Assembly: GCA_903908605.1 (NCBI GenBank)
Contig: CAIVSQ010000011.1
Span: 1-55,432, forward strand
DNA from: an uncultured Anaerolineae bacterium
GTDB taxonomy: Bacteria > Chloroflexota > Anaerolineae > Anaerolineales > Villigracilaceae
Length of the DNA: 55,432 nucleotides
Reading direction: 5' to 3'
Below the pieces are notes generated by a model. The model saw nothing but the letters and a program-made list of their open reading frames with translations, ran no database searches and had not been told where the DNA came from. Made by a program: the position numbers and the translations under genes. Of this stretch, positions 1 through 55,432 are shown piece after piece (within the stretch, counting starts at the first letter, position 1; every line of letters begins with the position of its first letter).

Positions 1-626
1 GCGATTGATTTCATATCGATATCGCCATTGCGACCGAACTTGCGCGGGTTTTTACCAACCAGGGGCAAGAGGCTCACAACCATCCGGAGGAAAAGGCGCG
101 GGAAAGTGTGAAAATACAACTTTTGCGGTTGGTAGGGTTCACCGGCTTCAGGGTGGAAGCTGGGGTCGGCGGACTTTTCAAAGGCCAGGACCGTGGCGTT
201 ATGGATGTGAATATGGTCGGGATGGCGGTACCCACCGATGGGGTCAAAGGTCAGGACGATGTCTGGTTTGAGAGAACGCAAGTGAGCAACCACCTTGGCT
301 GCCACTTCATCCAACGGGTGGGCCACTTGAGCATCGGGGTGTTGGTTGTCGGGCGAACCTGGCATACCAGAATCACGGTAATCCAGGAAGAATACATTTT
401 TGAGGCCCAGGTGGCCGGCGGCACAGCGCAGTTCACCCTCGCGCAGCTCGGCTATCGAAGAAAAACCTTCCATGAGTTTTGGGTCAACATCGCCTACCTC
501 GCCGCGGGTGGCGCAGACCAGGTAAACATCGCAGCCCTTTTGGGCGTAGAGTGCCAGGGTACCACCCATGCCAAAGGATTCATCGTCGGGGTGGGCCAGC
601 ACGGACAAAATAACGGGTTGTTTCAC
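1..626 (-). CDS. PIG-L (LmbE-like) family deacetylase, partial
   Basis: Zinc-dependent N-acetylglucosaminyl-type deacetylase family; the true substrate is unknown (sugar conjugates or thiol precursors such as GlcNAc-malate in relatives). The start is GTG at 624-626 with an AGGAG ribosome binding site 6 bases upstream. The protein opens with the family metal motif AHPDDE at residues 11-16, followed by a GGTLALYA-type helix and, further on, an RHPDH motif that supplies another zinc ligand. About 208 codons are visible; the C-terminus lies beyond the left edge of the window. It follows the sensor kinase gene on the same strand after about 70 bases but has its own candidate promoter. The family call is firm; the substrate is not. 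Confidence 0.9.
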   Translation of the reverse strand, partial: MKQPVILSVLAHPDDESFGMGGTLALYAQKGCDVYLVCATRGEVGDVDPKLMEGFSSIAELREGELRCAAGHLGLKNVFFLDYRDSGMPGSPDNQHPDAQVAHPLDEVAAKVVAHLRSLKPDIVLTFDPIGGYRHPDHIHIHNATVLAFEKSADPSFHPEAGEPYQPQKLYFHTFPRLFLRMVVSLLPLVGKNPRKFGRNGDIDMKSI

Positions 627-668
627 AGAAGCTCCTGAATAAGGTGAAATTCGTCCTTGAAAAAAAAT

Positions 669-697
669 ATTGTAACACAGCCAGACTGGCCTCGCAC
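669..697 (-). promoter_or_regulatory. Candidate promoter of the PIG-L gene
   Basis: On the minus strand an extended -10 (TGT then TACAAT, hexamer at 669-674) lies about 40 bases before the GTG start. A poor -35 (3 of 6 matches, 692-697) is present at 17-base spacing. It suggests the deacetylase can be expressed apart from the kinase gene upstream. Confidence 0.35.
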
Positions 698-2175
698 TAA
701 CTTCCGTAAGGCGCGGCGGAGCGTTCCATTTTGCGCATGGTGCTTTCCAGCGGCAGGCGTATGTCGACGATTACACCGGTTTCATTAATGCGGTTGCGCA
801 GGTTAATGGTTCCACCAGCCTTCCACACCAGGCTTGCCACCATGGGGAAGCCCAGCCCCAGCCCGGGAATTTCGCCGGTGAAATCTTTTTCACCCTGGAA
901 ATAGGGCAACCAGGCCCACTGCAGCTGTTCCACCGAGAGGTTTTGGCCATTGTCTGAGATGCGGAGCTGAATGAACTCATCCTCCAGGCTCGCGACTGAA
1001 ATTTCGATGCAGGGTTGGTGGCTGGGATGAAATTTGCGCGAATTATCAAACAGCTCATGCAGGATCATTTCCATTGCCTCGGGGGTGATGGAAAGTGTGA
1101 CAGCCTGCAAATCGGCGGGCATGGAGAAAATGATGTCGCTCAGGTTGAGGGTCAGGCAGGTGGTCTTGATCATCTCTGGAATTTCTTTGAGGCTCAAGGG
1201 CTTGCCCAGGTTGAGTGCCAGCGGCGCATCGATATAGGTCAGGATGGAGCGGATTTCTTCGGCCAGGCGGTTGGTGCCCTTGATGGCTGAAGCCAGCAGT
1301 GTTTTGATTTCTTCGGGGTCCATGCTCTCGGTCTGGGTTTTAAGCACCGACATGCTCATCATTAACATGGACATGGGGGTGCGCAGCTTGTGCGTGACAA
1401 CCGTGTGAAAGCGGCGCATATCCTGGTAGATGGACATGCGTTCAGTGACATCACGCAGCCGGACCAGGCGCATATATTCGACTCCCTGGGGTGGGTCGAG
1501 GGCCTCGAGCACCACCCACACGGCGCGCGCCGTGGGGCTCTCCGGTTGGACCAGGAAACAGGGTGCCGGGTCTTCCTGCCAGGCCTGCCAGGCTTCGGCT
1601 GGTTGGGGGACGTAATGTCGCTCGACGACGTGTTTAAATGGCAGGCCAAAAAATTCCTCTGGCATGTTGAGCAGGTGCACGGCCATTTCGTTGGCGTAAT
1701 GGATGGTGCCAGACCGGTCGAGCATCAGGTAGCCCTCATGAGCGTGTTCCACCATCCATGAGAAGCGGTTTAAATCGGCCAGCAGGTAGCGGTCACGGTT
1801 GAAGCGACTCAGGCTGCGCAGGCGTGCCAAAATCTGCAAGCCATCCAGCGGTTTATCGAGGAAATCATCCACCCCGGCGCTCAGTCCCAGCGCGCGAATG
1901 TCGGTTTCTTCACGATCGATCAGCATGACGATCGCGATGCCATCCATGCCACGGTTGGCGCGCAGCCGCCGGCAGGTTTCAAATGCGTTGATGCCATCGC
2001 TGTTTTCCAGTAACAGGATGGATGGCAGCAGGTCGTTGGCCAGGCGCAGACTCTCTTCCGCGTTGGCGGAGGTCTCAAGGATAAAACCGGTGCCTGAGAG
2101 GGTCTCCTGCAGGATTTGGCGGGTGGCCATGTTTGAACTGATAAACAAGATGGTGGAATGGTTTTTTGAACTCAT
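697..2175 (-). CDS. Hybrid sensor histidine kinase with N-terminal pseudo-receiver
   Basis: Cytoplasmic signalling protein without membrane segments. Domain order (numbered from the GTG at 2178): receiver-like 8-125, PAS-like 138-245, HisKA dimerisation with phospho-acceptor His263 in HKLRTP, then HATPase_c with the N box (HELFDNSRKF), G1 box (DNGQ) and G2 box (GLGLG). The receiver is odd: the acidic pair after the first strand is replaced by SSN, and the phospho-acceptor Asp position reads Glu58 (LLLEN), while the conserved Lys109 remains. It is therefore unlikely to be phosphorylated. The start is GTG 2178 or ATG 2175; neither has a clear ribosome binding site. No response regulator gene is adjacent. 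Divergent from carAB. Confidence 0.88.
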   Translation of the reverse strand: MSSKNHSTILFISSNMATRQILQETLSGTGFILETSANAEESLRLANDLLPSILLLENSDGINAFETCRRLRANRGMDGIAIVMLIDREETDIRALGLSAGVDDFLDKPLDGLQILARLRSLSRFNRDRYLLADLNRFSWMVEHAHEGYLMLDRSGTIHYANEMAVHLLNMPEEFFGLPFKHVVERHYVPQPAEAWQAWQEDPAPCFLVQPESPTARAVWVVLEALDPPQGVEYMRLVRLRDVTERMSIYQDMRRFHTVVTHKLRTPMSMLMMSMSVLKTQTESMDPEEIKTLLASAIKGTNRLAEEIRSILTYIDAPLALNLGKPLSLKEIPEMIKTTCLTLNLSDIIFSMPADLQAVTLSITPEAMEMILHELFDNSRKFHPSHQPCIEISVASLEDEFIQLRISDNGQNLSVEQLQWAWLPYFQGEKDFTGEIPGLGLGFPMVASLVWKAGGTINLRNRINETGVIVDIRLPLESTMRKMERSAAPYGS

Positions 2176-2304
2176 CACGATACCATGGGTAGGTCAGGAC
2201 TGTCAGCATGTCAGGCAGTTGAGAGGTTGAGCGAGGATATTTTATTGTACTCTGCCTTTGACTGACTGGTGATGGGATGAATGGGTTATCTTTGAAAAAT
2301 TGTA

Positions 2305-2332
2305 TTGACAAATTTGTGGGCTGTGCTAAACT
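2305..2332 (+). promoter_or_regulatory. Promoter of carAB
   Basis: Consensus -35 TTGACA at 2305-2310, a 16-base spacer, and -10 TAAACT at 2327-2332 preceded by TGC (extended -10). Transcription would start near 2339, giving an untranslated leader of about 80 bases before carA. Confidence 0.7.
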
Positions 2333-2376
2333 TGCGCGAATATTTAATCAAGGTTGTCTAGTCTAGTTGCCTTTTG

Positions 2377-2406
2377 GCGGCCTTCCCGATGGAGGGTTGT
2401 TTTTTT
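2377..2406 (+). terminator. Candidate attenuator terminator in the carAB leader
   Basis: CCTTCC (2381-2386), loop CGAT, GGAGGG (2391-2396) form a 6-bp hairpin, extendable by G-U and C-G pairs to 2377/2400. A run of T follows to 2406. It sits between the promoter and the carA ribosome binding site (AAGGAGG, 2409-2415), so read-through would set carAB expression. No PyrR-type binding loop was recognised. Confidence 0.45.
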
Positions 2407-2421
2407 GTAAGGAGGTTCACT

Positions 2422-3571
2422 GTGCAACAGGTCGATCCCGCAGTGCTTGTTCTTGAAGATGGTTCGGTTTATCCGGGGTTGGGGTTTGGTGCCCGCGCGG
2501 ATGCTGTTTTTGAGTTGGTTTTTAACACCAGCATGACCGGTTACCAGGAGATCATCTCCGACCCGTCCTATCGTGGACAGGGCGTGCTTTTCACTGTCCC
2601 ACATATTGGCAATGTGGGCATCAATCCTGAGGATAACGAGGCCGGCAAACCACAGGTTTCGGCAGTTGTGATTCGTGCTCTCAGTCCGATGGTCTCTAAT
2701 TGGCGTTCTAGCCTGGACCTGCCCAGCTGGTTGGCCCAACACGCCGTGCCGGGCATCAGCGGGGTGGACACACGTGCCCTGACGCGCAAATTGCGTGAGA
2801 TCGGTACGCTCAAGGCTGCCATCTCGACCATGGGCACAGCGCCCGAAGTGCTGATTGAAATGGCACAGTCCTGGCCAGGCCTGGATGGGCGTGACATGGT
2901 ACGCGAGGTGACCTGCGCGGAGCAGTTCGAGTGGAATGGCGACGCTGGTGACCACTGGCTGCCTGCTGCCCGGCCTGGTTTTTCTCCGCGTGTAGTGCTG
3001 ATCGATTATGGCGCCAAGCGTAACATCCTGCGGCACCTGGCTTCGCACGGCGCGCGCGTTACGGTCGTGCCGGCTTTCACCTCAGCGGCCGCGATCCTGG
3101 ACATGCACCCGGATGGGGTCATGCTTTCGAATGGCCCAGGTGACCCGGCTGGTTTGCCACAGGCCATCGAAACTGTGCGCAGCCTGATCGCCGCCAACCT
3201 GCCATTGTTTGGCATTTGCCTGGGGCACCAGTTGATTGGGTTGGCCCTGGGCGGGAAAACTGCGCGGCTAAAATTTGGACACCATGGTGGCAATCATCCT
3301 GTTCAGGACTTGCGCAGCGGGCGCGTGTATATAACCGCCCAAAATCATAACTATATGGTCGAGCCTGCTTCGTTGGACCCGGCCGAGGTTGAAGTTACAC
3401 ACCTATCACTCAATGACGGTTCGTTGGAAGGCTTGCGCCTGAAGCATAAACCGGTGTATTGTGTTCAGTTCCACCCCGAATCTGCACCTGGGCCGCACGA
3501 TGCCCACGAAATTTTTGATCCTTTTATGAGTTTGCTGGCACAGGCAGGGGATTCTTCCAGTGAGGTGGCCG

Positions 3572-3582
<11 letters not shown>
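2422..3582 (+). CDS. carA: Carbamoyl-phosphate synthase small (glutaminase) subunit
   Basis: Hydrolyses glutamine and channels ammonia to CarB for carbamoyl phosphate, feeding pyrimidine and arginine synthesis. The N-terminal CarA-specific domain ([17 protein letters not shown]) is followed by a class I glutamine amidotransferase domain with the triad Cys266 (GICLGHQ), His351 and Glu353 (FHPE). GTG at 2422 is chosen because AAGGAGG ends 6 bases before it; the longer frame opening at 2374 would start inside the leader hairpin. 386 residues, normal for the family. The end overlaps the carB start by 11 bases, indicating translational coupling. Confidence 0.96.
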
Positions 3583-6802
<3,220 letters not shown>

Positions 6803-6811
6803 ATCCCGTTA

Positions 6812-7822
6812 TTAAGAATCTCGTTTAAGCAGGCGGTCGGTCAGGTCCATCAGGAGCTGGCCGGCTTCGCCTTGCGGGTCGGCCTCGCGCAGGCTGTTGG
6901 TGGCCATATCGGTCATCTGCCGGGCGGTATCATGCGTGTAAGCGTAAGCCCCCTCGCTGGCCAGCAGGCCGGCCAAATCGGCTACTTCGGAAGGTTGTAT
7001 CGGACCTTGGGCCCAACGCGCGGCGAAACGGCCTTTTTTGCCCAATCCGGCCAGCACTGGCAGGGTGTTCTTGCCTTCCAGCAGGTCGCTGGCGGCTGAC
7101 TTGCCGGTGACGGATTCATCGCCCCAGATTCCGAGGATATCATCCTGGACCTGGAAGGCCAGGCCCAGGTATTGACCGTAAGCGCGGTAGGCCTCGCGGG
7201 TGGACTGATCTGCGCCGCCAAGCAGTGCACCCAGTTCATTGCAACCGGAGAGCAAGGCAGCGGTTTTCCCGCCGATCATTGGCCAGTAATCCTCCACACC
7301 CAGATCGGCACGTTTTTCATACGAGATGTCCAGGAACTGCCCACGGGTCAGGTCCAGGCAGGTGTTTTGTAGGATGCGCATGGCGTCCACGACGGTTTCG
7401 GCCGGGTAGCTGCTTGCCAGGTCTGTCATTGCCAGGTTGGCCACCACGAACAAGCCATCGCCGGCATTGATGGCCTGCGGCATGCCCCACTTTATCCACA
7501 CGGTCGTCCGGCCGCGGCGTTTTTCCGATTTATCCTGGATATCGTCGTGAACCAGGGAGAAATTGTGGACCAGTTCCACCGCGGCGGCGGCGGGTAGGGC
7601 TGTTTGCCAGTCTGGCTTGCCGCAGGCAGCGGCGGTCAGCAGCAGCATGAGGGGGCGAATACGTTTGCCAGTGGCATCAGGTCCTGCGCCATCCCCGGTC
7701 CAGCCCATGTGATAGGTCAGCATATCGTGATAAACGCGGGTACGCGGCACATCCAGGCGTGCAACCTGTTTTTGGAGTTCGGCTTCGATTGCCGGGAGCA
7801 TTTCATTGAGCAGGTCGGTCAT
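6812..7822 (-). CDS. Polyprenyl (geranylgeranyl-type) diphosphate synthase
   Basis: Trans-prenyltransferase that condenses isopentenyl diphosphate onto an allylic primer. The first aspartate-rich motif is DDIQD at residues 93-97 with the following KRRGR; the second is reduced to DDILG, a common variant. GKRIRPLML matches the family substrate-binding segment. 336 residues. It lies 23 bases downstream of fni on the same strand, so the pair probably supplies C15-C20 precursors for carotenoids, quinones or lipid carriers. The chain length cannot be fixed from sequence alone. The ribosome binding site AGGTG lies 5-6 bases before the ATG. A second prenyl synthase is at 44994. Confidence 0.9.
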   Translation of the reverse strand: MTDLLNEMLPAIEAELQKQVARLDVPRTRVYHDMLTYHMGWTGDGAGPDATGKRIRPLMLLLTAAACGKPDWQTALPAAAAVELVHNFSLVHDDIQDKSEKRRGRTTVWIKWGMPQAINAGDGLFVVANLAMTDLASSYPAETVVDAMRILQNTCLDLTRGQFLDISYEKRADLGVEDYWPMIGGKTAALLSGCNELGALLGGADQSTREAYRAYGQYLGLAFQVQDDILGIWGDESVTGKSAASDLLEGKNTLPVLAGLGKKGRFAARWAQGPIQPSEVADLAGLLASEGAYAYTHDTARQMTDMATNSLREADPQGEAGQLLMDLTDRLLKRDS

Positions 7823-7845
7823 GGTTTCACCTAGTTTTGGATTGG

Positions 7846-8874
7846 TTATGAATATTTTAGTTCAAGTAAACGCAGTGCGTTGATATCACCCGCGCCGGCC
7901 GAAAACATGCTGACCTGCAGTTGGCGGCGGGTCAGCTGCATTAATTGCACTGTCTCTTCGGTCGAGATGGCGGCCGCTTTAAGGAACTGCCCGGCCATGC
8001 CACCCAGTCGCGCGCCAAGTGCCAGGCATTTGGCGATATCCAACCCGTCGCGCAGGCCACCGCTGGCGAAAATGGGCAGGTCCGGAGCCGCAGTTTTTAC
8101 ATTCAGGATCGATTCTGCTGTGGGGATGCCCCAGCCTACGAAGCTGGCTGCCAGGTTGCGCAAAAACTCATCCGGTGCACGGTGCATCTCCACCTGTGAC
8201 CAGCTGGTTCCGCCCGCGCCGGCCACGTCGATGGCCGCCACCCCGCAGTCTGCCAGGCGTTTGGCGCTTTGGGCCGAAATACCCCAACCAACCTCTTTGG
8301 CGATGACCGGTACCGGCAGCGCTTTGCAAACTGCCTCGATTTTGCCCGCCAGGTTTTTCCAGTTGGTGTCGCCACCTGCCTGCACGGCTTCCTGCAGCGG
8401 GTTGAGGTGCAGGTACAAACCGTCGGCTTCGATCATTTCCACCGCGCGTATGCATTCATCCAGACCATAGCGGTAATTGAGCTGCACGGCACCCAGGTTG
8501 GCAAACAGCAGGATGCCCGGTGCCACCTTGCGCACCTGGAAGGAACCGGCCTGCTCCGGGTGTTCGATGGCCGCCCGCTGGCTGCCAACGCCCATCGCGA
8601 ACCCGCATTCCTGGGCCGCCTCGGCCAGGCGATAATTGATCACACCCGCGTCGGCTGTCCCACCGGTCATGGAGGAAACCAGGACGGGAGCGTTGAGTTC
8701 TTTGCCAAACACGGTTAGGCGGGTATCGACTTCGTCCAGGTCCAGTTCGGGCAGGGCCTGGTGGATGAAGTGGATTTTCTCCAAACCGGTGGTCAGGGAG
8801 GAGCGTACATCCTGTTCCAAGTTGATCTTTATGTGATCGTTTTTTCGTGTGGTAATAGGCGCAACTTTTGACAT
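7846..8874 (-). CDS. fni: Type 2 isopentenyl-diphosphate delta-isomerase
   Basis: FMN- and NADPH-dependent interconversion of isopentenyl and dimethylallyl diphosphate. Family motifs seen in order: RKNDHI near the N-terminus, [38 protein letters not shown] and the glycine-rich ASGGLRDG phosphate/FMN loop. ATG 8874 gives 342 residues, the family norm. The frame continues to 8973, but that extension would overlap the start of the divergent acpP gene and carries no family sequence. A second in-frame ATG at 8907 is possible. First gene of a two-gene operon with the prenyl synthase. Confidence 0.94.
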
Positions 8875-8909
8875 AGTACCGTGTTCCTGTGTATTGATAT
8901 GACGCATGG

Positions 8910-8918
8910 TGGTAAAAT
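8910..8918 (+). promoter_or_regulatory. Candidate extended -10 for acpP
   Basis: TGG followed by TAAAAT at 8913-8918, about 48 bases before the acpP ATG. No good -35 is visible at the right distance, so this rests on the extended -10 alone. Confidence 0.35.
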
Positions 8919-8966
8919 CACCGTTGCACCAATAAATATTAAAAATAATTCCCAACGGAGGAAAAT

Positions 8967-9200
8967 ATGGCAAGTACTTATGATGATATCAAGGCAATTA
9001 TCGTCGATTTGCTCGGCGCTGAGGAAAGCAAGATCACGATGGAAGCTAACTTCCGAGATGACCTGGAAGCTGACTCTCTCGACCTGGTCGAATTGATCAT
9101 GGCTTTTGAAGACAAGTTCGGCGCTGAAATCTCAGACGACGATGCCCAGAAGATCACGACCGTTGGCGAAGCTGTTCGCTATATCGACAGCCACCGCTAA
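8967..9200 (+). CDS. acpP: Acyl carrier protein
   Basis: Small acidic carrier that holds growing acyl chains on a 4'-phosphopantetheine arm. 77 residues, with the attachment site Ser37 in [10 protein letters not shown] and the usual acidic helix II (EDKFG). A strong ribosome binding site GGAGG lies 6-7 bases before the ATG. It stands alone here, without the fab genes that often flank it, between a divergent isoprenoid operon and a strong terminator. It is therefore a monocistronic unit. AcpP of fatty-acid synthesis is more likely than a polyketide carrier because no synthase lies nearby. Confidence 0.95.
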
Positions 9201-9218
9201 GTCAACTTTTCACCATTA

Positions 9219-9263
9219 TACAGGATGGGCAGGTCATTGACCTGCCCATCCTGTATTTTATTA
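9219..9263 (+). terminator. Intrinsic terminator after acpP
   Basis: A perfect 18-base inverted repeat (9219-9236 with 9238-9255, GC-rich core CAGGATGGGCAGGTCA) followed by a T-rich run, starting 19 bases after the acpP stop. Confidence 0.9.
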
Positions 9264-9304
9264 ACATACAATTTCCAAACTGCTTCCCAGCGGGTGTGGG
9301 GAAG

Positions 9305-9331
9305 AAAAACCCGGGCGCATTAGCGCCCGGG
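9305..9331 (-). terminator. Intrinsic terminator of sucCD
   Basis: On the minus strand CCCGGGCGC, loop TAAT, GCGCCCGGG, then TTTTT, starting 7 bases beyond the sucD stop. Confidence 0.92.
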
Positions 9332-9337
9332 AGATTT

Positions 9338-10194
<857 letters not shown>

Positions 10195-10198
<4 letters not shown>

Positions 10199-11337
10199 GA
10201 CTGGACTCCTTTCGCCGCGTTGACAGCTTTCTGAGCGGCGTCAGCCAGGGTTTCGGCGGTAATCATGTTGGCATCAGCCAACATGGCGCGCCCTTCCTTG
10301 GCGTTGGTTCCCACCAGGCGCACAACCATCGGCACCTTGGGTTTCACTTCTGCCATCGCGATCAAAATACCTTTGGCAACTTCGTCACAACGTGTGATGC
10401 CGCCAAAGATGTTGAAGAGGATGGCTTTGACGTTCGGGTCGCTCAGGATGATGCGCATGGCGGCAGAAACTTTGTCTGCACCAGCGCCACCGCCGATATC
10501 CAGGAAGTTGGCCGGGTCACCGCCGAACAGCTTGAGGATGTCCATCGAAGCCATCGCCAGACCAGCGCCGTTGACCATGCAGCCAATGTTGCCATCCAAC
10601 TTGATGAAGGTCAGTCCATACTTGCGGGCTTCCACTTCGGAGGGGGCGTCTTCATCCGTGTCACGCATCTCAGAGAGCTCGGGGTGACGGAAGAGGGCGT
10701 TGTCATCGATCAGCATTTTGCCGTCAAGCGCCTTGAGTTTCTTATCCTTGCCAATGATCAACGGGTTGATTTCGGCCAGGGTGGCATCATGGTCGTTGTA
10801 GACCTGCCAGAGGGCTTTGAGGATTTCGCCAAATTGCTTCCAATGTTCACGCGGTAAGTCGATACCGGCGGCGATGTCACGCGCATGATAATCCTTAATG
10901 CCGATCAATGGATTAATGTGCATCTTGACGATCTTATCGGGGTCAGTCTTGGCGACTTCTTCGATTTCGACGCCACCGGCCGATGAAGCCATGATTACAG
11001 GCTTCTTGAATGCGCGATCGTTGGTGATGCCGAGGTAAATTTCCTGCTCGATGGCGGCAGCTTCATCCACGAGCACTTTTCGAACCGGTAGACCCTTGAT
11101 TTCCATGGACAGGATCTGAGTGGCGAACGCTTCCGCTTCCGCCGGGTCATTGGCCACCTTGATGCCGCCGGCCTTGCCTCGGCCACCGACCAGCACCTGT
11201 GACTTGATGACGACGCGACCGCCCAGCTCTTCAGCGATTTGTCTCGCCTCGACTGCGGTGGACGCGACCCTCCCTTTTGGGATCGGAATCCCATAGCGGG
11301 AGAAAATCTGTTTTGATTGGTATTCGTGGAGTTTCAT
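10195..11337 (-). CDS. sucC: Succinyl-CoA synthetase beta subunit
   Basis: Nucleotide-binding subunit of succinyl-CoA ligase. It begins [12 protein letters not shown], typical of the family. The ATP-grasp domain includes GGRGKAGGI. The C-terminal flavodoxin-like ligase domain has [14 protein letters not shown] and a GTN-type nucleotide/CoA segment. 380 residues. First gene of the sucC-sucD operon; GGGAG lies about 10 bases before the start. Confidence 0.96.
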
Positions 11338-11389
11338 GCGGGTTGTCTCCCTGTTAAATTATGGGCATTACACCCTTGGGTACTTGGCG

Positions 11390-11398
11390 ATTATACCA
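11390..11398 (-). promoter_or_regulatory. Extended -10 promoter element of sucCD
   Basis: On the minus strand TGG followed by a perfect TATAAT (hexamer at 11390-11395), about 52 bases before the sucC start. The -35 at 17-base spacing is poor. Confidence 0.5.
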
Positions 11399-11505
11399 TC
11401 TCGTTAACTTTAACATTCGGGCATGTGCCCTGTTTTTGCAATTTCAAGTTGGAATCATCAAATTTTGCTGATCGGTATGCCAAAAAATTGGCAGTTCTCG
11501 CCCGC

Positions 11506-11532
11506 TTGTCGTGCTTTTTGAAATGATATACT
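11506..11532 (+). promoter_or_regulatory. Candidate promoter giving a leaderless mRNA for the gene at 11542
   Basis: TTGTCG at 11506-11511, a short 15-base spacer and TATACT at 11527-11532. Only 9 bases separate the -10 from the ATG at 11542 and there is no Shine-Dalgarno, so the transcript would begin almost at the start codon. Confidence 0.4.
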
Positions 11533-11541
11533 GGCCTTATT

Positions 11542-13065
11542 ATGGCTCATTTTTTGTCTAAACTCCGCTCCAATTTTAACTCGCCTGGCACCCAAAGACC
11601 GGGTGGCTTGCGCCTGGAACATTTGTGGGCGGTCATCGTGCTGGCATCTATTTTTGTAATGGTCAACACTCACCCGATCCGCCCGCATGATTTCTGGTTT
11701 CACCTGGCGTATGGACGGATTATTGCTGAAACGCACAGCCTGCCGCTGGCAGATCGCTTCTCCTTTAGCATGGCGGGCCAGCCTTATGAGTCTGAGGCTG
11801 GCTATTGGTTGGCACAATTGGGCATGTTTGCACTGTTTCGCCTGGGTGGCCCGCAAGGAACCATCCTGGTTTTTAGCCTGTTGGTCACGGCCGCTTATGG
11901 GTTGCTGTTGTTAATGTGCCGCATGGCCGGGGTTGGCTGGCGGGCGGCAGCGGCGGGTGTCTTGTTTGCCGCTGTGTTGGGTTCTTCCAATTGGAATATC
12001 CGCCCTCAGCTGCTGGCTTTTCCCCTTTCGGCCCTCAGCCTGTGGTTGTTGGAGAAAATAAAGACGGGGACGCATCCCTGGCGCTGGGGTCTGGCGCTTA
12101 TGGTTTGCATGGCGGCCTGGGTAAATATTCACGGCACCTACTTTGTCCCATTGGCGGTGCTGGCTTTCCGGGGCTTGGAGGCTGTCCTGCGCGCCCTGCA
12201 TGAACGTGATTACGCCCCCATGAAACCGTTGATGATTTCGTTGGTTTTTATGCTGGCAGGCTTGTTGCTCAACCCGCGTGGTCTGGCCTTGCCGTTTTAT
12301 TTTGCGCGCATGGCTCAGTCTGGCCCGGTTCAGCAATTGGTGGGTGAGTGGCAGCCGCCTGTCTTGCAAAGCCTGGATGGCGCAACATTTTTTGCTTTGC
12401 TGGGTCTTTCGATCATCCTGTTGATCTTTGCACGTCGAGGTGTTGGTCTGGCGGAGCTGTTGGGTTTCCTGTTCTTTGGTTTCATGGCCCTGCGCTACCA
12501 GCGAGCGATCGCCTGGTTTGGCATTACCCAGGCCGGGCTGGTGGCGCTTTCGATCGACCGGATTCTTGCCCGTTCTGCGAGCGCGCGGCCAGGGGTGGAA
12601 AACCGGCGTTTGAACGCCCTGGTGCTGGGGCTGCAGGTCTGCCTGGCGCTGGCTTCGCTGCCCTGGCTGCGGGCTTATTGGCCACTGGTGCCTGCCAAAA
12701 AAGATATCTATGCGCGCGAGACGCCCATCCTGGCGGTCGCCAACTTGCAGGTTGTGCTGCCGGCTGGAAACGTGTACAGCGAGCTGGGGTTCAGCGGGTA
12801 TATCAGCTGGGCCGGCGACACTCGCTACAAGATTTTCGTCGACCCGCGCTTTGAATTTTTTCCCCCCGTGCTCTGGCAGGAGTACCTGCAAATTAACAGG
12901 GCTGTCCCTGGTTGGCAATCCCTGTTGGATGGCTACAATGTACAGGCATTGGTGCTTTCGCCGCATGTGCAACCCGACCTGATCCGAGCTGCGCTGAATT
13001 CACCCGCCTGGCAGCATGTCCCCGGGGATGATATTGCCGAGCTGTTTATCCGCAGTGCACCATAA
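11542..13065 (+). CDS. Polytopic membrane protein of GT-C-like type
   Basis: Not recognised as a named enzyme. 507 residues with a first membrane segment near residues 29-43, then an extracytoplasmic loop with HDFWFHLAYGR and PLADRFSF. This pattern (acidic and aromatic residues plus a downstream D-x-FS) is shared by a widespread family of GT-C-fold-like membrane proteins. About ten further hydrophobic segments follow. The C-terminal part (YISWAGDTRYKIFVDPRFEF, then EYL) looks like the soluble tail typical of that family. It may act in lipid-linked sugar transfer at the envelope, but no catalytic residue is proven. It faces the Agl23-like gene across a shared terminator. Confidence 0.75.
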   Translation: MAHFLSKLRSNFNSPGTQRPGGLRLEHLWAVIVLASIFVMVNTHPIRPHDFWFHLAYGRIIAETHSLPLADRFSFSMAGQPYESEAGYWLAQLGMFALFRLGGPQGTILVFSLLVTAAYGLLLLMCRMAGVGWRAAAAGVLFAAVLGSSNWNIRPQLLAFPLSALSLWLLEKIKTGTHPWRWGLALMVCMAAWVNIHGTYFVPLAVLAFRGLEAVLRALHERDYAPMKPLMISLVFMLAGLLLNPRGLALPFYFARMAQSGPVQQLVGEWQPPVLQSLDGATFFALLGLSIILLIFARRGVGLAELLGFLFFGFMALRYQRAIAWFGITQAGLVALSIDRILARSASARPGVENRRLNALVLGLQVCLALASLPWLRAYWPLVPAKKDIYARETPILAVANLQVVLPAGNVYSELGFSGYISWAGDTRYKIFVDPRFEFFPPVLWQEYLQINRAVPGWQSLLDGYNVQALVLSPHVQPDLIRAALNSPAWQHVPGDDIAELFIRSAP

Positions 13066-13068
13066 TAG

Positions 13069-13107
13069 AAAACACCGGGAGGCCTTTGTGGGCCGTCCCG
13101 GTGTTTT
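13069..13107. terminator. Bidirectional intrinsic terminator
   Basis: The stem AAAACACCGGGA-GGCC (13069-13084) pairs with GGCC-G-TCCCGGTGTTTT (13091-13107), leaving a T run on either strand. It serves the two convergent membrane-protein genes. Confidence 0.88.
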
Positions 13108-13126
13108 AGAGTAAAAATTTGGGTGC

Positions 13127-16100
13127 CTAACGAACGGGCACTTCGAATCTCATCAGCCGGTGATTGCCAGCGTCTGAGACCCATACCTGGCCTTTGGCAT
13201 CGACTGCGATACCGCTTGGCATGCCAAAGCTGGCGTTATCGCTGCCAAACAAGCCCCAGAGTTGCACGAAATTCCCCTGCAGGTCAAATTCGATCACCCG
13301 GTAGCCTTCCGGATCGGTCACAAAGACATGTCCATCCGGGCTGAGAGCCAGGAATGGTTTATTGTCCAGTGATTGGCTGACCCAGCCATCCACCGCCCAG
13401 GTACGGATTGGAGAGTAATCTATACCATTCATGCTGGCCAAGACCTGGATGCGTTGGTTCCAGGTATCGGTGACAAATACCTTGCCATCCGATGCCACCT
13501 GTACATCGACCGGTTCGCTGAATTGCCCGGCATCGAAACCTTCGCTGCCAAATTGGGTCAGAATAGCGCCGTTATTGTCGAAGATCACGATGCGTTTGTT
13601 GCCGGTATCGGCGACGTAGACCCGGTTCTCCGAATCCACGGCGATGCCGCGTGGGCCATACAGCGCGCCGGGGGTCTCAGCAGTACCAAAGACGCCCCAC
13701 ATCTTGAGCGGCACGCCATCGGCGGTAAATTTCTGGATGCGGTGATTCCAGGTATCACTGACGTAAACGCTGCCATCCGGGCCAACCGCCACACCCCATG
13801 GTTCGTTGAAAGTGCCGATTGGTGCATTACCGGTCGCCTGATCGGCGAAGGTGCCCCAGGTTTTGATCGGCTGCCCATCGGCGGCCAGGTGTTGGATGCG
13901 GTGGTTGCGAGAATCAGCCACATACAGGCTGCCATCCGGCGCAAAGGCCATTCCGCGCGGTGCATTGAACTGCCCGGGTTCAACACCCATCAGGCCGCTG
14001 GCATAGTTTGCTGCTAACGTGATGGTACCCTTGGCGTATGGGTCTTCCTTGGGTACCGGTGCCGTCTTGATACCGTAATTCCAGACCTTGTCGGCCACAT
14101 CTTTGCGCACATACAAGCGCATTCGATCGGCGGGGTCCCAGCTTTGCTCATTAATGCCTGTGCTTTTGGTTACTTCGCCGTACAGCTTATAGTCACGGTT
14201 CAGCCAGATGTCGAACATAGCCGCTCGCATCTCGGGGTTTTTAAGCGCGCTGCAAATTCTTGAAAAATCGTAACCTTTGAGCAGCTTGAAGGGGCTGAAG
14301 ACCCCGGTGCATGGGTAGGAAATGTCGAAGGCCTGGCTTGGGTCGGGGCGGGTGGTGATCAGGTTGAAATAGTCCTGGTTGGGCCAGACCATGCGGATAT
14401 AGTCAAATTGGTAATAATCATTCCCGACGATCGGTTCAATTTTGGAGTAATTATTGTCTCCCACGATGATGGCGGGTACTTCGCGCAGGGTGCGGTCTGG
14501 CTGGGCGCCATAGAAACGCGCGTTGGGATAATCGCGCATATACCAGGACATGGGCCAGGAAGTGTCATCGTCATAGGCGACGACAATATCCCTGCCCCCG
14601 ACCGTTTTCTCAGAAAGTTCATCGACCTGGCGCAGCACATCCTTCACACCACTGAAGCTGTGGGCGTAGACCAGGTATTCCTGGGCGCTGTCATACTTCC
14701 AGTAGGCGGCGCGCAGGCTGGCGCGTGCGGTCAGCACGGCCAGGATACCGAATATGACCAGCGCGTTCAGGTAGACGGCCTGCTTGTAGTTCCAATCTTT
14801 GAGCAAGTTGAATAACGCTACCAGGCTGGCAATGGCTCCGCAGGCTGCGAAGATAAAGGTTGTGGTTACCTGCAGTTGGGCCAGTTCCTGTCCTTCAAAT
14901 GGACGCGGGCTACCCAGCCAGGAGAGGAAGATGGAAAAGATGCTGAAAGTTAATACACCCAGTACGGCCAGCACCAACCAGCCGTTGCGGCGGCGCAGTT
15001 CGTTCCAGTCCACCCGGTCAATCAGGGCGCCGATCCCCCAACCGCCCAGCAGCACCATGGGGAGGGCCATGTGGAAGGTCAGCCAGGGCATTTTTTCACC
15101 GGCGATGGTGAAAGCCAGGATGCTTGTCACCGTCCACCAGCCCAGCAGGGATATCATGTTGGTGTGGTTGTCTAATTCGCCGGGCTGCTGCTCGTCTTCG
15201 GAAACAATCGACGGGGCGGCCGGGCTGCCATGACGCAAACCCATGAACAAGGCTAATAAGCTGGCCAGGGCCGGCAGGAATTCATAGATGGGGATGGTGA
15301 TCAGCAGGTAGTAATACCAGGGTTGTGAGCCACGTTGAACGCCTTGTTGCTCCAACCAGTAGCCCAACGACCCAACCGTGCCGGTAAAGAAACCAGCGCC
15401 GTTGGTGAAGAAGGTGGTGTAAAACAGGATATATGGACACCAAAACACCAGGGCCATCTTCCACCATACATTTGCATTCCACCACAGGCCGATGAGAACG
15501 GTGACCAGGATGATCGGCACCAGGAAGTAGGCGGTGTGCAGCAGGCCGGCGGTGGTGTAATCGAGGGGATTCCAACCGATCAGGTAGACCGGGAAGGCTG
15601 AAAGCTGGGGCAGTACAATTGTGCCAAAGACGATTAGCAGGTCAAAGGAACGTTCTTTGCGCAGGTTTTCCAGGCTGTAACCCCTGATCAGGAAGTAAAT
15701 GGCGGCGGCCAAAGCCAGCAGGGCCAACCCACCGACAATTACGATCGGGGTCAGGGTGTTGGTATCCCGCAGCAGCAGCAAGCCGCTGCCGGGCACGGCT
15801 TCGCTGGCGGTATCCACCGACGCAGGGTTGCTGCGCGCGGAAAGGAACAGTGCCCCGGTTGTGCCCAACAAGACCAGTGCCGTGAACAGCGAGGCCAGGA
15901 AGCCGCGGTAATTACGGGTTGGTTCCACCCAGGGTTTTTGGATGACGCGCACCAGGAAGTAGATCGCCAGGTAAATCAGCAGCTGGGCGGTGTAAATGAA
16001 AGATGTTTCTTTGGTGAGGTAATGGATGACCAGGGAGCCCGCGATCAGGTAAATATACTTGGGCTTGCCGGTTTCAAAATAGCGCAGCACGCTGTACAGA

Positions 16101-16567
16101 AGTACGAACAGCGAAAGAGAAACATACGAATCTTCGCGGGTGTAACGCGCGTAATACAAAAGGAAGGGCGAGATCAGAACCATCGCGGCGGCGGCCAGGG
16201 CGCCAGCGCGGCCCAGGTAGCGGCGCCAGATCCACACAGATGCAATGCCGAGGATGCTGAAAGTGGCCGCAGGGATGCGCGCCACGAAGTCGCTTGCGCC
16301 CATGATGAAATAGGACAGCGCGATCAGGTGAAACTGCAGCGGGCCGTGCATCATTGGGTTGTGTTGGTAGCCTTGACCCTTGTAAAGCAGGTGCGAAAAA
16401 TAGGTGTGCAGGCTCTCGTCGTGGCTCATGGCCCGGGCACCCAGGTCATAATACCGGGTAACCACTGCCAATAGCAAGATCACGCCAAAGATGATGTTTT
16501 CCACTTTGAGCCAGGGCAGGGTTGGGATGGGAGTGTAGTCTAACCAGGTTCGTTTTTCATCATTCAT
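13127..16567 (-). CDS. Agl23-like (TIGR03663) membrane protein fused to an NHL beta-propeller
   Basis: 1146 residues. The N-terminal half resembles the 'flippase activity-associated protein Agl23' family, a GT-C-type glycosyltransferase-like group. Asp50-Glu51 lie in MSHDESLHTY on the first outer loop, followed by HGPLQFH, RYTREDSY and about 13-14 membrane segments. After a soluble stretch, residues from about 855 to the end form at least five NHL repeats (GxFxxPxGIAVxxxGxVYVxDxxNHRIQxF pattern), i.e. a beta-propeller probably outside the membrane. The family's role is inferred from N-glycosylation or lipid-linked glycan loci in archaea. No such cluster is seen here. A GAGAG ribosome binding site precedes the ATG. 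Confidence 0.85.
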   Translation of the reverse strand: MNDEKRTWLDYTPIPTLPWLKVENIIFGVILLLAVVTRYYDLGARAMSHDESLHTYFSHLLYKGQGYQHNPMMHGPLQFHLIALSYFIMGASDFVARIPAATFSILGIASVWIWRRYLGRAGALAAAAMVLISPFLLYYARYTREDSYVSLSLFVLLYSVLRYFETGKPKYIYLIAGSLVIHYLTKETSFIYTAQLLIYLAIYFLVRVIQKPWVEPTRNYRGFLASLFTALVLLGTTGALFLSARSNPASVDTASEAVPGSGLLLLRDTNTLTPIVIVGGLALLALAAAIYFLIRGYSLENLRKERSFDLLIVFGTIVLPQLSAFPVYLIGWNPLDYTTAGLLHTAYFLVPIILVTVLIGLWWNANVWWKMALVFWCPYILFYTTFFTNGAGFFTGTVGSLGYWLEQQGVQRGSQPWYYYLLITIPIYEFLPALASLLALFMGLRHGSPAAPSIVSEDEQQPGELDNHTNMISLLGWWTVTSILAFTIAGEKMPWLTFHMALPMVLLGGWGIGALIDRVDWNELRRRNGWLVLAVLGVLTFSIFSIFLSWLGSPRPFEGQELAQLQVTTTFIFAACGAIASLVALFNLLKDWNYKQAVYLNALVIFGILAVLTARASLRAAYWKYDSAQEYLVYAHSFSGVKDVLRQVDELSEKTVGGRDIVVAYDDDTSWPMSWYMRDYPNARFYGAQPDRTLREVPAIIVGDNNYSKIEPIVGNDYYQFDYIRMVWPNQDYFNLITTRPDPSQAFDISYPCTGVFSPFKLLKGYDFSRICSALKNPEMRAAMFDIWLNRDYKLYGEVTKSTGINEQSWDPADRMRLYVRKDVADKVWNYGIKTAPVPKEDPYAKGTITLAANYASGLMGVEPGQFNAPRGMAFAPDGSLYVADSRNHRIQHLAADGQPIKTWGTFADQATGNAPIGTFNEPWGVAVGPDGSVYVSDTWNHRIQKFTADGVPLKMWGVFGTAETPGALYGPRGIAVDSENRVYVADTGNKRIVIFDNNGAILTQFGSEGFDAGQFSEPVDVQVASDGKVFVTDTWNQRIQVLASMNGIDYSPIRTWAVDGWVSQSLDNKPFLALSPDGHVFVTDPEGYRVIEFDLQGNFVQLWGLFGSDNASFGMPSGIAVDAKGQVWVSDAGNHRLMRFEVPVR

Positions 16568-16655
16568 GGATTATGCTCTCTACGTTTAGATACGAAACTT
16601 ATACATCAAACTGTTTGTTCTGACAAGCCGGGTGCTGATGGCGGCTTGTACTTTT

Positions 16656-17687
16656 TTAGGAATTTGCCCGCGAGGCAAGCTGCCCGCACCCGGCCTGGAT
16701 GTCGATGCCGCGCCGGGTTCGGATGGTACAGGGAATGCCATTTTGTTCGAGAGTGCTTTTGAAGATATCGGCTTGTTCACGCGTGGTGGCTTTGCCGGCA
16801 TAACCGGTGGTTGGGTTGAGCGGGATGGCGTTGACATGACAGAGCAAGCCTTTAAGCAGCTGAGCCAGTTTGTATGCCTGTTCAGGGGTGTCATTGACGC
16901 CATTAATCAACGCCCACTCGAAGGTGATGCGCCGCCCGGTGGCATCCACGTATTCGCGGCAGGCTTTGATTAACTCATGCACGTCGTAGCGTTTGTTGAC
17001 AGGCATCATACTCTGGCGCAGTTCGTTTTCGGAGGCGTGCAGCGAAACCGCCAGGTTGACCTGGCGTTTCTCGGAGGCAAACTGGCGTATGGCTGGTACC
17101 AGTCCAGAGGTGGAAACGGTGAAACGCCGAGCGCCAAAATTATAACCATCCTGGTCATTGAGCCGGTCAATGGCGGCCATGGTATTCGTGTAGTTGTGAA
17201 ATGGTTCGCCCATGCCCATCAACACAATGTTGGTGACCGCCTGGTCTTCTTTTTGCAGTAAACGGGCGTAATACATCACCTGGGCGATGATTTCGCCGCT
17301 TGTCAGGTGGCGGGTAAAGCCCATTTGCCCGGTGGCGCAAAAGGTGCAGCCCATGGCGCAGCCCACCTGGGTGGAAATGCACAGGGTCCGGCGGCGGTCA
17401 TAACGCATCAGCACCGCCTCGATCTGGCGGCCATCTTCCAATTTGAAGAGGGTTTTGCGTGTTTGCCCGTCGGATGAATCCAGCTTTAGCGTGGGTATCA
17501 GGCCGGAGAAACGGAAGTTTTCAGCCATCTTATCGCGCATGCTTTTGGGGAGGTCAGAAAATTCCTCGGGGGATTGCCAGAGGTTCTTGTACAGACCCGT
17601 CCAGACCTGCTTGGCCCGGAAGGAGGGTTCGCCCCAGGTCTTGAGTAGTTCGCGAAGTTCGGGAAAATCAAGGTCATAAATGAGCAT
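16656..17687 (-). CDS. rlmN: 23S rRNA A2503 / tRNA A37 C2-methyltransferase (radical SAM)
   Basis: Dual-specificity RNA methyltransferase. 343 residues, with the radical-SAM cluster motif Cys110-x3-Cys114-x2-Cys117 (GCAMGCTFC), GEPFHN for SAM binding, and the methyl-carrying Cys close to the C-terminus in RRGIDIQAGCGQL. The N-terminal accessory domain (FRAKQVWTGLY) is typical. It lies upstream of the Agl23-like gene on the same strand, with about 90 bases between and no convincing terminator. The start has only a weak GGGG ribosome binding site. Confidence 0.96.
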   Translation of the reverse strand: MLIYDLDFPELRELLKTWGEPSFRAKQVWTGLYKNLWQSPEEFSDLPKSMRDKMAENFRFSGLIPTLKLDSSDGQTRKTLFKLEDGRQIEAVLMRYDRRRTLCISTQVGCAMGCTFCATGQMGFTRHLTSGEIIAQVMYYARLLQKEDQAVTNIVLMGMGEPFHNYTNTMAAIDRLNDQDGYNFGARRFTVSTSGLVPAIRQFASEKRQVNLAVSLHASENELRQSMMPVNKRYDVHELIKACREYVDATGRRITFEWALINGVNDTPEQAYKLAQLLKGLLCHVNAIPLNPTTGYAGKATTREQADIFKSTLEQNGIPCTIRTRRGIDIQAGCGQLASRANS

Positions 17688-17738
17688 TTCAAATCCCCAG
17701 CCGAACAGGTGAATATGGGTGTAAAAAGCCGGCTTTCA

Positions 17739-18533
17739 TCAGGCACCCAGCAAGGTGGCGAGATCTGCCACGATGATGTCTATCGCGGGGGTCCAGGCCT
17801 GGGCCTGAGCCAGGGTGCTGACTCCGGAGAGTACCAACGCACTGGGACTGCCGAAGGCTTGTCCGCCGGAAATATCGGTTTCCAGGCGGTCGCCCACCAC
17901 CAGGGTATCGGCCGGGCTGGTGCCCAGCCGCATGGCAGCCATCTCCATCATGTAAGGAGAGGGTTTGCCGGCGACAATGGGGTGCACATCGCTGGCGCTG
18001 GTGATAACCGAAATCCAGGAACCCGCCCCTGGGATTTGCCCGCGTGGGGTCGGGAAGGTGCGGTCGGTGTTGGTGGCGAAAAAGGGTTTGCCGGCGCGCA
18101 CCAACAACGCGGCTTCGGCGATCTTCTCGAAATTGATTAAACGGTCAATCCCCATCACCACGGCTTCGGCCTGGGCGGCTTTTTCGATCGGAAGCAGGTC
18201 ATAGCCAGCATCGCTGAGGGCCTGGCGCACTCCGTTCTCACCAATGGCGAAGAGCGGCGTGCCGGCTGGGAAATGGGTCTTGAGCAGGGCTGCCACCGCC
18301 AGTGAGGAGGTGACCACCTGCCAGGGTTCCACCTGGACGCCAAATTTTGCCAGGCGCTGCACGTATTGTTCGGGAGTCTGGCTGGAATTGTTGGTGGCCA
18401 TGGTGACGCCCAGCCCGAGCTGTTTGATGTGCGCGAAGATGCGGGGCAGATCGCCGATGGGGGCCGTGTCCTGCCAAAGCACTCCGTCCATATCCAGGAT
18501 CAGGCCTTTAATATTATCAGGGAGGATTTTCAT
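17739..18533 (-). CDS. HAD-IIA (NagD-like) phosphatase
   Basis: Haloacid dehalogenase superfamily phosphatase. Motif I is LDMDGVLW (nucleophile Asp and acid/base Asp two residues on), motif II TNNSSQTPEQY, and the C-terminal motifs are GKPSPYMM (Lys) and VVGDRLETDI (motif IV). The C2 cap between them is of the NagD/p-nitrophenylphosphatase type. Relatives dephosphorylate UMP, phosphoglycolate or small sugar phosphates; the substrate here is unknown. 264 residues. Its ATG overlaps the stop of the upstream DUF1028 gene by 4 bases, so the two are translationally coupled. Confidence 0.9.
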   Translation of the reverse strand: MKILPDNIKGLILDMDGVLWQDTAPIGDLPRIFAHIKQLGLGVTMATNNSSQTPEQYVQRLAKFGVQVEPWQVVTSSLAVAALLKTHFPAGTPLFAIGENGVRQALSDAGYDLLPIEKAAQAEAVVMGIDRLINFEKIAEAALLVRAGKPFFATNTDRTFPTPRGQIPGAGSWISVITSASDVHPIVAGKPSPYMMEMAAMRLGTSPADTLVVGDRLETDISGGQAFGSPSALVLSGVSTLAQAQAWTPAIDIIVADLATLLGA

Positions 18534-19402
18534 TTTCCAAATTTCCGCAAGAGGAAGTTGTATACCGGCGCGTCCATCCAGCCCGCTTCGATATCGCAGC
18601 GTTCTTCAAAGTTTTCATTGCCAGTGAAGGTGCGCAAGGCCTGCTTGGTGGCTGCGTCATAAACGCCGCTGGCAGGTTGGTTGAGATAGCCAAGGTTGTG
18701 CATCAGGGTCTGCAGATCACCCAGTACGCCACCCTGCAGGTTGAGCCGTTCATTTTGTGAGCTTTTTTCAAAATATAGCCTATGCAGTTCAATCAGCTGC
18801 CCCAGTTTAACGACCGGATCGGGGTCGTCATCTACACGGTAATCAAACAAGCGGTCGGTGTACCCGCCATAGCCACCTTCTTCGCGTACCACCAAAATGG
18901 CAGCGCTCTGACGGCCACGCCGGTCTCCACCTGCGCGGTCTCCCGCAAAAAGAGCGGCATGCAGGCGAGCCGCCAGGTCACCGGGGGTATCGAGGAAAGC
19001 TTGCTGCATGGCGTTGACAACGTTCGCGCCCACCAGGATGTTGCCCTGAATGGCATAACCCGGCCCGGTCAGTCCGCCGGCCCAATCCATGCACTCTGAT
19101 CCGGTGAAGGTGGCGGCCTCACCATGGGCGTCCACAATGCCTACCTGGCGTGATTGGCGGCCTTCATCCTCTGCAAGAAGCTGATGGAGGGTTTCGCTGG
19201 CGCTCAGGCCGGAAGAAAGCAGCTTTAGCCCGCGCGGACCGAATGAGGTGTTTGCCATGGCCTGGGTGGCCACTGCTCCGCAGTCGACCATTGCCCATGG
19301 GACTACCGCTCCGACGGCGGGAAATTTGGAGGCTACCGCTACGCCCCAGGTGTGCTCTGTTTGATCATATGCGGCGATTGAGAATGTGGATGGATAGGTC
19401 AT
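18530..19402 (-). CDS. DUF1028 protein with C-terminal peptidoglycan-binding-like domain
   Basis: N-terminal DUF1028 domain (residues 1 to about 215): TFSIAAYDQTEHTWGVAVASKF, then GAVATQAMAN and GYAIQGNILVG. This family has an Ntn-hydrolase-like fold and no settled activity. Residues about 220-290 resemble the putative peptidoglycan-binding domain often attached to this family (LQTLMHNLGYL, ATKQALRTF). No signal peptide is visible. 290 residues. GAGG lies just before the ATG. Coupled to the HAD phosphatase gene by a 4-base overlap, which hints at a shared small-molecule pathway. Confidence 0.85.
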   Translation of the reverse strand: MTYPSTFSIAAYDQTEHTWGVAVASKFPAVGAVVPWAMVDCGAVATQAMANTSFGPRGLKLLSSGLSASETLHQLLAEDEGRQSRQVGIVDAHGEAATFTGSECMDWAGGLTGPGYAIQGNILVGANVVNAMQQAFLDTPGDLAARLHAALFAGDRAGGDRRGRQSAAILVVREEGGYGGYTDRLFDYRVDDDPDPVVKLGQLIELHRLYFEKSSQNERLNLQGGVLGDLQTLMHNLGYLNQPASGVYDAATKQALRTFTGNENFEERCDIEAGWMDAPVYNFLLRKFGK

Positions 19403-19464
19403 GTGCCTCTATTGCTGGCCGGCTGATGAGGGTGAAATGTGCTAGCCGGCAGGGCCTTATTATA

Positions 19465-19502
19465 AACAAAAAACAGTGCGCGGCGGGGCTGCGCACTGTT
19501 TT
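19465..19502 (-). terminator. Intrinsic terminator of clpP
   Basis: On the minus strand a 12-bp stem AAAACAGTGCGC / GCGCACTGTTTT with a 9-base loop, followed by TTTTTTGTTTAT. It begins 15 bases after the clpP stop. Confidence 0.9.
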
Positions 19503-19517
19503 GGGCATTTCCAGGTT

Positions 19518-20123
19518 TTACTTCTTTTCGGGGACTTGCAGAACCTGGTCAACCAGGCCGTAAGCGACTGCTTGATTTGCATCCAGGTAGTAATCCCGGT
19601 CGAGATCGCGTTCAATCACTTCGAGCGGCTGGCCGGTGTGCTTGGCCATTACACCGTTTAGCAGAGCTTTCAGGCGCATGATCTGCTTGGCCTGGATTTC
19701 GATATCGGTGGCCTGACCCTGGGCGCCGCCGAGCGGCTGGTGCATGTGAATGGTGGCATTTGGCAGGGCAAAGCGGCGGCCCTTGGAGCCGGCAGTCAAC
19801 AATACGGTGCCAAAGGAAGCGGTCACACCCACGGCCACGGTGCTGATCGGGTTGCTGATCATTTGCATGGTGTCGTAGATGGCCAGGCCGGCGTAAATTA
19901 CGCCACCGGGCGAATTAATGTACATCTGGATTTCTTTTTCAGGATCCTCGTGGTTGAGGAATAAAAGCTGAGCGACAATGACATTGGCGACCTGGTCGTC
20001 AATCCCGGTACCAAGGAAAATGATGCGCTCCTTGAGTAAGAGTGAGTAAATATCATACGCACGTTCCCCACGGCCTGATGATTCAACCACCATCGGAACA
20101 AGGTTATTAAAATTGGGTATCAT
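19518..20123 (-). CDS. clpP: ATP-dependent Clp protease proteolytic subunit
   Basis: Serine peptidase that forms the tetradecameric degradation chamber with ClpX/ClpA-type ATPases. From ATG 20123 (AAGGAGG 7-8 bases before it) the protein has 201 residues. The triad is Ser103 (TASFG), His128 (MHQPLGG) and Asp177, with spacing equal to E. coli ClpP. The residue after the catalytic Ser is Phe rather than the usual Met. No clpX is adjacent; it ends at its own terminator, so it is monocistronic. The frame extends to 20150, but that start lacks a ribosome binding site. Confidence 0.96.
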
Positions 20124-20152
20124 GGTGAACCTCCTTATTGATTTTGACAATC

Positions 20153-20165
20153 ATAAACTGTTTAT
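20153..20165. promoter_or_regulatory. Palindrome in the clpP upstream region
   Basis: A perfect 13-base palindrome (ATAAACTGTTTAT) 30 bases before clpP. On the minus strand it overlaps a TATAAA that could be a -10, so it could be an operator. The rest of 20166-20391 is AT-rich with no gene, no CIRCE element and no clear -35. Confidence 0.3.
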
Positions 20166-20391
20166 ATTGGAATTGTATTAAAAAATTAGCTGAAAAGTAT
20201 AGTGTTGCTAGGGAACATGGGCTTCACAGGCCGATTCACTTCCTCCTGAGTGGGAAGCGATTGCGGTAAATGGTACAAACATAATCCTGGTTTGTTAATC
20301 GTTTGCAATGTGCAATACAGTAGATTTTTTATGGTTTTTAGAATAATTACGCAGTGATTTATTTTGGTCCAAAAGGAGGAAAAAGATAATA

Positions 20392-22482
20392 TTATTTTCC
20401 CTGAAGTACACGTTGGAAGGAGCGCACCAGTGCACCGCGTTGTTCGTACCCGCCTTCATTCAGATCGGTTAGACCGGCGTAAATTTTCCTGCGACAGCGG
20501 CGCAGTAATCCGGTGACCAGCCTGGCCAGCGAGGTGTTGTTGGCCAGGACTTCGTCGGCATCAGACCAGGTGCGCCCGACCGGCCAGTGACGCGAAAGCA
20601 CGTAAGGGTGGGTCAGTGGTTGAAAAAGACGCTCATGCCAGCCACTTGAACCGGCGTCCAACCAGAACTGTACATCCACAGGCCGGTTGCTCATCAGGAA
20701 GGTGTAGGCTGGGGCCAGCAAAACGGCATCCTGGCGCGAGTCTGTCCAGGCGGAAACATATTGGGCGGCGATGACGCCATCGTTCAACATGGCCAGATAT
20801 TCCCGGCCGATATCCATGCGTGTATCAGGGTCGAGGGTGGGTTCCATGGCCCAGCGAAATTTTTGGACCGATTCGATCAGGCTGGCTGCCACCCGGGCAG
20901 AATCCAGATTGCTGTGGAAACCAAAACCGGGCTGCGAAAGGATTTCACCAAAAATACGCCGCAGGAAATGGTCAAGGGGCTGGGCCGGTTCGCGCTGGTA
21001 GTCTTCCAGCCAGGTTTTTAGCTGGGTATAACGTTCGCCAAAAAGATAACTGATGCGTTCCTGCATTTCCGGTCTGATTTGTTCGAAAGTGGTCAGCTTG
21101 CCCTCGCGTCCGCGGTAGACGATCTCAGTCAGCAGTTGGGCACGGATCAGGTCCAGGCCTTCGATAGCTTGAACCAGCGTAATGGCCAGGTCGGGCCGGG
21201 CCGGGTGAATGCCCCAGCCTGGGTGTGCCAGAGCGGCCAGCGTCAACAGGCATTGGCTGGCGGGCTCCTCGCGCAGGGAGCGCGATGGCCGGTGGGAGCG
21301 GGCAGGAATGCCGCGTGCTTCCAGGCGATTGACCAGAGAGAAGCGCAACGAGTCACCCAGGTAGGGGCTGAGAATGACGATCTCGGAGGCTGGAACGCCT
21401 TGTTCCTGGATCAATTTCTGAATTTCATCACAGGTGGCATCCAGCATGCCGGGGTAAAAGCGGCTTGAAAAAAATTCGAGCACTGGTTCAAGTGTTTCCC
21501 TGCTGGCTGGGCTGGGTTTGGGGTTGTCCTCGGGTGCCAGTGCGTGGGCCAGGCCTTGCGAGAGCTCCTGCAGGTTGGGGTTGACTACGAAACCTTGATC
21601 AAATCGAACCACCTGGTCACAGACTTCACCCAGGCTGTGTGCTGATTCAGGGTCAGCGCCCAGGAAGCGCCGGTAGCCCGCGTCTTCATCGTATACCAGC
21701 AGGGCAGATTCGCATTCGGGCAGCCATTCGCGCAGGATGTCATGCGCAACGGGCATGTCTTCCTCGATGTTGTCATAGATGATGTGCCGGTAGGAGCGGA
21801 CCAGGTAGCTGCGGACGACCGGTTCGTTCCACAGCACGCGCCGGAAAATTTCCAACTGCAGGGAAAAATCGAGCAGGTTGTGTTCCAGACAGTACTGCCG
21901 AAACTCGCTTGCGCAGGCCTGTGCATCGGCGTACACGCGCAGCTGGGCGGGCTCCCCATTCCAGGCAGCGCTCAAGCGTTGGCCGATTTCGTCCACCGGG
22001 AACCCGATCATGGCGGATTTATTGAGGTTATCCAGTATCTGGCTAAAGAGACGGTTGCGGTCCATCACCACGGTCTCAAACCAGCCCTGTTCCAGGTGTG
22101 GGCGGACCAGGTGGGCCATGTAGTATTGGGCGGTTTCCAGGGTAAGGAAAACGGGCGGCCGTTCGGGGTTATCCACACCGGCCAGCCCGGCTGCCAACGG
22201 CCAGAACAGGTCTAACATGCGCCGGGCCAGCCCGCCCATCGTGGCGGGGGTTACTTCACCGCCAGCCCCGGTTTCGGGGCTGTGGACCAGGTTCAAATAG
22301 GGATCCTGCAAGGTGCGCTGCGGGGTAAGGATCAGGATATGGTCGGCCGGTATGCCGCTTTCCAACAGGAATCTCATCCTTTCAACCGCCGCGCTGGTTT
22401 TGCCGGTACCGGCTGGCCCGTGCAAAAACATACGCGTGTTGAGTGGAGCCTGGATGATGGAAGATTGGTCAACTGTTAGCAT
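20392..22482 (-). CDS. UvrD/Rep-like SF1 ATPase with degenerate helicase motifs
   Basis: 696 residues. The P-loop GPAGTGKT (about residues 22-29) and a following LTPQRT (motif Ia-like) place it in the UvrD-like superfamily 1 fold. Past that the motifs decay: the Walker B/motif II position reads YDNIEED instead of DExQD, and no HxxKGLE (motif V) or VALTRA (motif VI) is present. The corresponding region (VLLAPAYTFLMSNRPVDVQF, then LARLVTGLLRRC) keeps only the hydrophobic pattern. No nuclease domain is seen. It could bind ATP without unwinding, or act as a structural partner as in AddB-like proteins. AAAGGT serves as ribosome binding site. Confidence 0.7.
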   Translation of the reverse strand: MLTVDQSSIIQAPLNTRMFLHGPAGTGKTSAAVERMRFLLESGIPADHILILTPQRTLQDPYLNLVHSPETGAGGEVTPATMGGLARRMLDLFWPLAAGLAGVDNPERPPVFLTLETAQYYMAHLVRPHLEQGWFETVVMDRNRLFSQILDNLNKSAMIGFPVDEIGQRLSAAWNGEPAQLRVYADAQACASEFRQYCLEHNLLDFSLQLEIFRRVLWNEPVVRSYLVRSYRHIIYDNIEEDMPVAHDILREWLPECESALLVYDEDAGYRRFLGADPESAHSLGEVCDQVVRFDQGFVVNPNLQELSQGLAHALAPEDNPKPSPASRETLEPVLEFFSSRFYPGMLDATCDEIQKLIQEQGVPASEIVILSPYLGDSLRFSLVNRLEARGIPARSHRPSRSLREEPASQCLLTLAALAHPGWGIHPARPDLAITLVQAIEGLDLIRAQLLTEIVYRGREGKLTTFEQIRPEMQERISYLFGERYTQLKTWLEDYQREPAQPLDHFLRRIFGEILSQPGFGFHSNLDSARVAASLIESVQKFRWAMEPTLDPDTRMDIGREYLAMLNDGVIAAQYVSAWTDSRQDAVLLAPAYTFLMSNRPVDVQFWLDAGSSGWHERLFQPLTHPYVLSRHWPVGRTWSDADEVLANNTSLARLVTGLLRRCRRKIYAGLTDLNEGGYEQRGALVRSFQRVLQGK

Positions 22483-22515
22483 ACCCGGGACCTTTGCATT
22501 GTTGGAACTACGATT

Positions 22516-23184
22516 TTAGTGCAAGTGCGTTTGGAAAAATATCTTTACTCGTTCCCAGGCGTCATTGGCAGCTTCGTGTTTATACACTTTGGGGTCGCTG
22601 TCGCGGAAGAAGGCGTGCCCTGAGTTGGGATAGACGATGATCTCGTGTTCGACGCCTACTTTGTCCAGTAACAGGTCAAATTGTTCGACCGTGCCGACCG
22701 GGATGGAAACATCCTTGTCACCAAACAGACCCAGTACCGGGCATTTGAGCGCGTCCATCTGGTCAAAGATCTGCTGCATGCCGCCGCCATAGAAGGTACA
22801 GACTGCGTCAATTGGACGGTTGATGCCCAGGAGTAAGGACATGCGTCCGCCGAAACAAAAGCCCACGCTGCCAATTTTTCCGTTACTTTGCGGGTCGTTT
22901 TTCAGGGCATCAAACACGCCCTGTAATTCCACGGCAGCCCCGGGCCCATATTTCTGCACCAGGCTCATGGCTTTCTCGTTATCACCCAGTTGGGCCAGTT
23001 CACCATGGTAGAGGTCGGGCGAAAATGCCAGGTAACCCAGGCCGGCGAAGCGGTCTGCAATTGACTTGGTTTGATCATCCAAACCCCACCATTCCTGGAT
23101 GACGATCACAGTCGGCCAGGGACCCTCATCAGTGGGACGGCTCAGGTAGCCGGGTAAATTATCAATTTGAACATATTCTGCCAT
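22516..23184 (-). CDS. Dienelactone hydrolase family protein
   Basis: Alpha/beta hydrolase. Catalytic triad Cys110 (GFCFGG), Asp158 (GDKDVSIP) and His190 (NSGHAFF), the Cys nucleophile being characteristic of dienelactone hydrolases. ATG 23184 gives 222 residues; it follows AAAGGAGAG at 7 bases, whereas the longer frame to 23283 adds an unrelated leader. No aromatic-degradation genes are nearby, so the natural substrate is unknown; many such proteins are general carboxylesterases. The next gene downstream starts 34 bases on and may be cotranscribed. Confidence 0.92.
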   Translation of the reverse strand: MAEYVQIDNLPGYLSRPTDEGPWPTVIVIQEWWGLDDQTKSIADRFAGLGYLAFSPDLYHGELAQLGDNEKAMSLVQKYGPGAAVELQGVFDALKNDPQSNGKIGSVGFCFGGRMSLLLGINRPIDAVCTFYGGGMQQIFDQMDALKCPVLGLFGDKDVSIPVGTVEQFDLLLDKVGVEHEIIVYPNSGHAFFRDSDPKVYKHEAANDAWERVKIFFQTHLH

Positions 23185-23304
23185 AACAAACTCTCCTTTG
23201 TGTCTTTCAAGAATAGCCAGTAACCGGGGTTTTGTCAATCGGGGTGGGTGGAAAAAAACGCCGCATGGGGCAAATCCGTACATGTCGCCGCAATTTGTCT
23301 ATGG

Positions 23305-23310
23305 TATGAT
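23305..23310 (+). promoter_or_regulatory. Candidate -10 of tsaD
   Basis: TATGAT preceded by TGG (extended -10), about 48 bases before the tsaD ATG; the -35 at 17-base spacing (ATGTCG) is poor. Confidence 0.35.
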
Positions 23311-23358
23311 TTGAGCTGTAAAAACCCATGCCCTTAGAGAAACAGGATCCCGATCGAT

Positions 23359-24387
23359 ATGAGCGTACTACCATCCGCACGCATTCTGGCCATCGAATCT
23401 TCTTGCGATGAAACTGCCGCGGCAGTCATCCAAGATGGCCGCTTGCTGCTTTCCTCGATTGTCGCTTCGCAGATGGAAATCCACGCCCGTTTTGGGGGTG
23501 TCTTCCCTGAAGTAGCCTCACGTCAGCATGTTCTCAGCATCGTTCCGGTTATTCAGCAGGCGCTCTCGGCTGCGCACCTGAGCCTGGCGGAGGTCGATGC
23601 GATTGCGGTGACACGCGGACCCGGGTTGGCTGGCTCGCTGGTGGTGGGGCTGAACGCCGCCAAGGGCCTGGCGTTGGGGCTGGATAAGCCGTTGATTGGT
23701 GTCAATCACCTGGAAGGTCATATTTATTCCTCCTGGGTGTACGAAGGCGGCCAGGAGGCTCCCCAAGCGCCCCAGTTTCCGCTGCTGGCACTGCTGGTTT
23801 CTGGCGGTCATACCGAGCTCAACTTGATGACTGACCACCTGACCTATCGTCGCTTGGGCGCCACGCTGGATGATGCCGCCGGCGAGGCTCTTGATAAAAC
23901 AGCCCGCCTTTTGGGTTTGCCCTACCCGGGCGGACCCTCCGTACAAAAAGCTGCCGAAGAGGGTGACCCACGCGCCTTTACTTTCCCCCGTGCGCGGACC
24001 GAACAGCCCTGGGATTTTTCCTTTAGCGGCATCAAGACGGCTGTACTGCGTGAAGTGCGTCGCATGCAGGCCGAGGGTACACCCATCCCGGTGGCAGATA
24101 TGGCTGCCAGTTTTCAATCTGCGGTGGTTGGTACTTTGTTGACCAAGACCCTGAATGCGGCCCGTGAATACGGTGTCAAAGAAATCCTGATTGCTGGGGG
24201 TGTCTCGGCTAACAAGGCCTTGCGAGAGGCTTTCCTGGGGCAGCAGGAGTTTAAGGTCAATATCCCACGCTTTGCTTACTGCACCGATAACGCTGCCATG
24301 ATTGCATCAGCGGGCTATTTTCGCTATGCTCTCGGGCATCGCTCCGGTATGGATATGGATGTTTTGCCCACCTGGCCGCTTTCTTGA
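23359..24387 (+). CDS. tsaD: tRNA N6-adenosine threonylcarbamoyltransferase
   Basis: Transfers the threonylcarbamoyl group to A37 of ANN-decoding tRNAs. 342 residues. Begins ILAIESSCDET, the metal ligands His117 and His121 lie in HLEGH, and the ASKHA-fold motifs SGGHTEL, GEALDKTARLLGLPYPGGP and AGGVSANKALR follow, with a terminal Asp ligand in YCTDNAAM. The partner enzyme TsaC lies convergent immediately downstream, an arrangement that places both halves of t6A synthesis together. The ribosome binding site is weak (AGGA). Confidence 0.97.
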   Translation: MSVLPSARILAIESSCDETAAAVIQDGRLLLSSIVASQMEIHARFGGVFPEVASRQHVLSIVPVIQQALSAAHLSLAEVDAIAVTRGPGLAGSLVVGLNAAKGLALGLDKPLIGVNHLEGHIYSSWVYEGGQEAPQAPQFPLLALLVSGGHTELNLMTDHLTYRRLGATLDDAAGEALDKTARLLGLPYPGGPSVQKAAEEGDPRAFTFPRARTEQPWDFSFSGIKTAVLREVRRMQAEGTPIPVADMAASFQSAVVGTLLTKTLNAAREYGVKEILIAGGVSANKALREAFLGQQEFKVNIPRFAYCTDNAAMIASAGYFRYALGHRSGMDMDVLPTWPLS

Positions 24388-24408
24388 CCGAAATGGTGCC
24401 ATGATATC

Positions 24409-24444
24409 AAAACCGCCAGGGTCTTATCCGAGGCGGTTTTTTGT
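24409..24444. terminator. Terminator between tsaD and tsaC
   Basis: AAAACCGCC (24409-24417) pairs with GGCGGTTTT (24432-24440) around a 14-base loop; T runs on the plus strand and the reversed A run make it usable from both sides. Confidence 0.85.
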
Positions 24445-24450
24445 TTAAGG

Positions 24451-25068
24451 TTATTCGAGGGCTTTCATAATTTCTGCGAGTGTGACTGGCCCTTCGCGCA
24501 AGATGACTGGGTCCTGGCCGGAGCAGTCCACAACGGTTGAGGCAATCCCACCTGGGGTGACGCCACCATCCAGGATGAGTGGAATTTTTCCTTCCAACTG
24601 TGAGAGCACCCCGAGGGCGGTGGCGGAGCTGCCCATGCCCGCCAGGTTGGCCGAGCTGACCGCCATTGGGCCGCTCCGTTTGAGCAGCTCAATGATTTCG
24701 GCATAATCGGGGATGCGCACGCCGACAGTCGGGAGCGGGGAGATAGCGTCGGGGACGTTGGCATGACGGGGCACGACGATGGTGAGCGGGCCGGGCCAGA
24801 AGCGCCGGGCGAGTTTATCAGCTGTTTCACTGACATTTGAGGCCAGCAGGTACAGCTGGGCGATATCGCCGATCAGGATCGGGATGGCTTTCTCACCTGT
24901 GCGTCCTTTGACGTCTGAGATGTGGCTGACGGCCAGGCTGTTGAAAGCCAGGGCACCAAGGCCATAGACTGTGTCAGTTGGAAAGGCTACGACCCCGCCG
25001 CCGTGTAATATCTCAAGGGCCAGCGGAAAGGCCAGCGGGTCACTGATGGGGAGTACGCGGGTTTGCAT
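24451..25068 (-). CDS. tsaC: L-threonylcarbamoyladenylate synthase (YrdC/Sua5 family)
   Basis: Makes threonylcarbamoyl-AMP from threonine, bicarbonate and ATP for t6A37. YrdC-fold motifs: GGGVVAFPTDTVYGLG, KGRTGEKAIPILI (Lys/Arg cluster), RFWPGPLT, VGVRIPD and AVSSANLAG. 205 residues, i.e. the short TsaC form without the Sua5 C-terminal domain. GGAGG lies 9 bases before the ATG. It follows prmC after about 40 bases on the same strand, repeating the prfA-prmC-ywlC order known from Firmicutes. Confidence 0.94.
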   Translation of the reverse strand: MQTRVLPISDPLAFPLALEILHGGGVVAFPTDTVYGLGALAFNSLAVSHISDVKGRTGEKAIPILIGDIAQLYLLASNVSETADKLARRFWPGPLTIVVPRHANVPDAISPLPTVGVRIPDYAEIIELLKRSGPMAVSSANLAGMGSSATALGVLSQLEGKIPLILDGGVTPGGIASTVVDCSGQDPVILREGPVTLAEIMKALE

Positions 25069-25107
25069 GACAGGTACCTCCGGGCGCAGTAGGTGAGACA
25101 GAGAAAA

Positions 25108-25956
25108 TCAAGTGTTGATCATGACCAGCCGGTCAAAGCCAGCCAGGTCGCGTTTGACGCGCACTGTGGCACGTGGGAAGGCCTCGAGAGCCAGTGCTGA
25201 GGCCGATGCTCCCTGGCGTTGTTCGATTTCCAGCAGGATCAGGCATTCTGTCAGGCTGGCGGAGGCAAGGTGTTGCAGCAGGTTTCTGATTAAATCCAAT
25301 CCATCTGCGCCACCGTCCAGGGCCAGGGTGGGTTCGCGACCGAAAACTTCCAACTCTGGCAGGGTTTCGGTGGGGATGTATGGCAGGTTGGCGCAGATAA
25401 TATCATAACTTACCTCGCCAAATTTATCGGGCAGCAAGTCGGCCTGTTCAAAATGTATGCGTTCGCTGACCCCATGGCGCTCGGCGTTTTGCAGGGCAAC
25501 TTGCAGGGCGGCTGGGGAGATGTCGGTGGCCACCAGCGAGGCTTGAGGTACGTGCACCGCCAGGCTGATTGGGATGATGCCCGATCCGGTGCCAACATCC
25601 AACATCCGGTAGCCCAGGGTTGGCTGGGCGCGAACATGCGCAAGGGCAGTTTCCACCAGCAGTTCGGTCTCGGGCCGTGGAATGAGGACATCTGGAGTAA
25701 CCAGGAAATCCAAGCCGAAGAATTCCCAGTGACCGAGGACATAGGGCAGGGGCATGCCGTCTTGCAAGAGTTTGAGGGCTGAAGAGATCGCCTGCTGCTG
25801 TTCAGGGTTCAATTCAAATTCTGGGTGACTGAATAGCCAGGCGCGGCTGTGCCCTGTTATTTCGGCCAGCAGCAGTTGAGCATCAAAGCCGGCGCTCTCA
25901 CCGGGTATCTGGGTGGCGAGCTGTCTAAGCATGCCTACCTGCCCGGGTTGAACCAT
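25108..25956 (-). CDS. prmC: Peptide chain release factor N5-glutamine methyltransferase
   Basis: Methylates the Gln of the GGQ motif in RF1/RF2. N-terminal helical domain (PYVLGHWEFFG, IPRPETE), SAM motif DVGTGSG at 120-126, and a catalytic motif reading NLPY (190-193) instead of the canonical NPPY. 282 residues. The ATG at 25956 has no ribosome binding site close by (AAGGAAGG lies about 20 bases upstream), and an in-frame stop just before it excludes a longer form. It follows its substrate gene prfA, separated by a terminator. Confidence 0.94.
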   Translation of the reverse strand: MVQPGQVGMLRQLATQIPGESAGFDAQLLLAEITGHSRAWLFSHPEFELNPEQQQAISSALKLLQDGMPLPYVLGHWEFFGLDFLVTPDVLIPRPETELLVETALAHVRAQPTLGYRMLDVGTGSGIIPISLAVHVPQASLVATDISPAALQVALQNAERHGVSERIHFEQADLLPDKFGEVSYDIICANLPYIPTETLPELEVFGREPTLALDGGADGLDLIRNLLQHLASASLTECLILLEIEQRQGASASALALEAFPRATVRVKRDLAGFDRLVMINT

Positions 25957-25989
25957 GTGCTTGAGCTTTCAATATTACCTTCCTTGGTC

Positions 25990-26015
25990 AAAAAGGGGCG
26001 ACGTTCAGTCGCCCC
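25990..26015 (-). terminator. Intrinsic terminator between prfA and prmC
   Basis: On the minus strand GGGGCGAC, loop TGAAC, GTCGCCCC, then TTTTT, starting about 7 bases after the prfA stop and ending about 34 bases before prmC. Downstream expression would need read-through or a separate promoter. Confidence 0.85.
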
Positions 26016-26022
26016 TCCAGTT

Positions 26023-27102
26023 TTAATCTTCGTCGTCTACCTCTGCGCTGCTGGAGAGCCGGTCGGCTTCGTCGCGGTTGGAGAGTTTTTCAATGAACAA
26101 CTCGATGTCTCCATCCATGACGACTGGCAGGTTGTAGGACGATACACCGATGCGGTGATCGGTGACACGTGACTGTGGGTAATTATAGGTGCGAATTTTT
26201 TCGGAGCGTTCGCCCGAACCGACCTGTGAGCGGCGCGTATCTTCCAAATCAGTGCGTCGTTTTTGTTCTTCGATTTCAAACAGGCGTGCGCGCAGGATTG
26301 ACATGGCGCGCAGTTTGTTCTGGAGCTGGGAGCGTTCATCCTGGCAGGCGACCACGATGCCGGTCGGCTTGTGGGTGATGCGCACGGCGGTTGAGTTTTT
26401 CTGCACGTTTTGCCCGCCGGCGCCTGCCGAGCGGTACACGTCAATTTCGATGTCGCTATCGGGAATGGTGACGGCGACATCCTCGACTTCCACCAGCACG
26501 ACTACGGTGGAGGTTGAGGTGTGAATGCGGCCCTGGGCTTCGGTGGCCGGGACGCGCTGAACACGGTGTACGCCAGATTCCCATTTCAATTTGGAATAAG
26601 CGCCCTTGCCCTTAATCTCGAAGATGACTTCTTTAAATCCGCCAATACCGATTTCGCTGGCGGAGAGGACTTCGGTTTTCCAGTGCTGGCGTTCGGCATA
26701 ACGACTGTACATGCGGAATAGATCGGCGGAGAACAGGGCGGCTTCGTCGCCGCCGGTGCCGGCCCGGATTTCGACGAAAACGTTTTTGTCATCGCGTGGA
26801 TCCTTGGGAACCAGCAGAGTCTTTAGATCGGCCTCAATTGCGGGGATCTTGGTTTCCAGTTCTGAAATTTCCATCCCGGCCAGCTCACGCATGTCTGGGT
26901 CCTTCTCGCTGGCGATTATTGCGCGGGCTTCCTCTAGTTGGCGCAGGGCCAGGCGGTATTCGCGCGCCTTTTCCACGATTGGTTCCAGCTCGGTGCGTTC
27001 CTTGTTGATATCGGCGGCCCGTTGGTAATCGTTGCCGATCTCCATCAACTGGTGGGTGAGTTCTTCGTAATGGTCTTCAATACCTGCGATGATATCTAGC
27101 AT
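26023..27102 (-). CDS. prfA: Peptide chain release factor 1
   Basis: Recognises UAA and UAG stop codons and triggers peptide release. The codon-reading tripeptide is PAT ([10 protein letters not shown]), which marks RF1 rather than RF2. The catalytic GGQ lies in [11 protein letters not shown]. The N-terminal coiled-coil domain begins [15 protein letters not shown]. 359 residues. The region before the ATG lacks a good Shine-Dalgarno and holds an 8-bp hairpin (27159-27178). The terminator directly after the stop limits cotranscription with prmC. Confidence 0.97.
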
Positions 27103-27158
27103 AAAATTTCACAGCTTCTTTTGAATTGCGCGTTTTGAATGATAAGTTAATCCAACCA

Positions 27159-27178
27159 GCGTGGCAGTTGTGCCACGC
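27159..27178 (-). other. Hairpin between the 46-residue ORF and prfA
   Basis: A perfect 8-bp stem (GCGTGGCA / TGCCACGC) with loop GTTG on the plus-strand reading. Neither strand has a T run after it, so it is not a standard intrinsic terminator; it may be an mRNA processing or stability element in the prfA leader. Confidence 0.4.
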
Positions 27179-27230
27179 GCGGGGATCTTTGGGTAGGTTG
27201 TAATGCTAAACCGGTGACCCGGTGCCTGAC

Positions 27231-27371
27231 CTAGAAATTTACCACCATGGAGAGCGCCATGGACAATATCAGGATTACTGCGATGAAACCAAAGATGACC
27301 TGGTTACGGCGGACTTGCTTGGAATGGTAATCGTTTTTTTCGATCTTGCTGTTTTTTGACTTGCTTGCCAT
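27231..27371 (-). CDS. Small single-pass membrane protein (46 aa), hypothetical
   Basis: Not recognised. The minus-strand frame from ATG 27371 to TAG 27231 encodes a basic, Lys/Ser-rich N-terminus of about 23 residues (MASKSKNSKIEKNDYHSKQV). One clear hydrophobic helix follows (VIFGFIAVILILSMALSMVV) and the protein ends almost at once. The charge layout predicts a cytoplasmic N-terminus. It lies between uvrC and prfA on their strand. A candidate promoter is 75-105 bases upstream; the ribosome binding site is weak (AAGGTG, 11 bases). The overlapping 90-codon frame at 27304-27576 has no protein-like character, so this shorter frame is preferred. Confidence 0.6.
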   Translation of the reverse strand: MASKSKNSKIEKNDYHSKQVRRNQVIFGFIAVILILSMALSMVVNF

Positions 27372-27445
27372 TGTTTTTATACACCTTTTTCTTTACTACG
27401 CCTTTGCCGGCGGGTATTTTCCTGGAATTCGCTCCAGTGCTCCCC

Positions 27446-27474
27446 ATTTTACCGTGATTCAGGCTACCTGTCTG
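27446..27474 (-). promoter_or_regulatory. Candidate promoter for the 46-residue ORF and prfA
   Basis: On the minus strand CAGACA (27469-27474, 4 of 6), a 17-base spacer and TAAAAT (27446-27451). The remaining bases between 27475 and the uvrC stop show no gene. Confidence 0.45.
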
Positions 27475-27642
27475 TATTGAGGGCGCTCCCGGTTCTTTTA
27501 TTGAGTGGTTTGCAGCCATTAGGCGGTTTTCGGGAGTTGAAATCCGGCGACTTGGGCGGGGGGTAGCCTGAAGCATCGCTGTTTGTTATTGAGGTGTCGT
27601 TATGGGCGTTTGGAGGAGATGGGGTTACCAACCGGGCTGGGG

Positions 27643-29514
27643 CTAATCCAGGTGGGCTTTGACGCTTTCTGCAGAGGCACGGGTCATCCCTTCGACCTGG
27701 GCAATTTCATCCAGCGAAGCGGCCATGATGCGCTCGACGGAACCGAAGTGCAATAGTAATTTTTTACGGCGGGCCGGGCCGATGCCGGGGATGGAATCGA
27801 GGCGCGAGGCCATGCCTTGCCTGGTACGCCGCGCGCGGTGGGCGGTGATGCCATAGCGGTGGGCTTCATCGCGGATGCGCTGCACCAGGTAAAGGCCTTG
27901 CGAATGGCGCGGCAGCAGCAATGGCTCAGAACGATAGGGGAAGAAGATCTCCTCTTCGCGTTTGGCCAGGCCAACTACCGGGACTCTTTCGTAGAGCCCA
28001 TACTGCTCGAGTACCTTGACTGCCCGGCTGAGCTGGCCCTTGCCGCCATCGATGATGATCAGGTCAGGCAGGAAGGAGAAGGATTCGTCTGGCTTGGAGC
28101 CGACCTGCCCGGCGCTTTCGGTTGCGGCCTGCCAGCGCTTGAAGCGGCGGGTCAGCATTTCTTCCATGCTGGCAAAGTCATCAGGTGCGCCGATCGAGGT
28201 GCTGTCTATGTTGAACTTGCGATACATTTTTTTGGCAGGCACGCCTTGCTCGAAGACCACCATGGCGCCAACCGTGGCAACACCCTGGGTATGCGAAACG
28301 TCGTAACATTCCATGCGATTGGGCGGCTGCTTGAGACCCAGTGCAGATTGCAGTTCAGCCAGGGCCAATTCCTGTTTATGGGTATCGGCCTGCCATTGAG
28401 ATCGCAGGGCTTGCAGGGTTTCGGCGGCATTTTCTGATGCCATCTGCACCAGTTCCTGCGGTTGACCACTCTTGGGAACCAGCATCTTGACCTTTTTACC
28501 GCCGCGCTTGGTGCGCAGCCACTGTGAGACGATCTGGGCTTCCTCAATTTGGTGGGGCAGCATCATCTGGTCGGGGATGGTAGCGGCTTCGGCGTAAAAC
28601 TGCTGGACGAACTGGGTCATGACTTGCGCATCAGTGGTTTCTTCGGTGCCTTCCAGGATGAAATACTCACGCCCAATCAGCTTGCCGCCGCGGATGAAGA
28701 AAATTTGCACACAGGCCTCGCCATCACTGCGCGCCATGGCGAGCACATCCGAATCGAGGTAGTCTGATGAGAACACCACCTTCTGTCGCTCTACAATCGA
28801 TTGGACTGCCCGCAGCCGGTCACGCAGGGCGGCTGCTTTTTCAAAGCGCAGCTCCTCAGCGGCATTGGTCATGTCTGCCTGCAGGCGGGTGATGATCTCG
28901 TCGCTATGCCCCGCAAGGAATTCCATCAAATCCGAAATCATCTGGCGATAGCCGGCCTGGTCAATCACCCCCACGCATGGGGCGGAGCACAGCTTGATGT
29001 CGTGGTAGAGACAGGAACGTTTGTCTAACCCGGTGATTTCGCGGTCACAGGTCAGGTAGGGGAAGATGCGCCGCAACACGTCGAGGGTCTGGTAAACGGC
29101 CCAGGCTGAGGTGTATGGGCCGAAGTAGCGCCCGCCGTCTTCGCTCATCATGCGCGTAACCGTGACGTGCGGGAAGGCCTCATTCCAGTGCACCTTGATG
29201 TAAGGGTAGCGTTTGTCGTCCTTGAGGCGGATGTTGTACTTGGGACGGTGGCGCTTGATCAGGTTCATTTCCAGGATCAGGGCTTCCAGTTCGGAGCCAA
29301 CCACGATCCATTCGATATGGGTGATGTCGCGTACCAGGCGGCGGGTCTTATTATCGTGGCTCGCATCGGCGTGAAAATACGAGCGCACACGGTTTTTTAG
29401 GTTGATGGCTTTGCCGACGTAAATGATCGTTCCGGCGGCATTCTTCATGATATAGCACCCGGGTTTGATCGGGAGGGTATCGAGGATGCCTTGCAGGTGG
29501 GAGGATATTTCCAT
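27643..29514 (-). CDS. uvrC: UvrABC excinuclease subunit C
   Basis: Makes the dual incisions in nucleotide excision repair. Domains in order: GIY-YIG nuclease (PGCYIMKNAAGTIIYVGKA, residues 18-36), the Cys-containing region (CLYHDIKLCSAPC), UvrB-interacting UVR segment near residue 210, RNase H-like UvrC domain (NRMECYDVSHTQG and IIDGGKGQL), and terminal helix-hairpin-helix (IPGIGPARRKKLLLHFGS). 623 residues. The start has no Shine-Dalgarno but a TAAAAT lies exactly 7 bases before the ATG, suggesting a leaderless mRNA. Confidence 0.97.
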   Translation of the reverse strand: MEISSHLQGILDTLPIKPGCYIMKNAAGTIIYVGKAINLKNRVRSYFHADASHDNKTRRLVRDITHIEWIVVGSELEALILEMNLIKRHRPKYNIRLKDDKRYPYIKVHWNEAFPHVTVTRMMSEDGGRYFGPYTSAWAVYQTLDVLRRIFPYLTCDREITGLDKRSCLYHDIKLCSAPCVGVIDQAGYRQMISDLMEFLAGHSDEIITRLQADMTNAAEELRFEKAAALRDRLRAVQSIVERQKVVFSSDYLDSDVLAMARSDGEACVQIFFIRGGKLIGREYFILEGTEETTDAQVMTQFVQQFYAEAATIPDQMMLPHQIEEAQIVSQWLRTKRGGKKVKMLVPKSGQPQELVQMASENAAETLQALRSQWQADTHKQELALAELQSALGLKQPPNRMECYDVSHTQGVATVGAMVVFEQGVPAKKMYRKFNIDSTSIGAPDDFASMEEMLTRRFKRWQAATESAGQVGSKPDESFSFLPDLIIIDGGKGQLSRAVKVLEQYGLYERVPVVGLAKREEEIFFPYRSEPLLLPRHSQGLYLVQRIRDEAHRYGITAHRARRTRQGMASRLDSIPGIGPARRKKLLLHFGSVERIMAASLDEIAQVEGMTRASAESVKAHLD

Positions 29515-29521
29515 AGGATGA

Positions 29522-29527
29522 ATTTTA
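29522..29527 (-). promoter_or_regulatory. Candidate -10 of uvrC (leaderless)
   Basis: TAAAAT on the minus strand, 7 bases before the uvrC ATG, with a 3-of-6 -35 (CCGTCA, 29545-29550) at 17-base spacing. Confidence 0.4.
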
Positions 29528-29626
29528 ACCCGAATTGGCGCTCATGACGGGTTTATACTTGCCCAGTCTGGAAGGACACCCAGGTAAATCGTTATATTTT
29601 ATTTGCCAATCTGGTAGGAGCGTGGC

Positions 29627-30172
29627 GTGGATGAGTTATTGGAACGAAAAGTGGCCGGGCTGCTGGGGGCACGTGGGTTCAAGATCGCTACAGCTGAATC
29701 ATGTACGGGTGGCCTGATCGGTCACCGTCTGACCAATATTCCGGGTTCATCCGATTATTACCTGGGCGGGGTGGTGGCTTATGCCTACCAGGCCAAGGTG
29801 ACCCTGCTGGGTGTCTCGTGGGAGACTTTGGGCAAACATGGTGCGGTCAGCCGCGAGACGGTGCTGGAAATGGCGCATGGTATCCGTGCTGCCCTGGGCG
29901 CGGACCTGGCGGTGAGTGTGAGCGGTATTGCCGGGCCGGGCGGTGGCATGCCCGGGAAGCCGGTTGGAACCACCTGGTTGGGTTTAAGCGCGGCGGACGG
30001 TGAATGGGCGCAGGTGTGGTGCTTTGCGGGGCAGCGCGAGCAAAACAAATATGCCGCTTCAGAAGCAGCCCTGGCGCTGGTATGTGATTATCTGCTTGGG
30101 CGACGTGACCTGGATCAGCTTGACCCGGCTGGCGGGCATGCCAGCCAATGCCCGGATGAATTCCTAAAATGA
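29627..30172 (+). CDS. CinA C-terminal domain protein (nicotinamide-nucleotide amidohydrolase type)
   Basis: Family enzymes (PncC) deamidate NMN to nicotinic acid mononucleotide in the pyridine-nucleotide salvage cycle. Signature motifs are AESCTGGLIGHRLTNIPGSS and SGIAGPGGG followed by KPVGT. GTG 29627 is preceded by AGGAG at 6 bases. 181 residues: only the stand-alone C-terminal domain, without the N-terminal MoaB-like half of full CinA. The next gene starts 7 bases after the stop, so the two form an operon. Confidence 0.92.
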   Translation: MDELLERKVAGLLGARGFKIATAESCTGGLIGHRLTNIPGSSDYYLGGVVAYAYQAKVTLLGVSWETLGKHGAVSRETVLEMAHGIRAALGADLAVSVSGIAGPGGGMPGKPVGTTWLGLSAADGEWAQVWCFAGQREQNKYAASEAALALVCDYLLGRRDLDQLDPAGGHASQCPDEFLK

Positions 30173-30179
30173 GGTTCTT

Positions 30180-30863
30180 ATGATGAAAACAGTGGTGCTG
30201 ATTTCCGCCAATGCTGAATGGCGTTCGATCAAGCGGCTTTTGCCGAATTACGAGGTGGAGAGTTCTCCACTTGGAGAGTGTTTTTCCCTGGAAGTAACGG
30301 GTCGGCCGGTGGTGTATTTTCATGGTGGCTGGGGCAAGATCTCTGCGGCAGCCACTGCCCAGTATGTAATTGACCGTTTTCAACCCGATTTGCTGGTCAA
30401 CCTGGGCACCTGCGGTGGTTTTGAAGGGCGCGTTGAGACCGGTACGATCATCCTGGTGGACAGAACGATCGTGTATGACATCATCGAACAGATGACCGAT
30501 CCGGATGAGGCCATTGCCGATTATTCCACCCGGATTGACCTGGAATGGCTGTCTCAGCCTTACCCGGCCCCGGTTTCGCGTGGACTGTTGGTTTCTGGCG
30601 ATCGCGACATTGTGGTGGGGGATATCCCCATGCTGGTCAATCGCTTTGGCGCTAATGCAGCCGATTGGGAATCGGGCGCGATAGCCTGGGTGGCAAATAA
30701 AAACCGCGTCAGGTTATTGATCCTGCGCGGTGTGACCGATCTGGTGGGTTCGGCTGGTGGTGAAGCCTATGGTAATTTTGAGCTATTTGAGCGGCGTACT
30801 GACCAGGTGATGGGGCAACTGACCGAGCAGTTGGGGGCCTGGATTGTGGCCGCAGGGGGTTAG
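30180..30863 (+). CDS. MTA/SAH nucleosidase-like phosphorylase-superfamily protein
   Basis: Nucleoside phosphorylase superfamily (PNP_UDP_1). Visible features are the HGGWGKISAAATAQYVID segment, NLGTCGGF (phosphate/ribose loop), the substrate-binding stretch AADWESGAIAWVA where MTAN proteins have DMEGAA, and LRGVTDLV where they have the catalytic Asp in R-x-x-SD. The Met to Trp change before Glu is unusual and may alter the substrate. 227 residues. Cotranscribed with the CinA-C gene, suggesting nucleotide salvage. The stop overlaps the convergent Nudix gene by 4 bases. Confidence 0.85.
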   Translation: MMKTVVLISANAEWRSIKRLLPNYEVESSPLGECFSLEVTGRPVVYFHGGWGKISAAATAQYVIDRFQPDLLVNLGTCGGFEGRVETGTIILVDRTIVYDIIEQMTDPDEAIADYSTRIDLEWLSQPYPAPVSRGLLVSGDRDIVVGDIPMLVNRFGANAADWESGAIAWVANKNRVRLLILRGVTDLVGSAGGEAYGNFELFERRTDQVMGQLTEQLGAWIVAAGG

Positions 30864-31465
30864 TCTTCGGCCGAATGCAAGCCAATGGCGCGGATGAATT
30901 CGACTGTCATGCGCCCGGTGACCCCCCAGAGCAGTTCCCCATCGTAAGGAAAATAGACGACCACCGAACGATTGGTTTCGCGGCGGATGAACTCCTGCCA
31001 GTTGTCGCGCGCGGCCAACCATTGCAGTGGGATGGTGAAGACGCGGCTGACCTCGATGGTGTGGACGCGGAAGGCATAAGGCCAGGGGATGACTGCCACG
31101 ATTGGGGTGACCAGAAAATTGCTGACGGTCCGCATATTCCCCAGCCGGCCGAGGATGCGGGCATCACTGCGGCGCAGGCCGATTTCCTCTTCTGCCTCAC
31201 GCAGGGCAGTGTCCTCGGGGCTGACATCGTCGGGGTCGGTGGCACCACCTGGGAAGGAGACCTGGCCCTTGTGATGCTCGACCCTATCGGTACGGCGGGT
31301 GAAGAGCACCTGCCAGTCTCCATCGGCCCAGGCCAGGGGAACCATAACCGCCGCGGGGCGCGGCGGTTTACCCGCAAATTGCGGGAACGGTTCTTCATGA
31401 AAGGAGCGGTGCCGGGCCAATTCCAAGCGGGCACTGATCTCGGCTTCGGTGATTGGGTGGGACAT
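30860..31465 (-). CDS. CoA-pyrophosphatase-type Nudix hydrolase
   Basis: Hydrolyses X-linked nucleoside diphosphates, in this subfamily (NudL/YeaB) CoA to phosphopantetheine and 3',5'-ADP. The subfamily pattern SFPGG-x-x-D-x-x-D is followed by TALREAEEEIGL, the catalytic Nudix helix. RPAAVMVPL and the HKGQV stretch before it also match. ATG 31465 gives 201 residues and sits 7 bases after the trmI stop; the frame further upstream only re-reads the trmI tail. Last gene of the six-gene minus-strand run. Confidence 0.9.
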   Translation of the reverse strand: MSHPITEAEISARLELARHRSFHEEPFPQFAGKPPRPAAVMVPLAWADGDWQVLFTRRTDRVEHHKGQVSFPGGATDPDDVSPEDTALREAEEEIGLRRSDARILGRLGNMRTVSNFLVTPIVAVIPWPYAFRVHTIEVSRVFTIPLQWLAARDNWQEFIRRETNRSVVVYFPYDGELLWGVTGRMTVEFIRAIGLHSAED

Positions 31466-31472
31466 CCCCGAT

Positions 31473-32414
31473 TTATTCCTCTGCAGTTTCCACTTCGGTT
31501 TCAGCTTCAAGCGCTTCCACGTCAGGCGCTTCCACGTCGGCGCCGGCATCAGCGGCTTTCTTGTCTTTTTTGAGCTTGCTGATCATGCCAACTTCTTCCA
31601 GCAGTTCCAACGCGCGCGGGTCTTCGCTTGGTTCGATGCGTCGAGCAAATACCAGGAAGCCGGTGTGGGCCACCATGCGGTCAGTTGGGCGCAGCCGGCT
31701 GGGCTCGGTTTTGTAGTAGCGCAGCAGTACTTCGCACATCTCAATGAAGGCGAACTTATTACGCTGCAAGGCGTGCAGCAATTTTTCAACCTGGTTGTAG
31801 GTGGGGATCAGTGAGCAGAAGAAACCACCCGGCTTGAGTGCGCCGCGCACCTGCTCGATGTAGTCGTAAGGGTTGGGGACATCCAGGAAGAAGAAATCCG
31901 CATCGGTCTCATCCAGCCCTTCGGCGATATCCTTGAGTTTGAACTCCACACGTGATTCCAGACCCAGGCGGGTGAGGTTTTTCATGGCCAGTTTCTGGAA
32001 TTCTGGACGGCGTTCGTATGAGATGACCTTGCCTTCGGGGCCGACGGTATGGGCCAGGGCGATGGTCATCGAGCCGGAACCGGTGCCCGCTTCAATCACA
32101 CGCTGACCCGGGCCGATACCGGTGGTGACCAGGATGAAACCGATCTCCTTGGGGTAGAGGATCTGCGTGTTACGCGGAAGGTTGGTGAGAATATCGCCCA
32201 GCATGGGTTGCAGCAGGAAAAAAGGGCTGCCCATGTGGCTGAAGATCTGAGAACCCCAGGGCAAGCCGATCAGGTCGTCATGTTTGACGATGCCGCGGTG
32301 GGTGTGCATCTCACCGGCAGGGGTGAGGGTGAAGATGAAGTGCTTGTGGCGCAAGCCAACAAGCTGGACGATATCGCCCGCGAGCGCGTGAGTGGTGGTC
32401 AGATTCCAGGGCAT
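31473..32414 (-). CDS. trmI: tRNA (adenine-58-N1)-methyltransferase
   Basis: Makes m1A58 in the T-loop of tRNAs. N-terminal beta domain with H-x-x-H-DLIG and PKEIGFIL, then a class I SAM domain (VIEAGTGSGSMTIALA, YERR, FLDVPNPYDYI) and IPTYNQVEKLL. 313 residues, longer than many bacterial TrmI because of an acidic tail of about 45 residues made of repeated V/D-E-A units. The DNA there contains a short tandem repeat (GCGCTTCCACGTC twice, about 31507-31534), so the tail may vary in length. Confidence 0.95.
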   Translation of the reverse strand: MPWNLTTTHALAGDIVQLVGLRHKHFIFTLTPAGEMHTHRGIVKHDDLIGLPWGSQIFSHMGSPFFLLQPMLGDILTNLPRNTQILYPKEIGFILVTTGIGPGQRVIEAGTGSGSMTIALAHTVGPEGKVISYERRPEFQKLAMKNLTRLGLESRVEFKLKDIAEGLDETDADFFFLDVPNPYDYIEQVRGALKPGGFFCSLIPTYNQVEKLLHALQRNKFAFIEMCEVLLRYYKTEPSRLRPTDRMVAHTGFLVFARRIEPSEDPRALELLEEVGMISKLKKDKKAADAGADVEAPDVEALEAETEVETAEE

Positions 32415-32448
32415 GATTTCTTTCTTGAAATTTAGGTGGTATCTTCGC

Positions 32449-34359
32449 TCAGGGTTTCAGCAACCTGGTGAAGAAATCGGTGATGGCGTTATAGCAGGTA
32501 ACGCGGTTTTCATACTTAAGTACATCGTGGCCTTCATCTTCAAAGACGAGCAGCTCGATCTCCTTGCCAGCTTCGCGCAGGTTTTTAACCAGGTCTTCCG
32601 ATTCGGCAGCGACGACACGCGGGTCGTTACGGCCCTGGATCACCAGCATCGGGCAGCCCATCTGGCCCAGGTAAGTCTTGGGCGAGCGATCAATCAGGAA
32701 TTGGCGTTCACTGGCTTTTTCGGGGTCTCCGAGCGCTATCTTGAAATAAGGCTTCCAGGTTTCGGGGATGCGTTCGCTGAATGTCAGCAGGTCGTAAGGC
32801 CCAAACATATCACAGGCGGCCTTCCACAAGCCGGTATGCATACCCGCCTGGATGAGAGTCATGTAGCCACCATAGGAACGGCCCACCACGGCGGCACGGG
32901 TCACATCCAGGCGCGGGTCTTTGGGCAGTACCTCACTCATGGCATGCACGTGGTCCAGGCGATCTTGCCCGCCCCAATCGCGGTCGACATGCTTGGTATA
33001 GGAGAGGCCATAACCGGTGGAACCGCGCGCGTTGGGTACGAAGACCGCGAAGCCGCGCAAGGTGAGAAATTGGATCAGTGGCATAGAAAACCAGGTGAAA
33101 TCAGGACGTTCCTGGCCCTGGGGGCCACCGTGGATGTAATAAACCAGTGGTCGAGCTCCCTGGTAACCGAGGGCAGGCGCAGGCATGTAGAGACGCGCTG
33201 AGACGCGCAGCCCATCAAATGAGACAAACGAGGCGTCCTCGCCAGTTGAGAGTTGTTCTGTAGAAATGCCCAGCACTTTTTCGTTGGTGTGCAGCACGAT
33301 AAAATCACGTTTTTTCTTTTCGATGCTGTAGATCTGGCAGGGTGAGACCGCTGTGGAGAAGGTGGCGGTGAAGACATCCATCGATTTGTTGTAATCCAGG
33401 TGCTCCAACACGCCAGCTTCCAGCGGAAAGTCGCCGATGACGGTGTGCTTGAGCTTGAGGGTCATTTCTGCTTCGTCAAACTTGCCGTCATAGACCAGTG
33501 AGCAGCCATCTATGTTGTAGGAAACAGCGTAGCGTTCTTTATAGAGGTGGGCGATGCCGGTCATTTCACCCACACCGGTGTGGTGAATGCCAGTGACGCT
33601 GACGGGCAGCATCGTGCCGGGTTGGTCCAAGGGAATGTAACCGAGTGAATAGGTGTCCTCGAAGACCGAGGAGGTGACCAGAACCCCCAGCCCGCTTTGC
33701 GTCAATTCAGCAGCGCCCATTCCATTGAGCAGTACAACTTCACCTTTTTTGCGGCTGGCGAGTGGTTTGCCATACAGGACGGTCTTTTTACGGTTTTCCA
33801 GCAGGTAGAGCACACTATCGCCGACCGTATAACCATCTGCCAGCAGCAGGCGGGTGTGATCGGCGTTGTAGGCCACCGGGTAAGCCCCCCATTTTGATTC
33901 TGCCAGGCGGGTTAGTTTGTTGGAGGCCAGGTCGCCGCGGTAGGTTTCGCTGATGGGCTTATCACGCCGTTCGGCCGAGAAGTAGACCAGGTCTTGTTCG
34001 ATGTCATGGAGGGCCAGGTGCACGCGGTGATTAACCAAATGATTGTCAAAGGCGGGTTCCGGAAAGCCACCCTCAATCGGGATCAGCATGGGTTGGTAAT
34101 TTTCATCCCCGTTGTTGTCGATCATCACGAGGATCTGGCCGAGATTGGGGAATACACAAAAAGAATGCCCGCCAATCAGCTCGGGGTTTTGCAGCGAAAT
34201 ATTGGAAGGCAGGAGTGGTTCAGGTACGCTGCCGCCGTAGTTCATACAGTACAGGCTCAGGTGGCCTGAGAGGTTGCTGATAAAGTAGATTGTGTCGCCC
34301 ACCAGTTGTGGGGCTAAAAACAGTCTTGCCGAGAGAAATGATTCTATACGTGGAGACAT
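32449..34359 (-). CDS. S9 family prolyl oligopeptidase-like serine peptidase
   Basis: Beta-propeller N-terminal region (about residues 1-380) followed by an alpha/beta hydrolase domain. Catalytic Ser495 in GRSYGGYM, Asp in QGRNDPRV, His in EDEGHD. HGGPQGQERPDF and NARGSTGYG are typical of acylaminoacyl peptidase/DPP-type S9 enzymes. No signal peptide is seen, so it is probably cytoplasmic. ATG 34359 with AAGGAT 7 bases upstream gives 636 residues; the frame to 34419 adds 20 residues without support. It sits within a tRNA-modification gene run. Confidence 0.93.
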   Translation of the reverse strand: MSPRIESFLSARLFLAPQLVGDTIYFISNLSGHLSLYCMNYGGSVPEPLLPSNISLQNPELIGGHSFCVFPNLGQILVMIDNNGDENYQPMLIPIEGGFPEPAFDNHLVNHRVHLALHDIEQDLVYFSAERRDKPISETYRGDLASNKLTRLAESKWGAYPVAYNADHTRLLLADGYTVGDSVLYLLENRKKTVLYGKPLASRKKGEVVLLNGMGAAELTQSGLGVLVTSSVFEDTYSLGYIPLDQPGTMLPVSVTGIHHTGVGEMTGIAHLYKERYAVSYNIDGCSLVYDGKFDEAEMTLKLKHTVIGDFPLEAGVLEHLDYNKSMDVFTATFSTAVSPCQIYSIEKKKRDFIVLHTNEKVLGISTEQLSTGEDASFVSFDGLRVSARLYMPAPALGYQGARPLVYYIHGGPQGQERPDFTWFSMPLIQFLTLRGFAVFVPNARGSTGYGLSYTKHVDRDWGGQDRLDHVHAMSEVLPKDPRLDVTRAAVVGRSYGGYMTLIQAGMHTGLWKAACDMFGPYDLLTFSERIPETWKPYFKIALGDPEKASERQFLIDRSPKTYLGQMGCPMLVIQGRNDPRVVAAESEDLVKNLREAGKEIELLVFEDEGHDVLKYENRVTCYNAITDFFTRLLKP

Positions 34360-34433
34360 ACTTGATCCTTTCCTTGGATAAGGTTCCGATAAGAGACGAT
34401 GTGTAAACAATCTTACCACAGCGAGTTGGCTGC

Positions 34434-34709
34434 TTATTTCTCCCTGGCGGCAGTCAGCAGGCCGGCGAGCAGTTCACCCACCATCAGGAAGGCGATACTG
34501 AAGAGCGAGCCCATCCCGGCGTTCAACACTCCGACGGACAGGAATGACCAGCCGCTGTTGTAGGCGACGGTATCCCCAATCCAAAAGCCGGCCAGGGATA
34601 GCAGCAGGAAGCTGATCAAGCGCCGGGTGGAACCGCCGCGCAGAAAGTGGAAGATTGCGCCCCAAAAAATGGCCAGCAGGACGCCAAAGAGGATGGTGGG
34701 TATGGGCAT
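34434..34709 (-). CDS. Small integral membrane protein (91 aa), hypothetical
   Basis: Not recognised. Three hydrophobic segments (about residues 4-23, 30-50 and 58-84) separated by a basic loop (RGGSTRRL) and a polar loop, ending in basic AAREK. AGGAG lies 7 bases before the ATG. It begins 9 bases after mnmA on the same strand, so it is probably cotranscribed. No motif suggests a function. Confidence 0.8.
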   Translation of the reverse strand: MPIPTILFGVLLAIFWGAIFHFLRGGSTRRLISFLLLSLAGFWIGDTVAYNSGWSFLSVGVLNAGMGSLFSIAFLMVGELLAGLLTAAREK

Positions 34710-34718
34710 GTGGAACTC

Positions 34719-35792
34719 CTATCTTGTTTGTGTAATAATGCCCCCGCCCAGGACGAGATCGTCTTCATAGAAGACGGCCGCCTGCCCAGGGGTCAGGTCG
34801 CGTTGTGGACTTTCAAAGTGTACGCTAACATGCGTGCTTCCCTCCAACGGTTGGACCAGCGCGGGGGCGGGGGCTGCGGTGTAACGGGTCTTGACCATGG
34901 CGCGGAAGCCCGTGGAGGGGGTATGACCGTTGGTCCAGTTCACATTGATGGCCAGCAGTTCACTTTGCCCGAGGTCAGATGCGCCCCCCACAACCAGGCG
35001 GTTGCTGGCGGCTTCACGTCCGAGTACATAGAGCGGCTCGGGTGAGGTCAACCCGAGACCCTTGCGTTGACCGATGGTGTAATTCGGCAGCCCGCTGTGC
35101 TGACCGAGTACGTTGCCGGCGCGGTCGACGATTTCGCCAGGGGTGAGCATTTGTGGGCCGTGGCGCTGCAGAAAGCCGCGATAATCTTCACCCGCCAGGA
35201 AACACAGATCCTGGCTGTCGGGCCGGCGAGCCACTGATAGACCCAGGTCTTCGGCGATGGCACGGATTTGAGGCTTGGTGAAATCACCGATCGGGAAGAG
35301 CGCGTGAGCCAGTTTTTCCTGGGTGAGCACATGCAGCACGTAAGACTGATCCTTGGCCGGATCAATTCCCTTTAACAGCAGTTGCCGGCCATCTTCGGCC
35401 ACCTGTTTGCGGACATAATGCCCGGTGGCCATAAATTCTGCGCCGAGTGCCAGGGCGTGTTTGAGTAGGAACTCCCAGCGAATTTGGCGGTTGCATACCA
35501 GGCAGGGGTTGGGGGTTTGCCCGTTGGCGTAGCCATCCAGGAAGGCTGAGACGACTGTATTGTGAAAGACTTCGCGACCATCCACCACGTAAAAGGGAAT
35601 TTCAAGGCGGGCGGCGACCCGGCGGGCCTGGGCCATGGCATCGGGGGTACAGCAGCGGTTGGAATTTTCTTTTCCAGGTTCACTCCACAGGCGCAGCATC
35701 ATACCAGTTACCTCGTAGCCCTGCTTTTGCAGCAGGGCCGCGGCGACTGAGCTATCGACCCCGCCCGACATGGCGATTACCACTTTGGTCAT
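34719..35792 (-). CDS. mnmA: tRNA-specific 2-thiouridylase
   Basis: Forms s2U34 of Glu, Gln and Lys tRNAs using persulfide sulfur. PP-loop SGGVDSS (residues 9-15), catalytic Cys97 in NPCLVCN and Cys197 in DLCFLAG, matching the Cys pair of E. coli MnmA. The family central and C-terminal beta-barrel domains are present (GQRKGLG, PLYVLG). 357 residues. It follows a cysteine desulfurase gene by 20 bases, an obvious sulfur donor. Confidence 0.97.
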   Translation of the reverse strand: MTKVVIAMSGGVDSSVAAALLQKQGYEVTGMMLRLWSEPGKENSNRCCTPDAMAQARRVAARLEIPFYVVDGREVFHNTVVSAFLDGYANGQTPNPCLVCNRQIRWEFLLKHALALGAEFMATGHYVRKQVAEDGRQLLLKGIDPAKDQSYVLHVLTQEKLAHALFPIGDFTKPQIRAIAEDLGLSVARRPDSQDLCFLAGEDYRGFLQRHGPQMLTPGEIVDRAGNVLGQHSGLPNYTIGQRKGLGLTSPEPLYVLGREAASNRLVVGGASDLGQSELLAINVNWTNGHTPSTGFRAMVKTRYTAAPAPALVQPLEGSTHVSVHFESPQRDLTPGQAAVFYEDDLVLGGGIITQTR

Positions 35793-35812
35793 TGTTTCTT
35801 TACTCCGTCTTT

Positions 35813-36970
35813 TTAAGCATGCAGACTGCGGGCCTGGGTGACCAGGTTGGGCAGGGTGTGCAGAAAATCATCAATATGAGCCGGGGTGCTGCCAGACCCG
35901 AGGGTAATGCGCAGCGAACCCAGGCCCCATTCGCGCTCCAGGCCGAGAGCGGTCATGACCTCGCTTGGCTCAGGGCTGCCTGTTTTGCAGGCTGAGCCTG
36001 AAGAGCAGGCGAATCCGGCCGCATCCAGCAGGGCCAAAAGCAGGTTGCCATCCACGCCTTGGAAAACAAAACTTGCATGTTGGGGCAGGCGCATACTGGG
36101 GTGACCGGTCAGGCGCGCGGCGGGGATATTCTCCAGGACGGCGCCGATCAGGTGGTCGCGCAGTGGTCGCAGGGCTGCGGCACGGGCTTCGCGCTCTATA
36201 TATGCCAGGTGCAAGGCCTCGGCGAAACCGACGATATAAGGTACGTTTTGCGTGCCGGCGCGCAGGCCAAATTCTTGCCCGCCACCTGTCTGGCTGGGGA
36301 TGAGTGGGGTGCCTTTGCGGACATAGAGCGCGCCCACCCCTTTGGGCCCATAGAATTTATGCCCGCCCAGCGAGAGCAGGTCCACACCCAGCTCGTTGAC
36401 ATTGACGGGCAGGTAGGCGGCCGCCTGGACTGCATCGGTGTGCAGCAGCACACCCTTGCGCCGGCAAATCGCGGCGATCTCGCGGATGGGGTTGATGGTG
36501 CCGATCTCATTATTGGCGTACATGACCGAGACCAGTGCACTGTCATCACAGAGAGCCTGTTCCACCACATCTGGAGTGACCATGCCGTGTTCGTCCATCG
36601 CCAGCCATTCCACCTGGAAACCGTGAAATTTTTCAAGCTGCTCGGCGGTCTTGCTAACGGCGTGATGCTCGCCGTGTGAAGTCAGAATCCAGGTGGCACC
36701 TTTTTTCTGGCGCATGGCCAGGGCGGCCCCACGCAGGGCAAGGTTATCCGATTCGGAGCCGCAGGAAGTGAAGATGATTTCGTCCGCTCCGCAGCCCAAC
36801 ACCCCGGCGACGGTTTCGCGCGCGTTTTCCACGGCCGCTTCGGCTTGTTGGCCATAGTGGTGAATGGAAGAGGGATTGCCGAAGGCTTGTTTGAAAAATG
36901 GCAACATCACGTCCAGGACGCGCTGGTCAACGGGCGTAGTGGCGGCATAGTCAAGGTAAATTTTGTGCAT
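35813..36970 (-). CDS. Cysteine desulfurase (IscS/NifS family)
   Basis: PLP enzyme that takes sulfur from cysteine as an enzyme-bound persulfide. Lys205 (GGHKFYGPKG) binds PLP; the catalytic Cys328 lies in SSGSACKTG. The N-terminus YLDYAATTPV and HTDA (Asp for the pyridine nitrogen) are typical. ATG 36970 with AGGAT 5-7 bases upstream gives 385 residues; a GTG six codons earlier lacks a ribosome binding site. Adjacent mnmA suggests the tRNA-thiolation branch, though it may also serve Fe-S assembly. No iscU is adjacent. Confidence 0.95.
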   Translation of the reverse strand: MHKIYLDYAATTPVDQRVLDVMLPFFKQAFGNPSSIHHYGQQAEAAVENARETVAGVLGCGADEIIFTSCGSESDNLALRGAALAMRQKKGATWILTSHGEHHAVSKTAEQLEKFHGFQVEWLAMDEHGMVTPDVVEQALCDDSALVSVMYANNEIGTINPIREIAAICRRKGVLLHTDAVQAAAYLPVNVNELGVDLLSLGGHKFYGPKGVGALYVRKGTPLIPSQTGGGQEFGLRAGTQNVPYIVGFAEALHLAYIEREARAAALRPLRDHLIGAVLENIPAARLTGHPSMRLPQHASFVFQGVDGNLLLALLDAAGFACSSGSACKTGSPEPSEVMTALGLEREWGLGSLRITLGSGSTPAHIDDFLHTLPNLVTQARSLHA

Positions 36971-37023
36971 GGGTATCCTATCAATCACTTGTTGTCAGTT
37001 GATTATACCTGTGCTTTCTACAC

Positions 37024-37029
37024 TATAAT
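37024..37029 (+). promoter_or_regulatory. -10 box implying a leaderless mRNA for the methyltransferase gene
   Basis: A perfect TATAAT ends 7 bases before the ATG at 37037, with no Shine-Dalgarno between. TTGATT at 36999-37004 is a possible -35 at a long 19-base spacing. Confidence 0.5.
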
Positions 37030-37036
37030 GATAAGC

Positions 37037-38185
37037 ATGAATTCATTCTTTGTAGTAACTACTCCCGGTCTAGAGCTGCTCGCCGCGCAAGAACTGCGCC
37101 AGTTGGAAATTTCTCCCACGTTGGAAGCGGGCGGTGTGAGTTTCAAGGCGGATGATGAAGGGCTTTACCGCGCTAACTTACACCTGCGAACTGCCAGCCG
37201 TATCCTGGCGCGCCTGGGCCAGTTTTTTTACGCCACCACCTTTAGCGAGCTGCGTGAGAAAGCCGCGCGCCTGCCATGGGATCGCTTTATTACGGCCGGG
37301 CAGCCGGTCTCCATTCGTGTCACCTGCCACAAGTCCAAGTTGATCCATTCAGACGCGGTGGCTGAGCGCATTGCTGGCGCGATCTATGACCGCATGGGCA
37401 AAGAATCGCCCGTGACCCGCGCGCATGCCGATGAACAACCCGGCAGCGGCCTGGTTGGTAACCCCGGACAACTGGTTGTGGTGCGGGTCGTAAATGACCA
37501 GGTGACGGTCAGCATTGATTCTTCTGGTGAGCTGCTGCACCGGCGCGGTTACCGCCAGGCGGTGGCCAAGGCCCCATTGCGCGAAACGCTGGCGGCTGGT
37601 CTGCTGCTGGCTGCCGGCTGGGATGCACGCTCGCCGCTGACCGATCCATTCTGTGGCTCAGGTACGATCGCAATCGAGGCTGCCATGATGGCACTTGGCA
37701 TTCCACCTGGAATGAAGCGCAAATTTGCCTTTATGGACTGGCCCTCTTATGATGAGAATCGCTGGCAGGCACTGCTGGCAGCGTCCAAGCCGGGTATGAC
37801 GGTTGAACTGCCCATTTACGCCTCCGATCGTGATGCAGGGGCGATGCAGATGGCGCGCGAGAACGCGGCAAGGGCTGGGGTGGAAGCCGCCATCCACTTT
37901 GACTGCCAGGCAGTTTCGGCTATTAAACCTCCGGCCGGGCCTGGCTGGGTGGTGACCAATCCGCCTTACGGATTGCGCGTAGGTGAAGGTCGCGATTTGC
38001 GCAACCTGTATGCCCAGTTTGGGAACGTGCTGCGTGCGCACTGCCCAGGTTGGCAGGTAGCGGTATTGTGCAGCGACCTGATGTTGCTCGGTCACACCGG
38101 GCTGGGGCTGGATGCATCATTCATGACCTTGAATGGTGGTATCAACGTGCGCCTGGGCCGTGGACGTGTGCCGGGAGTGGCGTAA
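37037..38185 (+). CDS. THUMP-domain class I RNA methyltransferase (RlmL/YpsC type)
   Basis: N-terminal THUMP-type RNA-binding region (residues about 1-160, TTPGLELLAAQEL and LHLRTASRI), then a Rossmann methyltransferase with DPFCGSGTIAIEAA, an acidic SAM ribose contact (ASDRDAGA) and catalytic NPPYGLR. This is the 23S rRNA G2445 N2-methyltransferase family; the target in this organism is inferred. 382 residues from ATG 37037. An ATG at 37028 is also in frame but overlaps the -10 box, and the longer frame from 36845 runs through the divergent desulfurase gene. Confidence 0.93.
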   Translation: MNSFFVVTTPGLELLAAQELRQLEISPTLEAGGVSFKADDEGLYRANLHLRTASRILARLGQFFYATTFSELREKAARLPWDRFITAGQPVSIRVTCHKSKLIHSDAVAERIAGAIYDRMGKESPVTRAHADEQPGSGLVGNPGQLVVVRVVNDQVTVSIDSSGELLHRRGYRQAVAKAPLRETLAAGLLLAAGWDARSPLTDPFCGSGTIAIEAAMMALGIPPGMKRKFAFMDWPSYDENRWQALLAASKPGMTVELPIYASDRDAGAMQMARENAARAGVEAAIHFDCQAVSAIKPPAGPGWVVTNPPYGLRVGEGRDLRNLYAQFGNVLRAHCPGWQVAVLCSDLMLLGHTGLGLDASFMTLNGGINVRLGRGRVPGVA

Positions 38186-38218
38186 CAGCAGAGCCGAACC
38201 ATTTTGAACAGGGCGGCG

Positions 38219-39136
38219 ATGAGGACCTTATTTTCTTTTTGGGTTTTTTCCCTGGTGGCAGGCTTGTTTTTACAGGCTTGCACCAGTCCCATTAAGCCAG
38301 TGCCAACCCCAACCAGTTCGGTCGTATTTGTGCTGTCGACTGCAGCACGGGTACCCACACAAATTCCAACTGCCACCCCACACAGCACAGCCACGCCGAC
38401 CTTGATCGCATCGCCGACCATGTTGGCGACGGCAACCGAGACGATTACCGTGACGCCCACTCCCGGCCCAATTTGGGGCACCCCGGCGAGTTTGATGCTG
38501 CACCGTAAAAATGACCAGTTTGACACGGTCCAATTCCTGCGTGAGTTTATCGGTCTGCTACAGAAAAGTGGTGCGCGCGTGCTGACCTACCGGACCCTGG
38601 CGGGCCAGCCGGTGGTGGGTACCAGCCGGCCGTTTATCATCAGCATAGATGATATTTACCTGCGCTACCCGATCGATCCGAGCGTGCTGGAGATGATCGG
38701 GTTACTGCGTGAGGCTGGTTACCCGGCTGTCCTGGGGGTGGTGACGGAAGGGGATTACCCTTATCCGGAAACTGTGGCAACCCTGATGGCGCTGCAAGAC
38801 CTGGGATGGGAAATTGCCAGCCATTCGGACTTGCACCATAACCTGGCGAGTATGGAGAAAGTCGCGCCAAAATCCATTTTCCCCGAGATACGCACCAGCC
38901 TGGATAAGTTGGAGAGTGCCTTGGGCCGCCGCCCGATTACGCTGATTCTGCCGGAAGGGCAGATGACTCGTGGTGTTATGCAGCTGACGCGCACCGGTGT
39001 ATTGTGGGTGGTGGGGATTAGCGGGGGCAACCAGTATGATACCCGCCAGGCGTTTCGCTACGTTGGGCGCGAGGGACCGGATGGAGACGCGCGCACAACC
39101 TTTGAGATTATGCTCAAGCGTTTTGGACCAAAGTAG
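38219..39136 (+). CDS. Lipoprotein, polysaccharide deacetylase (NodB-like)
   Basis: Signal peptide (residues about 1-20) ends in the lipobox LQAC, so the mature protein would be lipid-anchored outside the membrane. A Thr/Pro/Ala-rich linker of about 60 residues follows, then a NodB-like fold: ISIDDIYL carries the catalytic/metal Asp pair and SHSDLHHNL resembles the H-x3-H metal motif. The second half is short and its conserved motifs are weak. ATG 38219 with AGGG upstream is preferred to the TTG at 38204. 305 residues. It probably acts on a cell-surface polysaccharide. Confidence 0.82.
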   Translation: MRTLFSFWVFSLVAGLFLQACTSPIKPVPTPTSSVVFVLSTAARVPTQIPTATPHSTATPTLIASPTMLATATETITVTPTPGPIWGTPASLMLHRKNDQFDTVQFLREFIGLLQKSGARVLTYRTLAGQPVVGTSRPFIISIDDIYLRYPIDPSVLEMIGLLREAGYPAVLGVVTEGDYPYPETVATLMALQDLGWEIASHSDLHHNLASMEKVAPKSIFPEIRTSLDKLESALGRRPITLILPEGQMTRGVMQLTRTGVLWVVGISGGNQYDTRQAFRYVGREGPDGDARTTFEIMLKRFGPK

Positions 39137-39268
39137 CCATAAGAACATTTTTGTCAGTGAAAATTGGGGGGTCTGGGCGCACAACTCGCTTTCCATATTG
39201 AGGGCGGTTGGCGTACAATTCGGGCACAGAAATCTGTGTTAAAAAAATTGATGATCCCAGGAGAATCC

Positions 39269-40033
39269 ATGAGCAAAGTGATTGTGATCACCGGTGCGAG
39301 TGCCGGCATTGGCGCGCAGTTGGCCCGGCAGTTGGCAGCGCGTGGAGATTATTTGATGCTTGGCGCACGCAGTGCAAAAGAATTGAACCAATTGGCGCGG
39401 TCCTGCGGTCGGGATACATTTGCCTACACCACCGATGTGACCCGCCGGCAGGATGTCAACCGGCTGCGTGACGAGGCCTTGCGTACCTTTGACCATGTGG
39501 ATGTCTGGATTAATAATGCCGGGCGGGGGATTACCCGCAATGTGATGGAGCTGACCGACGCGGATATCGACGAAATGATCTCGGTCAACCTGAAATCTGC
39601 TTTATACGGCATTCAGGCGATTGTCCCGCATTTTCAGGAGCGCGGGCAGGGTCACCTGATCAACGTCTCTTCCATGTTAAGCCGCATCCCTTTCGCAGGT
39701 TTTCGTTCGGCCTACAGTGCTTCGAAGAGCGCGCTGAATACGCTGACAGCCAACCTGCGCATGGACTTGCGTGCAGACTTCCCGGGCATCCAGGTTTCGC
39801 TGGTGCTGCCAGGCGCGGTCTCAACCGGTTTCGCGGCCAATTCGCTGCACGCGCCTGAGGATGCTGCGGCCATGCAAGGCGCCCAAAGTGTCGAAGAGGT
39901 GGCCAATGCCATCATTGAACTGATCGATCAGCCGCGGGCCGAAATTTACACCAACCCGGAAGTTCAGCAACCCCAGGTGCGCAGCTATTACGAAGATGTG
40001 GCGGCTTTCGAGGACAGGCTGGCTGCGCGCTGA
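39269..40033 (+). CDS. Short-chain dehydrogenase/reductase
   Basis: Classical SDR. TGASAGIG (residues 8-15) binds the dinucleotide, NNAG lies at 82-85, and catalytic Tyr149 and Lys153 are in YSASK with Ser134/135 ahead. Arg34 after the second strand (LGARS) favours NADP(H). ATG 39269 with AGGAG 5-6 bases upstream gives 254 residues. Substrate unknown. A possible promoter (TTTCCA, 18 bases, TACAAT) lies 48-78 bases upstream. It ends at a strong hairpin. Confidence 0.93.
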   Translation: MSKVIVITGASAGIGAQLARQLAARGDYLMLGARSAKELNQLARSCGRDTFAYTTDVTRRQDVNRLRDEALRTFDHVDVWINNAGRGITRNVMELTDADIDEMISVNLKSALYGIQAIVPHFQERGQGHLINVSSMLSRIPFAGFRSAYSASKSALNTLTANLRMDLRADFPGIQVSLVLPGAVSTGFAANSLHAPEDAAAMQGAQSVEEVANAIIELIDQPRAEIYTNPEVQQPQVRSYYEDVAAFEDRLAAR

Positions 40034-40056
40034 AAAATTTTTTCCTCTGAAAATCA

Positions 40057-40087
40057 AACACCCCATACCGGCAAGGTATGGGGTGTT
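40057..40087. terminator. Hairpin terminator between the SDR and DUF2917 genes
   Basis: A 13-bp perfect stem (AACACCCCATACC / GGTATGGGGTGTT) with a 5-base loop between convergent genes. The T run is weak on both strands (TTTGATTTT on the minus side). Confidence 0.75.
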
Positions 40088-40111
40088 CTCGAAGGAGGGA
40101 AGATGACGGGT

Positions 40112-40360
40112 TTAGTTGTGGTGAATTACGCTGACGCGCGCTTCGGAAATTGCTTCGATCAGGATCTTGTGACCATGATCGACGGTGACGCTGTCGCCAG
40201 CTTCGAGCATATAATCTTTCATATCATTGGACTGGGTCAGCCAGAGGATGCCCTCTTCGCAGAGGATGGTGGTGCCGGCGTCGATTTGGTCTGCGTTAAG
40301 CAGGTTGTGCGGGTGCAGCTCAAGAACGCTGTCGGTTGGAATGTGGGTGGTTTGGCTCAT
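40112..40360 (-). CDS. DUF2917 domain small protein
   Basis: 82 residues of cupin-like beta character. LHPHNLLNADQID, then GTTILCEEGILWLTQSND and MLEAGDSVTVDHGHKILIEAI fit the DUF2917 pattern (W-LT-x4-D, then L-AGDS). No enzymatic activity is known for the family. AAGGAG lies 8 bases before the ATG. It is divergent from the MocR gene, with about 170 bases between that carry operator-like repeats, so it may be a target of that regulator. Confidence 0.8.
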   Translation of the reverse strand: MSQTTHIPTDSVLELHPHNLLNADQIDAGTTILCEEGILWLTQSNDMKDYMLEAGDSVTVDHGHKILIEAISEARVSVIHHN

Positions 40361-40460
40361 AATTTTTCTCCTTATTGATAATGTCTATGTTTGCCTGTTC
40401 TTATTATGTCCTATTTTTCACAATGGGTACAGATGCAGAATGATGAAATTGTAACCGTAA

Positions 40461-40513
40461 CAGTTTGAATTATGGTAAACTGTACTGGTTGAAATAATCT
40501 AAACTGTACTGGT
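40461..40513 (+). promoter_or_regulatory. Operator-like repeats upstream of the MocR gene
   Basis: The 14-base motif TAAACTGTACTGGT occurs twice in the same orientation, at 40476-40489 and 40500-40513, exactly 24 bases apart. An inverted partial copy (CAGTTT, 40461-40466) lies before them. The second copy ends 18 bases before the regulator ATG, a layout typical of GntR/MocR autoregulation sites. Confidence 0.6.
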
Positions 40514-40531
40514 CAAGCTGACGAGGTAGGT

Positions 40532-41977
40532 ATGAGCCCCCAAAAAGTATCCCGTGAAAACCACCCCTTTCGTTATGAGCGCATTGCCGCTGAGGTGATG
40601 CGCCTGATCGAGCAAGGCGCATACCAACCAGGCGAGCGAATCCCATCTGTGCGCGAAATGAGCAAGCAGCAGGGCGCCAGTGTCAGCGCTGTGCTGCAGG
40701 CCTACATGCAGCTCGAAAACCTGGGGGCCATCGAGGCCAGGCCGCAATCTGGTTATTATGTGCGGCATGCCAGTGACACGGAGTTCCCTGAGCCAGAAAG
40801 CTCTTCGCCCGGGCTGGACCCCTCGCATGTCAATTTACATGATTTGATGATGATGGCCATGCGTGATTCGCTCAATCCCAGCCTGGTGCAGCTTGGGGCT
40901 GCCATGCCCAACCTGGAACTGCTGCCCACCGAACGGATTGACCGCATCATGGCCAGCCTGGCACGCAGCACGGAGCGGGTCTCGCATCATTACGAGATTC
41001 CCCCGGGGCTGGAGGATCTGCGCGTGCAGATTGCACGGCGTGCGGTGATGAACGGCTGCCAGATTACGCCCAATGACGTGGTGATCACCTCGGGTGGGGT
41101 GGAGGGCATCCACCTGTGCCTGTATGCAGTCTGTAACCCAGGCGACATTGTTGCGATTGAGTCGCCGATGTATTTTGGGACTTTGCAGCTACTTGAGGTG
41201 CATAACTTGCGCGCACTCGAGATACCAACCAATCCGCGCGAAGGGATCAGCCTGGAGGCTCTACAGTTTGCGATTGAGCACAACCCCATCAAGGCGGTTC
41301 TGACCATCTCAAATTTTAATAACCCATTGGGGAGCTGCATGCCAGATGAGAAAAAACGAGAGTTGGTCAGCATGTTGGCGCGCTACGAAATCCCCCTGAT
41401 CGACAACGACGTCTCGTCTGAAATTTATTTCAGCGAGAAGCGACCGATGGTTACCAAGGCCTTTGACCAAAAGGGCCTGGTGCTGCAGTGTTCCTCGTTT
41501 TCAAAGGATATCAGCCCCTCCATGCGGGTGGGCTGGGTATCGCCCGGCCGATATAAGAACACGATTGAATGGCTCAAGTTCACCACCAGTGCTGCCACAG
41601 CCCGTTTGCCGCAGATGGCCATTGCCCAGTTTTTAGAGACGGGTGGTTACGATCATCAACTACGCCGAATCCGGCGTGAGTATGCCAACAATGTCGCCAT
41701 GCTTTCACAGGCGGTCATGCGTTCCTTTCCCAGTGGGACGCGTGTCACTCGTCCCACTGGGGGTTTTGTATTGTGGGTTCAGCTGCCCGAACGGGTGGAC
41801 TCGCTTGAAGTTTACGCCCTGGCGTTGAAAAATAATATTACGATAACGCCGGGATATCTGTTTTCGCCCAGCAACCAGTTTCCAAATTTCATCCGCCTGA
41901 ATGCAGCGGTCTGGAATTACCCGATTGAACGCGCTGTGCGCAGGCTGGGTGAATTGGTGGCTGAGTCAGCCGGTTAG
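40532..41977 (+). CDS. MocR-type transcriptional regulator (GntR HTH plus aminotransferase domain)
   Basis: N-terminal winged helix of the GntR family (residues about 8-75, GERIPSVREMSKQQGASVSAVLQAY). A fold-type I aminotransferase-like domain follows, with SNFNNPLG, DNDVSSEIYF and the PLP Lys325 in SSFSKDISPSMRVGW. 481 residues. MocR proteins sense PLP, GABA or related amines; the effector here is unknown. The gene stops 3 bases before the convergent cyclo-ligase gene. Likely autoregulated through the repeats just upstream. Confidence 0.93.
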   Translation: MSPQKVSRENHPFRYERIAAEVMRLIEQGAYQPGERIPSVREMSKQQGASVSAVLQAYMQLENLGAIEARPQSGYYVRHASDTEFPEPESSSPGLDPSHVNLHDLMMMAMRDSLNPSLVQLGAAMPNLELLPTERIDRIMASLARSTERVSHHYEIPPGLEDLRVQIARRAVMNGCQITPNDVVITSGGVEGIHLCLYAVCNPGDIVAIESPMYFGTLQLLEVHNLRALEIPTNPREGISLEALQFAIEHNPIKAVLTISNFNNPLGSCMPDEKKRELVSMLARYEIPLIDNDVSSEIYFSEKRPMVTKAFDQKGLVLQCSSFSKDISPSMRVGWVSPGRYKNTIEWLKFTTSAATARLPQMAIAQFLETGGYDHQLRRIRREYANNVAMLSQAVMRSFPSGTRVTRPTGGFVLWVQLPERVDSLEVYALALKNNITITPGYLFSPSNQFPNFIRLNAAVWNYPIERAVRRLGELVAESAG

Positions 41978-41980
41978 CAC

Positions 41981-42556
41981 TCAGGGCTGGGCGGCGAAGA
42001 GGGCCTGCTCGCTGACGAGCCACTGCATCGGCACGTCATGCTCTCCACATGGCACTTTCGGCAGCAATAAGGCCGCGAAGGTTACGCCAAGGCGGATGGC
42101 GGTGAAAGAGCCCAGGCAGCGATCATAGTAGCCGCCACCGTAACCCAAACGGCAGCCGCGCCGGTCAAAGGCCAGCCCGGGGATCAGCGCCAGCTCGATC
42201 TGTCCGGGAGGAATGATGGGCAGGTGTGAGGCCGGTTCCAACATGCCAAAGGCGTGCCGCTCGAGCTGGCCGGGTTGGTAGAGATGAAAGACCAGGGCTG
42301 GCTCTGGCCCTGGCAGGATGCGCGGCAGCACCCAGGTTTTTGACGGGTGTGTGCTCAACAGCGGTCGCAAATCCAGCTCGCCTTTGATGGGCATATAGCT
42401 TAATATGACGTGTGCGTGGTTGAAGAGCTGCCAGGATGAGATGAGTGCACACACAGCCTGGCTGGCCAGGTCGCGTTGTTCTTCCGCCAGGCCCAGGCGG
42501 ATGCGCCGGCAGGACGTGCGTAGTTGCTGCTTGGTTTTTTCAAGAGATTCTGGCAT
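41981..42556 (-). CDS. 5-formyltetrahydrofolate cyclo-ligase
   Basis: ATP-dependent conversion of 5-formyl-THF to 5,10-methenyl-THF. The signature RLGYGGGYYDR is present, with an N-terminal basic helix (RTSCRRIRLGL) and YMPIKGELDLRPL. 191 residues. No folate genes flank it. AGGAAA lies about 11 bases before the ATG. The divergent gene is a phosphohexomutase. Confidence 0.93.
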   Translation of the reverse strand: MPESLEKTKQQLRTSCRRIRLGLAEEQRDLASQAVCALISSWQLFNHAHVILSYMPIKGELDLRPLLSTHPSKTWVLPRILPGPEPALVFHLYQPGQLERHAFGMLEPASHLPIIPPGQIELALIPGLAFDRRGCRLGYGGGYYDRCLGSFTAIRLGVTFAALLLPKVPCGEHDVPMQWLVSEQALFAAQP

Positions 42557-42655
42557 TTAGCTTGTTTCCTGTCCGAATTGTATCGCTTGTGGACTATTTT
42601 TGAGAGTTTCTTGGCTGGCATGCCTGGTTTGGGGCGTTTTTTTATATTTCTACTT

Positions 42656-42664
42656 CTGTTATAA
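42656..42664 (+). promoter_or_regulatory. Extended -10 promoter of the phosphohexomutase operon
   Basis: TGT followed by a perfect TATAAT (42659-42664), 33 bases before the ATG at 42698. GGAG precedes that ATG by 8 bases. No clear -35. Confidence 0.55.
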
Positions 42665-42697
42665 TCGCGAACACTTACATAAACTTGGAGATCGAAA

Positions 42698-44122
42698 ATG
42701 GCATATAAAATAAAATTCGGCACCGATGGTTGGCGGGGTGTGATCGCTGAAGATTACACCTTTGACAATGTTCGCCGCGTATCCCAGGGTTTTGCAGCCT
42801 ACATGCTTGCCCAGGGTGGGTCGGGCAAATGGGTGGTGGTCGGGCATGATAAACGCTTTGCTTCGGAGCATTTTGCCGCCGCCGCCGCTGAAGTCCTGGC
42901 GGGCAACGGCCTGAAAGTCTACCTGACGGATGGCTCCACGCCGACGCCGGTAATTGCTTTTTCGACCGTCCATTTAAAAGCGTGCGGTGCAATAAATATC
43001 ACGGCCAGCCATAACCCGCCGGCCGATAACGGTTTTAAGGTGCGTGATGAGACCGGCGGTTCGATTCACCCGGCCGGGTTGGCGCAGATCGAAGCCGCCA
43101 TCCCTGACTCGCTCGAAGATGTCAGGATCATGCCGCTGGCAGACGCGCTCAAGCAAGGCTGGGTGGTCAAATTTGACCCCGCGCCTGACTATATTGAACA
43201 TCTCAAAGATTTGATCGATCTGCAGCCGATTAAGGATGCTGGTCTGACGGTGATGGTGGACAGCATGTGGGGCAATGGCGCGGGTTGGTTTGCGCATTTG
43301 CTGGCGGGTGGCAAGACCCGTGTCATCGAAATTCATAACGAGCGTAACCCATCCTTCCCTGAGATGAAACGCCCCGAACCGATCCCGCCGAACATTGATG
43401 CCGGGCTGCGCGCAACACTCGCCAACCACGCGGATGTGTTGATCGTGACCGATGGTGATGCCGACCGGGTGGGCGTGGGCGATGAGAATGGTGAGTTTGT
43501 CAACCAGCTGCGTGTGTATGGCTTGCTGGCCTATTACCTGCTCGAGATCCGTGGGCAGCGTGGTGCCATCGTCAAGACTCTCTCCACTACCGGGATGTTG
43601 AATATTCTGGGCGAGATGTACGCTGTGCCGGTGCATGAAACCGGGGTGGGCTTTAAATATGTAGCACCCAAAATGACTGAGACAGATGCCATGATCGGCG
43701 GTGAGGAGAGCGGTGGTTTCGCCTTCCGCGGTAACGTACCCGAGCGGGATGGCATCCTGGCCGGATTGTTTATCCTCGATTTCATGGTGCGCACCGGTAA
43801 AAAACCGACCGAGCTGCTCAAGATGCTTTTCGAGAAAGTTGGCGGTGAGTTTTATTATGATCGCATCGACAGCCACTTTACCGGGAACCGCAAGGATCGT
43901 GAACAGATGATTTTGCAGGCCAACCCCGATAACATCGGCGGTTTGAAGGTCCTGCGCTTAATTACTGTGGATGGTTTTCAGTTTCGCCTGGAAGACGGCG
44001 GCTGGTTGCTGATTCGTTTCAGCGGTACCGAGCCCGTTTTACGCGTCTACTGCGAAACCCGCCATGCTGACAAGGTGCAGGCCATTCTACGTGACGGTTT
44101 GAAAGTTGCTGGCCTGGCCTGA
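42698..44122 (+). CDS. Phosphoglucomutase/phosphomannomutase family protein
   Basis: Alpha-D-phosphohexomutase. Phospho-Ser104 in TASHNP, metal loop DGDADRVG, sugar-binding GGEESGG, phosphate-binding RFSGTEP. 474 residues, usual length. Interconverts hexose 1- and 6-phosphates for nucleotide-sugar supply; whether glucose, mannose or glucosamine is preferred cannot be read from sequence. First gene of a four-gene run with tatD, a polyprenyl synthase and an oxidoreductase. Confidence 0.94.
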
Positions 44123-44155
44123 GATGGATTGGCGCCCGTGCTGGTCGCCGCGCCC

Positions 44156-44989
44156 GTGAAGCTGGCTGACACCCATTGCCACCTGGACCTGGATCGCTTT
44201 GATAGCGACCGGGACGAGGTGCTGGAACGCGCCCGCCTGGCAGGCCTGACACGAATCCTGGTTCCAGGATTGGACCTGGCTTCCAGTCGGCGAGTTGTAG
44301 CCCTGGCCGAAAGTGCTGCGGATATTTTTGCCGCCATCGGGGTGCACCCCAACGATTCGCAAGGTTGGGATGGCGGCAGCCTGCCCGGGCTGCGCCAGTT
44401 GTATTCCGAGACTGCGCCAGGAAAAATTGTCGCCATCGGTGAAATTGGCCTGGATTATTACTGGGATGCTGCACCGCGAGATCTTCAACACGAGGTGCTG
44501 CGCGCCCAGCTTGGCCTGGCGGCTGAACTGGGCTTGCCGGTGATCCTGCATCTGCGTGAAAAGGACGATGCCCAGCAAGGCGAGTGTGCCACCGACTTGC
44601 TGGGGCTGCTGGAAGAATGGATCGCCGGATTGGTGGCCCAAGCCAACCCACTGGTACAAGCGCCCGGTGTATTGCACTCGTTCAGCGGAAGCCTGGCTAC
44701 CGCTCAAAAGGTGTTGGGATGGAACTTCCTGGTTGGAATTACTGGCCCAGTCACGTATAAAAACGCGGAAGTCCGGCGTGAGGTGGTAAAATCGTTACCA
44801 TTAGCGCGTATGCTGATTGAGACTGATGCGCCATTTCTCGCCCCCGTCCCAAAACGGGGGCTTCGTAACGAACCTGCGTTTGTTCGCTATATTGCTGATA
44901 AAATTGCAGAAATCCAACTTAATGACCCGGAAGTGATTGCGGCGCAAACGAGTGCCAATGCGGCGCGGCTATTTTCCTGGGGAGGCTGA
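44156..44989 (+). CDS. TatD family metal-dependent hydrolase
   Basis: TIM-barrel hydrolase; relatives are DNases or D-aminoacyl-tRNA deacylases. Metal ligands are visible in DTHCHLD at the N-terminus, GEIGLDYYWD (Glu), a mid His in VILHLRE, LHSFSG and ETDAPFLAP (Asp). The start is uncertain: TTG 44129, GTG 44138 and GTG 44156 are in frame and none has a strong ribosome binding site. GTG 44156 is chosen because it puts the metal motif at the usual distance from the N-terminus (277 residues). It begins within 35 bases of the mutase stop, probably coupled. Confidence 0.9.
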   Translation: MKLADTHCHLDLDRFDSDRDEVLERARLAGLTRILVPGLDLASSRRVVALAESAADIFAAIGVHPNDSQGWDGGSLPGLRQLYSETAPGKIVAIGEIGLDYYWDAAPRDLQHEVLRAQLGLAAELGLPVILHLREKDDAQQGECATDLLGLLEEWIAGLVAQANPLVQAPGVLHSFSGSLATAQKVLGWNFLVGITGPVTYKNAEVRREVVKSLPLARMLIETDAPFLAPVPKRGLRNEPAFVRYIADKIAEIQLNDPEVIAAQTSANAARLFSWGG

Positions 44990-44993
44990 TTTT

Positions 44994-45959
44994 TTGAGCA
45001 CAGCGTTTATTACACCGGTACAAGATGGAATCAGGGAAGTCGAACAATTGATGCGCTCGCAGGCGGGGAACGAACATCACCCCGATTTGCGGGCTGCTTT
45101 GGAACATTTGCTCACTGCGGGGGGCAAACGTGTGCGCCCAACGATTGTATTTCTCTCAGGTCAATTATTTAACGCCTCGCATCCCAGGCTTGTTACACTT
45201 GGCGCGGCGGTTGAAATGCTGCACACCGCCACCCTGGTCCATGATGATTTGATTGATGGTTCGCTGCTGCGGCGTGGTATCCCAACGCTTAATGCGCGTT
45301 GGTCGCCGGCTGCCACCGTGCTGACCGGTGATTTTTTGTTTGGACGGGCTGCCAAACTGGCGGCTGAAACGGATTACCTGCCCCTGATGAAACTGTTTGC
45401 TGAGACGCTGACCGTGATTGTCAACGGTGAGCTGACCCAGATGTTCGCCGCCAAGGGCATTATTGAACGCAAAAATTATTACTCCCGCATTTACGCCAAG
45501 ACCGCCTCACTGTTTGAGATGAGCTCCCTGGCTGCTACCATGATCGGCACTGAAGATGAAACCATACGGGCTGCAATGAAGACCTATGGGTATGAAGTCG
45601 GTATGGCTTTCCAGATTATGGACGATGTACTTGATTTCACCGGTGAACAGGCCACAGTTGGCAAGCCAGTGGGTTCCGACCTGCTGAATGGTTTGGTGAC
45701 TTTGCCAGCCATTTATTACGCCGAGAGCCACCCCGATGATCCTGAGGTGCGCACACTGGCAGATGGTGGTTGGGGCAATAACGAAAAAATGGAACAACTG
45801 GTCAAATCCATTCAGGCGAGCAATGCCATTCGGCACGCCACTGAAGAAGCTATTGAACATGTGGAAAAGAGTGTCGAAGCGATTAAACCCTTCGAGCATG
45901 CGCCCGAATACCATTCCCTGGTTGCCCTGGCGCGCTACATCGTCGACCGCAATTCCTAA
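44994..45959 (+). CDS. Polyprenyl diphosphate synthase (heptaprenyl/octaprenyl type)
   Basis: Trans-prenyltransferase with both aspartate-rich motifs intact: DDLID at 84-88 and DDVLD in FQIMDDVLDFTG. GGKRVRPTIV matches the substrate-binding segment. The start is TTG 44994, supported by GGGGAGG 8 bases upstream; the frame upstream re-reads the tatD end. 321 residues. By similarity to long-chain synthases it probably makes a quinone side chain, unlike the paralogue at 6812, which has a changed second motif. Starts 5 bases after tatD. Confidence 0.92.
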   Translation: MSTAFITPVQDGIREVEQLMRSQAGNEHHPDLRAALEHLLTAGGKRVRPTIVFLSGQLFNASHPRLVTLGAAVEMLHTATLVHDDLIDGSLLRRGIPTLNARWSPAATVLTGDFLFGRAAKLAAETDYLPLMKLFAETLTVIVNGELTQMFAAKGIIERKNYYSRIYAKTASLFEMSSLAATMIGTEDETIRAAMKTYGYEVGMAFQIMDDVLDFTGEQATVGKPVGSDLLNGLVTLPAIYYAESHPDDPEVRTLADGGWGNNEKMEQLVKSIQASNAIRHATEEAIEHVEKSVEAIKPFEHAPEYHSLVALARYIVDRNS

Positions 45960-46000
45960 CCCTGTATCGCTCCCATTCTATTCGCAAGGACGTAAATCCC

Positions 46001-47275
46001 ATGCTGAATGAAACCAACTTCTGGCTGACCACCACACCGGCCCGGTCTATTTCTGCACACCCATTGCCTGCTCAGGTGGATGTGGTGGTGGTTGGTGCTG
46101 GTTTCAGCGGGCTTTCGGCCGCGCTGACCCTGGCACGGGGTGGGGCGCGGGTGGCGGTGCTCGAGGCACAGACTGCCGGGTGGGGAGCATCCTGCCGTAA
46201 CGGTGGCATGGTGCTGACAGGGATGAAGTTGGGTGTGGAAACCTTGATACAGCAGTACGGACGTGAACGTGCCCGACGTATGTTTGAGCTTTCACTGGCG
46301 GCGATTGATACGGTGGAAGACCTGGCCCGCGAAGAATCGATTAATTGCGATTTCGAGCGCTGCGGTCACCTGGAGGTCGCCTGGAAAGAGGCACACTTCA
46401 ACGGTTACGCGCGCGCAGCTGAATTGATGGAAAAAGAGTTCAACCATAAGGTAAGTGTGCTGGCGCGTGCTGATCAGTACACCGAGATCGGTTCGCAGCT
46501 CTATCACGGTGCACTGTTGGACGAAACCAGCGCGGGTGTCAACCCGGCGCGGTTTGTCAGCGGGTTGGCTGATGCGGCCATTCGCCAGGGCGTGGATTTG
46601 CACGAGCAGACCACTGTACTGGCCATCGAGAAACAGGCCAGCGGTTTCCTGGTGCGTACTGATCGCGGGTCGCTGCAGGCCAGGCAGGTTTTTGTTGGCA
46701 CGAGTGGTTATACTGGCGCGGCCACACCTGCGCTGCGCAAGCGTATCGCCCCGATTGGCTCATATATCATTACCACCGCTCCGCTGCCCGAGGAGATGGC
46801 CCGCCGTGTCATCCCAAATGGGCGCATGATTTTCGACTCCAAGCATTATCTCTATTATTTTCGCCTGACCCCTGACCGACGCATGATGTTTGGTGGGCGA
46901 GCGGCCTTCAGACCTGAAACCGCGGCCTCCATTCGTGAGAGTGTGCCGATCATGCGCCAGGGTATGGTGGATGTTTTCCCTGAATTGCGCGATATTCCGG
47001 TGGAGTATGCCTGGGGTGGGTCGCTCGATTTTGCCATGGATATGATGCCGCATACCGGACGAATGGAGGGTGTGGATTATGCCCTCGGTTACGCCGGGCA
47101 TGGGGTGGCGTTCGCCACCCACCTGGGCATGCTGGCTGGCAAACGCCTGTTAGGTCAACCGGCTGATGATCCCTTGGAGGGTCTGCCCTTCCCGGTTTAC
47201 CCGCTCTACTGGGGTAAACCCTGGTTTTTACCGTTCGCTGGCCTTTATTACCGTGTTTTGGATTTGATTTCCTGA
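46001..47275 (+). CDS. FAD-dependent oxidoreductase (DAO/gamma-glutamylputrescine oxidase type)
   Basis: N-terminal FAD-binding beta-alpha-beta VVVVGAGFSGLSAALTLA and VLEAQTAGWGASCRNGGM, the latter typical of PuuB-like D-amino-acid-oxidase family members. A C-terminal FAD segment is YALGYAGHGVAFATHLG. 424 residues, no membrane anchor. Probably oxidises an amine or N-methyl amino acid; the substrate is unknown. It starts 41 bases after the polyprenyl synthase and may be the last gene of that operon. AAGGA lies about 10 bases before the ATG. Confidence 0.9.
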   Translation: MLNETNFWLTTTPARSISAHPLPAQVDVVVVGAGFSGLSAALTLARGGARVAVLEAQTAGWGASCRNGGMVLTGMKLGVETLIQQYGRERARRMFELSLAAIDTVEDLAREESINCDFERCGHLEVAWKEAHFNGYARAAELMEKEFNHKVSVLARADQYTEIGSQLYHGALLDETSAGVNPARFVSGLADAAIRQGVDLHEQTTVLAIEKQASGFLVRTDRGSLQARQVFVGTSGYTGAATPALRKRIAPIGSYIITTAPLPEEMARRVIPNGRMIFDSKHYLYYFRLTPDRRMMFGGRAAFRPETAASIRESVPIMRQGMVDVFPELRDIPVEYAWGGSLDFAMDMMPHTGRMEGVDYALGYAGHGVAFATHLGMLAGKRLLGQPADDPLEGLPFPVYPLYWGKPWFLPFAGLYYRVLDLIS

Positions 47276-47335
47276 TCAATAACCCATACAAGTGATACAT
47301 TTGGGGGATATGGCTTTAATTATGCGAAAAGCTTA

Positions 47336-47364
47336 TTGACTATGAGATTCGCGCGTGCTAAAAT
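47336..47364 (+). promoter_or_regulatory. Strong promoter of the yceD-sigma factor unit
   Basis: TTGACT at 47336-47341, a 17-base spacer and TAAAAT at 47359-47364 preceded by TGC (extended -10). The start of transcription would be near 47371, 44 bases before the GTG. Confidence 0.75.
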
Positions 47365-47414
47365 GTTGTTCATCAATGGCAGAAATAAAAAATTCTATTA
47401 ATAAAGAGATTTAG

Positions 47415-47933
47415 GTGGCCAATCCTCGTAAGCCCTTCCGGTTGAATGTCGGTTTTCTTATCAATGCACCGATAGGGTATAACCGCGATTTTGATTATTT
47501 TATACCCCAGTACACAGACGACGATCTGGCTGTGACCGATCTGGATGGTGTCATTAATATCGGTTGTACACCCCAGGGTCTGCTGGTGAGGGGCAAGTTT
47601 ACCGGTAGCACCACACTGGAGTGTGTGCGCTGTCTCTCTGATTACCAACAAATTCTCGAGTGGGAATTTACCGAGTTATACGCTTTCAAAGAAGAAAATA
47701 TTACTGAATCCGGCTTGATGGTTCCGGAGGACGCCCAGCTTGAGCTGCAAGCATTGCTGCGCGAATTTGCATTGCTTGAGATTCCGCTAAAACCAATCTG
47801 CCGTGAGGATTGCAAAGGTCTTTGTACAGAATGCGGGCAGAACCTTAATGAGAAAGATTGCGGTCATCGACCGGAAATAGACTCACCATTCCAGATACTG
47901 AAAGAGTTATTTAAAAACCAACCCGGCGAATAG
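47415..47933 (+). CDS. YceD (DUF177) family protein
   Basis: Family linked to 23S rRNA accumulation and usually encoded next to rpmF (L32). 172 residues. Cys clusters are conserved: CVRC in the middle and CREDCKGLCTECG near the C-terminus, a probable metal site. GTG start at 47415 with an AGAG-type ribosome binding site. Here the neighbour is a sigma factor gene 40 bases downstream and no rpmF is present. Confidence 0.88.
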   Translation: MANPRKPFRLNVGFLINAPIGYNRDFDYFIPQYTDDDLAVTDLDGVINIGCTPQGLLVRGKFTGSTTLECVRCLSDYQQILEWEFTELYAFKEENITESGLMVPEDAQLELQALLREFALLEIPLKPICREDCKGLCTECGQNLNEKDCGHRPEIDSPFQILKELFKNQPGE

Positions 47934-47973
47934 ACCGGGATGCACCAGCCTTAACAATTCAGGAGAACCCCGC

Positions 47974-49140
47974 GTGGTAATTACAGGGCATGCTCATCGC
48001 AATGAAGTTCTCAACATCCTGCTAGAGAAAGCTGGCGTGCAGGGGTATTTAACCACGGATGATTTGATGGAAGTGGCCCCGGATTTCGATTCAGAGCGTT
48101 TGTCCGTCATTATGACTGTACTCAGACGCAGGGGGGTGGATATTCTCGACCCCGATAGTGAATATGAATCGCCAACGGTGGAAGCCGTTGTGCCTGAGAT
48201 GGGCTACGAAACCTGGGTCAACCCGGTCGAATCGGTGATGACCGAGGATACAGTTGGGCTGTATCTCAAGGATATGGCACGGGTTCCGTTGCTGAGCCAT
48301 CAAGAGGAACTTGAAATCGCCAAGGCGATTGAAGCCGGCCGCGACGCCCGCAAAGAACTGGTGGCAGGGTGCCTGGACCCGGTGCTGGCGTCCCAGCTTG
48401 AGCAGGCCGTTGCAGCCGGGCAGACCGCCCGCGAGCATCTGATCAAGGCCAATACGCGTCTGGTGGTCAGCATCGCCAAGCGTTACACCGGGCACGGCAT
48501 TGCCCTGCTCGATCTGATCCAGGAAGGCAACCTGGGCCTGATGAAGGCGGTCGGAAAATTCGATTACAAGCGCGGTTTCCGCTTTTCAACCTATGCCACC
48601 TGGTGGATCCGCCAGACCATCACCCGCTCGATCGCCGACCAGTCACGAACCATTCGTCTGCCAGTGCACATGGCCGACCGCATTCGCAGCATATATAAGA
48701 TCAACCACGAGCTTGAGCAAAAGCTGGGCCGCGCTCCGACGACTGAGGAACTGGCCGAAGAACTGAAGCTAAGTGTGAAGAAAGTGCAGTGGATCCTCAA
48801 GGTTTCCTGGTTGCCGCTTTCGCTCGAAAGCCCGGTCGGCGATGATGAGGAATCTGAGCTTGGCATGTTCATCGAAGACGAGTTCAGCCCCACCCCGCTG
48901 CAGTCTGCCTACCAGACCATGCTAAAGGAAAAGCTGGTCGAAGTGCTGGGCACGCTTTCCCCGCGTGAAGCGCGCATTATCCAGATGCGCTTTGGCCTGG
49001 ATGATGGCAATGTCTACACCCTGGAGGAAGTTGGGCAGAAATTTGGCCTGACGCGCGAGCGCATCCGCCAGATTGAGGGTAAAGCCCTGCGACGCTTGCG
49101 ACATCCGCGCCGTGCACGGCAGTTGCGCGATTACTTGTAG
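47974..49140 (+). CDS. rpoD: RNA polymerase sigma-70 factor, RpoD/SigA type
   Basis: 388 residues. A short region 1.1-like N-terminus (LNILLEKAGVQGYLTTDDLMEV) comes first, then region 1.2 (VGLYLKDMARVPLL), region 2 with the core-binding and -10-reading segment (LDLIQEGNLGLMKAVGKFDYKRGFRFSTYATWWIRQ), region 3 (RLPVHMADRI) and region 4 with the -35 helix-turn-helix (LEEVGQKFGLTRERIRQIEGKALRRLR). GTG start with AGGAG 8-9 bases upstream. The region 1.1 suggests the primary factor, but Chloroflexota often carry several RpoD paralogues. Confidence 0.92.
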   Translation: MVITGHAHRNEVLNILLEKAGVQGYLTTDDLMEVAPDFDSERLSVIMTVLRRRGVDILDPDSEYESPTVEAVVPEMGYETWVNPVESVMTEDTVGLYLKDMARVPLLSHQEELEIAKAIEAGRDARKELVAGCLDPVLASQLEQAVAAGQTAREHLIKANTRLVVSIAKRYTGHGIALLDLIQEGNLGLMKAVGKFDYKRGFRFSTYATWWIRQTITRSIADQSRTIRLPVHMADRIRSIYKINHELEQKLGRAPTTEELAEELKLSVKKVQWILKVSWLPLSLESPVGDDEESELGMFIEDEFSPTPLQSAYQTMLKEKLVEVLGTLSPREARIIQMRFGLDDGNVYTLEEVGQKFGLTRERIRQIEGKALRRLRHPRRARQLRDYL

Positions 49141-49204
49141 GGTATGAGGCAGGCAACGATATAAGATGTAACAGCTGCATGCCAATAGCATCATCAACCA
49201 TTTT

Positions 49205-49243
49205 CCGGTCCATGAATAATCTTCATGGACCGGGTCTTATTTA
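49205..49243 (+). terminator. Terminator after the sigma factor gene
   Basis: A 12-bp perfect stem (CCGGTCCATGAA / TTCATGGACCGG) with a 5-base loop, followed by GGTCTTATTT; the T run is modest. Confidence 0.8.
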
Positions 49244-49297
49244 AGTGGTAAAACGTCAGGAACGAATAATTATCTCTATTGACACGGGAGCTGAAAA

Positions 49298-50455
49298 ATG
49301 AGTGTATCTCGACTGAAGCACATCACCAAAATCGGTGTGGAGCAAATGGGAGATCTGGCCAATACGTTGAAAGACCCCGAGGTGCTGCGGTTGGAAAACC
49401 TGGATACCGATCTTCGACCACCCCAAAGCGCACTCGAGCATACCCATCGGGCGGTGGATGATGACGATGCGAATAGCTACCTGCCGTTTTTTGGCTTGGA
49501 TGTGCTGCGCCAGGCTGCCTCAGGCCTGGTCGGCAGGCAATCTGGGCAGCAGTATGACTGGAAGACTGAATGTGTAATCAGTGCCGGTGGTTTATCGGGC
49601 ATATTGAATGTATTACTGGCGACGCTTGAGCCGGGTGATGAGGTCTTGATGACCGACCCAATTTATGTAGGCTTGATCAATCGTGTTCGCCTGGCGGGGG
49701 GTGTTCCCCGGTTCGTGCCCCTGGTACCTTCGCCTGCTGGTTGGCGCCTCGATGTGGAGGCACTGGCGCGGATCGACCCGGCTCCGGTCAGGGCGATGCT
49801 GGTGATGAGCCCGGCCATGCCATCCGGGGCGGTATTTAATCAGGCCGAGTGGCAGGCTTTGGTTGAGTTTTGCCAGCGCGCCGGCTGTTGGTTGATCAAC
49901 GATTCCGCCATGGAGCGTATCTTGTACGATGGGCGCAGCGTGATTCACCCGGCTTCATTTCCGGGCATGCGTGAACGGGTCATTACGGTAGGGGCTGCCT
50001 CGAAGGAATACCGCATGATTGGTTGGCGGGTCGGATGGGTTGTTGGACCTGCGCAGATTATTGCGGATGTTGGCCGGGTGAGCATTAGCAATGTAGTTTG
50101 CCAGACCGGTATTGCCATGGGCGCAGTGGCAGCAGCCATTAATAACCCGCAGGACGGCATTCAGGAAAGTGTGGTGGAATGGCAGCGCCGGCGTGATGTT
50201 ATCCTGGACGAATTAGCCGATTTCACTGTAATTCCCCCACACGGTGGTTGGTCACTTTTCCTGGATGTTGCGCGTCTTGGGTTTGATAGTGCCAGCGCGT
50301 CAAAAAGGTTGATTGAATTGGGCAAAATCGCAGCCACACCGATGGTAAATTGGGGCAGCGCCAACAGCGATAAATATGTGCGTTTTGTTTTTGCCAATGA
50401 GCCAGTGGAGCGCTTGCGAGGGATTGGGACGCGGGTCAGGAGAGCACTCACCTGA
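49298..50455 (+). CDS. PLP-dependent class I/II aminotransferase
   Basis: Fold-type I aminotransferase. PLP Lys236 in GAASKEYRMIGWRVGW, the phosphate-binding Arg following, DPIYVGLIN and an Asn-Asp pair (LINDSAMERILYD). VRFVFAN near the C-terminus carries the substrate-carboxylate Arg. 385 residues, a little short at the N-terminus compared with aspartate aminotransferases. GGGAG lies about 9 bases before the ATG. The substrate is not determined. Confidence 0.92.
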   Translation: MSVSRLKHITKIGVEQMGDLANTLKDPEVLRLENLDTDLRPPQSALEHTHRAVDDDDANSYLPFFGLDVLRQAASGLVGRQSGQQYDWKTECVISAGGLSGILNVLLATLEPGDEVLMTDPIYVGLINRVRLAGGVPRFVPLVPSPAGWRLDVEALARIDPAPVRAMLVMSPAMPSGAVFNQAEWQALVEFCQRAGCWLINDSAMERILYDGRSVIHPASFPGMRERVITVGAASKEYRMIGWRVGWVVGPAQIIADVGRVSISNVVCQTGIAMGAVAAAINNPQDGIQESVVEWQRRRDVILDELADFTVIPPHGGWSLFLDVARLGFDSASASKRLIELGKIAATPMVNWGSANSDKYVRFVFANEPVERLRGIGTRVRRALT

Positions 50456-50541
50456 GATCCGGAAGTAACCGGCAGGCAGCCTAAAATACGCGCGTGGGCC
50501 GTTATTTGTGAAAATTGCAAGAAAAAGTGCCCGGGTTGTAG

Positions 50542-50547
50542 TAAAAT
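50542..50547 (+). promoter_or_regulatory. Candidate -10 of the metG leader transcript
   Basis: TAAAAT ends 7 bases before ATG 50555. The best upstream -35 match, TTGCAA (50515-50520), is 21 bases away, too far for this hexamer but 18 bases from the overlapping TAGTAA. Confidence 0.35.
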
Positions 50548-50554
50548 ATTGCCC

Positions 50555-50617
50555 ATGCAAAAAATATTCGTTTCGATGTCCATGCCCAGGCTGCGCTTGC
50601 AGTTCATTGCCAGATGA
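50555..50617 (+). CDS. Putative 20-codon leader peptide upstream of metG
   Basis: ATG 50555 to TGA 50615-50617. The peptide has Met at positions 1, 8 and 10 (VSMSM) and is Arg/Leu-rich afterwards. The stop codon lies at the base of the first leader hairpin. There is no Shine-Dalgarno; the -10 box 7 bases upstream would give a leaderless start. Its Met codons make it a candidate sensor of charged Met-tRNA for metG, but coding is not proven. Confidence 0.35.
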   Translation: MQKIFVSMSMPRLRLQFIAR

Positions 50618-50640
50618 ACTGCGGGACGGTTTAGGCCGTC
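50599..50640 (+). promoter_or_regulatory. Hairpins of the metG leader
   Basis: Hairpin A: GCAGTTCA (50599-50606) with TGAACTGC (50615-50622), loop TTGCCAGA. Hairpin B: GACGG (50625-50629) with CCGTC (50636-50640). The loop segment GCCAG (50609-50613) is complementary to CTGGC (50653-50657) in the 5' arm of the terminator that follows, so alternative pairing is possible. Confidence 0.5.
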
Positions 50641-50650
50641 TGACGAACCC

Positions 50651-50677
50651 TGCTGGCGAAAGCCAGCATTTTTCTTT
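50651..50677 (+). terminator. Intrinsic terminator in the metG leader
   Basis: TGCTGGC, tetraloop GAAA, GCCAGCA, then TTTTTCTTT. It lies 62 bases before metG and about 100 bases into the leader transcript. Confidence 0.85.
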
Positions 50678-50738
50678 AATAGCTAATCTAAAATTTCCAA
50701 ATTTTTGAGCGAAATATCTCGCTTACCCGGAGGAACCC

Positions 50739-52526
50739 ATGCCCGAAAATATCTTGATTGCCATTGCCTGGCCATACGCCAACGCTGAAATTCACGTTGG
50801 CAATATCACCGGCTCGCACCTGCCAGGTGATATTGTCGCGCGCTTCCATCGTCTTAAGGGCGATCACGTCCTGATGGTCAGCGGCACTGATTCGCACGGT
50901 ACCCCGGTGACCATTGCCGCTGAAAAAGAAGGCGTGCCGGTCGAATCCGTCTATAAGAAATACCACAAAGGTTTCCTGGAACTTTTTCAGCAGGCCGGTA
51001 TTACCTATGACCTTTTCACCTCCACCCATACCCAAAATCATTTCAAGGTATCGCAGAGTATTTTCCTGGCCCTCAAGAAGAACGGTTTCCTCTTCACCAA
51101 GGTTGAACCGCAATGGTATTCTCCTTCGGCCGGTAAGTTCCTGCCCGACCGGTTTGTGGAAGGCACCTGCTATATTTGCGGCTATAAGGAAGCCCGCTCT
51201 GACCAATGCGACCAGTGCGGTAATGTGCTCGAGGCTGCCAAACTGATTACCCCGCGCTCGAAGGTGGATGGTTCCACGCCGGTGCTGCGCGATACAGAAC
51301 ACTTTTATATTGATCTCTCCAAGTTGGAGCCCGATGTCAAGAATTTCCTGCGAGAACGTTCCGCACATATGCGTGACACGGTTCTGGGTGAATCGCTTGG
51401 CAAAATTGAGGCTGAAGGGCTCAAACCGCGCCCGATCACCCGCGACCTGGACTGGGGTATCCCCGTGCCGGTTGAGGGTTGGGATGGCAAGTGCCTGTAC
51501 GTCTGGTTTGAAGCCGTCATCGGTTATCTTTCGGCAGCCATTGAGTGGAGCCAGGTTTCCGAAGGTGATTGGAAGGATTGGTGGGTCAACCCGGCTGCCA
51601 AGCATTATCATTTTATCGGCAAGGACAATATTTTCTTCCACACCTCGCTTTGGCCGGCTCAGTTGATGGGGGTGAGTGATCAGTTTGTTGAAATCTTCAC
51701 GGGTGAGAAGGGTGTGCGCCTGACCCTGCCTTATGATGTGCCCGCCAACCAATTCATGAACATGGAAGGCCAGAAGATCAGCGGTTCACATCATTGGGGC
51801 GTGTGGGGATTGGATTTCCTCTCGCGTTATGACCCCGATGCGCTGCGTTATTACCTGACGGTCAACATGCCCGAAAACAAGGACAGCGATTGGGATTGGT
51901 CCGAGTTTGTTACCCTGAACAACAACCAACTGGTGGCTACCTGGGGTAACCTGGCCAACCGTATGCTGTCTTTTAGCTACAAGACTTGGGAGGGTCACGT
52001 ACCCGCCATCGACCCGGCCAACCTGCGCGAGGCTGACCTGGCCCTGCTGGCAACGATTGAGGCCGGCTTTGAATCGGTTGGCAAGGAATTGGATTCAGTC
52101 CACCTGCGCGCTGCGCTGGGTGAGGCCATGCGGCTTTCCACCGAGGTCAACCGCTATATCGACGCCAACGCACCCTGGACCAGTATCAAGACCGACCGTG
52201 AAGCCGCCGCGCTGACCGTGTACACCGCGCTCAAGGCGATTGATTCACTCAAGGTGTTGTTTGCACCGGTTCTACCTTTCGCCAGCGAGAAACTGCACGT
52301 TATCTTTGGGTACAGCAATCCACTGTTCGGCGAGCAGTACGTCGAGACCATCCAGGATTCTCTCGGCGAGCACACAGGCTTGCGCTATCGCGCGCCTGAA
52401 GGCCAGGCCCCGGCCTGGAAACCGAGCGATCTTCAGCCAGGGCAGGCGCTGAACCAGCCCTTGCCGCTCTTCAAGAAGCTGGAAGAAAAAGTAGCCATAG
52501 AGGAACGTGCCCGGTTGGGCAATTAA
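50739..52526 (+). CDS. metG: Methionyl-tRNA synthetase
   Basis: Class I synthetase charging tRNA-Met. 595 residues. The HIGH motif reads HVGN (19-22), GTDSHGTP follows, and a double-knuckle zinc site C-x2-C / C-x2-C begins at Cys144 (CYICG, CDQCG). The adenylate-binding FIGKDNIFFH is normal. The KMSKS loop reads KISGS (346-350), lacking the second Lys. The C-terminal helical anticodon domain (NNNQLVATWGNLANR) is present; no EMAPII-like extension. GGAGG lies 7-8 bases before the ATG. It is preceded by a terminator-containing leader that probably controls expression. Confidence 0.96.
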   Translation: MPENILIAIAWPYANAEIHVGNITGSHLPGDIVARFHRLKGDHVLMVSGTDSHGTPVTIAAEKEGVPVESVYKKYHKGFLELFQQAGITYDLFTSTHTQNHFKVSQSIFLALKKNGFLFTKVEPQWYSPSAGKFLPDRFVEGTCYICGYKEARSDQCDQCGNVLEAAKLITPRSKVDGSTPVLRDTEHFYIDLSKLEPDVKNFLRERSAHMRDTVLGESLGKIEAEGLKPRPITRDLDWGIPVPVEGWDGKCLYVWFEAVIGYLSAAIEWSQVSEGDWKDWWVNPAAKHYHFIGKDNIFFHTSLWPAQLMGVSDQFVEIFTGEKGVRLTLPYDVPANQFMNMEGQKISGSHHWGVWGLDFLSRYDPDALRYYLTVNMPENKDSDWDWSEFVTLNNNQLVATWGNLANRMLSFSYKTWEGHVPAIDPANLREADLALLATIEAGFESVGKELDSVHLRAALGEAMRLSTEVNRYIDANAPWTSIKTDREAAALTVYTALKAIDSLKVLFAPVLPFASEKLHVIFGYSNPLFGEQYVETIQDSLGEHTGLRYRAPEGQAPAWKPSDLQPGQALNQPLPLFKKLEEKVAIEERARLGN

Positions 52527-52969
52527 ACTACAACGAAGCCAGGCTGTGAATTAATGAATTTTCAGACAGGAAGTGTGCCTGTTTACAATTGAACTCGGAA
52601 AAAAGGGTGGTAGAAGGCTTTTTTGCTCAGAACCGCATTTGGATGCCATGGTATTTTGGAGCATGATCTTCGCTCCAAAATACCTGCTGCGGGGCATTTC
52701 TTTTGGCCTGCGCTGTTTAGCCCTGCACAGATAATTCAACCAAACAAATCCCACAAGTCATAAAAGGCCCCGGCTTGGGCATCACCGCGATGCGAAAAAA
52801 TTCTGAACCATAACCGGCGGGTACTGATTTGTGATAAAATGCACAAATGCCGGCGATTTTAGCTGCATCAGGGCTGGCTGTTCTTGATTGGTAACATGCT
52901 CAGGGAAAGACTTATTGCGCCAATTTAGCCTCCGAATAAACAACAATTTCAAATAAAAGTGGGCACTTC
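52527..52969. other. 443-base AT-rich intergenic region
   Basis: No convincing gene. It holds a 13-bp inverted repeat GGTATTTTGGAGC / GCTCCAAAATACC (52650-52662 with 52672-52684) without a T run. A short stem ACAGG/CCTGT near 52565-52580 is possibly a weak metG terminator. An extended -10 (TGA TAAAAT, 52832-52840) probably serves the gene at 52970. A 15-codon open frame (52847-52894) starts 6 bases after that -10. Confidence 0.5.
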
Positions 52970-53881
52970 ATGAGTAACCTCGACATTGATAACAGCCATC
53001 TTTCGGCGGCTCAACAAACAAGATTAAGCTGGACCAAATTCATACCGGCGTATGATCAACTTCCGCCGGCCTACCAAAAGGATTACGATGCGCTTTTTAC
53101 GGTGGGCAGCAAGTTCCCCTACACGCTTTGGACTCCGGGCTATGCAGATTTACTAAAACCAGTCCCCGAAAGACTGATATGTTGCGCGGAAGAGTCTATG
53201 ACCATTTTTGAAAAACGCGGCGAAAAAATCCGGAACGTCTACATGAAATATGATTCGATCAATTACATTGAGAATGGAATTGTGTTGTTGCATTCCTGGT
53301 TGACCATTTTTGGAATCGACCAGAACGGAGAAACCGCAGCTCCAAGTATCCGCTACAACACGGTTAGCGAGGAATTGCTCCTGCCAGTTATAGCCAGCCT
53401 GCGCGCCATCCCCAACTTGCAGAGTGGCAGCCAGCTTGAGGTTGAAAAATCCAGGTTCAATTATTTGAGCAATATCAATTTTAAATTTATGAACTATGGT
53501 CTGCAAAGTATTCGAAACGGGGACCAGGTTTTGAAAATTATGATGCAGGCTGAAATTCGCAAGGAAATTGTGCGAATTTTAGGGAAAAGTTTTTCAAAAC
53601 AGGTTACCCCGGCACATATTTTTATCCTGACCACGGACGAGATTATCAGCATCCGCAACACCGGCAAGGTTTCGACCTATGGCGGTATTTGGAATTACAT
53701 ACCAAGAAAAAATATATGCTCCGTTTCACTTGCTAACGATGACAATGGCAGGTTTATTCTAGGTCTGCAGTTCCAATCAGGCCAGCAAATCAGCATGATC
53801 TATGATGAATCTCAAAAATCGGAGATCGAAAATTTGCGGGATGTAATCCGTGCCGATTTATCAGAGACAGTTGTGGCCTAA
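52970..53881 (+). CDS. Hypothetical protein with two PH-like halves
   Basis: Not recognised as a named family. 303 residues, no signal peptide or membrane segment. The C-terminal part (residues about 195-300) has the strand pattern of bacterial PH-like domains: HIFILTTDEIISIRN, then IPRKNICSVSL, FILGLQFQSGQQISMIYD and a final helix SEIENLRDVI. Residues about 65-115 (ERLICCAEESMTIFEK, YMKYDSINYIENGIVLLHSWLTIFG) show a similar pattern, so it may be a tandem. The gene is visibly AT-richer than its neighbours, hinting at later acquisition. The ribosome binding site is weak. Confidence 0.65.
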   Translation: MSNLDIDNSHLSAAQQTRLSWTKFIPAYDQLPPAYQKDYDALFTVGSKFPYTLWTPGYADLLKPVPERLICCAEESMTIFEKRGEKIRNVYMKYDSINYIENGIVLLHSWLTIFGIDQNGETAAPSIRYNTVSEELLLPVIASLRAIPNLQSGSQLEVEKSRFNYLSNINFKFMNYGLQSIRNGDQVLKIMMQAEIRKEIVRILGKSFSKQVTPAHIFILTTDEIISIRNTGKVSTYGGIWNYIPRKNICSVSLANDDNGRFILGLQFQSGQQISMIYDESQKSEIENLRDVIRADLSETVVA

Positions 53882-54085
53882 CAGGGCTGAGTTAGGGTGT
53901 GTATCTTATTTCAAAAGGGCTGTATCCAGGTGGGAGAAAAATCCGAAAAGGGGTGGGGCAGTGATCGTTTTTCGTTGCTTTGAGCCGCAATAGCGTAAAC
54001 CGTGCAATAGATGAGCAAATACAAGGTAAAGAACAGGCTGCTCCTGGTGGCAGGCTTCCGCACGGCCCCGGTTTGAATTGCAGGC

Positions 54086-55336
54086 CTAAATCGCCACCTG
54101 CTCGACCCTGCGTTTATCAGGGATGAGGAAGAGCAGGAACCCGATCAGGCGCAGGCCAGCGCTGAGCAGCAACGCCCCGCCCAGGCCGATGTAATCTGCC
54201 AGAAAGGTGCCCAACATGGGCGCCAGCATGGCCGATAGATACTGCATCGATTGTGCCAGGGCCACGAAGGTGGCGCTGTACTCGGGGGGGACCGTTTTCA
54301 TCAACTCATCAAAGAAAACCAGGTCGAGTCCGGATTGGAAAAGCCCCGCCACGGCGGCAAAGATGTACACCATCTCGACACTGGGTGTCAGGGCGGTCAG
54401 GGCCGGGTAGAGTACCATGCCCAGGCTGGTGGCCAGCAGTACCGAGCGGCCGCCCCAATTGCGTGAGACCCACGGCCAAAAGAAATACCCGACCAGCATA
54501 ACAGAGGTCATGGTCATGGTGATGGTGCCGATCTGGCTATCGCTGGCATGGAGCTGCTTGACAAAAAATAATGGCATGATCGGCGCGCTAAGGGCCAATG
54601 CCGAGAGATAAACGAAGCGCTTATACGAGAAGGACACAAAAGCCGGGGCGCTGCGCAGTAATTGTGCGTAATTCTTGAGCGAATCCAGCCAGGATTCTGC
54701 CTGCGTGAGCGGGACAGGGGCTTGATCTGGGATGATGATGTGGCTGGAGAAATAGAAGCTGATCAGCCCGCCCAGCGAAAGCCCGAGGAACATGATGCCA
54801 TAATTGAGCGGGAAGGTTACCAGGTCGATTACGCGCGTGATCATAAAAGTGAAAGCGATGCTGGTGATGCCAAAAATGGCCCAGCGCCGGCTGAGCAGGT
54901 TGTAGCGTCCCTCCGGGCCGGCTACGGCGTTCATTACCACCGAAAATGCCACTGCCAAGGCAGTGGAGGGCACGGTAGCGAAGGCCCAAATGGCCAGGGT
55001 GCCAAGGACGGTGTACTGCCTGGGCATAAAAAGCGTGATCAGGCCGGTTAGAAAATAACAGGCGATTACAATCAGGCGCGAATAACTGAACCATGGGATA
55101 ATGTTGCGCCGTGTTTGTAAAAAACGGCCGACCACAATGGCCAGCACCAAGCCGGTGATACCAGGCATGGAGGAGAGCAGGCCAACCTGAAAATTGCTGG
55201 CACCCATGCGCGTCAGGAAGACAGGCAGGAAGGGCGCGGCGACGTTGGGGATGCTGACGCCGATTGCATCAATTTGCACATACCTGAAATTGCGCTTCTT
55301 GGTTTCTTCCGGGGAGAGTGTCGAATCTGTATTCAT
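54086..55336 (-). CDS. Major facilitator superfamily transporter
   Basis: 416 residues with about 12 hydrophobic segments in two halves joined by a polar linker (about residues 205-225, PDQAPVPLTQAESWLDSL). The short cytoplasmic N-terminus is rich in Lys and Glu. The 2-3 loop motif (GRFLQTRRNI) is a loose version of the MFS G-x-x-x-D-R-x-G-R-R signature. The substrate is unknown and no regulator is adjacent. The start lacks a Shine-Dalgarno; a perfect TATAAT (55359-55364, minus strand) lies 22 bases upstream, leaving a leader of about 15 bases. Confidence 0.88.
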   Translation of the reverse strand: MNTDSTLSPEETKKRNFRYVQIDAIGVSIPNVAAPFLPVFLTRMGASNFQVGLLSSMPGITGLVLAIVVGRFLQTRRNIIPWFSYSRLIVIACYFLTGLITLFMPRQYTVLGTLAIWAFATVPSTALAVAFSVVMNAVAGPEGRYNLLSRRWAIFGITSIAFTFMITRVIDLVTFPLNYGIMFLGLSLGGLISFYFSSHIIIPDQAPVPLTQAESWLDSLKNYAQLLRSAPAFVSFSYKRFVYLSALALSAPIMPLFFVKQLHASDSQIGTITMTMTSVMLVGYFFWPWVSRNWGGRSVLLATSLGMVLYPALTALTPSVEMVYIFAAVAGLFQSGLDLVFFDELMKTVPPEYSATFVALAQSMQYLSAMLAPMLGTFLADYIGLGGALLLSAGLRLIGFLLFLIPDKRRVEQVAI

Positions 55337-55358
55337 CGTGTTTTATCTTACTGGATTG

Positions 55359-55364
55359 ATTATA
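55359..55364 (-). promoter_or_regulatory. -10 box of the MFS gene
   Basis: A perfect TATAAT on the minus strand, 22 bases before the ATG; no convincing -35. The rest of the right edge (55365-55432) shows no gene. Confidence 0.45.
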
Positions 55365-55432
55365 ATACCCAAAATAAGACTTTTGCCCGCGCTGGCTATC
55401 CCCCAGGCTACGAAATTATTCCTAGAAAGTGA

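Follow-up and report, generated by a model that had tools for sequence, protein, structure and literature searches.

A predicted methionine-sensing transcription attenuator with a Met-rich leader ORF upstream of metG in Anaerolineae

Results

The metG gene of an uncultured Anaerolineae bacterium, located in the window (the whole stretch of 55,432 nucleotides that was analysed), is very probably controlled by a ribosome-mediated transcription attenuator that senses charged Met-tRNA. The sequences support a short leader ORF, its enrichment in Met codons, the spacing of these codons, an intrinsic terminator and complementarity between the leader and the terminator.

All parts of the leader are on the + strand of the window. 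The -10 hexamer TAAAAT (50542-50547) is preceded by a conserved TAG, and 7 nt on starts a leader ORF of 20 codons (MQKIFVSMSMPRLRLQFIAR and a stop codon, 50555-50617), which has no SD and is putatively leaderless with its ATG at about +1. No well-placed -35 stands out in the window, its own -35 being weak. The putative regulatory Met codons are codon 8 (50576-50578), 23 nt upstream of hairpin 1, and codon 10 (50582-50584), 17 nt upstream of its first pair. Hairpin 1 (GCAGUUCA-UUGCCAGA-UGAACUGC, 50599-50622) has an 8-bp core kept in 16 loci, and the first base of its 3' arm is the start of the stop codon UGA (50615-50617). Its loop carries GCCAG (50609-50613), the proposed 5' strand of an antiterminator, which is complementary to CTGGC in the 5' arm of the terminator (50653-50657). 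In the window sequence alone, the loop can close further into a 10-bp stem with a 4-nt GCCA loop. Hairpin 2 (GACGG-UUUAGG-CCGUC, 50625-50640) is a predicted stem, and one of its pairs is A-U in the window, G-C in locus L003 and a mismatch in most other loci.

The intrinsic terminator UGCUGGC-GAAA-GCCAGCA (50651-50668) is followed by a U-run (50669-50676), the end of which is 62 nt from the ATG of the proposed regulated gene (50739-52526, with SD GGAGG at 50729-50733). This gene was identified as metG, encoding methionyl-tRNA synthetase, by TIGR00398 above cut-off and a match to PF09334. The 201-nt leader region is more stably folded than its dinucleotide shuffles (z -3.7). A preliminary description of this DNA had listed the -10 box, the ORF with Met codons 8 and 10, both hairpins, the GAAA-loop terminator and the complementary GCCAG and CTGGC, and all of these were found again at the same positions. 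Downstream of metG is an ORF of 303 residues (52970-53881, +) with no match in Pfam or NCBIfam.

With 2 Met among 19 internal codons, the ORF in the window is not significantly enriched by itself (P about 0.08); the significance of the enrichment comes from the relatives. A MetG was identified in 193 of 200 relatives, and 130 upstream regions from order-level relatives were oriented and scanned for terminators and short ORFs. Leaders were selected without counting Met, by an ATG 4-9 nt after TANNNT, a length of 14-60 codons and a stop codon 5-60 nt before a terminator. Such selection demands a -10 box and gave 104 of the 130 metG upstream regions, with the short ORF 16-45 nt ahead of the intrinsic terminator. 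Met constitutes 15.6% of the 2753 internal residues in these leaders, and 430 internal ATG are in frame, compared to 40 out of frame (both other frames together) and 38 expected from shuffling, counts that cover related genomes, mostly MAGs, which are not independent of each other. No other codon is enriched more than 2.5-fold. Only 16 of the 430 Met codons fall within the final eight codons of the ORF; a ribosome stalled there would mask the ORF tail.

The peptide sequence is not conserved apart from the Met codons and the tail, and the tail is explained by RNA pairing. This bears on the possibility that the ORF is a gene for a small functional peptide and that metG has a separate promoter. 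The ORF does have a promoter and a terminator of its own, but the lack of conservation, the complementarity of terminator arm and tail, and a promoter scan that found none between the terminator and metG make a peptide gene very unlikely. About nine extra codons (TLAPGASAG-like) are inserted in frame between Met codons in the leader ORFs of several genera (L025, L029, L057, L079, L083 and L084).

For the start of transcription, 103 leaders were picked by Met content and terminator only, with no promoter criterion. The distance from the end of the -10 hexamer to the leader ATG is 6-7 nt in 75 of them, and these 75 have TTGMCA 17 nt upstream of the -10. With this spacing, transcription should begin at the A of the ATG or at a neighbouring base, and the leader is probably read as a leaderless mRNA.

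Some families of the class outside the order also have similar leaders (L169-L171, L178, L185, L196, L197 and L207, among others), and named records with the leader include Anaerolinea sp. and uncultured Anaerolineales. No arrangement of a Met-rich ORF and a terminator was found in 20 metG upstream regions from other Chloroflexota classes. Two genomes in the genus of the window (L005 and L006) have kept the -10 box and lost both the leader ORF and the terminator. No attenuator was seen in one family of the order (L110, L112, L113 and L116), where a -10-like GTATACT just before the metG ATG suggests that metG itself is leaderless.

The leaders separate into two classes by the terminator arm. 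The larger class has the arm GCUGUCC (83 loci) and an ORF tail of GGANAGC or GGACAGC. In partition function calculations, pairing between arm and tail is 0.73 with a ribosome on the last Met and 0.23 without a ribosome, the low value arising since a protector near the ORF start (GCUUUCC, in the codons of xAFP) pairs with the tail. For a ribosome at the stop, the arm pairs with upstream sequence of any kind at a total of 0.24. In the whole set of 115 loci tested, the arm pairs with ORF bases at 0.60 compared to 0.31 in shuffles. The protector also pairs with the tail more than shuffles do, with compensatory cases in L083 (GCCUUCCC with GGAAGGC) and L069 and a permutation result of 0.001, both of which ignore kinship. 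The terminator 5' arm is invariant in 83 of 83 loci and the 3' arm varies in 31, the pattern to expect of a 5' arm that pairs with two partners, although this comparison was devised post hoc with the data already in view. Duplex energies of own versus swapped arms and tails were not discriminating, the arms being too short and GC-rich.

These models predict a mutually exclusive antiterminator that uses the terminator 5' arm, with the classical 1:2/2:3/3:4 segments in most relatives. In 46 of 51 aligned loci (for example L023), the 2:3 helix has a conserved central A-G or G-G mismatch, which perhaps keeps this helix weaker than the protector and the terminator. The earlier proposal that a ribosome stalled on Met frees the ORF tail, and that one at the stop masks it, agrees with the modelled states of 81 relatives in this class. 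The terminator wins in every ribosome state in the equilibrium models, so control would be kinetic, as it is in known attenuators.

The window belongs to the smaller class with the arm CUGGC, where hairpin 1 is common to 16 loci from seven genera in one family. A pattern search for hairpin 1 in 152 genomes of the family gave matches in 16 genomes, exactly once each. Fifteen of these are metG leaders already in the set, and the remaining one (G062) likewise lies before metG; the motif was found only before metG in the family genomes searched. The last Met codon precedes the first hairpin 1 pair by 14 or 17 nt in 13 of 15 loci, a regularity looked for post hoc with the data in view. From ribosome footprints, the front edge of a ribosome whose A site is at the Met codon should be about there, and the fixed spacing fits the stall logic that had been put forward for this leader. 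The terminator 5' arm is GCUGGC in 15 of 16 loci, and the 3' arm drifts, by G-U in 7 of 16.

The preliminary description had also suggested that GCCAG and CTGGC might form an antiterminator. The complementarity holds, but nested folding predicts no antiterminator for this class, and in minimum free energy folds of the window's leader, computed for a stalled ribosome, hairpin 1 and the terminator form side by side. As GCCAG is in a hairpin loop, an antiterminator here would need a pseudoknot, which is geometrically plausible. Given that the leader is an attenuator, we consider pairing of loop and arm marginally probable as the mechanism in this class. GCCAG persists together with its complement in L004, from the genus of the window. 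This locus has lost hairpin 1 and has a different frame, and a nested CGCCAG:CUGGCG antiterminator is predicted for it.

It is possible, though on the doubtful side, that the same attenuator in this class switches without GCCAG:CUGGC and that other structures, such as UGUCC of the Met region paired with GGGAC or UGAAC paired with the GUUCA next to hairpin 2, or coupling between ribosome and RNA polymerase, decide the outcome. The absence of a nested antiterminator accords with such a switch, as does an alternative helix (columns 27-32 with 43-48) that pairs in 89.5% of the cells and has an end pair changing from AU to GC. Several members also carry AUGUCCCGC, complementary to GCGGGAC, and an alternative helix of the 3' arm with GUUCA is also conserved. 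However, GCCAG is the same in all 16 aligned loci even though synonymous changes would be allowed in its codons, and it complements the terminator arm in all 16 with a single G-U; its persistence in L004 without hairpin 1 also speaks for a role of GCCAG.

An alignment of metG upstream regions had been proposed as a check. It confirmed a conserved Met-rich ORF, but helix 1 and the helix between loop and arm have almost no covariation, which is weak because these helices hardly vary. Leaders that kept the stems and lost the ORF or its Met codons had been expected if the peptide model were wrong; the opposite was seen, with the Met-rich ORF kept and the stems differing between the two classes.

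The main alternative had been a novel structured ligand-binding leader; we considered a leader upstream of metG that binds a ligand or a protein, the ORF being incidental. In the window's class, GCGGGACGG and hairpin 1 are strongly conserved in sequence, as might be expected of such a leader. A known riboswitch or ncRNA family would also have spoken against the peptide model, but Rfam gave no match in the window at gathering score and none in the region at E<=5. The feature shared across classes is an in-frame Met-rich ORF before a terminator rather than one structure, and this makes a riboswitch or protein-binding leader highly improbable.

At the sensitivity of Rfam, a T-box reading uncharged tRNA-Met directly is hardly credible. 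The sister synthetase genes pheS and ileS have T-boxes in the same genome (Rfam matches L287:2632-2881 and L311:4057-4304, respectively, both on the - strand), and these loci were matched in the same run in which RF00230 gave no match in the window, where no T-box core sequence had been seen earlier, or at any metG locus searched, where the conserved feature is the ORF. T-box-like terminators below the gathering score were seen at leuS loci in the genus of the window. No leader ORF comparable to that of metG was found before trpS, pheS, leuS or ileS in related genomes. The genome of the window has two trpS-type genes (G000 contigs C57 and C491), and so do several relatives. A full-length Rfam match to the cspA thermoregulator was seen in a Chloroflexota genome (L020:3835-4259, -), possibly due to contamination or to a wider family.

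Discussion

The comparison favours a ribosome-mediated attenuator, and the interpretation in the preliminary description is supported as right on nearly every point. As in classical attenuators, cognate codons are enriched over the 104 leaders, an intrinsic terminator is predicted between the ORF and the gene, and the placement of the putative control codons suits a stall that would expose the antiterminator and a stop that would hide it, as seen from their spacing to hairpin 1 and from the last eight codons, which are nearly free of Met.

In the mechanism that we propose, the RNA would start at or beside the leader AUG, as judged from the spacing to the -10, and a ribosome would translate the 20-codon leader with its in-frame Met codons. 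When Met-tRNA is plentiful, the ribosome at the stop would cover the GCCAG tail and open hairpin 1, the CUGGC/GCCAG terminator would form and transcription would stop about 62 nt before metG. When Met-tRNA is scarce, the ribosome would stall on Met 8 or 10 with its leading edge just before hairpin 1, which would fold, and the exposed GCCAG would pair with the emerging CUGGC so that RNA polymerase continues into metG. Regulation in the window's class would need both a pseudoknot and kinetic control. In most relatives, the ORF tail GGANAGC would take over from GCCAG by pairing with the terminator arm GCUGUCC in a nested helix, a protector segment being present close to where the ORF begins. We infer the transcription start, the pseudoknot in the window's class and the effect of Met-tRNA.

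A classical attenuator of an aminoacyl-tRNA synthetase is that of pheST in E. coli. Classical attenuators have also been predicted for trpS and leuS in Streptomyces, in an analysis that saw no methionine element there (PMC1262725). The metG leader resembles these three in having a leader peptide with cognate codons, an intrinsic terminator, a putative antiterminator between ORF tail and terminator arm and a synthetase gene downstream. It differs in that the codon is Met, which is also the start codon, in being probably leaderless, in its occurrence in Anaerolineae (Chloroflexota) and in the pseudoknot that the window's class would need. The LEU element of leuA in Actinobacteria likewise joins a leader peptide that has regulatory codons to a predicted pseudoknot (PMC1262725).

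T-boxes are known in Chloroflexi (PMC2494555, PMC3766115). As is proposed for the metG leader, the T-box leaders (RF00230) of pheS and ileS match synthetase supply to tRNA charging by means of a terminator, but they bind uncharged tRNA directly without translation, and metG has no T-box.

Leaderless short ORFs with polycysteine in mycobacteria were reportedly described by Canestrari et al. 2020. As they are cited in PMC9031893, these ORFs attenuate downstream genes. By that account, these are short leaderless ORFs with codons for the sensed amino acid and act by attenuation, features that the metG leader probably shares, but they act on translation of downstream cysteine genes, whereas the element here has an intrinsic terminator and precedes metG. 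Neither a Met-specific leader-peptide attenuator nor attenuation of metG or in Anaerolineae was found in the open literature searched.

Conclusions

Methionine is a special case for an attenuator because the same codon starts every ORF. If the leader is indeed leaderless, both the start codon and the sensor codons need Met-tRNA, and initiator and elongator charging would thus be gauged together. Our tentative reading of the window's class, held with rather less than even confidence, is an attenuator of this kind with an H-type pseudoknot antiterminator that is derived from, or alternates with, a nested one within one genus. The element would be a sensor of Met-tRNA charging that can be read from sequence in the mostly uncultured Anaerolineae, beside the T-boxes of other synthetases, and the same device is seen in about a hundred related Anaerolineae genomes. 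Two antiterminator designs for one gene in one genus would constitute a natural experiment in attenuator evolution.
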